Shown piece after piece: positions 1 to 32,752 of a stretch of DNA of 32,752 bases. The stretch comes from Longimicrobium sp. Its GTDB lineage: Bacteria; Gemmatimonadota; Gemmatimonadetes; Longimicrobiales; Longimicrobiaceae. The notes below the pieces were generated by a model. It worked only from the letters and a program-made list of their open reading frames with translations. It ran no database searches and was not told where the DNA came from. Location of the stretch: contig NZ_DATIND010000045.1 in the NCBI RefSeq assembly GCF_035474595.1, positions 1 through 32,752 of the forward strand. Reading direction: 5' to 3'. The translations under genes were made by a program, and so were the position numbers. The number at the start of each line of letters is the position of its first letter. Position 1 is the stretch's first letter.

Positions 1-454
1 GACGGCGATCCGGTGCGCGGGAGACTAGGAGAGCGGCACGGGCGGATTCGGCAGGCGAGCGATGCGGGGGCAGGAAGAGGCGAAGAGACGGGAGCGGCGC
101 GGATCGAGACAGGAGCGAATGAATTCGCGGCTACAACTTCACACTGTCCGCCTCCGCGGACACCACGGATGGGATTCTGCCGCCCGTGGATGTGTCCGTC
201 TGCCGCAGGGCCGGGACGGGGTTGATTTCGAGCAGGAATCGCGGAACATTGTGCGGCGCATCGGGTTTGAGCGATTGGCCCGCCCGGGCCGCGCCTCCTC
301 CATCACCCCTGAAACCGTGCCGCGCGCGCCGCCCGTATCCACGGGAAGCACGGCGCAGCGGCACGCGCCGGAAAATCCGCTCCGGGTGCGCGAACGTCGC
401 CGGTGCACGTCCGCGCCTGCGCCCGGAGAGCCAGAACCGCAGCCGTCGCAGTCC
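1..454. other. Left flank without a supported gene
   Basis: No convincing coding region is seen here on either strand. The long open frames are what 70% GC DNA gives by chance, and the frame running into the next gene lacks protein-like composition before residue 1 of that gene. The stretch holds one copy of a dispersed repeat (115-161). A weak promoter-like pair (TTGATT at 222-227, 17 nt, AACATT at 245-250) could serve the downstream hydrolase, but the -10 matches only half of the consensus. Confidence 0.5.
115..161 (+). repeat. Dispersed repeat, copy A (NSRQQRPEVRLRG-type element)
   Basis: This shares its 5' block (GCGAATGAATTCGCGGC, then ACAAC) and a small hairpin (GTCCGC, loop, GCGGAC) with two further copies at 27991 and 28130. 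The middle eight bases differ from the other copies. The 3' half of the longer copies is not recognisable here, so this is a partial copy. One frame of every copy reads as MNSR..VRLRG, which would produce spurious small-gene calls. Confidence 0.6.
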
Positions 455-1780
455 ATGTCCATCTCGCTCCCCGTCCGCATTGCCGCCGCCGGCGCGCTTA
501 CTGCCGCCGTCGCCGCCACGGCCGTCTCGCTGTCCTACGGGCAGCGCACGCCGTCGCCCGCCGCCACCATCGCGCACATCGCGCCCGTGCGGGCCACGCC
601 GCCGGCACCCCGCGAGGCGCAGGCGGTGACGCCGGGGCTGGAGGTGCTGCTGCGCGACTCGCTGCACCTGGTGCGGGGCAAGCGGGTGGGGCTCATCACC
701 AACCACACGGCCGTCACCCCCGACGGGCGCAGCGCCATCGACCTGCTGCACCAGCATCCGCAGGTACGGCTGGTGGCGCTCTTTGGGCCGGAGCACGGCA
801 TCCGGGGCAACGTAGACGGCGGCGCGCACATCGCTTCGCAGCGCGACGCGCGCACGGGGCTGACCATCCACTCGCTGTACGGCGCCACGCAGCGCCCCAC
901 GCCGGCCATGCTGCGCGGCATCGACGTGCTGCTGTTCGACATGCAGGACATCGGCGCGCGGGCGTACACCTACGTCTGGACGATGACGATGGCGATGGAA
1001 GAGGCCGCAAAGGCCGGCATCCCCTTCATCGTCCTGGACCGCCCGAACCCCGTGACGGCGCGGGTGGAGGGGCCGCTGATGCAGTTCGAGATGCGTAACC
1101 GCGGCCCGCTGATCACCGGGCACTTTCCCGTCCCGCTCCGCCACGGCCTGACGGCGGGCGAGCTCGCGCGGTACGTGAACGGCGAGTACCGTCTGGGCAC
1201 GCGGCTCACGGTGGTGCCGGCGGACGGCTGGCGGGGCGGCGACTGGTTCGACGAGACGGGGCTGCGCTGGATCAACCCGTCGCCCAACATCCGCACGCTG
1301 GACGCGGCGCTCAGCTTCAGCGGGCTGGTGATGCTGGAGACGACCAACCTGAACGTGGGGCGCGGCACCGAGGCGCCGTTCAGCTACGTGGGCGCGCCGT
1401 ACGTGGACGGCGACGCGCTGCTGCGGCGGGTGCGGGCGTACGGCCTGCCGGGCGTGCGCTTCGAGCGGGCCGAGTGGACGCCGCGCGGGAGCGGGTGGAT
1501 GCAGTTCGCGGGGCGGCGCTGCCACGGCGTGCGGCTGGCCATCACCGACCGAGAGGCGTACCAGCCGGTGCTGACCGCGCTGGTGTTCCTGGTGGAGTTG
1601 CGGAAGATGTATCCCGAGCAGCTGGGGATGGGGTCGATGCGGCAGATGCTGGGGAGCGAGTGGGCCCCCGCCGCCGTGCGCGCCGGCGAGGACCCGCGCA
1701 GCATCTTCGCGCGCTGGCAGCAGGAGGACGCGCAGTGGGAGCGCAGCATCGCCCCGTACCGCCTCTACCCCGCGGAGTAG
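455..1780 (+). CDS. namZ: Exported NamZ-type (DUF1343) exo-beta-N-acetylmuramidase
   Basis: 441 aa. The family (DUF1343, now NamZ) removes N-acetylmuramic acid from the non-reducing end of peptidoglycan fragments, a step in wall recycling or turnover. The family hallmarks are visible. FGPEHG (residues 110-115) carries the conserved acidic residue, followed by FDMQDIGARAYTY, VLDRPNP and a C-terminal half with TNLNVGRGTEAPF. I chose ATG 455 because it opens an Ala-rich signal peptide (MSISLPVRIAAAGALTAAV) and the codons upstream lack family similarity; no clear Shine-Dalgarno is seen. The protein is expected in the periplasm. No recycling partners (NagZ, MurQ, AmpG) are in the window, so it stands alone, closed by a strong terminator. 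Family assignment is firm; the exact substrate is inferred. Confidence 0.9.
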   Translation: MSISLPVRIAAAGALTAAVAATAVSLSYGQRTPSPAATIAHIAPVRATPPAPREAQAVTPGLEVLLRDSLHLVRGKRVGLITNHTAVTPDGRSAIDLLHQHPQVRLVALFGPEHGIRGNVDGGAHIASQRDARTGLTIHSLYGATQRPTPAMLRGIDVLLFDMQDIGARAYTYVWTMTMAMEEAAKAGIPFIVLDRPNPVTARVEGPLMQFEMRNRGPLITGHFPVPLRHGLTAGELARYVNGEYRLGTRLTVVPADGWRGGDWFDETGLRWINPSPNIRTLDAALSFSGLVMLETTNLNVGRGTEAPFSYVGAPYVDGDALLRRVRAYGLPGVRFERAEWTPRGSGWMQFAGRRCHGVRLAITDREAYQPVLTALVFLVELRKMYPEQLGMGSMRQMLGSEWAPAAVRAGEDPRSIFARWQQEDAQWERSIAPYRLYPAE

Positions 1781-1805
1781 CATCGGCTTCCCCGAACGAT
1801 CCGGA

Positions 1806-1838
1806 GGACGCGGAGACGCCCGTCTCCGCGTCCTTTTT
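1806..1838 (+). terminator. Rho-independent terminator after the muramidase gene
   Basis: A perfect stem (GGACGCGGAGACG at 1806-1818 against 1821-1833) with a two-base apex is followed by five T residues (1834-1838). It lies 25 nt after the stop codon. Confidence 0.9.
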
Positions 1839-1898
1839 GCGCGTCATCCCGATCGACGAATCGGGCGGGCGTTCTCGACCCTCCTGACAGCAGGACAT

Positions 1899-1948
1899 CA
1901 CACGGAGGAAACGGAGGAACAACATCAGTCCTCCGTTCCCTCCGTGTG
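1899..1948. repeat. Hyphenated inverted repeat in a convergent gap (CGGAGGAA family)
   Basis: CACACGGAGGAAACGGAGG on the left is mirrored, with one bulge and one mismatch, by the right arm ending at 1948. Each arm is built from a 10-nt CGGAGGAA repeat. The element lies between the 3' ends of two convergent genes and could act as a bidirectional terminator. A related element sits at 10333-10388 in another convergent gap. Confidence 0.65.
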
Positions 1949-1962
1949 AAACCTGTGGCCGG

Positions 1963-2901
1963 TCACCGGAAGCGGGCGACGAGGTCGCGCGCCGCGGCGG
2001 GCCAGGAGGGAAACTCGAACCCGAAGCCGGCGTCGAGCAGGCGGGTTGGGACGACGCGGCGGCTCTTGAGCAGGAGCTCGGTGTCGGTGCGGTGGAAGAA
2101 CGCGGCGATCTCCATCATCCACCGCGTGGCCGGGACGCCGGCGGGAACGCCCATCGCGCCGCGCAGCGCGCGCATGAACTCGCGCTGGGGAAGGGGTTCC
2201 GGCGCGGCGAGGTTCACGGGACCCTCGATGTCCTCACGGTCCAGCAGCCACGCCACGGCGCGCGCCAGGTCGTGGTCGTGGATCCACGAGATGTACTGCG
2301 CCCCGCCCGCGATCGCCCCGCCGAGCCCCAGGCGCGTGATCCGGTGGAGGATGCCGAACGTTCCGCCGCGGTCGGGGGCCATCACGATCGCCATCCGCAT
2401 GGCCACGCGCCGGGTGCGCGGCGTGCTCGCCGCCGCCAGCTCGCGCTCCCACGCCTGCGCGATCTCGATGCTGAAGCGCCAGTAGCCGGGCGCGCCCGGC
2501 TCGTGGCCGCCGATCACTCCGGTTTCCTCGTCGTTCGGCGCGTCGAAGCGGTGCGCGTAGATCGTGGCGGTGCTCGCCTGCAGCCACACGCGGGGCGGCC
2601 GCGCCGCCGCCTCGATGGCTTGGGCCACCGCGCGCGTGGAGTCGACGCGCGATGCGAGCATCTCCGCCAGATTCGACTTGTCGTAGCGGCAGTTCACGCT
2701 GCGCCCCGCCAGGTTGATCACCGCGTCGGCGCCGTCCACCTCGTCCGCCCACGCCCCGAGGTTCCGCCCGTCCCAGTCCACCACCCCCGGCCGGTGCCGC
2801 CCGCCCCTGCCGAGCACCACGACCTCGTCGCCGCGTCTCCGCAGGACCTCGGCCAGCACCCGTCCCACCTGCCCCGAACCACCCGGGATCACCACCTTCA
2901 T
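1963..2901 (-). CDS. TIGR01777-family NAD(P)-dependent epimerase (YfcH/SDR39U1-like)
   Basis: 312 aa, the usual length for the family. An atypical short-chain dehydrogenase with the N-terminal Rossmann motif GGSGQVG (residues 7-13), then VINLAGRSVNCRY, the family signature region around the nicotinamide ribose, and a central ASTATIYAHR segment. The C-terminal DUF1731-like tail (VPATRWMMEIAAFFHRTDTELLLKS, given here as two parts of one helix-rich region) is present. The substrate of this family is unknown. The start at 2901 is supported by GGAGGTGG at 2906-2913. It is divergent from a TetR gene 51 nt away, with a likely operator between them, so the regulator probably controls it. Family call is firm; reaction unknown. 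Confidence 0.88.
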   Translation of the reverse strand: MKVVIPGGSGQVGRVLAEVLRRRGDEVVVLGRGGRHRPGVVDWDGRNLGAWADEVDGADAVINLAGRSVNCRYDKSNLAEMLASRVDSTRAVAQAIEAAARPPRVWLQASTATIYAHRFDAPNDEETGVIGGHEPGAPGYWRFSIEIAQAWERELAAASTPRTRRVAMRMAIVMAPDRGGTFGILHRITRLGLGGAIAGGAQYISWIHDHDLARAVAWLLDREDIEGPVNLAAPEPLPQREFMRALRGAMGVPAGVPATRWMMEIAAFFHRTDTELLLKSRRVVPTRLLDAGFGFEFPSWPAAARDLVARFR

Positions 2902-2916
2902 CGAGCCACCTCCGGC

Positions 2917-2945
2917 TTGTGTCCACCCGCGGGTGCAGCTATTAT
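2917..2945 (+). promoter_or_regulatory. Candidate sigma70-type promoter of the TetR gene
   Basis: TTGTGT (2917-2922), a 17-nt spacer and TATTAT (2940-2945; five of six consensus bases). The predicted transcription start (about 2952) coincides with the ATG at 2953, so the mRNA would be leaderless, consistent with the lack of a Shine-Dalgarno. Confidence 0.5.
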
Positions 2946-2969
2946 GGTGAACATGTTTACTGATAATAA
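2941..2969 (-). promoter_or_regulatory. Candidate promoter of the SDR gene, sharing its -10 with the divergent promoter
   Basis: On the minus strand TTATTA (2964-2969), a 17-nt spacer and CATAAT (2941-2946; five of six consensus bases). The -10 overlaps that of the opposite promoter, and the spacer holds the palindrome at 2947-2960. Confidence 0.45.
2947..2960. promoter_or_regulatory. Likely TetR operator
   Basis: GTGAACATGTTTAC is a 14-nt palindrome with one mismatched pair and the perfect core AACATGTT. It lies in the spacer of the minus-strand promoter and at the start point of the plus-strand one, so one bound dimer could block both genes. Confidence 0.55.
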
Positions 2970-3699
2970 TGACGGCCGTCAAGAGCCCGCCCCGGGCCCG
3001 CCCCCGCGGCGCGGGCGCGGCCGGCCGCCCGGCGCCACGCCGCAGGGCGAGGAAACGCGGCGGAAGCTGTACCGGACCGCCATCAACCTCTTCGCAACAC
3101 GGGGCTACGAGGAGACGACGCTGCGCGAGATCGCGGCCGAGGCCGGCGCCAGCCCGGGGCTCCTGTATCGCTACTTTCCCAGCAAGCGCGCGGTGGTCCT
3201 GGCCCTCTACGACGAGCTCTCGCGGGAATTCCAGGAGCGGGCCCGGCACCTTCCGGCCGGCCGCTGGCGCGACCGCTTCGCCTTCGCGCTGGAGACGAGC
3301 CTGGACGTGCTGCGGCCGCATCGCGGCACGCTCGTGGCGCTCGTGCCGGTCCTGGTCGGCGGGCGCGACGAGGGCCTCTTCGCGCCGGCCACCGCGTTCT
3401 CCCGCGAGCGCGTGCAGAGCGCGTTCGTAGAGGCGGCCAGCCGCGCGGCCGACGCGCCCGCCGGCGCCGACGCCGAAGCGCTGGGCCGCGCGCTCGACCT
3501 GGTGCACCTGGCGGTGCTGCTCTTCTGGCTGCTGGACCGCAGCAGCGGGCAGCGCGCCACGGAGGGCCTGGTGGCCCTGATCCGGCGCGTGCTTCCGCCA
3601 TTCGGGGTGGCGTTCCGCCTGCGCGTGGTCCGCGGCTTCGTGCGCGCGCTCGACGCGCTCGCGCGGGAGGCCTTCTACGGACCTGCGGGGGCGCAATGA
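2953..3699 (+). CDS. TetR/AcrR-family transcriptional regulator
   Basis: 248 aa from ATG 2953; ATG 2944 is an alternative that adds three residues. After a basic, proline-rich, AT-hook-like segment (RRGRGRPPG, about residues 19-27) comes the TetR helix-turn-helix domain: RTAINLFATRGYEETTLREI, then AAEAGASPGLLYRYFPSKRA (about 41-80). The rest is an alpha-helical ligand-binding and dimerisation domain with no recognisable ligand signature. I prefer the second ATG because the best -10 (2940-2945) overlaps the first one, which implies a leaderless transcript. It is divergent from the SDR gene and most likely represses both itself and that gene through the palindrome at 2947-2960. Family call is certain; the effector is unknown. 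Confidence 0.9.
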   Translation: MFTDNNDGRQEPAPGPPPRRGRGRPPGATPQGEETRRKLYRTAINLFATRGYEETTLREIAAEAGASPGLLYRYFPSKRAVVLALYDELSREFQERARHLPAGRWRDRFAFALETSLDVLRPHRGTLVALVPVLVGGRDEGLFAPATAFSRERVQSAFVEAASRAADAPAGADAEALGRALDLVHLAVLLFWLLDRSSGQRATEGLVALIRRVLPPFGVAFRLRVVRGFVRALDALAREAFYGPAGAQ

Positions 3700-3802
3700 T
3701 CCCGGGCCCCGGGCATCCGCCGAGCCCGCTCGCCTCGTTCGTCCTGTAAAGCTTTCGTGGAGGACCGTCAGACCGAGGCGGGCGCGCGCGTTCACGTGAT
3801 GC

Positions 3803-3832
3803 TTGACGGCGCGCGGGCGGGGGGCTAATCAT
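3803..3832 (+). promoter_or_regulatory. Candidate promoter of blaI-blaR1
   Basis: TTGACG (3803-3808; five of six), an 18-nt spacer and AATCAT (3827-3832; four of six). The predicted start falls at about 3840, on the first base of the palindromic operator. A lone half-site GCTAA sits at 3824-3828. Confidence 0.45.
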
Positions 3833-3839
3833 TCCCCGT

Positions 3840-3853
3840 GCTAGAGATTTAGC
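3840..3853. promoter_or_regulatory. Candidate BlaI-type operator 1 (GCTA-N6-TAGC)
   Basis: GCTAGAGATTTAGC has perfect outer arms GCTA/TAGC. It lies at the predicted transcription start of the repressor gene and has a counterpart of the same 14-nt architecture at 5953-5966. BlaI-family repressors are known to bind short palindromes before their own operon; the assignment to this repressor is inference. Confidence 0.6.
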
Positions 3854-3896
3854 AGCCCACTCCCCACGGGCACCGATTCCCAGATCCCCACCCCCG

Positions 3897-4289
3897 ATGA
3901 ACCGGAACACCGCGCTGAACCAGCTCAGCCGCCGCGAACGGCAGATCATGGATGTGGTCTACCGGATGGGGAAGGCCAGCGTCAGCGAAGTGCTGGAGCG
4001 CCTTCCCGACCCGCCCAGCTACTCCGCGGTCCGCGCGCTCATGCGCATCCTGGAAGAGAAGGGGCACCTGAAACACGAGCAGGACGGGCCCCGTTATCTG
4101 TATCTGCCCATCGTGCCGCGCGACGCCGTGAAGAGCGACGCGCTGAGCCACCTGGTGCGCACCTTCTTCGGCGGCAGCACCGAGGCCGCGGTGGCCGCGC
4201 TGCTGGAGCTGCCGGAGGGAGGCCTGTCGGAGAACGAGCTGGACCGCCTGTCGCAGCTCATCGACGAAGCACGCAAGCAGGGACGCTGA
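3897..4289 (+). CDS. BlaI/MecI/CopY-family transcriptional repressor
   Basis: 130 aa, the normal length for the family. The N-terminal winged helix begins LSRRERQIMDVVYRMGKASV (about residues 10-29) and contains the recognition segment PPSYSAVRALMRILEEKG, followed by a wing (HLKHEQDGPRYLYLP). The C-terminal helices form the dimerisation part. In the family the partner protease inactivates the repressor by cleavage near the domain junction. The stop codon is four bases before the BlaR1-type gene, so both are co-transcribed. Palindromes before this gene and before the DUF5916 gene suggest autoregulation plus control of that outer-membrane protein. No beta-lactamase is nearby, so beta-lactam resistance should not be assumed. 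Confidence 0.93.
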   Translation: MNRNTALNQLSRRERQIMDVVYRMGKASVSEVLERLPDPPSYSAVRALMRILEEKGHLKHEQDGPRYLYLPIVPRDAVKSDALSHLVRTFFGGSTEAAVAALLELPEGGLSENELDRLSQLIDEARKQGR

Positions 4290-4293
4290 CACC

Positions 4294-5895
4294 ATGACCG
4301 CCGCCCCCGCCCTGGCGCCCACGCTGGCGCAAGCCGCCCTGATCCTGGCCAAGTCCACGCTGCTGCTGGGCGCGGCCGCGGGCGGGGCGCGGGCGCTGCG
4401 GCGGGGCTCGGCCGCGGCGCGGCACCTGGTGTGGGCGCTGGCGCTGGGCGGCCTGATGGCGCTCCCCGCGCTCGTCCTCCTCCTCCCCGACTGGAAGCCG
4501 GCGCTCCTCGCCATCCTCCGCCCCCCCGGGTCGGCCGCGGCGTGGACGGCCGCGTCGATCCCGGCCGTCCCCGCATCTCCCCATCCCCTCCTCCTGCTCG
4601 CCGCCGCCGTCTGGGCCGCGGGGGCGCTGGTGGTGCTGGGGAGACTGGGGATGGGGCTCCACGGCGTGCGCAAGCTGGCCCGCGCGGCCGAGCCGGTGAC
4701 GGACCCGCGGTGGACGGAGCTGCTGGAGCGCTTCGCCGCCGCGGTGGGCGTGCGGCGCCCGGTGGCGCTGCTGCGCAGCCGCGAGGCGGCCATGCCGCTC
4801 ACCTGGGGCGCCTTCCGCCCCGCCATCCTCCTTCCCGCCGAGGCCGACGGGTGGAGCGCGAAGCGGCGCCGCGTGGTGCTGCTCCACGAGCTGGCCCACG
4901 TGGCCCGGCGCGACTGCCTGATGCAGCTGGGGGCGGAGATCTGCTGCGCCGTCTACTGGTTCCATCCCGGCGCCTGGTGGGCCGCGCGGCAGATGCGGGT
5001 GGAGCGCGAGCAGGCGTGCGACGACCTGGTCCTCTCGGCCGGCGCCCGCGCGTCGGACTACGCCGGACACCTGCTGGACGTGGCCCGCGCCTACCGCGCG
5101 CCGGCGCTGGCCGCTGCCATTGCCATGGCGCGGCCCAGCCACCTGGAGGGACGGGTGCGCGCGGTGCTCGAGGCCACGCGCGACCGCCGCGCCGTCACCG
5201 GCCGCACCGCCGCCATCTGCGCGGGCGCCGTGCTCCTGGCCACGCTGCCCCTGGCCGCCGTCGCCCCGTCGGAGCGGACGGACGCGCCGCAGGGGGTGGC
5301 GTGGCGGATGCCCGGCGCGCGCACCTGGAACCTGGACCCGGCCACGGGCGAGCGGCTGTCGATCCGCGGGAGCGCCGAGGTGATCCGCGCGCCCCGCCCC
5401 GCCGCCGTGGCGCCCGCGCCCGCCCCGGCCCGCTCCGCCCCCGCCGCGCCGAAGCGCACGCCGCGGCGCCCGCGCCAGCGCGCGCCGGAACCGCGCCCCG
5501 CGCCCACCGTGCGCCTGGCATCCGGCGGCGGCGGGGTGACGGCCACCGTCAGCGGGAACCGCGTGCGCGCCGTCATCTCCGTCCCCCGGGGCGTGCAGGT
5601 GCGGGTGGAGGGCCACGGGGTGCGCGCCACCACCTCGCGCGGGCAGCTGCGGGTGGAGGCCGACCTGGACGCGCTGAACCGGCTGGCCGCGCAGCTCTCG
5701 CGCCACGCCGTCTCCGCCGCCGACTGCCCCAAGGCGCGCGCCGAGCGGGCCAACGCGCAGCGGAAGCTGGGGAACGACGCGCGCCGCGTGGCCATGGGCC
5801 AGAAGCGCGACCTGGGGCTGCGGCTGCTGGGCGAGGTGAGCGGCGGCGTCACCGCCGAGTCCGACGCCGTGGTGGGCGACAGCGGCGGGGCCTGA
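4294..5895 (+). CDS. BlaR1-like M56 membrane metallopeptidase with an unusual C-terminal domain
   Basis: 533 aa. Hydrophobic segments lie near residues 10-28, 45-66 and 90-115, with a fourth near 308-328. Between them is the M56 zinc site HELAH (residues 198-202), with a downstream EREQACDD that supplies the third ligand, and YWFHPGAWWA. In BlaR1/MecR1 the sensor signal activates this domain to relieve BlaI repression. Here no penicillin-binding sensor follows the last membrane segment. A Pro/Ala/Arg-rich linker leads instead to a short beta-rich region (VTATVSGNRVRAVISVPRGV) and a charged helix. The signal is therefore probably not a beta-lactam. It sits four bases after blaI and is closed by a terminator. 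Confidence 0.88.
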   Translation: MTAAPALAPTLAQAALILAKSTLLLGAAAGGARALRRGSAAARHLVWALALGGLMALPALVLLLPDWKPALLAILRPPGSAAAWTAASIPAVPASPHPLLLLAAAVWAAGALVVLGRLGMGLHGVRKLARAAEPVTDPRWTELLERFAAAVGVRRPVALLRSREAAMPLTWGAFRPAILLPAEADGWSAKRRRVVLLHELAHVARRDCLMQLGAEICCAVYWFHPGAWWAARQMRVEREQACDDLVLSAGARASDYAGHLLDVARAYRAPALAAAIAMARPSHLEGRVRAVLEATRDRRAVTGRTAAICAGAVLLATLPLAAVAPSERTDAPQGVAWRMPGARTWNLDPATGERLSIRGSAEVIRAPRPAAVAPAPAPARSAPAAPKRTPRRPRQRAPEPRPAPTVRLASGGGGVTATVSGNRVRAVISVPRGVQVRVEGHGVRATTSRGQLRVEADLDALNRLAAQLSRHAVSAADCPKARAERANAQRKLGNDARRVAMGQKRDLGLRLLGEVSGGVTAESDAVVGDSGGA

Positions 5896-5911
5896 CCGCA
5901 GCGAAGGAGCG

Positions 5912-5938
5912 ACCGCCGGGGAAGTCCGCGGCGGTTTT
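5912..5938 (+). terminator. Rho-independent terminator of the blaI-blaR1 operon
   Basis: ACCGCCG (5912-5918) pairs with CGGCGGT (5929-5935) across a 10-nt loop and is followed by a short T run (5935-5938). It separates blaR1 from the next promoter region. Confidence 0.7.
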
Positions 5939-5950
5939 CTCCGCCGGGTG

Positions 5951-5979
5951 ATGCTAAAATATTAGCGGGCGATTAGCAT
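5951..5979. promoter_or_regulatory. Candidate BlaI-type operator 2, before the DUF5916 gene
   Basis: GCTAAAATATTAGC (5953-5966) has the same GCTA-N6-TAGC arms as the site before blaI. An extra half-site TTAGCAT (5973-5979) mirrors ATGCTAA (5951-5957), so three half-sites are present. The TAAAAT inside the site could be a -10 element. The distance to the next start codon is about 340 nt. Confidence 0.6.
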
Positions 5980-6304
5980 CCCCCCGAACCCACGCTTCGT
6001 CCCCGCCGGACGGGCAGTTCGCGGCACCGGGCAAGCGGTTGGCGCTGCAACGCTTGCGCGCTGGCGGAGATAGGCGATTTTTCAGGATGCCGGAAACGGC
6101 TGCGCGGCGGTCCCTCCGGGGAGCGCCAGAGCCGCCGGAGGGTTTACAACCTTCCGGGCGATGGGTGAATCAAACTCCCGTCTCCGCGCGTACGGCCGCG
6201 CCGTATCCCCGCGAGACGGTCCGGGCAGGACCTTTGACCTTAGATCCCGCAGGCGCCCCGGTCCCTGCGCCTCTTTACCCTCTCCCCCGCTGGAGAACAC
6301 CCCG
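5980..6304 (+). other. Long untranslated leader before the DUF5916 gene
   Basis: No protein-like frame is seen. The stretch includes a stable hairpin (CCCTCCGG at 6113-6120 with CCGGAGGG at 6136-6143) and further GC-rich inverted segments. I could not match it to a riboswitch class that I know. It may be a structured 5' leader if transcription starts at the operator near 5953. Confidence 0.35.
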
Positions 6305-8926
6305 ATGTTCGATCGCACCTCGTCGCGCATGGCCCTGCTGGCCGCGGCGTTGCTGGCGGCCCGCCCCGCCCTTGCGCAGCAGGTCGCCGCCACCTCCGGG
6401 CAGCCCCCGGCGCGCGGCGCCACCGCCGGCTCGCCGCAGCGCACCCTGCGCGCCGCCGCCGCCACCGAGATCCACATGGACGGGAAGCTGGACGAGGCCG
6501 CCTGGGCCACGGCCGCCCCCGCCGGCGACTTCGTGCAGCAGTCGCCCAGCGACGGCAGCCCCGCCACGCTGCGCACCGAGGCGCGCGTGCTCTTCGACGG
6601 CGAGAACCTGTACGTGGGGATGCGGATGCACGACCCGCATCCCGACTCGATCATGGCGCAGCTCACCCGCCGCGACCAGGGCTCCGAGTCCGACGGCGCG
6701 CGGGTGTTCATCGACAGCTACAACGACAAGCGCACCGCCTTCGTCTTCGGCCTCAATCCCAAGGGCGTGAAGGAAGACTTCCTGCGCTACAACGACGGCG
6801 AGGGGATCGACTCGGACTGGGACGCGGTGTGGGACGGCGCCGCGCACGTGGACAGCGCCGGGTGGACCGCCGAGTTCCGCATCCCCCTCTCGCAGCTGCG
6901 CTTCAACGCCGCCGCGGTGAACGCGGGCGGGCGCTGGGGGCTGAACTTCCGCCGCTACCTGCCGCGCCGCGGCGAGGTGGACTTCTGGAGCCCCATCGCC
7001 GCCAACTCCAACGCCTTCGTCTCGCTCTTCGGCGAGCTGGACGGGCTGCAGGGCCTCAGGCAGGCGCACCGGCTGGAGGTGATGCCGTACGTGAGCAGCA
7101 AGCTGGACCACCTCCCCACCGCCGACCGCACCCACTTCCGGGGTGCCAGCACCTTCGCGGGGGGGATGGGCGCGGACCTGAAGGCCGGGCTTCCCGGCGG
7201 GCTGACCCTGTCGGCCACCATCAACCCCGACTTCGGGCAGGTGGAGGTGGACCCCGCGGTGGTGAACCTGTCGGCGTTCGAGACCTTCTTCCCCGAGCGG
7301 CGGCCGTTCTTCGTGGAGGGCGCCGACATCTTCCAGTTCGGCAACCTGAACACCTTCAACAGCTACGGCTTCACGCAGTTCTTCTACTCGCGCCGCATCG
7401 GCCGCTCGCCGCAGGGCGCCATCCGGCTGGACGACGTGGACGAGGAGCACGCCCCCGACGCGACGACGATCCTGGGCGCCGGCAAGGTGAGCGGGAAGAT
7501 CGGCGGGTGGTCGCTGGGCTTCATGGACGCGCTGACCAACCGCGAGAACGGCCAGTACCGCACCTCGGGCGGGGTGGACGGGCGCTACCCCGTGGAGCCG
7601 CTGACCAACTACTTCGTGGGGCGGGTGCGGCGCGACTTCCACAAGGGCGCCACGGTGGTGGGGGGGATGGTGACCGGGGTGGGGCGCGACCTGCGCGGCA
7701 ACGAGTTCGACCCCTTCCTGCGCTCGCGCGCGGCGATGTTCGGGCTCGACGGCTCGCACAGCTGGGGGAACCGCGACTGGACGCTCTCCGGCTACCTGGC
7801 GGGAACGCGGGTGAGCGGCTCGGCCGACGCCATCGCGCGGACGCAGCGGGCGGCGGCGCACTACTACAACCGGCCGGACGCCGACTACCTGACCTACGAC
7901 CCCACGCGCACCTCGCTGGACGGGCACGACGCTGGCTTGTCCCTCAGCCACAGCGGCAAGTGGGACATGTCGGCCACGTACGTGGAGGTGAGCCCGGGGT
8001 TCGAGACCAACGACATCGGGTTCATGAACCGGGGCGACTACCGCGCCTTCAGCACCTTCTACGGACAGCGCAACAACACGCTCACGCCCACCTTCCGCAA
8101 CCGCACCGCGTACATCTACCACAACGCGGCGTGGAACTTCGGCGGCGACGTGATCTACAACGGCGTGGGCACCGGGCTGCAGGCGCAGTGGAAGAACTTC
8201 TGGTACAGCCAGCTGAGCGGCACGGTGACGCTTCCCCGCTGGGACGACCGCTCCACGCGCGGCGGGCCGGCCATCCGCCGCGCCGGCGGGTGGACCGTGA
8301 ACGCCTACCAGAGCACCGACGGGCGCAAGCCGCTGTCGTTCGACCTGTCGGCGGGCCTGGGCGCCGACGGCGACGGCGGGTGGAGCCGCAACGCCGGCGT
8401 GAGCGCCACCTACCGCCCCACCTCGTCGGTGCGGGTGAGCGTGGGGCCCAGCCTGACGCGGTCGCGCAACCCCACGCAGTGGGTGGACACGCAGGAGGAC
8501 CCCACGGCCACGGCCACCTACGGCAACCGCTACATCTTCGCCACGGTGGACGCCACCGAGCTGGCCATGGACACGCGGCTGGACTGGACGTTCACGCCCA
8601 CGCTGTCGCTGCAGCTGTTCGCGCAGCCGTTCGTCTCGAGCAACGACTTCCACGGCTACCGCTCGCTGGCGCGGCCGCGCAGCTACGACTTCGACCCCTT
8701 CGCCACCACCTCGGACGACGACTTCACCTTCGCCTCACTGCGCGGCAACGCGGTGCTGCGCTGGGAGTACCGGCCGGGAAGCACGCTCTTCTTCGTGTGG
8801 CAGCAGGACCGCAACGGCGTGACCGACGAGGGCCAGTTCCGCCTGGGCGACGGGATCAGCAACGTGTTCGACCGCGGCTCGCGCAACGTCTTCCTGATCA
8901 AGGCCACCTACTGGCTGAACCGGTAG
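6305..8926 (+). CDS. DUF5916 outer-membrane protein with N-terminal CBM9-like domain
   Basis: 873 aa. A signal peptide (MFDRTSSRMALLAAALLAAR, cut after PALA) is followed by a carbohydrate-binding family 9-like domain. Its hallmarks are IHMDGKLDEAAWATA (about residues 57-71), LYVGMRMHDPHPDSI and WTAEFRIPLSQLRF. The remaining 600 residues are DUF5916, rich in aromatic-ended beta strands (NPDFGQVEVDPAVVNLSAFE, FFPERRPFFVEGADIF), and end in a hydrophobic strand, as expected for an outer-membrane barrel. The function of the family is unknown. GGAGA at 6291-6295 supports the start. The upstream operator resembles the one before blaI, so this is probably the target of that repressor. A strong hairpin follows the stop codon. 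Confidence 0.88.
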   Translation: MFDRTSSRMALLAAALLAARPALAQQVAATSGQPPARGATAGSPQRTLRAAAATEIHMDGKLDEAAWATAAPAGDFVQQSPSDGSPATLRTEARVLFDGENLYVGMRMHDPHPDSIMAQLTRRDQGSESDGARVFIDSYNDKRTAFVFGLNPKGVKEDFLRYNDGEGIDSDWDAVWDGAAHVDSAGWTAEFRIPLSQLRFNAAAVNAGGRWGLNFRRYLPRRGEVDFWSPIAANSNAFVSLFGELDGLQGLRQAHRLEVMPYVSSKLDHLPTADRTHFRGASTFAGGMGADLKAGLPGGLTLSATINPDFGQVEVDPAVVNLSAFETFFPERRPFFVEGADIFQFGNLNTFNSYGFTQFFYSRRIGRSPQGAIRLDDVDEEHAPDATTILGAGKVSGKIGGWSLGFMDALTNRENGQYRTSGGVDGRYPVEPLTNYFVGRVRRDFHKGATVVGGMVTGVGRDLRGNEFDPFLRSRAAMFGLDGSHSWGNRDWTLSGYLAGTRVSGSADAIARTQRAAAHYYNRPDADYLTYDPTRTSLDGHDAGLSLSHSGKWDMSATYVEVSPGFETNDIGFMNRGDYRAFSTFYGQRNNTLTPTFRNRTAYIYHNAAWNFGGDVIYNGVGTGLQAQWKNFWYSQLSGTVTLPRWDDRSTRGGPAIRRAGGWTVNAYQSTDGRKPLSFDLSAGLGADGDGGWSRNAGVSATYRPTSSVRVSVGPSLTRSRNPTQWVDTQEDPTATATYGNRYIFATVDATELAMDTRLDWTFTPTLSLQLFAQPFVSSNDFHGYRSLARPRSYDFDPFATTSDDDFTFASLRGNAVLRWEYRPGSTLFFVWQQDRNGVTDEGQFRLGDGISNVFDRGSRNVFLIKATYWLNR

Positions 8927-8951
8927 GGCGATCGGGAGACGGGAGATGACG

Positions 8952-8993
8952 AAGCCGCCCCGGAGAGCGAATCTCCGGGGCGGCTTTCGGTTT
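8952..8993 (+). terminator. Terminator after the DUF5916 gene
   Basis: A perfect 15-bp stem (AAGCCGCCCCGGAGA at 8952-8966 with 8972-8986), a GCGAA loop and a mixed T-rich tail ending at 8993. The tail is weak but the stem is unambiguous. Confidence 0.8.
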
Positions 8994-9053
8994 GGGAGAG
9001 TTGGGGATGATGATCGATGGCAGGCCGGAGAGGCTTAGGTGCGTTCCCGCGCC

Positions 9054-9246
9054 ATCGCTGCCCTCTCCCCGCGCCTTAGAGCGCTCGCCCTCTCCCGTTC
9101 CGGGCGAGGGGGGCTGTCCGGCATCGGCGCGGCCTGAAGCCTCTGGCCGCACCGATGCTTCGGTGTGGCGGTGATGGGTGCAGGCGACCTCTCCCGGTAC
9201 GGGACTGGTGGACGGCCTCGGCCGGCCGGAGAGGGCGCGATGCGGC
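9054..9246. repeat. CTCTCCCG palindrome pair, copy 1
   Basis: Two palindromes, one around CCCTCTCCCGTTCCGGG (9088-9111) and one at 9187-9209 (CTCTCCCGGTACGGGA core), lie about 75 nt apart. A conserved tail (GACGGCC..GGCCGGCCGGAGAGGG, then CGCGATG) follows the second. The same architecture recurs at 18392-18575. No gene is seen between 8994 and 9337, so this repeat accounts for most of that gap. Confidence 0.7.
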
Positions 9247-9337
9247 GTACGAGCACCCAACCTTCCCCCGCGCCCGGGTGTATCATCCTTCATCGGCCCC
9301 ATCATCCCACGACGTTGCCGCAGAACGACATACGCGC

Positions 9338-10321
9338 ATGATCCGAATCCCCCTGCTCTTCCTCATCTTGATCGCCGCAGCCACGATCTCGCTCCCCGCG
9401 CGGGCGGTCGCGCAGCACGAGCATGCGGCGATGGACGGCGGCCACGGCGCGCACGGTGCCGCGCCGCTGTCCGCGCGCGACTCGGCGGAGCTGGCCGCGC
9501 AGGTCCAGGCGGTGCGCGCGGCGACGGCGCGGTACCGCGACCACGCGAGCGCGGTGGCGGACGGATACCGGCGCTTCGGCCAGGAGTCGCCGCTGATGGG
9601 CGAGCACTGGTACCGGCCGGACCTGGTCGGGCGGCCGCTCGATCTCCAGCATCCGTCCACGCTGCAGTACGTGAACATCGGCGGGCGGAAGGTGCTCGCC
9701 GGCGTGGCCTACACCGTCTACCGCCGTCCGGGCGATCCCGTCCCCGCGGGGTTCGCCGGGAGCGCGGACGCGTGGCACACGCACGACATCGCGCACCTGG
9801 CCGACGCCGCCACCGAGGACCGGCCGCTGCTGCACGGCATCGTCCGGCGCCGCATCCGCAACGGGCGGGTGGGGCCGGAGGGGCGCACCCTGCTGACCAT
9901 GGTGCACGCGTGGGTGTGGCTCGACAACCCGGACGGAATGTTCGCGCAGGAGCATCGCGCACTGCCGTACCTGCGCGCCGGGCTCCCGTCCACGTGGGCG
10001 GCGGGCGCGGACGAGGCGGTGGCGCAGGGGATCGCGCTCCTCGCCCCCGGCGCATGCGCGGGCGAGGTGAGGCGCACCGGGCAGCTCGCCCGCACGGACG
10101 GCGCGCAGAACCGGATGCTGGCCTCCGCGTGCGAGCAGTCGGCGGCGCGGGTCCGCGCCGCGCTCGCCCGCCGCCGCGAGGCCGCCACGGTGAACGCCGC
10201 CGCCGCCCGCGCGTGGACCGGCTACGAGGCGGCGCACGACCGCATCCTCCGCGCGGACCAGCGCGCCCGCATGCAGCGCATTCTGGGCGCCGCGATGGAG
10301 CACGACATGATGGTGATGTAG
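9338..10321 (+). CDS. Exported protein of unknown function, His-rich, multi-domain helical
   Basis: 327 aa. ATG 9338 opens a signal peptide (MIRIPLLFLILIAAATISLP, cut near AVAQ), followed by a His-rich stretch (HEHAAMDGGHGAHG). The core reads like a widespread but unnamed class of secreted proteins. It has ADGYRRFGQESPLMGEHW, then QYVNIGGRKVLAGVAYTVYR, then WHTHDIAHL, and the conserved MVHAWVWLDNPDGMF. The C-terminal third is helical and Arg/Ala-rich and ends in HDMMVM. The histidines suggest metal binding, which is inference. It stands alone between repeat elements, so context gives no function. Existence as a gene is well supported by the signal peptide and the conserved-looking aromatic motifs. 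Confidence 0.8.
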   Translation: MIRIPLLFLILIAAATISLPARAVAQHEHAAMDGGHGAHGAAPLSARDSAELAAQVQAVRAATARYRDHASAVADGYRRFGQESPLMGEHWYRPDLVGRPLDLQHPSTLQYVNIGGRKVLAGVAYTVYRRPGDPVPAGFAGSADAWHTHDIAHLADAATEDRPLLHGIVRRRIRNGRVGPEGRTLLTMVHAWVWLDNPDGMFAQEHRALPYLRAGLPSTWAAGADEAVAQGIALLAPGACAGEVRRTGQLARTDGAQNRMLASACEQSAARVRAALARRREAATVNAAAARAWTGYEAAHDRILRADQRARMQRILGAAMEHDMMVM

Positions 10322-10332
10322 AAGAACGGCGG

Positions 10333-10388
10333 GTCACGCAGAGGCCGCGGAGGGCGCAGAGGAACTCATCGGAGTCCTCTGCGCCCTC
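10333..10388. repeat. Inverted repeat in a convergent gap (CGCAGAGG family), likely bidirectional terminator
   Basis: After TCACGCAGAGGCCGCG, a near-perfect foldback runs from GAGGGCGCAGAGGA (10350-10363) to TCCTCTGCGCCCTC (10375-10388), with an inner CTC/GAG and loop ATCG. The left arm has a 9-nt periodic CGCAGAGG/CGCGGAGG pattern. It lies between two genes that converge and resembles the element at 1899-1948. Confidence 0.65.
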
Positions 10389-10437
10389 TGTTCGGGATCA
10401 ATCGTGCGATTTCGGCAGCGCACGTGCGACCTCACCT

Positions 10438-10502
10438 GTAGATCCTTCGGCCTGCAACCGCTCGTGCGGGGGTGACTTCGGTGTGGCCGGCCTCAGGATG
10501 AC
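10438..10502. repeat. ATCCTTCGG / CAGGATGAC dispersed-type inverted element
   Basis: GATCCTTCGGCC (10441-10452) and GGCCTCAGGATGAC (10489-10502) form an imperfect inverted pair (ATCCT with AGGAT, GGCC with GGCC, matched internal loops). Elements opening with GTCATCCTGAG and closing with CGAAGGATC are common in environmental bacterial genomes; that comparison is from memory. It lies downstream of the RND gene. Confidence 0.5.
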
Positions 10503-10552
10503 GTCTCTCCGTGTCCGTCATGCACAGGTGATTGCCGGACCCGGTATGCGGT

Positions 10553-13500
10553 TCAGGATGCCGGGACCGGCGGGGAGATCGGCGGGACGCGCATTGTCGC
10601 CGTCGCGGCCAGCTTGGCCAGGCGGCGGCGCTCGGGGCCGCGCTCGAAGAGGAGGTAGAGCGCGGGCGTCACCGTCAGCACCAGAATCGTGGAACTGGCG
10701 AGGCCGCCCAGGAGCGAGAAGCCGAGCGCGTTCCAGATGTTCGCGTCCGCCGCCTTGCTGAACAGGACGAGCGGAAGGAGGCCGATGACGGTGACCGAGC
10801 TGGTCATCAGGATCGGCCGCACGCGCTCCAGCGTTCCCTGCACGATCGCGTCGTGGAGCGCGACTCCGTCGTGGCGCCGCACCTGGTTCACCCGGTCGAT
10901 CAGCAGCACCGCGTTGTTCACCACCACACCGCCCATCATGACCACCCCGATGAACGCCTCGCGGGTGAAGCTGGCGTTGGTGAAGAAGTAGATGAGGAAG
11001 ACGCCGATCAGCGCCATCGGCACCGTCAGCAGCACGCACATCGGCTGGCGCACGGACTCGAACAGTCCCGCGCACACCATGAAGACGAGGACGAGGGAGA
11101 AGGCCAGCACGCCGTAGATCTGCCCCTTCTCGTCATCCCCCCACTTCCACTCCTTCTTCCCCACCAGCTGGTAGCCGGCGGGAAGGCGCGTGGAGCGGAT
11201 CACCGCCTCCTGCACGCGGTCGCCCAGCCTGGCCGGGCCGCGGAACTCGTACGCCACCGTGCGCTGGTACTGCTGGTCCTCGCGGAGGATGCGGGCCAGC
11301 ACCTCGCGCTCGCCCAGCGTGGCCACCTCGCCCAGCCGCACCGGCTCGCCGCCGGGCGCGGGGATGGTGAGCGCCTCCAGCTGCCGCAGCTCCAGCGTGC
11401 GGCTCCCCGCCAGCTGAACGGAGAAGGTCATCTCCTCGTCGCCCACGCGCACGAAGCTGCGGCGCTCGTCGCGCCCCACCGCGGCGGCCACGCGCCGGAC
11501 CACGGCCTGTGCGGTCAGCGCGTGCATCGCCAGCCGCTGCCGGTCGATGCGCACCACCACCTCGGTCGCCCGGTCGTGCTCGAACCACTGGCCGCTGGCG
11601 TTGGTGTCCACCTCCCGGATGCGCGAGAAGCGCTTCAGCCGCTCGCCCAGGTCCTCGGCGATGGAGCGCACCTGCTCGTAGTTGTAGCCCAGCACGCGGA
11701 TGGTGTAGTTGGGCGGCGACCCGCCCCCGCCGTAGAACGACGGCCCGTACCCGTACACCCGCACCTCGCTGCCGCCGAAGAGGTGGCTGTACGCCTCCAT
11801 CTGCTCCTTGATGGCCAGCGGGATCGCCGTCGCCTGCAGCGAATCCGGGAAGTCCACGCGGATGTCCGCGGCCTCGGGGTACACGCGGGTGGTGAAACGC
11901 GCCACCTCGGGCATCTCCCCCAGCTTTTGCTCGAACTGCCGCGCCAGCGCGTCGGTGTTGGCCAGTTCCTCGCCGCGCGGCTGCTCCACCTGGATGCGGA
12001 TGTACGAGTCCTCGTCCCACCACGGCCGCCACAGGGTGCCGCGGGTGACGTACTTCTGGAACAGGAACCCCGACCCCGCCAGCATCACCACGGGAACGGC
12101 GACGGCGACCCACGGGCGGCGCAGGGTGAAGCGCACCATCGACCCGTACACGCGCGTGTACCACGGCGGCCGCCCGTCCGCGCGCCGGTGCAGCACCAGC
12201 GCGCGCCGCCCCAGCAGCCGCGACGCCAGGGCCGGCGTGAACGAGAACGCGGCGGCGAGCGAGGCCAGGTTCGTCAGCCCCACCACGATGGCCAGCGGAA
12301 CGTAGAAGAGCCGGACCTCGCCCTGCAGGTAGATGAAGGGAACGAAGACGATGACGTTCGTCGCCGTCGCGGCGAGGACGGGGAGGACGACCTCCCGGGC
12401 GCCGCGCTCGGCGGCCGCGGCGGGATCTTCCCCCGGGCGGGCGCGGCGATAGATGTTCTCCAGCACGACCACGGCGTTGTCGATCACCACGCCGAAGCCC
12501 ATCGCCAGCCCCATCAGCGTGAGCACGTTCAGCGTCAGCCCGCCGAAATAGATCAGGTTCAGGGTGATGAGCACCGCGAAGGCGATGCTGCTGAACACGA
12601 TTATCGCCGAGCGGAAGGAGCGCAGGAAGGCGAAGAGGACGATGAAGACGACGAGCGCCGACGAGAGCGCGCGCCAGCGCAGGTCGGTGAGCTGCGCGCG
12701 CACCGCGCGGCTCTCGTCCTCGTCCAGGATCAGCCGCGCGCCGGGAAGGAGGCTCCCCCTCGTCTCCCGCAGCCGCGCCTTCACCCGATCGGCGACGGAG
12801 ACGACGTTCGTCCCCACCTCCTTGAAGACCTGGAAGGATACGGCGGGCTGCCCGTCGATGCGGTAGAGCTGCGACGGATCGTCGTAGGTGTCGCGCACCT
12901 CGGCCACGTCGCGCAGCCGCACGATCCGCCCGCGGTCCGACAGCAGCGGCATCGCCCGCACGTCGTCGACCCCGGCGGGGCGCTCGCGGATGGCGACGGT
13001 GTACAGCATCCCCCCCCGCCGTACCGCGCCGGCCTCGCGCACGTACTCCATCCCCGCCACCCGCGCGCGGACGTCCTCGGGGTCCAGGCCCAGGGCGAGG
13101 ATCTTCGGCTCGCTGAGCTCCACCTCCAGCACGCGGTCGCGCCCGCCCCAGGCGCGCACGTCGGCCACGCCGGCCAGCTGGCGCAGGTCGGGGGCGACCT
13201 GCTCGTCCACGTGGCGGCGCAGCGCCTGGGCGGTGTAGGGGCCGGTGATGGTGTAGAGGAGGAAGGGCTTGCGCTGCTTCTCGAACTCGGGCGGAACGTA
13301 CGGCTCCACCCGGGGATGCAGCGCGCCGCGCGGGAGCTGCTCCTCGAGCGCGGCCAGGCGCTCGGATAGGTCGAGCCGCGCGAAGTCCATGTCCGTCCCG
13401 CGCGCGAACTGCACGTCCACGGTGGACACGCCGGCGCCGTTCCGCTCCTCGGAGACGGACTCGACCTTCTCCACCCCGCGCACCTGCTGCACCGCCGCCT

Positions 13501-13696
13501 CGACGGGCGAGGTGAGGAACGCCTCGGTCTGCTCCGGGCTGGAGCCGCGCCAGGTGGAGGTCACGCGCAGCCGCGGCAGCTCGGTCGCCGGAAGCAGCTC
13601 CACCGGCATCTTCACCCAGCTGGCGACGCCCAGGAGGGCGAGGCCCGCGTACCCCATCGCCACGGCCACGGGGCGGCGGATGGAGAAGCGGATCAC
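10553..13696 (-). CDS. RND-family efflux transporter permease (second pump)
   Basis: 1047 aa, full length for the family. An N-terminal membrane anchor (IRRPVAVAMGYAGLALLGV) precedes the pore domains. The fourth membrane helix carries GVVIDNAVVVLENIYRRA and the tenth VVMMGGVVVNNAVLLIDRVN, so the canonical lysine of AcrB-type pumps is replaced by asparagine, as in many heavy-metal/HAE-4-like and SwrC-like relatives. A proton-driven exporter of the inner membrane is expected; the substrate is unknown. The GTG start overlaps the stop of the upstream propeller gene by four bases (GTGA), indicating translational coupling. The adaptor gene lies upstream in the same direction. No TolC-like gene is present. 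Confidence 0.92.
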   Translation of the reverse strand: MIRFSIRRPVAVAMGYAGLALLGVASWVKMPVELLPATELPRLRVTSTWRGSSPEQTEAFLTSPVEAAVQQVRGVEKVESVSEERNGAGVSTVDVQFARGTDMDFARLDLSERLAALEEQLPRGALHPRVEPYVPPEFEKQRKPFLLYTITGPYTAQALRRHVDEQVAPDLRQLAGVADVRAWGGRDRVLEVELSEPKILALGLDPEDVRARVAGMEYVREAGAVRRGGMLYTVAIRERPAGVDDVRAMPLLSDRGRIVRLRDVAEVRDTYDDPSQLYRIDGQPAVSFQVFKEVGTNVVSVADRVKARLRETRGSLLPGARLILDEDESRAVRAQLTDLRWRALSSALVVFIVLFAFLRSFRSAIIVFSSIAFAVLITLNLIYFGGLTLNVLTLMGLAMGFGVVIDNAVVVLENIYRRARPGEDPAAAAERGAREVVLPVLAATATNVIVFVPFIYLQGEVRLFYVPLAIVVGLTNLASLAAAFSFTPALASRLLGRRALVLHRRADGRPPWYTRVYGSMVRFTLRRPWVAVAVPVVMLAGSGFLFQKYVTRGTLWRPWWDEDSYIRIQVEQPRGEELANTDALARQFEQKLGEMPEVARFTTRVYPEAADIRVDFPDSLQATAIPLAIKEQMEAYSHLFGGSEVRVYGYGPSFYGGGGSPPNYTIRVLGYNYEQVRSIAEDLGERLKRFSRIREVDTNASGQWFEHDRATEVVVRIDRQRLAMHALTAQAVVRRVAAAVGRDERRSFVRVGDEEMTFSVQLAGSRTLELRQLEALTIPAPGGEPVRLGEVATLGEREVLARILREDQQYQRTVAYEFRGPARLGDRVQEAVIRSTRLPAGYQLVGKKEWKWGDDEKGQIYGVLAFSLVLVFMVCAGLFESVRQPMCVLLTVPMALIGVFLIYFFTNASFTREAFIGVVMMGGVVVNNAVLLIDRVNQVRRHDGVALHDAIVQGTLERVRPILMTSSVTVIGLLPLVLFSKAADANIWNALGFSLLGGLASSTILVLTVTPALYLLFERGPERRRLAKLAATATMRVPPISPPVPAS

Positions 13697-14847
13697 GGCG
13701 CCGCCTTCCGGGCCCGCCCGGCGACGGCGGTGACCTCGTGCAGCGAGAAGCCGATGGCGTACGCGGCCAGCCAATAAGCCCCGAGGCCGGGGCGCCGCTC
13801 CAGCGCGAAGAGGACCCCGCGGTCGAACGCGAAGTCCAGCCACGGCGCGTCGAAGTCTACCCGGCCCAGGTACACGCCCTCGGCGGAGAGCACGTCCACG
13901 CGCGTCCCCACACCGTCCGGGGCCACGCTCCACACCGCGAAGCGCCGCCCCGCCTCGTCGTAGCGGACGCCGCGCACCGGCCGCATCGCATCGTTCACCG
14001 CCTTCACCGAGTCGATCAGCGCGGGCGGCGTCTCCTCGCCCGCCAGCGCGTACTCGCCCAGCCGCGCCTGCAGGCGGCCGGCGAGGGGGCCGTCCACGCC
14101 GGACGCGGAGCGGTCGATGTCCACGCGGCGCGTGCGGCGGCCGTTCGCGTCGACCACGCGGAAGGCGGGGAGATAGCAGGAAGACTGGATCAGGCGCCGG
14201 CCGCCGGAGACGCGGGCGCATCCGGACGCCTTCGGATCGGCGGGGGCGGGGGGGAGGCTCAGCGTGGCGTCGCGGGCCGGCTCCTCGCCGACGACCCGCC
14301 AGTCGAGCGCGCCCTCGCCGCGGTCGGTGACGGCGAAGCGGCGGTTCCCCACGGCCACGACGGCGGCCGACGGGCTGGCCGCCACGCTCCGGCGCTCGGG
14401 CCCGAACTCCTCGGTGATGAAGATCTGCTCGTACGAGGTGTCGGCCACGGCCAGCAGCCCGCCGGACCAGGCGATCCCCGTGGGTCCGCGGAAGGAGACG
14501 TAGCGGTCGGCGCGCGGCCCCATCAGCCCGCTGCGCAGCACCGTGTGGATGGCGCGGGCGCGCGGGTCCAGCACGAACACCCGCTCGGGAGAGAGGGCGA
14601 TGCGGATCGGCTCCTCCCAGTCCGCGCCCTGCGCCGTCCAGAGCCGGTCCACCCGCGCCGAGTCGAGCGGGTAGACGGGGCGGTCGGGGTTCGCCACGCT
14701 GTCGCGCGCGGCGACGAGTTCCACCTCGCCTACCAGCCCGGCCCGCAGCCCCTCGATCGCCGCGCCCTCCGCGCCCTCGCGGGGAGGACGGGGAGCGGGG
14801 GAGCACCCGCCCGCGGCGAAGACGATCATCGCGAGGGCGGCGAGCAC
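13693..14847 (-). CDS. 6-bladed beta-propeller (NHL-like) putative lipoprotein within the RND operon
   Basis: 384 aa from GTG 14847, chosen because it opens a hydrophobic signal ending in AAGGC, a plausible though imperfect lipobox, and is preceded by GGAAGGGC. The body shows repeated propeller-blade motifs: RVFVLDPRARAIHTV, GIAWSGGLLAVADTSYEQIF, RRFAVTDRGEGALDW, FRVVDANGRRTRRVDI and VDVLSAEGVYLGRVDF. Such propellers usually bind ligands or partners rather than catalyse. The stop codon overlaps the start of the second RND pump (GTGA), so the two are made together. It could be a periplasmic accessory of that pump. A longer start farther upstream would give an implausibly long signal region. 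The propeller class is fairly sure; the role is not. Confidence 0.75.
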   Translation of the reverse strand: MLAALAMIVFAAGGCSPAPRPPREGAEGAAIEGLRAGLVGEVELVAARDSVANPDRPVYPLDSARVDRLWTAQGADWEEPIRIALSPERVFVLDPRARAIHTVLRSGLMGPRADRYVSFRGPTGIAWSGGLLAVADTSYEQIFITEEFGPERRSVAASPSAAVVAVGNRRFAVTDRGEGALDWRVVGEEPARDATLSLPPAPADPKASGCARVSGGRRLIQSSCYLPAFRVVDANGRRTRRVDIDRSASGVDGPLAGRLQARLGEYALAGEETPPALIDSVKAVNDAMRPVRGVRYDEAGRRFAVWSVAPDGVGTRVDVLSAEGVYLGRVDFDAPWLDFAFDRGVLFALERRPGLGAYWLAAYAIGFSLHEVTAVAGRARKAAP

Positions 14848-14929
14848 GCCCTTCCGTCCCCGCGTGGAAGGAGACGGCGAGCCGTGGAGGGCTCGGCATG
14901 CGATGAGTATCCGAATTTTTTTCTCGGAG

Positions 14930-14965
14930 GGTGATTCCCCGGCGCGCGGGTGCCGGGCGATCACC
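14930..14965. repeat. Imperfect inverted repeat between RND1 and the propeller gene
   Basis: GGTGAT (14930-14935) and ATCACC (14960-14965) enclose a second arm pair CCCGGC/GCCGGG. A run of seven T bases (14915-14921 region) lies to the left on the plus strand, that is, downstream of the hairpin on the minus strand it reads as A. It is therefore not a terminator for the operon, but may fold in the leader of the propeller gene. Confidence 0.4.
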
Positions 14966-15026
14966 ATCCTCGATGACGCAGTTAAGACAGCAGGGATCGA
15001 TCGGGGGGTTCGGGCGCGCGACGGCA

Positions 15027-18000
15027 TCAGTCCCCCGCGACCAGGCCCGGCGCGGCGACCGGGTGATTGCGCACACCGTCCGACATCTCCTCCGCCGCGG
15101 CGGGGACGGGCCTGGGGGACGCGGCGGGTGAGGGCGAAGGGCCGGCGGACGGGATGGCGGACGGAGCACGGAACCAACGGAGCATGCGCTCCTGCAGCTC
15201 CTCCAGCAGGTCGTAGGAGACGGGGATGACGACGAGCGTCAGCGCGGTCGCGCTCAGCAGCCCGCCGAAGACCGCCATCGCCAGCGGCGCCTGCAGCTCG
15301 CCGCCGGCGCCGATCCCCAGCGCCATCGGCAGCAGCCCCAGCATGGCGGTGATGGTGTTCATCACGATGGGCCGGAAGCGCGCGTGGCCCGCGGCGCGGA
15401 TGGCGTCGTGGCGGCCCATCCCCTGGCGGCGCATCTGGTTGATGAAGTCGAGCTTCACCACCGCGTCGTTGTCCACGATGCCGACCAGGATCACGATCCC
15501 GATCAGGCTCATGGTGTTGATCCCCGATCCCCCCACCCAGAGCGCCACCGCCGCCCCGAACGCCGCGAGCGGGACGGCGAGGAGGATGATGAAGGGGTGG
15601 AGCAGGCTCTCGAACTCGGCGGCGAGGAGCATGTAGCACAGGACGAGCGCGAGGGAGAAGGCGAGCGCCAGGTCGCGGAACCCCTTCCGCATCTCCTCGT
15701 TCTCGCCGCCGATCTCCGCGCGCAGCCCGTGCGGCGGCGGCACCGAGGCCAGCGCGCCGCGCACCGCCTCCACCGCGCGCGTCACCCCGCCGCCGCCGGC
15801 CACGTCCGCCAGCACCGTCACCACGCGTCCCTGGTCCACGCGGCGGATCTCCGCCGGCCCGCTGGCGGTGCGCACGTGCACGAGCTCGCGCAGCGGAACG
15901 CCGTCCACGGTGAGCGTCTCCAGCGTTTCCGCGCTGCGGCGGGCGCTCTCGGGAAGGCGGACCACGATGGGGACCCGGCGGTCGAAGTCCACCAGCTGCG
16001 TGGCCTCCTTCCCCTTCATGTACGCCTCCACCGTCGCCGCCACGCGCGACGGGTCCATCCCGTACGCCGCCGCGCGCTCGCGATCGATCTCCACCCGCAC
16101 CTCGGGCTGCCCCATCTCCGTCCCCACGCGTACGTTGGCGACCGAGTGGACGGAGAGGAGGCGCGACCGGACCTGCGCCGCGTAGGCCATCGCCGCGTCC
16201 AGGTCCTCGCCGCGGATGCGCACGGACAGGTCGCTCTCCCCCGCGCCCAGCAGGCGGCCGAGCTGCGTGGCCTGCCCCGTCTCCAGCGTCACCGCCCCCG
16301 CGGGAAAGCCGCCCAGGCGCGTCCTGAGCCGGCGGAGCGCCTCCGCCGTCGCCGCGCCGTCGCGGAGCCGCACCTCCAGCGTGGCGGTGTTCAGCCCGCT
16401 CTCGCTCTCGTCCATCCCCGCGACCGCCACCTGCCGGCCCACGCGCGAGAACACGGCCTCCACCGCGGGGTCCGCGCGGATCGCGCGCTCCAGCCGCGCC
16501 GCATCGGCCGCCGTCGTCTCCAGCGGCGTCCCCCGCGGCAGCTCCAGCCGCGCGCGGAAGGACCCCTGATCGACCTCCGGCAGCACGCTCCGCGGCAGCG
16601 ACGCCAGGATCCACAGCCCCGCGACGAGGAGGGTGAGCGCCACCGCCATCGTCCGCCCGCGGTGCCGCATCCCCATCTCCAGCAGCCGCTCGTACCGCCC
16701 CAGCAGCCGCGCGAAGCCGCGGTCGAAGGCGTCCAGCGGGCGGCTCATCTGCCGCGCCAGCCAGCCGTGCCGCCGCGTGCCGTGCTCGTCCGTCGCCGCG
16801 TCCCACCGCGCCGCCATCGCCGGCAGCAGCGTGACGGCGACGACGATAGAGGCGAGGAGCGAGAACGAGACGCTGAGCGCCAGCGCGCCCAGCATCTGCC
16901 CCGCGACGCCCTCGATGTACACGATGGGCCCGAAGACGGCGATGTTGGTGAGCGTCGAGGCGATGATCGCGCGCTGCACCTCCTCCGTCCCCAGCGCGGC
17001 CGCCGCGGCGGCGCGCGCGCCCAGCTCGCGGTGCCGGAAGATGTTCTCCAGCACCACGATGGAGTTGTCCATCAGCAGCCCCACCCCCAGCGCCAGCCCG
17101 CCCAGGCTCATGATGTTGAGCGTGACGTGCGTGGCCTCGAGCAGCGCGAAGGTCGCGATCAGGGAGATGGGGATGACGAGCGCCACCGCGACCGGGTAGC
17201 GCCACTCGCGCAGGAAGAAGAAGAGGACGAGGAACGCGAGGATGCCGCCGAGGATGACCTCCTGCACCACGTTGGAGAGCGCGTCGGAGATGAAGCCGGC
17301 CTGGCTGGTGGCCACCTCCAGCTTCACCTCGGGATACTCGCGCCGGAGCTGGACCAGCACCCGCTCCACCTCGCGGGTGACGCGGACGGTGTTGGCGCCG
17401 GCGTTCTTGAACACCATCAGCCCCACCGCTTCCGCGCCGTTGTAGCGGGCGATGGACTCGCGCTCCTGGAAGCCGTCGTCCACCCGCGCCACGTCGCGCA
17501 CCAGCACCTGCCCGGGAAGCGGCACCGCACCGTTCGCCGGCGGCGGCGCGCTCCCCGTCCCCGGCTGTGAGGCGCGGCGCACGGGGATGGCGGCGATCTC
17601 GGCGGTCGACTGCAGCTCGCCCAGCGTGCGCAGCGAATAGCGGTAGCGCCCGCGGCGGATGGTGCCGCCGGGGGCGCTCGCGTTGGCCTGCGCCAGCGCG
17701 CCGGCCACGTCGTCGATCGTCAGCCCGTAGCTCTCCAGCAGCCGCGGATCGACCTCCACGTGCACTTCCCGTTCGACGCCGCCGGTCACCGTGGCCTGCG
17801 CGACGCCGCCGATCTGCTCCAGCCGCCGCTTGAAGACGGCCTCGGCCAGCTCCTTCAGCTGCGGCAGGTCGCGCTGGCCGGCCACGCTCACCGCCATGAT
17901 CGGCTCGCTGCGCGGGTCGGTGCGCAGCACGACCGGGCGCGCGGCCAGCTCGGGGAGCGCGTCGCGGATGTTGTCCAGCTTCTCGCGCGTGTTCAGCGCG

Positions 18001-18311
18001 GCGAAGTCCATGTCGGTGCCCCACGCGAACCGCGCGGTGACGAGCGACTGGCCCTCGCGCGTGACGCTTTCCACGCGCTGCACGCCGGGCACGGTGCTGA
18101 CCGCCTGCTCCACCGGCTCGGTGATGAAGCGCTCCACCTCGGCCGGCGCGGCGCTCGGGTCGGTGGTGTAGACCACCAGACGGGGATAGGCCACGTCGGG
18201 AAGGAGGTCGATCGGGAGGCGCACGAACGACAGCACCCCCAGGAACACGACCCCCAGGAAGAACATGGCGACCGCCACGGGCCGCTGGATGGCGATGCGG
18301 GGGAGCGACAA
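15027..18311 (-). CDS. RND-family efflux transporter permease (first pump)
   Basis: 1094 aa. Starts with TTG (18311) after GAGGG, reading (M)SLPRIAIQRPVAVAMFFLG. Typical RND signatures are LPIDLLPDVAYPRLVV, GVGLLMDNSIVVLENIFRHR (helix 4, single acidic residue) and VGIVDNDAVVKLDFINQM (helix 10, Asp in place of Asn/Lys). The latter is unusual and may alter proton relay. The C-terminal tail after the last helix is a low-complexity Pro/Ser/Ala extension of about 45 residues. It is separated by 337 nt, including a repeat pair, from the adaptor gene upstream, and by 179 nt from the propeller gene downstream. It resembles the second pump only at family level, so the two could be alternative or heteromeric pumps on one adaptor. 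Confidence 0.92.
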   Translation of the reverse strand: MSLPRIAIQRPVAVAMFFLGVVFLGVLSFVRLPIDLLPDVAYPRLVVYTTDPSAAPAEVERFITEPVEQAVSTVPGVQRVESVTREGQSLVTARFAWGTDMDFAALNTREKLDNIRDALPELAARPVVLRTDPRSEPIMAVSVAGQRDLPQLKELAEAVFKRRLEQIGGVAQATVTGGVEREVHVEVDPRLLESYGLTIDDVAGALAQANASAPGGTIRRGRYRYSLRTLGELQSTAEIAAIPVRRASQPGTGSAPPPANGAVPLPGQVLVRDVARVDDGFQERESIARYNGAEAVGLMVFKNAGANTVRVTREVERVLVQLRREYPEVKLEVATSQAGFISDALSNVVQEVILGGILAFLVLFFFLREWRYPVAVALVIPISLIATFALLEATHVTLNIMSLGGLALGVGLLMDNSIVVLENIFRHRELGARAAAAAALGTEEVQRAIIASTLTNIAVFGPIVYIEGVAGQMLGALALSVSFSLLASIVVAVTLLPAMAARWDAATDEHGTRRHGWLARQMSRPLDAFDRGFARLLGRYERLLEMGMRHRGRTMAVALTLLVAGLWILASLPRSVLPEVDQGSFRARLELPRGTPLETTAADAARLERAIRADPAVEAVFSRVGRQVAVAGMDESESGLNTATLEVRLRDGAATAEALRRLRTRLGGFPAGAVTLETGQATQLGRLLGAGESDLSVRIRGEDLDAAMAYAAQVRSRLLSVHSVANVRVGTEMGQPEVRVEIDRERAAAYGMDPSRVAATVEAYMKGKEATQLVDFDRRVPIVVRLPESARRSAETLETLTVDGVPLRELVHVRTASGPAEIRRVDQGRVVTVLADVAGGGGVTRAVEAVRGALASVPPPHGLRAEIGGENEEMRKGFRDLALAFSLALVLCYMLLAAEFESLLHPFIILLAVPLAAFGAAVALWVGGSGINTMSLIGIVILVGIVDNDAVVKLDFINQMRRQGMGRHDAIRAAGHARFRPIVMNTITAMLGLLPMALGIGAGGELQAPLAMAVFGGLLSATALTLVVIPVSYDLLEELQERMLRWFRAPSAIPSAGPSPSPAASPRPVPAAAEEMSDGVRNHPVAAPGLVAGD

Positions 18312-18391
18312 CGTCCCTCGTTCTCGTCAGGTAGGTGGGTTGAACGGCGGGCTCAATCCCTCCCGCAGGTGCGCGCCCGAGTCCTCGCGCC

Positions 18392-18575
18392 GCCCTCACC
18401 CCGCGCCGGAGGGCGCGACCCTCTCCCGTCCCGGGAGAGGGTGGCCGTCCAGCATCCGTGCCGTTGTTCGACTATTCTCGCACGGATGCATGGAGTGGCG
18501 CCGATGCCGGAAAGCTACCTCTCCCGGTACGGGAGAGGTGGACGGCCCAGGCCGGCCGGAGAGGGCGCGATGGCG
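18392..18575. repeat. CTCTCCCG palindrome pair, copy 2, between adaptor and RND1
   Basis: Palindromes at 18418-18442 (CCCTCTCCCG arms) and 18517-18539 (ACCTCTCCCGG arms, perfect over 23 bp) share sequence and spacing with copy 1. The conserved tail (GACGGCC, GGCCGGCCGGAGAGGG, CGCGATG) follows the second one. This fills most of the 18312-18648 gap; I see no gene there. Hairpins here could reduce transcription from the adaptor into the pump gene. Confidence 0.72.
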
Positions 18576-18648
18576 GCTCGCGAACGAAAACCTGTCCCAC
18601 GCCGAGCAATGCCGAGCAATCGCCCGCGCGGATGTCCCGCCGCAGCCT

Positions 18649-19842
18649 CTACCGCGGCGCCGAAGTCGCGCCTGCGTCGTCCTTCAGGTCGTCCACCAGG
18701 CGCACGCGGGCGTCGTGGATGAGCGTGTAGTGGCCCTCCGTCAGCACCGTCTCGCCGGGCTTCACGCTGTCCGTCTCCTCGCTGGGCACGATCTCCACCA
18801 TCGAGTCGTTCTGCAGGCCGGTGGTCACGTAGCGCCACTTGGCCAGCCCGTGCCCGTTCCGCCCGTCGAACACGAACAGCATGGTGCGCCGGTCGCGCTC
18901 CAGGATGGCCGAGCGCGGCACCAGCACGCGGTCGGCGAAGCGGCGCGCCTCCAGCGACACGCGCGCGTACATCCCCGGCAGGATGCGCCCCTGCGGGTTG
19001 GGCACCACCACCGTCACCCGGGCCGTCCGCGTCCCGCCGTCCACCACCGGGTTGATCGTCTCCACCGTGCCGGTGAACGGCTCCGGGAAGGCGGCAAAGG
19101 CAACCCGCGCCTTGCGGCCGGCGGAAAGGAAGCCGACCTCGCTCTCCAGCACCTGCACCTCCACCCGGATCGGGTCGAGCGACACCACCGTCATCAGCTC
19201 GTCGCCCGCGCGCACCCACTGGCCGGGCACCACCTTCAGCGACGCCACGCGCCCGCCGAACGGCGCCCCGATGCGGGTGCGCGAAAGATCCAGCTGCGCC
19301 TTGCGCAACCGCACCTCGGCCGCGTCCAGCCCCGTCTTCGCGCGCGCGAAGGCGGCGCGGTCGGCGCGCACGGCCGGGTCGCGGATCTCCTCGTCCAGCA
19401 GCGTAGCCTCGCGGTAGCTGGCCTGCGCCTGCCGCAGGTTGGCCTGCGCCTCCTCCACCGCCAGCCCGTACTCCGCCGCGTCCAGCCCCATCAGCAGCTG
19501 CCCGCTTCCCACCGCGTCGTTCTCGCGCACCGGCAGGGTGCTCACCCGGCCGGTGACCTGCGCCACCACCACCGTCTTCTTCCACCCCTCCGCCTGCCCG
19601 GCCGCGTTCACGGCCACCACCAGCGTGTCGCGCACGGCGGCCACGCCCTTCACGGGAATTGCCACGTCGGTGCTGAAGCTGCCGCTCGCCGAGGTGCGCG
19701 GGCGGGCCCTCGATGCGCCGCCGTCGTCCCCGTCGCCCGGCTGCTGCGCGGCGCGGATGCGCCCGTAGATCCCCACCGACGTGGCGAACACCAGCGCCAG
19801 CACGGCGAAGGCGATCAGGAAGGGGCGGAATGAAGGCTTCAT
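18649..19842 (-). CDS. RND efflux periplasmic adaptor (membrane-fusion protein, HlyD/AcrA type)
   Basis: 397 aa. One N-terminal membrane anchor (FLIAFAVLALVFATSVGIYG, about residues 8-27) is followed by the barrel-sandwich (lipoyl-like) half GWKKTVVVAQVTGRVSTLPV and a coiled-coil hairpin of about 70 residues (EEAQANLRQAQASYREATLL onward). The second lipoyl half is TRIGAPFGGRVASLKVVPGQ, followed by beta-barrel and membrane-proximal domains (NPVVDGGTRTARVTVVVPNP). The adaptor links the inner-membrane RND pump to an outer-membrane channel. It is the first gene of the minus-strand efflux group. No Shine-Dalgarno is evident; ATG 19842 is the only good start. No outer-membrane channel gene is in the window. 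Confidence 0.92.
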   Translation of the reverse strand: MKPSFRPFLIAFAVLALVFATSVGIYGRIRAAQQPGDGDDGGASRARPRTSASGSFSTDVAIPVKGVAAVRDTLVVAVNAAGQAEGWKKTVVVAQVTGRVSTLPVRENDAVGSGQLLMGLDAAEYGLAVEEAQANLRQAQASYREATLLDEEIRDPAVRADRAAFARAKTGLDAAEVRLRKAQLDLSRTRIGAPFGGRVASLKVVPGQWVRAGDELMTVVSLDPIRVEVQVLESEVGFLSAGRKARVAFAAFPEPFTGTVETINPVVDGGTRTARVTVVVPNPQGRILPGMYARVSLEARRFADRVLVPRSAILERDRRTMLFVFDGRNGHGLAKWRYVTTGLQNDSMVEIVPSEETDSVKPGETVLTEGHYTLIHDARVRLVDDLKDDAGATSAPR

Positions 19843-19903
19843 GCGTGAACAGTGGGTCGCGTGGTCCTGGATCCGACCGTCCCGCGAGTGGGAGGGAATC
19901 CCA

Positions 19904-19932
19904 ATCTAATCCTTTGTGCACCAGCGAGACAA
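19904..19932 (-). promoter_or_regulatory. Candidate promoter of the efflux group
   Basis: On the minus strand TTGTCT (19927-19932), a 17-nt spacer and TTAGAT (19904-19909). The predicted start lies about 55 nt before the adaptor ATG. Moderate match only. Confidence 0.35.
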
Positions 19933-19995
19933 CGGGCGTGAAAGGAGTGTCGCCGCACCGGACCCGTTGCCCCAGCGTGTGTTACGGAGACGGGC

Positions 19996-21471
19996 TCACC
20001 GGGACTCCGCCGCCACGCGCACCTCGTCCGCGGCGCGGATGCCGGAGGCCAGCGCGCCCTGCATCCACCCGGGCCACGGCGAGGTGTGGTCGCCGGCGAA
20101 GTGGACGCGCCCCTCCGCGCGCGCCAGGTGCGGCAGGAAGGCCCGCATCTCCCCCGGCGCGAACCAGGCGTAGTCGCCCCGCGCCCACGGGTCCGCGTCC
20201 CAGCAGACCGACGCGCCGTGCTCCACGCGCCGCGCCAGCCCCGGATGCACGCGCCCGGCGTGCTCGCGCGCGAACGCCACCCGCGCCTCCGGCTGCATCG
20301 CCGCTACGTGGCGGGCGTTGGGCCCGGAGACGAACGCCTCCAGCACGGCCCGGCGCCCCGCCTGCCCCGCCGTCGCGTCCACCGCGTGCATGATGGGCAG
20401 GTCCGTGGGCACGGCGACGTCGTCCGGGGCCCAGCACCGCTCCCGCACCTGCAGGTACACGCGCGTGATCGACGTCGTCCGCAGCCCCTCCACCGCGCGC
20501 CGCTTCGCGGGGGAGAAGGCGGGCGACACACGGACGGTCCGCAGCGTGGGAAACGGGATCGCGCACACCAGCCGGTCCGCGGCGACCGTGCGGCGCGTCC
20601 CCCGCTCCGCGACCTCCACGCGCACGCCGGCCTCGTCCTGCTCGATCGCCGTCACCGCCGCGCCGTAGCGGATGCGTGCGCCGAGCCGGTCGGCCAGCGC
20701 GCGCGGCAGGCGGTCGGTGCCGCCCGCGACGAGCGACATCCCCTCCACGCCGCGCTGGAGCGCCAGGTCCCGCAGGAGCGACAGCGCGGAGACGGCGTCG
20801 ACCCCGTCCCCCCACTCGTCCAGGTAGCCCAGGCGGATAAGCGACACCGCGCCGGGGGACGCCCCGCGGCTCCGCAGCATCTCCGCGAAGCTGACGCCGT
20901 CCAGCCGCAGCGCCGCCTCGCCCGGCCACGACGGATGCTGCGGGTCGCCGATCGCGGCCAGCGCGGGGGCCGCATACCGCGCCAGCAGCGCCCCGGGCGA
21001 CATCCGCGCCTCGGATGGCGCCAGCTCCACTGGCCACCGCGCCGCGCGCCCCGGCCGCACGGAGACGGAGCGTCCGCGCACGAAGTACCGTCCCCCCGCC
21101 GCCCCCCGCCCGCGCGCCGCGGGAACGAGCGAGACGCCAAGTTCCCGCGCGTAGCCGACGGTGTGGAAGTGCGTGTCGGGGACGTACACCGCGCCGGCCT
21201 CGGCATACAGCCCGTCCGCGAACTCGCCGCGCAGGGTATGCACCCGGCCGCCGGGGCGGTCGCGCGCCTCCAGCACGGTCACGTCGTGCCCGCGCTTCAC
21301 CAGCTCGTACGCCGCCGCCAGCCCGGCCAGCCCCGCGCCCGCGACCACCACCCGCGCCGGACGCCCGTTCCCGCCCCGCGCCCGCTCGCCGCCGCACGCG
21401 ACGCCCGCCAGCGCCGCGGCCGCCGCCGCGCCGCGCACCACGAACTCGCGCCGGGTGATGCGATCTGCCAT
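19996..21471 (-). CDS. Tat-exported FAD-dependent amine oxidase
   Basis: 491 aa. The N-terminus has a twin-arginine signal (RITRREFVVRGAAAAAALAG), and the cysteine at residue 26 could make it a lipoprotein. The Rossmann FAD motif is GAGLAG (45-50), followed by VLEARDRPGGRVHT (about 67-80). The C-terminal FAD motif is HFAGDHTSPWPGWMQGALAS, which is diagnostic of flavin monoamine oxidases. These enzymes oxidise primary or secondary amines to imines with release of peroxide. Tat export implies folding with FAD in the cytoplasm before transport. It is the last gene of the minus-strand group that contains the cysteine-rich mini-proteins; the gap to the thiol oxidase is 134 nt and holds an octamer tandem repeat. 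The substrate is unknown; peptide-lysine oxidation is a speculation from context. Confidence 0.88.
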   Translation of the reverse strand: MADRITRREFVVRGAAAAAALAGVACGGERARGGNGRPARVVVAGAGLAGLAAAYELVKRGHDVTVLEARDRPGGRVHTLRGEFADGLYAEAGAVYVPDTHFHTVGYARELGVSLVPAARGRGAAGGRYFVRGRSVSVRPGRAARWPVELAPSEARMSPGALLARYAAPALAAIGDPQHPSWPGEAALRLDGVSFAEMLRSRGASPGAVSLIRLGYLDEWGDGVDAVSALSLLRDLALQRGVEGMSLVAGGTDRLPRALADRLGARIRYGAAVTAIEQDEAGVRVEVAERGTRRTVAADRLVCAIPFPTLRTVRVSPAFSPAKRRAVEGLRTTSITRVYLQVRERCWAPDDVAVPTDLPIMHAVDATAGQAGRRAVLEAFVSGPNARHVAAMQPEARVAFAREHAGRVHPGLARRVEHGASVCWDADPWARGDYAWFAPGEMRAFLPHLARAEGRVHFAGDHTSPWPGWMQGALASGIRAADEVRVAAESR

Positions 21472-21495
21472 TGCGCCGGCCGGTGGAAGGACGGG

Positions 21496-21527
21496 GTGCG
21501 AGAGTGCGAAGGTGCGAGAGTGCGAAA
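21496..21527. repeat. Tandem octamer repeat GTGCGAGA/GTGCGAAG, four units
   Basis: Four consecutive 8-nt units (GTGCGAGA, GTGCGAAG, GTGCGAGA, GTGCGAAA) lie in the gap between the thiol oxidase and the amine oxidase genes. The even units differ from the odd ones in the last two bases, giving a 16-nt higher-order repeat. Confidence 0.85.
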
Positions 21528-21605
21528 GTAACGGGAGCGCCAGCCAGGACCCGCGTCGGACGCTCCCATCGAGATGATCGACCGCAGGAGATCGCGATCC
21601 TCCGC

Positions 21606-22268
21606 CTACCGGCTTTCCGGGTTGGCGATGAGCTTCTCCAGCTCCTCCTCGGAGAGTGCGCCGGGGTGCAGGGTGCCGTTGATGATCAGCGTGGGCGTCA
21701 CCTGTACCTGCGTGTCCGCGCCGGACTTCGCGTCGCGGTCCACGCTCGCCATCGTGCGCGCGTCGGCCAGGCAGCGCTCGAACGCCGCCGCGTCGGGCAC
21801 GCCCGCCTCGCGCGCGAACCGCGACCACGCCTTCGTCCCCAGCGAGTCCTGCTGGGCGAAGAGGAGCGTGGCGAACGGCTCGAAGCGTCCCTGCCCGCCC
21901 GCGCACTCCGCCGCGACCGCCGCGGGGCGGGCATGGGGATGGATCGCGTCCAGCGGGAAGTGGCGGTAGAGCACGGCCACGCGGTCCGGGTGGCGCCGGA
22001 GGACGGCTTCCAGCACGGGATGCGTTTTCGCGCAGAACGGGCACTGGAAGTCGGAGAACTCCACGATGCGCACCGGCGCGTCGCGGCGGCCCATCCACTG
22101 GCCGCCCTGCAGCAGCGCCTCCCAGTCGTCCACCCGCCGCGGGCGCATGTCCGGCTGCCCCGCCGCCGCGGGCGCGAAGAGCTCGCGCCGTACCGCCAGC
22201 GTGGTCACCACCAGCGCGCACGCCACCATCGCCGCGGTGGCAAGGTTCGAAAGCAGGCTCCGGTTCAT
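21606..22268 (-). CDS. Membrane-anchored DsbA-like thiol oxidoreductase
   Basis: 220 aa. An N-terminal membrane anchor (NLATAAMVACALVVTTLAVR, about residues 8-27) is followed by a thioredoxin-fold domain with the redox motif CPFC (C76-C79) in the context VRIVEFSDFQCPFC. The cis-proline loop VQVTPTLIINGTLHPG is near the C-terminus. This is the thioredoxin_4/BdbD-like group, which forms or isomerises disulfides outside the cytoplasm. The ATGA overlap with the upstream propeller gene indicates translational coupling. Two exported mini-proteins with six cysteines each are encoded in the same strand group just upstream, making them natural substrates (inference). No DsbB or VKOR partner is visible. 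Confidence 0.9.
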   Translation of the reverse strand: MNRSLLSNLATAAMVACALVVTTLAVRRELFAPAAAGQPDMRPRRVDDWEALLQGGQWMGRRDAPVRIVEFSDFQCPFCAKTHPVLEAVLRRHPDRVAVLYRHFPLDAIHPHARPAAVAAECAGGQGRFEPFATLLFAQQDSLGTKAWSRFAREAGVPDAAAFERCLADARTMASVDRDAKSGADTQVQVTPTLIINGTLHPGALSEEELEKLIANPESR

Positions 22269-23407
22269 GTGCGCTTCGGTTCGGGGTGGACCGGCTTCAG
22301 GTCGTAGACCACCACGTGCTGCACGTCGTCGCCGTCCAGCGCCACGCCGTACGCCACGTCGCCGCGGATCAGGTGCAGCTTCACGCGCGCGGGGGTCTGG
22401 AACGCGCCCACGCGCCGCCCCTGCTCGTCGAAGGCCGCCCAGTGCAGGGGCTCGCCCGCCCGCGCCGTGGGCGCCATCCAGATCCGCCCCGAGTCGTCCA
22501 CCAGCATCTGGTCCAGCAGCGGCCAGGTCTTCCGCCCGGCCCCCTCCAGCGCCCGCACGATCGTCTGCCGCTCGAAGGGTCCTCCCCGCTGCATCCGCGT
22601 GACGACGCTGTCCATCTCGGCGCCGGTGACCGGAAGCGGCTGGGGCGGGTCCTGTGGATGGACTGTGCCCAGGTGCTTTCCGCGCGCCGAGTAGACCTCC
22701 ACCTGCCAGCTTCCCGTCCAGGCGGTGTACACCCGGTCGCCCGCGTTCGCCAGCAGCGTCTGCTGCCCGAAGGGGCTGAAGAGCGCACCCCCCACGGGCC
22801 CCTGCTCGACCTCGACCGCCTCGTACTCGGGGAAGGCGAGCACCGAGTCGACGGCGACCGACGCGTCCGGGTTCAGCAGCCGCACGGTGTCGCGACGCCG
22901 TCCGCGCGGGCTGTCGGCGTAGGCGGCCCGGAACACGCCCATCAGGGAGCCGTCGGACACGGGCATCACCCAGTACGGGAAGACGTAGTTGGCGGTGCTG
23001 AGGCTGAGCATGTGCGCCGGCCGCTCCGACTCGGGCGCGAAGACGGTCACCCTCGCAGCGCCTCCGTCGAACGCGAAGACGCTGTCCCCGGGGAGAACCC
23101 TGACGCTGCTGACGTCGTCGAACTCTCCCGGCCCCTTGCCCGCCCGTCCCAGCCGCCGGAGCAGCTTCGCCTCGGGCGAAAGCACGGCGATGTCCGTATG
23201 GTCCGCCACGTACAGGTTGCCTCGCGAGTCGACGTCCATCGCCTGGACCCGGGTAAATTCCACCGAGTCGGGGGTGGCGACCCGCACGACGGCGTCGTAC
23301 TGCGTGAATCCGCGCGGCGGCGGCGGCCTGCGTGCGTCGCCCGAGCAGGCCGCGAGCGCGGCCCCGGCCACGAGCACGGGCAGCGTTCCTCTCATCGATA
23401 TGCGCAT
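22265..23407 (-). CDS. 6-bladed beta-propeller lipoprotein
   Basis: 380 aa from ATG 23407; ATG 23395 is an alternative. A signal peptide ends in the lipobox ALAAC, so the protein is probably anchored in a membrane facing the periplasm or outside. Blades are evident: VQAMDVDSRGNLYVADHTDI, LRRLGRAGKGPGEFDDVSSV, SVFAFDGGAARVTVF, QVEVYSARGKHLGTV and DSGRIWMAPTARAGEPLHWA. In Bacteroidota, similar propeller lipoproteins sit beside small exported cysteine-containing peptides of the NVEALA type (recollection). The same pairing is seen here. It is translationally coupled (ATGA) to the thiol oxidase gene and lies 77 nt downstream of the second mini-protein gene. The sequence around its inner ATG resembles the start of that mini-protein gene. 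Confidence 0.85.
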   Translation of the reverse strand: MRISMRGTLPVLVAGAALAACSGDARRPPPPRGFTQYDAVVRVATPDSVEFTRVQAMDVDSRGNLYVADHTDIAVLSPEAKLLRRLGRAGKGPGEFDDVSSVRVLPGDSVFAFDGGAARVTVFAPESERPAHMLSLSTANYVFPYWVMPVSDGSLMGVFRAAYADSPRGRRRDTVRLLNPDASVAVDSVLAFPEYEAVEVEQGPVGGALFSPFGQQTLLANAGDRVYTAWTGSWQVEVYSARGKHLGTVHPQDPPQPLPVTGAEMDSVVTRMQRGGPFERQTIVRALEGAGRKTWPLLDQMLVDDSGRIWMAPTARAGEPLHWAAFDEQGRRVGAFQTPARVKLHLIRGDVAYGVALDGDDVQHVVVYDLKPVHPEPKRT

Positions 23408-23438
23408 CTTCCACCACTCCCATAGCCTGGTTTGGTTC

Positions 23439-23462
23439 GCGCCCGCCGCCGGGGGCGGGCGC
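23439..23462 (-). other. Intercistronic hairpin between mini-protein and propeller genes
   Basis: GCGCCCGCC (23439-23447) pairs perfectly with GGCGGGCGC (23454-23462) around a six-base loop. No T run follows on the minus strand. It could partly stop transcription or protect the 3' end of the short upstream messages, giving more peptide than propeller. Confidence 0.5.
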
Positions 23463-23484
23463 GTCCTGCGGGTGCCGACGGAGG

Positions 23485-23685
23485 TCAGCCCCTGGAGCAG
23501 CCGTTTTCGGTGACCGCGCACCAGTTCGTTCCGCAGCACTTCGTCCGTTCCCGCTCGCAGCAGTAGTCTCCCGACTGGATGGGCGCCGGCGCGAGGGTGG
23601 CGCCCGCCCGCGCCGGGTGCCCCGCCTGCAGCACCCCGGCGGCGCACAGCGTAACCGCGAACATGATCAGGTTCATGCCTCTCAT
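23485..23685 (-). CDS. Exported cysteine-rich mini-protein 1
   Basis: 66 aa. The start at 23685 has a perfect Shine-Dalgarno (GGAGGAG, about 8 nt upstream). A signal peptide (NLIMFAVTLCAAGVLQAG, likely cut before or after PARA) is followed by a proline-containing spacer. The C-terminal core has six cysteines in the order CC-x6-CC-x4-C-x6-C (residues 42, 43, 50, 51, 56, 63). It shares this pattern, the PARA segment and exact positions of the last two cysteines with the neighbouring mini-protein. Family unknown to me. Three disulfides, formed by the DsbA-like protein encoded downstream, are a reasonable inference. It could be a toxin, signal or structural peptide; nothing in the sequence decides. 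Confidence 0.75.
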   Translation of the reverse strand: MRGMNLIMFAVTLCAAGVLQAGHPARAGATLAPAPIQSGDYCCERERTKCCGTNWCAVTENGCSRG

Positions 23686-23764
23686 CGGTATGCTCCTCCA
23701 TGCGTTGTGATGAATGCCGGGAACCGCCCGGTGAGTGCCGTGAAAGCGGGCCGGCGGCCGCGAT

Positions 23765-23968
23765 TCAGCCAATCTTGTAGCACCCGCTGCCGTTGATGTA
23801 GCACCCGGTCCAGTAGCAGCACCGGAGCGCCCTGGTGGTGTCCGAGCAGCACGAGAGCACGGCGAACGGGCTGGGCGACATGGTGGCCCGGGCCGGCGTG
23901 GGGCGGGCGAGCACGGCGCCGGACGCCAGGGTGCAGGCGAGCGCCGCGAGACGGATCATCCGCTTCAT
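23765..23968 (-). CDS. Exported cysteine-rich mini-protein 2
   Basis: 67 aa. ATG 23968 follows GGAGG (23974-23978 on the plus strand as CCTCC). A signal peptide (MKRMIRLAALACTLASGAVL) leads to PARATMSPSP and a C-terminal cysteine core CC-x8-CC-x4-C-x6-C (residues 40, 41, 50, 51, 56, 63) with aromatic and glycine residues (YWTGCYINGSGCYKIG). It is a paralogue of mini-protein 1 by pattern, diverged in most other residues. It is first in the minus-strand group, 79 nt before its paralogue. No protease-cleavage leader (double glycine) is evident, so Sec export with signal peptidase I is the simplest route. Function unknown. Confidence 0.75.
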   Translation of the reverse strand: MKRMIRLAALACTLASGAVLARPTPARATMSPSPFAVLSCCSDTTRALRCCYWTGCYINGSGCYKIG

Positions 23969-24159
23969 TGAGTCCTCCGGTATTTCATGTGGGTGGAAAG
24001 CTCCGCGAGGGAGCAACGGGGTCCCAGTGACCCCGGAGATTTCGACCCCTGAACCCCGCGCCGTGGATCGTGCGAGCGGTGCGACCGAGTGTCCTGCGGC
24101 GAGCGGATTACCCCCAAAGAATCGGCCCGCGATCGGGTAGCTGGCGCACGCCGGGTGTA

Positions 24160-24330
24160 CTCAGTTTCCAGTTGCTCTCATTTGATGCCCGAATTACTCA
24201 CCTGCGCCAATCGTAAAACACAAACGATGCAGAGTCAACACCAACGTTTGTTCCTGTTCCAACTATTATGTAAATACTTATACATGCGCATCTTACGCCT
24301 GCGTAACCGCTGCAGTTTACGGAAAAAAAC
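24160..24330. other. AT-rich island upstream of the mini-protein operon, with palindromes
   Basis: The 495-nt gap 23969-24463 holds no convincing gene. Its central part is markedly AT-rich compared with the surrounding DNA. It contains a promoter candidate (24210-24238), an inverted pair ATGTA/TACAT (24268-24285) and the perfect palindrome TTACGC-CT-GCGTAA (24293-24306). Nearer the operon lies a leader hairpin GGGGTC/GACCCC (24018-24034). This is best read as a regulatory region, or as a scar of imported DNA. Confidence 0.5.
24210..24238 (-). promoter_or_regulatory. Candidate promoter of the mini-protein operon
   Basis: On the minus strand TTGACT (24233-24238; five of six), a 17-nt spacer and TACGAT (24210-24215; four of six). 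It would give a leader of about 235 nt before mini-protein 2. Confidence 0.5.
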
Positions 24331-24363
24331 GGCTGATCTGGAGATGTACGGCGGCTACGCGGC

Positions 24364-24385
24364 GCGGCCCGGATTCACGGGCCGC
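24364..24385 (-). terminator. Hairpin downstream of the TPR gene
   Basis: GCGGCCCG (24364-24371) pairs perfectly with CGGGCCGC (24378-24385) around GATTCA. It lies about 80 nt after the TPR gene on its strand. No T run follows, so termination is only possible. Confidence 0.4.
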
Positions 24386-24463
24386 ACTCTATGAGACGGA
24401 TCTGTAATGAAGATTCCCAACGTGGCGCTTCGGTGGCGACTTGTGGCGGGGAGTGGATGAGGG

Positions 24464-25435
24464 TCAGCGGTGCTCGAAGCGGAGGGTGAGCAGTTCGATC
24501 CACTCCTGCGCGCCGCCCGGGCGGGCGATGGCCAGCGCGTCGCGGTAGTGGGCGCCGGCGCGGATGGGGTCCTCGCCGATGTAGGCGACCTCGCCGAGCA
24601 GGTAGTGGCACTGCACCTGGCGCAGCGCGTCGCCGAAGCGGGCGAACAGGCGCACGGCGTCGCCCAGCTGCGCGCGCGCCGCGTTCCGCCGCCCGCGCGC
24701 GAGGTGCGCCAGCGCCACGGGGATGCCGGCGAGCGCGGTCCAGTAGTCCTCCTTCTCGCGTCGCGCGAGGCGGAGCGCGTCGGCGGCCGTGCGCGCGGCC
24801 GCGTCCAGCTCCCCGGCGTCCAGCAGCAGCTGCGCGCGGTTTGCCAGCACCAGCAGCCGCGCGAACTCGTCTCCCGGCGCGACGGCGCGCTCCGCGGCGG
24901 CGAGACGCTCGGTCGCCGCATCCCCATCTCCCGCCAGCGCGGCGGCGATCGCGCGGTTCACCCGGGCGCGCGCCTCCTCCGCGGACGGTGCGGCGGCGGG
25001 GAGCCGACTGCCGCGCGCTCCATCTCCATCATCTCCATCCCGATTATCCCCATCTCCATCATCCCCATCTCCATCTTCCGCGACGTCTTCCATCCGCGGC
25101 GTTCCCGCGAGGAGCGCGACCGCGGCGGCTTCGTTGGCGAAGCGCTGCATCCACGCCCCGTCGCCGCCGTGCTCCGCGACCGCGGCGCCGGAGAGCGCGA
25201 GGCGCGATGCGTCGTCCCACAGCATCCGGGCGCGCGCGGCGGCGGCGGTCGCGAGGATGCCGTCGAGCAGCGCGGCGAGCGCGGCGCTCTCGGCAGGCAC
25301 CTCCTCGACTCCGAACGACTCGGGAAGCGGGAGAGGGAGGACCGGCCCGGCGGACGGGGGAAGCGGCGCGGCGGCGGGGATGTAGCCGCGCGGCGCGGGG
25401 AGCTCGAGGAGTGCGTCGATGGAGAGCGTGGGCAT
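24464..25435 (-). CDS. TPR-repeat protein with Gly-Asp microsatellite linker
   Basis: 323 aa. The first 40 residues are Pro/Leu-rich. Residues 50-110 are helical (ALAALLDGILATAAAARARM). An acidic Gly-Asp linker (about 117-140) is encoded by a degenerate hexamer repeat. The C-terminal half consists of TPR-like helical pairs (RLLVLANRAQLLLDAGELDA, CHYLLGEVAYIGEDPIRAGA). No signal peptide, so it is cytoplasmic. TPR proteins act as scaffolds or as sensor parts of regulators; no DNA-binding or enzyme domain is visible. It is upstream of the cysteine mini-protein group on the same strand but separated by about 500 nt. Function unknown. Confidence 0.75.
   Translation of the reverse strand: MPTLSIDALLELPAPRGYIPAAAPLPPSAGPVLPLPLPESFGVEEVPAESAALAALLDGILATAAAARARMLWDDASRLALSGAAVAEHGGDGAWMQRFANEAAAVALLAGTPRMEDVAEDGDGDDGDGDNRDGDDGDGARGSRLPAAAPSAEEARARVNRAIAAALAGDGDAATERLAAAERAVAPGDEFARLLVLANRAQLLLDAGELDAAARTAADALRLARREKEDYWTALAGIPVALAHLARGRRNAARAQLGDAVRLFARFGDALRQVQCHYLLGEVAYIGEDPIRAGAHYRDALAIARPGGAQEWIELLTLRFEHR
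25018..25078. repeat. Degenerate hexamer microsatellite inside the TPR gene
   Basis: About ten units of CATCTC/CATCCC/CATCAT in the plus strand encode the Gly-Asp linker on the minus strand. Unit number may vary between strains without frameshift because the units are multiples of three. Confidence 0.7.
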
Positions 25436-25449
25436 GCCGGATTCGAGAA

Positions 25450-25476
25450 GGCGCGGCGCCCGTGGGGCGCCGCGCC
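25450..25476. other. Strong hairpin just upstream of the TPR gene
   Basis: GGCGCGGCGCCC (25450-25461) and GGGCGCCGCGCC (25465-25476) form a perfect 12-bp stem with loop GTG. It lies 15 nt before the TPR start codon on the minus strand and would either hide the start in mRNA or terminate the toxin-antitoxin transcript, although no T run follows. Confidence 0.6.
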
Positions 25477-25579
25477 GTGGCCGCGGGTCAGGTGCGCTCC
25501 GGGTCGCGGATGCCGCGGAGGCGGTTCCAGGCGAAACCCGCGCGCAAGTTGTGTGCGAGCAGGGGGATAGGGAGATTGG

Positions 25580-25984
25580 CTACCGCGACAAGGGTTGGAG
25601 GCGCTCACCCACCCAGGTGGCGAGTTCTCCCTCGCTTACACCTCCTGCGGCAAGCTGCTCGAATATCAACACAGCCTCGGCTTCGGTCGCTCCCAGCCGA
25701 AATCCATTCCTTCTAAGGAATACGAGCAATGCGGCCAAGCCGACACGCTTGTTCCCGTCGATGTAGCCGTGGTTCTTCACAAGCGCAAAGGCATAAGCTG
25801 CAGAAAGTTCAGCAATCCCGCACTCCTCGCCGGCATAAGCGAAACGGTTCAGCGGACGGGCGAGTGCCGACTCGATGAGGGCCGAATCGCGCACGCCGTG
25901 CGAGCCGCCGTGCTCGTCGATCAGCGCGGCGTGCATCGCGTCGACCGACCGGCGACCCAACCAGTTCGGCTCCGGAATGCTCAC
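25580..25984 (-). CDS. doc: Doc-type toxin (Fic fold, death-on-curing family)
   Basis: 134 aa, the usual Doc length. The Fic signature reads HGYIDGNKR (residues 72-80), matching the Doc variant that phosphorylates elongation factor Tu rather than AMPylating targets. The helix SAAYAFALVKNHG before the signature is also conserved. The GTG start overlaps the antitoxin stop by four bases (GTGA), so toxin translation is coupled to antitoxin. The usual partner is Phd; here the antitoxin is an AbrB/MazE-type protein, a combination known from other Doc homologues. All key residues look intact, so the toxin is probably active. It is transcribed away from the phosphatase gene region. Confidence 0.92.
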   Translation of the reverse strand: MSIPEPNWLGRRSVDAMHAALIDEHGGSHGVRDSALIESALARPLNRFAYAGEECGIAELSAAYAFALVKNHGYIDGNKRVGLAALLVFLRRNGFRLGATEAEAVLIFEQLAAGGVSEGELATWVGERLQPLSR

Positions 25985-26205
25985 TTGGCAAGTTCACGGA
26001 AGGCGTTGCGGAACTCGCGCCGCACCTCCTCGAACGCCGCCATTGTCTCCTCGAACTCTGGATCGTACGGCGTTACCACATACTCGCCGTTCCGTTTCAC
26101 GAAGAACAGCGTGTCCCCGATGTCCGCGTGGATCTCATCGAGGAATTCCTTCGGAAACGTAGCGCCCGCCGATCCACCCATCCGGCGAAGCTGGATCTTG
26201 TGCAT
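25981..26205 (-). CDS. AbrB/MazE-type antitoxin
   Basis: 74 aa from ATG 26205, supported by GGAGG at 26212-26216 (as CCTCC). The N-terminal swapped-hairpin DNA-binding domain reads KIQLRRMGGSAGATFPKEFL then IGDTLFFVKRNGEYVVTPYD. The C-terminal helix (FEETMAAFEEVRREFRNAFR) would wrap the toxin. It is first in the operon, with the stop inside the Doc start. AT-rich direct repeats just upstream are the likely autoregulatory site. Confidence 0.88.
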   Translation of the reverse strand: MHKIQLRRMGGSAGATFPKEFLDEIHADIGDTLFFVKRNGEYVVTPYDPEFEETMAAFEEVRREFRNAFRELAK

Positions 26206-26236
26206 GCTCAACCTCCAAGTGGTAGTTCCTGACATC

Positions 26237-26253
26237 TAGTATAACATTAGTAT
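26237..26253. promoter_or_regulatory. Direct repeats TAGTAT, one helical turn apart, before the antitoxin
   Basis: TAGTAT occurs at 26237-26242 and 26248-26253, 11 bp start to start, in an AT-rich patch. On the minus strand this region contains TATACT, a good -10. The repeats are placed for repression by the antitoxin-toxin complex. Confidence 0.5.
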
Positions 26254-26296
26254 CACCAAGGCGCGAGTGCCCGGAGGTGCCATATCTCTCACGATA

Positions 26297-27871
26297 TCAC
26301 CGGAACGCCGGCGCAAGCACTCGTCCGTCGATCGCCTCGGTGGGGTTCACGCCGAGGGCGCGGGCGAGCGTGGGGGCGATGTCGGCGGTGCGCGCGAAGA
26401 CGTCGTATCTGCCGGGGCGGAAGGGCGCGCCGTAGAAGATGATGGGCACGTGCGTGTCCAGGTCGCTGGGCGAGCCGTGCTCGGCGAACGGGCGGTTGCC
26501 CCACGCGAAGCCCGGGCGCAGCGTGACCGCCGCGTAGAACGGCAGGTCGCGCGGCACCATGTGCACCCAGCGGCGCGCCACCGCGTCGTTCACGGTGTCG
26601 CCGCGGGCCAGGTCGGCGAGGAGATCGGCGCGGAGCACGCCGGGGATGGAGCGCGCCAGGGCGACGAACTCGCTCGCCACCGCGTTCGGGTCGCGGCCGG
26701 CGTGGACCAGCGCGGCCGGGTCCAGGCGCAGCAGGCCGCCCTCCTCGAACGCCATCGCCGCCGCCGGCACGCCGTAGCGCGTCGCGGTGTCGCGCAGCCA
26801 ACGCAGGAGCGCGGCGTCGCTCACGTGCATGGCGGCGGCGTGCGCGGGGTCGGCCACCTCGGGGAACGGGGTGACGCCGTGGTCCGCGGTGAGGGCGACG
26901 ACCACGGTGGACGGGTCGCGGCCGGCGTAGACGGAATCCAGGAACGCGCCCAGCCAGCGGTCCAGCCGCAGGACCTGGTCGTGGATCTCGCGCGAGTCGG
27001 GGCCGTACGCGTGGCCCACCGCATCGGTGGAGGAGAGCGAGACCGCCAGCACGTCGGTGGCCGGGCCGTCGCCCAGCCGCATCTCGCGCAGCCCGGCGAG
27101 CGCCATCTGCAGCGTCACCGAGTCCATCTGCGGAAACGACGGGAACGCGGCGGCCGCGCTGTCCGGCGTGGACGGGAACGGGTGCGGAAAGACGCTCCGC
27201 CCCCGGTTCTCGATCGCCACGTCGTCCTTCTCCGCGTAGCGCGAGGCGGGTTCGGCGAGGTCCCACGCCTTCCCCGCGTATCCCTGCGGCAGGCGGCGCG
27301 CGTTGAAGGCGCGCACCCACGCCGGGAGGGTGTCCGCGTAATAGGTGCTGGTGACGAACGATCCGTTGGGCGCGTACCAGAACACGCTCTGGTGCGCGCG
27401 CCCCAGCGGGAGGATGGCGCCGCGATCCTTGCGCGACACCGAAAGCGCACGCGAACGCGGATCGTTCGTGCGGATCCAGTCGAACAGCACGCTGCCGCGG
27501 AAGCGGAAGGGCGACGAGCCGACGGAGTCGTAGCCGACGAGCCGCGTCTGCGGATCGGGGTTCACCCCCGAGCTGTTGCTGACGATGCCGGTGCCGCGCG
27601 GAAAGCGACCGCTCATCACCACGGAGTGCCCGGGCGCCGTCTCGGTGATGGCGTGGTCCTGGTGCGCGTCGGTGAACACCGCGCCGCCGCCGTACAGCCG
27701 CGCCAGCCCGCCGGTGAGCTGCCCCGGCCAGCGCGTGAAGTAGTCCGGCCGCATCTGGTCCACGGTGATGAACACCAGCAGCCGCGGCGTCGGCGCGGGC
27801 GGCGCGCTCTGGGCGGCGGCCGGCGCGGCGCACCCGGCCAGCGCGCAGGCAAGGGCAAGGCGGCGGAGCAT
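26297..27871 (-). CDS. PafA-like exported alkaline phosphatase (phosphodiesterase/NPP superfamily)
   Basis: 524 aa from ATG 27871. The signal peptide (MLRRLALACALAGCAAPAAA) may be a lipoprotein type because of C14. Active-site elements of the PafA/NPP type are all present: VDQMRPD (D38), TETAPGH with nucleophile T78, GIVSNSSG (N99), SSTDAVGHAYG (metal Asp and His), TADHG (metal Asp-His) and SPSDLDTHVPIIFYG (metal His). PafA-type enzymes release phosphate from many organic monoesters outside the cytoplasm, with two zinc ions. Monoesterase rather than diesterase activity is inferred from the similarity. It diverges from the ligase gene across a repeat-filled gap. No phosphate-regulon box could be identified. 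Confidence 0.88.
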   Translation of the reverse strand: MLRRLALACALAGCAAPAAAQSAPPAPTPRLLVFITVDQMRPDYFTRWPGQLTGGLARLYGGGAVFTDAHQDHAITETAPGHSVVMSGRFPRGTGIVSNSSGVNPDPQTRLVGYDSVGSSPFRFRGSVLFDWIRTNDPRSRALSVSRKDRGAILPLGRAHQSVFWYAPNGSFVTSTYYADTLPAWVRAFNARRLPQGYAGKAWDLAEPASRYAEKDDVAIENRGRSVFPHPFPSTPDSAAAAFPSFPQMDSVTLQMALAGLREMRLGDGPATDVLAVSLSSTDAVGHAYGPDSREIHDQVLRLDRWLGAFLDSVYAGRDPSTVVVALTADHGVTPFPEVADPAHAAAMHVSDAALLRWLRDTATRYGVPAAAMAFEEGGLLRLDPAALVHAGRDPNAVASEFVALARSIPGVLRADLLADLARGDTVNDAVARRWVHMVPRDLPFYAAVTLRPGFAWGNRPFAEHGSPSDLDTHVPIIFYGAPFRPGRYDVFARTADIAPTLARALGVNPTEAIDGRVLAPAFR

Positions 27872-27990
27872 GACGAAACGTCTCCGGGTCGGGAGATGGA
27901 AAGCCGCGTGTGGGGCGAATCCGCGCAACCTAGCGCCCGCCGCGCGGGGATGCCAAGCGTGCGTGCGGATGCGCATCCGCGGGGGGGAGG

Positions 27991-28090
27991 GCGAATGGAA
28001 TTCGCGGCAACAACGGCCCGAAGTCCGCCTGCGCGGACTGCTGCCAGACTTTCTTCCCGGTTCAGGAAAGCTCGCTCACGCCACGCAAGA
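27991..28090 (+). repeat. Dispersed repeat, copy B (left arm of an inverted pair)
   Basis: The block GCGAATGGAATTCGCGGC, then ACAACGGCCCGAAGTCCGCC and GCGGACTGCTGCCAG, is followed by a variable middle and a conserved end (GCTCGCTCACGCCACGCAAG). It is the mirror of the copy at 28130-28228. A 16-bp perfect palindrome (GCGGATGCGCATCCGC, 27965-27980) lies just outside. The 27872-28336 gap is largely made of these repeats and holds no convincing gene. Confidence 0.75.
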
Positions 28091-28129
28091 CGTTCACACC
28101 GAATCGGGATCGTAGCGGCGGCCGAAGGA

Positions 28130-28228
28130 GCCTGCATGGCGTGAGCGAGGCCTCCCGATCGCCCGGATACCTGGCGGGGAGTCCGCGAAGGCGGACCTCG
28201 GGCCGTTGTTGCCGCGAGTTCATTCGCC
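28130..28228 (-). repeat. Dispersed repeat, copy C (right arm of the inverted pair)
   Basis: Read on the minus strand it gives GCGAATGAACTCGCGGC, then ACAACGGCCCGAGGTCCGCC, and later CTCGCTCACGCCATGCAGG. It matches copy B at both ends with a diverged centre. The about 40-nt spacer between the arms and their inverted orientation resemble REPIN-type units. Confidence 0.75.
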
Positions 28229-28336
28229 TTCCCCCCAGCCTCGCCCGCACGCACGAAATCCATCTACCCGCCCGGCGCCCCGATCCGTACCTTCGAATCA
28301 TCCGCTTCTCCCGAAATCCCCATCCCCCGCCCTTCC

Positions 28337-29833
28337 ATGAACGTCGCGCAGAACCTGGAGCGCTCGGCACGGCTGTTCCCCGGGCACACCGCCATCGTGT
28401 TCGAGGGGCGCGCGCTCACCTACGCGGAGCTGGAGGCGGGGGCGAGCCGGGCGGCGCACGGGCTGCAGGCGCTCGGCGTCGCGGCGGGGGATCGTGTCGC
28501 GCTCTTCCTCCCCAACATCCCCGAGTTCGCCGTCGCCTACCTGGCGGCGCAGAAGCTGGGCGCCGTGGCCGTGTCGGTGAACGCGCTGCTGAAGACGGAC
28601 GAGCTGCGCTACGTGCTGGGCGACAGCGGCGCGGCGGTCGTCTTCACCACCGCCTTGCTGCTCCCGGAGCTGGCGCCCCTGCGCGGCGAGCTGGCGGCAT
28701 TGCGCGACGCCGTCGTCTGCGAGGGCGAGGCGCCGGGCGAGCGCACGCTGGGCGGCCTGTGCGACGGCCGGCCAGACCGCTTCCGCGCGCGGGAGATGGA
28801 GCGCGACGACCCGGCGGCCATCCTCTACACCTCGGGAACGACGGGAAAGCAGAAGGGCGCCGTCCTCTCGCACGGCAACGTGGTCTCCAACTACCACGCC
28901 ACCTGCCACTGCGTCGGCTCGCGCCCGGGCGACCGTCACGCGCTCTTCCTTCCGCTCTTCCACTGCTTCGGGCAGGACTTCATCCTGAACGCGGCGCTGC
29001 ACTCCGGCGGCACCGTCCTCCTCCATCGCCGCTTCGATCCCCAGGCCACGCCGGCACTGCTGCGCGAGCAGGGGATGACGCATTTATACGCCGTCCCCAC
29101 CATCTACATCTACCTGCTGAACGCCGGCATCACCCCCGCGGACATGCCGGCGCTGCGCTACTGCTTCTCCGCCGCGGCCACCATGCCGGTGGAGGTCGCG
29201 CGCCGGTGGCGGGACGTGTTCGACCTCCCCGTCTTCGAGGGCTACGGGCTGACGGAGACGAGCCCGTTCGCGGCGTACAACCACGAGTACGCGCACCGGC
29301 CCGGCTCCATCGGCACGCCCATCGAGAACGTGGAGATGCGCGTCGTGGGCGCGGACGACGGCGAGGTGGCGGACGGCGAGTGGGGGGAGATCTGCATCCG
29401 CGGGCCCAACGTGATGCTGGGCTACTTCGGCCGCCCCGCCGACTCGGCCGAGGCGCTGCGCGGCGGGTGGTTCCACACCGGCGACGTGGGGTACCGCGAC
29501 GCAGACGGTTTCTTCTGGCTGGTGGACCGGGTGAAGGACATGATCAACGCGGCCGGGTTCAAGGTGTGGCCGCGCGAGGTGGAAGAGGTGCTGTACACGC
29601 ATCCGGCCGTAAAGGAGTGCGCCGTCGTCGGCATCCCCGACGAGGTGAAGGGCGAAGCGGTGGCCGCGTTCGTCATCCTCCAAGCCGCCGCCTCGGCCAC
29701 GGCGGGCGACGTGGAGGCGTTCTGCCGCGAGCGGATGGCGGCGTACAAGGTCCCGCGCCAGGTCCACATCGTCGACTCCATCCCCAAGAGCCCCACGGGA
29801 AAGATCCTGAAGCGCATGCTGCGGGAGGAGTAG
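28337..29833 (+). CDS. Long-chain fatty acid-CoA ligase-type AMP-forming synthetase
   Basis: 498 aa. All adenylate-forming core motifs are intact: YTSGTTGKQKGAVLSHGN (164-181), GYGLTETSP (302-310), GWFHTGDVGYRD (377-388), DRVKDMINAAGFKV (397-410) and the C-terminal catalytic lysine in SPTGKILKR (K489). The enzyme activates a carboxylic acid with ATP and loads it on CoA. The compact size and motif style fit medium/long-chain fatty acyl-CoA ligases; the precise acid is unknown. Starts at the only good ATG; no clear Shine-Dalgarno. It is monocistronic, divergent from the phosphatase gene, and followed by a tRNA. Confidence 0.9.
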   Translation: MNVAQNLERSARLFPGHTAIVFEGRALTYAELEAGASRAAHGLQALGVAAGDRVALFLPNIPEFAVAYLAAQKLGAVAVSVNALLKTDELRYVLGDSGAAVVFTTALLLPELAPLRGELAALRDAVVCEGEAPGERTLGGLCDGRPDRFRAREMERDDPAAILYTSGTTGKQKGAVLSHGNVVSNYHATCHCVGSRPGDRHALFLPLFHCFGQDFILNAALHSGGTVLLHRRFDPQATPALLREQGMTHLYAVPTIYIYLLNAGITPADMPALRYCFSAAATMPVEVARRWRDVFDLPVFEGYGLTETSPFAAYNHEYAHRPGSIGTPIENVEMRVVGADDGEVADGEWGEICIRGPNVMLGYFGRPADSAEALRGGWFHTGDVGYRDADGFFWLVDRVKDMINAAGFKVWPREVEEVLYTHPAVKECAVVGIPDEVKGEAVAAFVILQAAASATAGDVEAFCRERMAAYKVPRQVHIVDSIPKSPTGKILKRMLREE

Positions 29834-29932
29834 ACGGGGGATGAATCCTCATCCGCGCGGACCTCTCCCTCTCGTCGGGTCTTTCGGGGGATTCGGCATA
29901 AGCCGTGTGCGTCCAACGCATTAGCCGAGGGG

Positions 29933-29961
29933 TTGACGCGGGGTGGCAATGCTGATAACTT
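29933..29961 (+). promoter_or_regulatory. Candidate promoter of the tRNA-Arg gene
   Basis: TTGACG (29933-29938; five of six), a 17-nt spacer and TAACTT (29956-29961). The predicted start is at about 29968, one base before the hairpin that precedes the tRNA. Confidence 0.55.
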
Positions 29962-29968
29962 ATCGGCG

Positions 29969-29995
29969 CGCAACGAGTTAGCTCGTTGCGTTTTT
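29969..29995 (+). terminator. Terminator-like hairpin touching the 5' end of the tRNA
   Basis: CGCAACGAG (29969-29977) pairs perfectly with CTCGTTGCG (29982-29990) around TTAG and is followed by five T residues (29991-29995). The next base is the first base of the tRNA. It either ends the ligase transcript or forms a hairpin leader on the tRNA precursor. Confidence 0.75.
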
Positions 29996-30069
<74 letters not shown>

Positions 30070-30086
30070 CTCAGAACGACACGATG

Positions 30087-30122
30087 AAGCCCCGGCAGCG
30101 GACACGCTGCCGGGGCTTTCGT
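30087..30122 (+). terminator. Terminator after tRNA-Arg
   Basis: A perfect 14-bp stem (AAGCCCCGGCAGCG at 30087-30100 with 30105-30118), loop GACA, and a short T-rich tail. Confidence 0.85.
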
Positions 30123-30146
30123 TCGTCCCTGCCGGGTGGGATGGTT

Positions 30147-30827
30147 TCATCCGGCTCCCGTGCTCGAGTGCGGAGCGTGGACCGGCTTCGACTCGGGCGA
30201 GCCACGCTGGCGCAGCACGATGGACAGGAGCACGACCGCCAGCACGGAAAGGAACTCGCTCTGCCAGTTCTGGAAGCTCTCGAACCAGAAACGTGGCGTG
30301 CCCAGGTACCCGAGCGCGGTCACCGCCGTCCCGCCGTGCGCGAGCTGGTCCTGGCTGTACTCCGCGGCGCCCCCGATCGCGTGCCCCGCGAAGCAGAGCA
30401 GGAACACCACGAAAAGCACCAGGCTCAGGGAGTTTTCGTATGCCTTCAGCACCCACCCGCCCCGGCGGACCGGCCAGGGCGCGCCGGCATCCCCGGCATG
30501 GTCCCGGGGGTCTTCGTCGCCTTCGCCTCCATCCCCCGTCGGGGTACCGTCGGGTTTGCGAGACTCGGCCGACCCCCGCTGCACCAGGAACGCCGTGAGG
30601 AAGATGAAGGCGCTCATCTGCAGGAATTCCGACTCCCAGTTCTCGAAGGTCGCTTCGTAGAACGCGCCCGTGGTCAGATACTTTCCGAAGCCGACTTCCT
30701 GCTGTCCGTGGTCCGCCTGATCCTCGTTGTAGACCTTGAACCCCGTGAACGCCTGACCCGCCAGGGCGAGAACGAAGAGTGAGGCGGCCACCAGGCTCAG
30801 GCCATTGTCGCGCAGCTTGCGGGTCAC
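30147..30827 (-). CDS. DUF6766-like membrane protein with internal duplication
   Basis: 226 aa from GTG 30827; GTG 30932 is possible but adds a charged, non-homologous tail. Two copies of one module are present. The first (about residues 5-85) reads LRDNGLSLVAASLFVLALAG, then FENWESEFLQ. The second (about 128-205) reads KAYENSLSLVLFVVFLLCFA, then FQNWQSEFLS. Each module has two hydrophobic helices and a central SEFL motif, joined by an acidic linker (GDGGEGDEDPRDHAGDAG). I recognise the ENxLSLV/NWxSEFL pattern as DUF6766, function unknown; typical members appear as a single module of about this kind. Convergent with the tRNA gene and flanked on the far side by a partial tRNA copy. Confidence 0.8.
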   Translation of the reverse strand: MTRKLRDNGLSLVAASLFVLALAGQAFTGFKVYNEDQADHGQQEVGFGKYLTTGAFYEATFENWESEFLQMSAFIFLTAFLVQRGSAESRKPDGTPTGDGGEGDEDPRDHAGDAGAPWPVRRGGWVLKAYENSLSLVLFVVFLLCFAGHAIGGAAEYSQDQLAHGGTAVTALGYLGTPRFWFESFQNWQSEFLSVLAVVLLSIVLRQRGSPESKPVHAPHSSTGAG

Positions 30828-31005
30828 AGGTTGGTCGGGTTCATGGGGAACAGGTGCTTCTTCCAGTCCTGGCGAACTTCGAGAGCGAATCACCTGCGTC
30901 GACCGTGCACGTGTCGGAACGGGAACATGCACGGCACGTGCCCTACGCCGCCTGCAACCCGGGCGTGTGCCTCAGCCCCGGCTCTTCTTCGCGCGGCGAG
31001 GCAGG

Positions 31006-31049
31006 CGGATCAGAAGATCGGGAGTTCGATTCGAATTCTCTCCGGCGTA
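31006..31049 (+). other. Partial duplicate of the tRNA-Arg 3' half (possible attachment-site scar)
   Basis: CGGATCAGAAGATCGGGAG (31006-31024), then TTCGATTCGAATTCTCTCCG, resembles bases 30031-30069 of the tRNA, from the anticodon loop to the acceptor. It has one substitution and an inserted copy of a few bases in the T loop. No 5' half or acceptor partner exists, so it is not a tRNA gene. The rest of 30828-31154 holds nothing else I can identify. Confidence 0.7.
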
Positions 31050-31154
31050 CCTTCCACGTCGACGTCGCTTGTCCATGTTGGATGGGACGGGTTGCCGGGA
31101 TAGCTTTACGCGACAGCGGAGCCTGCCACCTGCGTCATCCACGTTCCCGAAGCC

Positions 31155-32579
31155 ATGAAGAAACTCTGGATCCTTCTCCTGCTGCTTGCGCCCGCGCCGG
31201 GCCGGGCGCAGACCCACGCCGACTCGGCTCTGATCGGCCGGATCCTGGTGGCGGAAGACCGGCGTGACTCCACCGACGCGGCCATCGCCCTGGGGCTGCG
31301 GCACGCCGACCCGCGCGTGCGGCTGATCGCCGGCCGGGCGCTGGGGCGGATCCGCGACCCGCTCTTCGCCGCGCGCGATTCGCTGCCGCCGCCGACCCCG
31401 CCTCCCGCGTGGCCCGAGCCGGCGTGGCGGCTTCGCTACCGCTCGCTCGCGGACCGGCGCGAGGACTGTGGAGCGCTGCGCGCCGCGCTGGACGACAGCG
31501 TCTGGCACGTGCGGCTCCGCGCGGCCGACCTGGCCCCGGCGCGGTGTGGAACGGATACGGCCTTGGTGCGCGTGCTGAGCCGGTGGGTCGACGCGGTGCC
31601 GCGCGGCACGGCCCGCCGCGCCGCGGGCGGGGTGTCGTGGCACGCGGGCGCCCACGCGGAGGTCGCGCTCGCGCGGATCGCGCCCGGCCTGGCGCGGGCG
31701 CGGCTCGGGAGGCTGTCCACGCATACGGACTGGCACGTGCGCCTGTACGCCGCCCGCGCCGCGGCCGTGCTGGCCGACACCCCGCGCCTGCGCACCCTCG
31801 CGCGCGACCCGGACGGCAACGTGCAGGAGGCGGCCATCGACGCGCTCGCCAGGCTGGTGGGCCACGGCGCGGACGACGTATATCTGGCCGCGCTCCACGG
31901 CAACGGCGCGCAGGCTGTCCGCGCCGCCGCGGTCGCGCTGAAAGGATCTCCGCTCCCCGCGGCGCGCGCGGCGGCGAACGCCGTGTTCGAGCAGTGGGTG
32001 CGCCGCGCGAACGACTCGGAGCGCGACGCTCGCGTGGCGCTGCTCGAGGCGGCCGGGCGCCCGGCCAGCGACGACCACCCCCCTCCGCCTCGCGTGGATC
32101 TGCCGCCGGACGCGGTCGCGCTGGCGCTGGGCAAGGACGTGCGCGTCCGGGTCACCCTGTCTCCCGGCTCCGGCGGAGGCTCGTTCGTGGTGCGGCTGCG
32201 CGGCGACATCGCGCCGGTGATGGCGGCACGCGTGCTCGCGCTGGTGCGCGGCGGCTACTACGACGGCGGCAACTGGCACCGCGTGGAGCCGGACTTCGTG
32301 ATCCAGGGTGGCGGTCCGGGAACGAACGAGTACGTGGGATACGCCCACTACCTGCGCGACGAGCTGGCAACCATCGCGCACCCCCGCGGCACGGTGGGGA
32401 TGAGCACGCGCGGCCACGACAGCGGCGACGCCCAGTGGTTCATCAACCTGAAGGACAATCCCCGCCTGGTGCGCGACTACACCATCTTCGCCGAGGTTAC
32501 CGAGAGCATCGGCGTGGTCGACGGGATTATGGAGGGAGACGTCGTCGCCACCATGCGCGTGGAGCCGCCCGGCCGCTGA
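31155..32579 (+). CDS. Exported HEAT-repeat/cyclophilin-type peptidyl-prolyl isomerase fusion
   Basis: 474 aa. A signal peptide (MKKLWILLLLLAPAPGRAQ) leads to about 300 residues of HEAT-like repeats (DAAIALGLRHADPRVRLIAG, SVWHVRLRAADLAPAR, TDWHVRLYAARAAAVLADT, DPDGNVQEAAIDALARLV). The C-terminal cyclophilin domain (from about residue 345) shows NWHRVEPDFVIQGGGPG and GTVGMSTRGHDSGDAQWFIN. The catalytic region is recognisable, although the usual FHR reads WHR. The protein would act in the periplasm or on the surface; the repeats may hold a client while prolyl bonds are isomerised (inference). No operon partner. It ends 36 nt before the group II intron end. Confidence 0.88.
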   Translation: MKKLWILLLLLAPAPGRAQTHADSALIGRILVAEDRRDSTDAAIALGLRHADPRVRLIAGRALGRIRDPLFAARDSLPPPTPPPAWPEPAWRLRYRSLADRREDCGALRAALDDSVWHVRLRAADLAPARCGTDTALVRVLSRWVDAVPRGTARRAAGGVSWHAGAHAEVALARIAPGLARARLGRLSTHTDWHVRLYAARAAAVLADTPRLRTLARDPDGNVQEAAIDALARLVGHGADDVYLAALHGNGAQAVRAAAVALKGSPLPAARAAANAVFEQWVRRANDSERDARVALLEAAGRPASDDHPPPPRVDLPPDAVALALGKDVRVRVTLSPGSGGGSFVVRLRGDIAPVMAARVLALVRGGYYDGGNWHRVEPDFVIQGGGPGTNEYVGYAHYLRDELATIAHPRGTVGMSTRGHDSGDAQWFINLKDNPRLVRDYTIFAEVTESIGVVDGIMEGDVVATMRVEPPGR

Positions 32580-32614
32580 CAAACGGGCAATCCCGCGCAG
32601 GAAAAGAGGAATCA

Positions 32615-32752
<138 letters not shown>

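Follow-up and report, generated by a model that had tools for sequence, protein, structure and literature searches.

The BlaI/BlaR1 relay, as described for Staphylococcus aureus, runs from a signal through BlaR1 activation and BlaI cleavage to derepression (reviewed in PMC7593790). In Clostridium thermocellum, BlaI_0696 and BlaI_1845 govern small autoregulated regulons with paired inverted repeats 5´ of their targets (PMC8457756), and among the targets of the Mycobacterium tuberculosis BlaI, Rv1846c, are a gene linked to ATP synthase and one for cell division (PMC12565901). Annotations, including those of environmental genomes, usually label BlaI/BlaR1 pairs as regulators of antibiotic resistance; the pair described here appears instead to control a non-resistance regulon. 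It comes from Longimicrobium sp., a member of the Gemmatimonadota, a little-studied phylum of soil bacteria. The stretch of DNA analyzed (the window) is one whole contig, C45, of 32,752 nt from a host genome (G000) of 6.57 Mb. We computed the operator, its tie to blaI and to a DUF5916 gene, and the architectures of the encoded proteins.

The first-pass annotation had claimed that one 14-nt palindrome, GCTA-N6-TAGC, lies at the predicted start of the blaI transcript and before the DUF5916 gene, with extra half-sites at both places. All of these elements are present (Table 1), and when the whole window was scanned, the boxes at 3840 and 5953 were its only exact matches, against 0.10 expected from dinucleotide shuffles; 0 of 100 shuffles contained two. 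A promoter scan of 3700-6400 returned the TTGACG at 3803 as the sole sigma-70-like match. The blaI box starts 37 nt after TTGAC and occupies the equivalent position in G011, the nearest relative, and in other relatives, while the half-site upstream of it, at a position where relatives have a complete first operator, is read as a degenerate one that would overlap the -10 region. A stable U-run hairpin lies ahead of the DUF5916 box, which makes it probable that this gene forms a separate transcription unit, although the hairpin was not called by a consensus scan. From this box to the DUF5916 start codon (6305) there are 339 nt; no sigma-70-like promoter was called at the box within 3700-6400, and no RNA element was found in the leader by Rfam.

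Table 1. Features of the blaI/DUF5916 locus and other annotated elements of the window
Feature	Position	Strand	Evidence or remark
NamZ exo-beta-N-acetylmuramidase, a cell-wall recycling enzyme	62-1780	+	upstream of the locus
-35-like TTGACG of the blaI promoter	3803-3808	+	sigma-70-like scan
Half-site GCTAAT	3824-3829	+	21 nt after TTGAC, the commonest first-operator position in relatives
Candidate operator GCTAGAGATTTAGC, 5´ of blaI	3840-3853	.	exact match to GCTA-N6-TAGC
blaI, BlaI/MecI/CopY family repressor, 130 aa	3897-4289	+	PF03965, 96 bits; matches MecI 1sd6 and 1okr by sequence
blaR1-like M56 metalloprotease, 533 aa	4294-5895	+	PF05569; four TM segments; HELAH at residues 198-202
Terminator-like hairpin with U-run, between blaR1 and the DUF5916 box	5906-5942	+	-24.7 kcal/mol, z -3.6
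Candidate operator GCTAAAATATTAGC, 5´ of the DUF5916 gene	5953-5966	.	exact match to GCTA-N6-TAGC
Extra half-site ATTAGC	5972-5977	+	read directly from the sequence
DUF5916 gene, 873 aa, predicted outer-membrane beta-barrel	6305-8926	+	PF19313, PF06452 (CBM9_1); signal-peptide-like hydrophobic N-terminus, CBM9-like domain
Two adjacent secreted-looking cysteine-rich proteins (95 and 83 aa)	23485-24016	-	no Pfam match
Fic/Doc protein with upstream MazE/AbrB-like partner, toxin-antitoxin-like pair	25580-26235	-	partner below cut-off
Group II intron match near contig end	32620-32706	-	52 bits vs gathering 40

The BlaI, M56 and DUF5916 domains, together with CBM9_1 in the DUF5916 protein, were all confirmed. 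The Penicillinase_R winged-helix domain is full-length in BlaI (1-115 of 115), and the dyad at its own promoter would provide the autoregulatory operator characteristic of the BlaI/MecI family; the protein falls below the cut-offs of the resistance-type curated models (BlaI_of_BCL, 28.5 of 180 bits; MecI_of_mecA, 20.5 of 250 bits). Like BlaR1/MecR1 proteins, the product of the second gene combines an M56 domain bearing HEXXH with membrane helices. The core of its predicted structure is confident and matches the S. aureus BlaR1 cryo-EM structure in a fold comparison, although a PDB sequence search with the BlaR1 profile found no real relative. PF19313 scores 210.9 bits in the DUF5916 protein (cut-off 22.6), whose structural model, of modest overall confidence, comprises a CBM9-like domain and a long-stranded barrel (mean pLDDT 63, the C-terminal third mostly 70-90). 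Its best matches are 6r2q (Mtr complex), porins and ferric receptors, and the CBM9-like domain resembles 7nwn; the protein is thus predicted to carry a CBM9-like domain on an outer-membrane barrel.

A scan of the host genome, as proposed in the first-pass annotation, returned 11 GCTA-N6-TAGC sites in 6.57 Mb, against a mean of 2.6 for the other spacings of GCTA-Nx-TAGC (x = 1 to 13). Apart from blaI-blaR1 and the DUF5916 gene of C45, the boxes precede two more DUF5916 genes (C142 and C143) and genes for an M16 peptidase, an M13 peptidase, an HtrA-type protease and a VIT/vWA protein; a TonB-dependent receptor gene ~250 nt from its box is a doubtful target. The description of DUF5916 as the only other gene with the box therefore holds for the window only. 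No sensible target was found for the sites at C47 and C98, and two to three of the 11 boxes (these two and perhaps one at C23) look unrelated.

BlaI homologues are present in 20 of the 21 genomes of the family, Longimicrobiaceae, and most close blaI orthologues carry the box upstream, with the six spacer bases varying. In G011, blaI has the box 5´, as do the M16 and VIT/vWA genes and the DUF5916 orthologues, and GCTAAAATATTAGC recurs unchanged at the counterpart of the window DUF5916 gene; the M13 box deviates at one position, and only half-sites are left of the HtrA box. As a conserved target HtrA was rejected, the full box occurring in this genome only and half-sites at most in relatives. 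Further box targets in relatives are genes for DUF5916 and M16 proteins, MoxR ATPases, S9, M61 and Met-zincin peptidases, a YfbK-type vWA protein and DsbD. Five relatives together have 54 N6 sites, compared with 18.7 per other spacing. Placement was compared in six Longimicrobiaceae (G000, G009 and G011-G014), between the 63 N6 sites listed (two of G014 lie outside the list) and 87 control sites, drawn in the relatives from spacings 7-9 and in G000 from every spacing between 1 and 13 except 6. Boxes stood 5´ of DUF5916 at 13 of the 63 N6 sites (11 genes) and at none of the 87 controls (Fisher p 5.7e-6), and 5´ of blaI at 11 of 63 (10 genes) and 0 of 87 (p 4.1e-5); these p-values are slightly optimistic because members of tandem pairs were counted separately. 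This placement and the same pairing in relatives bear out the suggested link between BlaI/BlaR1 and DUF5916 through the box, and the refuting condition set in the first-pass annotation, a motif that is common at random sites, fails against the spacing controls and placement tests.

The box extends well beyond the family. Among 80 loci from named genomes, which were picked by BlaI similarity rather than by box and are not independent samples, N6 boxes numbered 92, vs 18 in total for the twelve other spacings. When family genomes and named loci are combined, a perfect GCTA palindrome lies upstream of at least 67 of 104 distinct BlaIs, usually in the form TGCTA-N6-TAGCA, and box-bearing BlaIs occur in Gemmatimonadota, Acidobacteriota, Planctomycetota, Aminicenantes, Myxococcota and others. 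Of 90 blaI promoters, 71 have TTGAC ahead of the box; box starts in the blaI promoters of relatives cluster 19-22 and 37-41 nt after TTGAC, and tandem boxes, 16-19 nt apart, are frequent. The half-site and box of the window, at 21 and 37 nt, occupy the two preferred positions.

The operator covaries with the recognition helix of BlaI. Where x in the helix YSAVRAx is Ala, GCTG-N6-CAGC was found in all eight BlaIs, and where x is another residue, GCTA-N6-TAGC was found in 66 and GCTG in 3, a covariation inflated by shared ancestry. A single residue of the recognition helix appears to set operator specificity, and the GCTA-N6-TAGC boxes are very probably the operators of the C45-type BlaI subfamily. 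A separate pattern, GCTGA-N4-TCAGC, is shared by the blaI on C91 and the neighboring DUF5916 gene and occurs just four times in the host genome; judged by sequence, C91 is a second BlaI-DUF5916 pair with its own putative operator. Other arrangements were also noted. At loci L071 and L072 the palindrome TGCCA-N6-TGGCA lies upstream of blaI (helix ATAVRTMLRIL, read in L071), a further helix-operator type. The distant paralogue on C92 (L165) has tandem TACGA-N6-TCGTA-like palindromes upstream, with blaR1 and then a DUF5916 gene downstream, and an inverted repeat with perfect 8-nt arms, GCTACGGG-TTCT-CCCGTAGC (G000:C50:7775-7794), lies ~41 nt 5´ of a divergent blaI and is perhaps its operator.

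The host genome has seven DUF5916 genes, and five of them can be linked to a BlaI, through a GCTA box in three cases, a GCTGA box in one and a location behind blaR1 in another. In seven Gemmatimonadota loci the DUF5916 start lies no more than ~110 nt from the blaR1 stop, which suggests one operon, and G014:C23 and G000:C92 look like the same arrangement. Several Gemmatimonadota thus have a compact blaI-blaR1-DUF5916 cluster, whereas the window species has a separate box for DUF5916; full boxes directly 5´ of DUF5916 were mostly not found in distant Gemmatimonadota, where the gene usually comes right after blaR1. A literature search that left out most subscription journals found no paper on DUF5916 or linking BlaI to it, and leads for Bacteroidota M56/BlaI proved to be false word matches (catalogue number M5625; "Blair", "Blanvillain").

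We consider it likely that BlaI reads GCTA-N6-TAGC and represses blaI-blaR1, DUF5916 and a regulon of outer-membrane and secreted proteins, and that BlaR1 cuts BlaI; BlaI binding, repression and cleavage are proposed by analogy. BlaI bound around the -10 element and start site of the blaI promoter would repress its own blaI-blaR1 operon, and BlaI at 5953-5966 would repress the DUF5916 gene as a separate transcription unit behind the hairpin. Elsewhere in the genome it would repress two more DUF5916 barrels, the M16 and M13 peptidases, the VIT/vWA protein and possibly the HtrA-type protease. By homology to S. aureus, the C-terminal part of BlaR1 may sense something outside the inner membrane, upon which its M56 protease, facing the cytoplasm, would cleave BlaI and so induce the regulon. 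The leading candidates for the signal are damaged envelope proteins and an extracellular substrate, either peptide or glycan. The second of these is a refinement rather than an exclusive alternative: instead of responding to envelope stress, BlaR1 would detect a product of extracellular protein or glycan, and the DUF5916 barrel and secreted peptidases would serve in uptake and digestion. The CBM9-like domain on a predicted outer-membrane barrel fits such foraging, as do the S9, M61 and Met-zincin peptidases and TonB-dependent receptors among the targets in relatives, but the HtrA-type protease here and the MoxR, vWA and DsbD-type genes in relatives suit envelope upkeep equally, and we regard foraging as plausible while leaning somewhat against it.

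Homology to BlaI/BlaR1 could also mean an ordinary switch for beta-lactam resistance, its resistance gene having escaped notice. This seems very unlikely to us: no penicillin-binding or class-D-like beta-lactam sensor domain is present in 26 orthologues, whose C-terminal parts vary (HEAT repeats in three); the NCBIfam blaR1_generic model aligns to the protease part only (residues 104-323; 94 bits vs a cut-off of 400); and no beta-lactamase gene was recognized behind the boxes examined. Beta-lactam sensing was rejected on this domain evidence, and a beta-lactam is an unlikely signal because the sensor domain is missing. With nine full-length BlaI proteins in the host genome, the box might be read by a paralogue or another regulator, with the C45 blaI merely one of its targets, but among the host blaI genes examined GCTA-N6-TAGC occurs at C45 only, the paralogues on C9, C91 and C92 have visibly different palindromes, and the BlaI helix covaries with the box, leaving another reader quite unlikely. 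The 5953 box could be a remnant of an ancestral blaI-blaR1-DUF5916 operon, with an unrelated promoter within the 339-nt leader now driving the gene. The long leader, the lack of a clear promoter call at the box and the operon arrangement in relatives favor this, but the box is unchanged in G011 and the boxes of two unlinked host DUF5916 genes lie 27 and 150 nt from the gene starts, and we think a remnant improbable. Least credible of all is chance, that is, two AT-rich palindromes in a GC-rich genome: the genome total of 11 is not above the ~20 given by scaling up the window shuffle rate, but the spacing controls, the placement 5´ of blaI and DUF5916 and the conservation across phyla refute it.

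We suggest tentatively, with the case close to evenly balanced, that GCTA-N6-TAGC is read by a BlaI/M56 relay lacking the beta-lactam sensor, a system for envelope surveillance or extracellular proteolysis that is widespread in Gemmatimonadota, Acidobacteriota, Planctomycetota, Aminicenantes and Myxococcota. DUF5916 barrels would be its signature product in the Gemmatimonadota, and paralogous relays whose helix and operator have changed would run side by side in a single cell. The analysis provides a testable operator with one residue that apparently sets its specificity, a functional context for the DUF5916 family and a candidate envelope or nutrient signaling route in phyla for which few such routes are known.

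The Longimicrobium pair resembles S. aureus BlaI/BlaR1 and MecI/MecR1 in its adjacent winged-helix repressor and M56 membrane protease, its dyad operator at a putatively autoregulated promoter and its BlaR1 core fold. It differs in the missing beta-lactam sensor domain, in having no beta-lactamase found behind its boxes and in its Gram-negative host, with outer-membrane and secreted-peptidase targets. The operator of S. aureus BlaI/MecI also differs from GCTA-N6-TAGC. Small, apparently autoregulated BlaI regulons with paired inverted repeats are common to C. thermocellum BlaI_0696/BlaI_1845 and Longimicrobium, whereas the C. thermocellum repeats are GTCTAT/GACTAT, with one to three target operons and no outer membrane (PMC8457756). 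M. tuberculosis Rv1846c likewise is a BlaI controlling non-resistance genes, but without DUF5916 (PMC12565901). In regulated-proteolysis relays such as those of DegS/RseP and anti-sigma factors, as in the one proposed here, a membrane protease converts a signal from outside into a transcriptional response (PMC7593790), although the presumed substrate in Longimicrobium is a cytosolic repressor rather than an anti-sigma factor.
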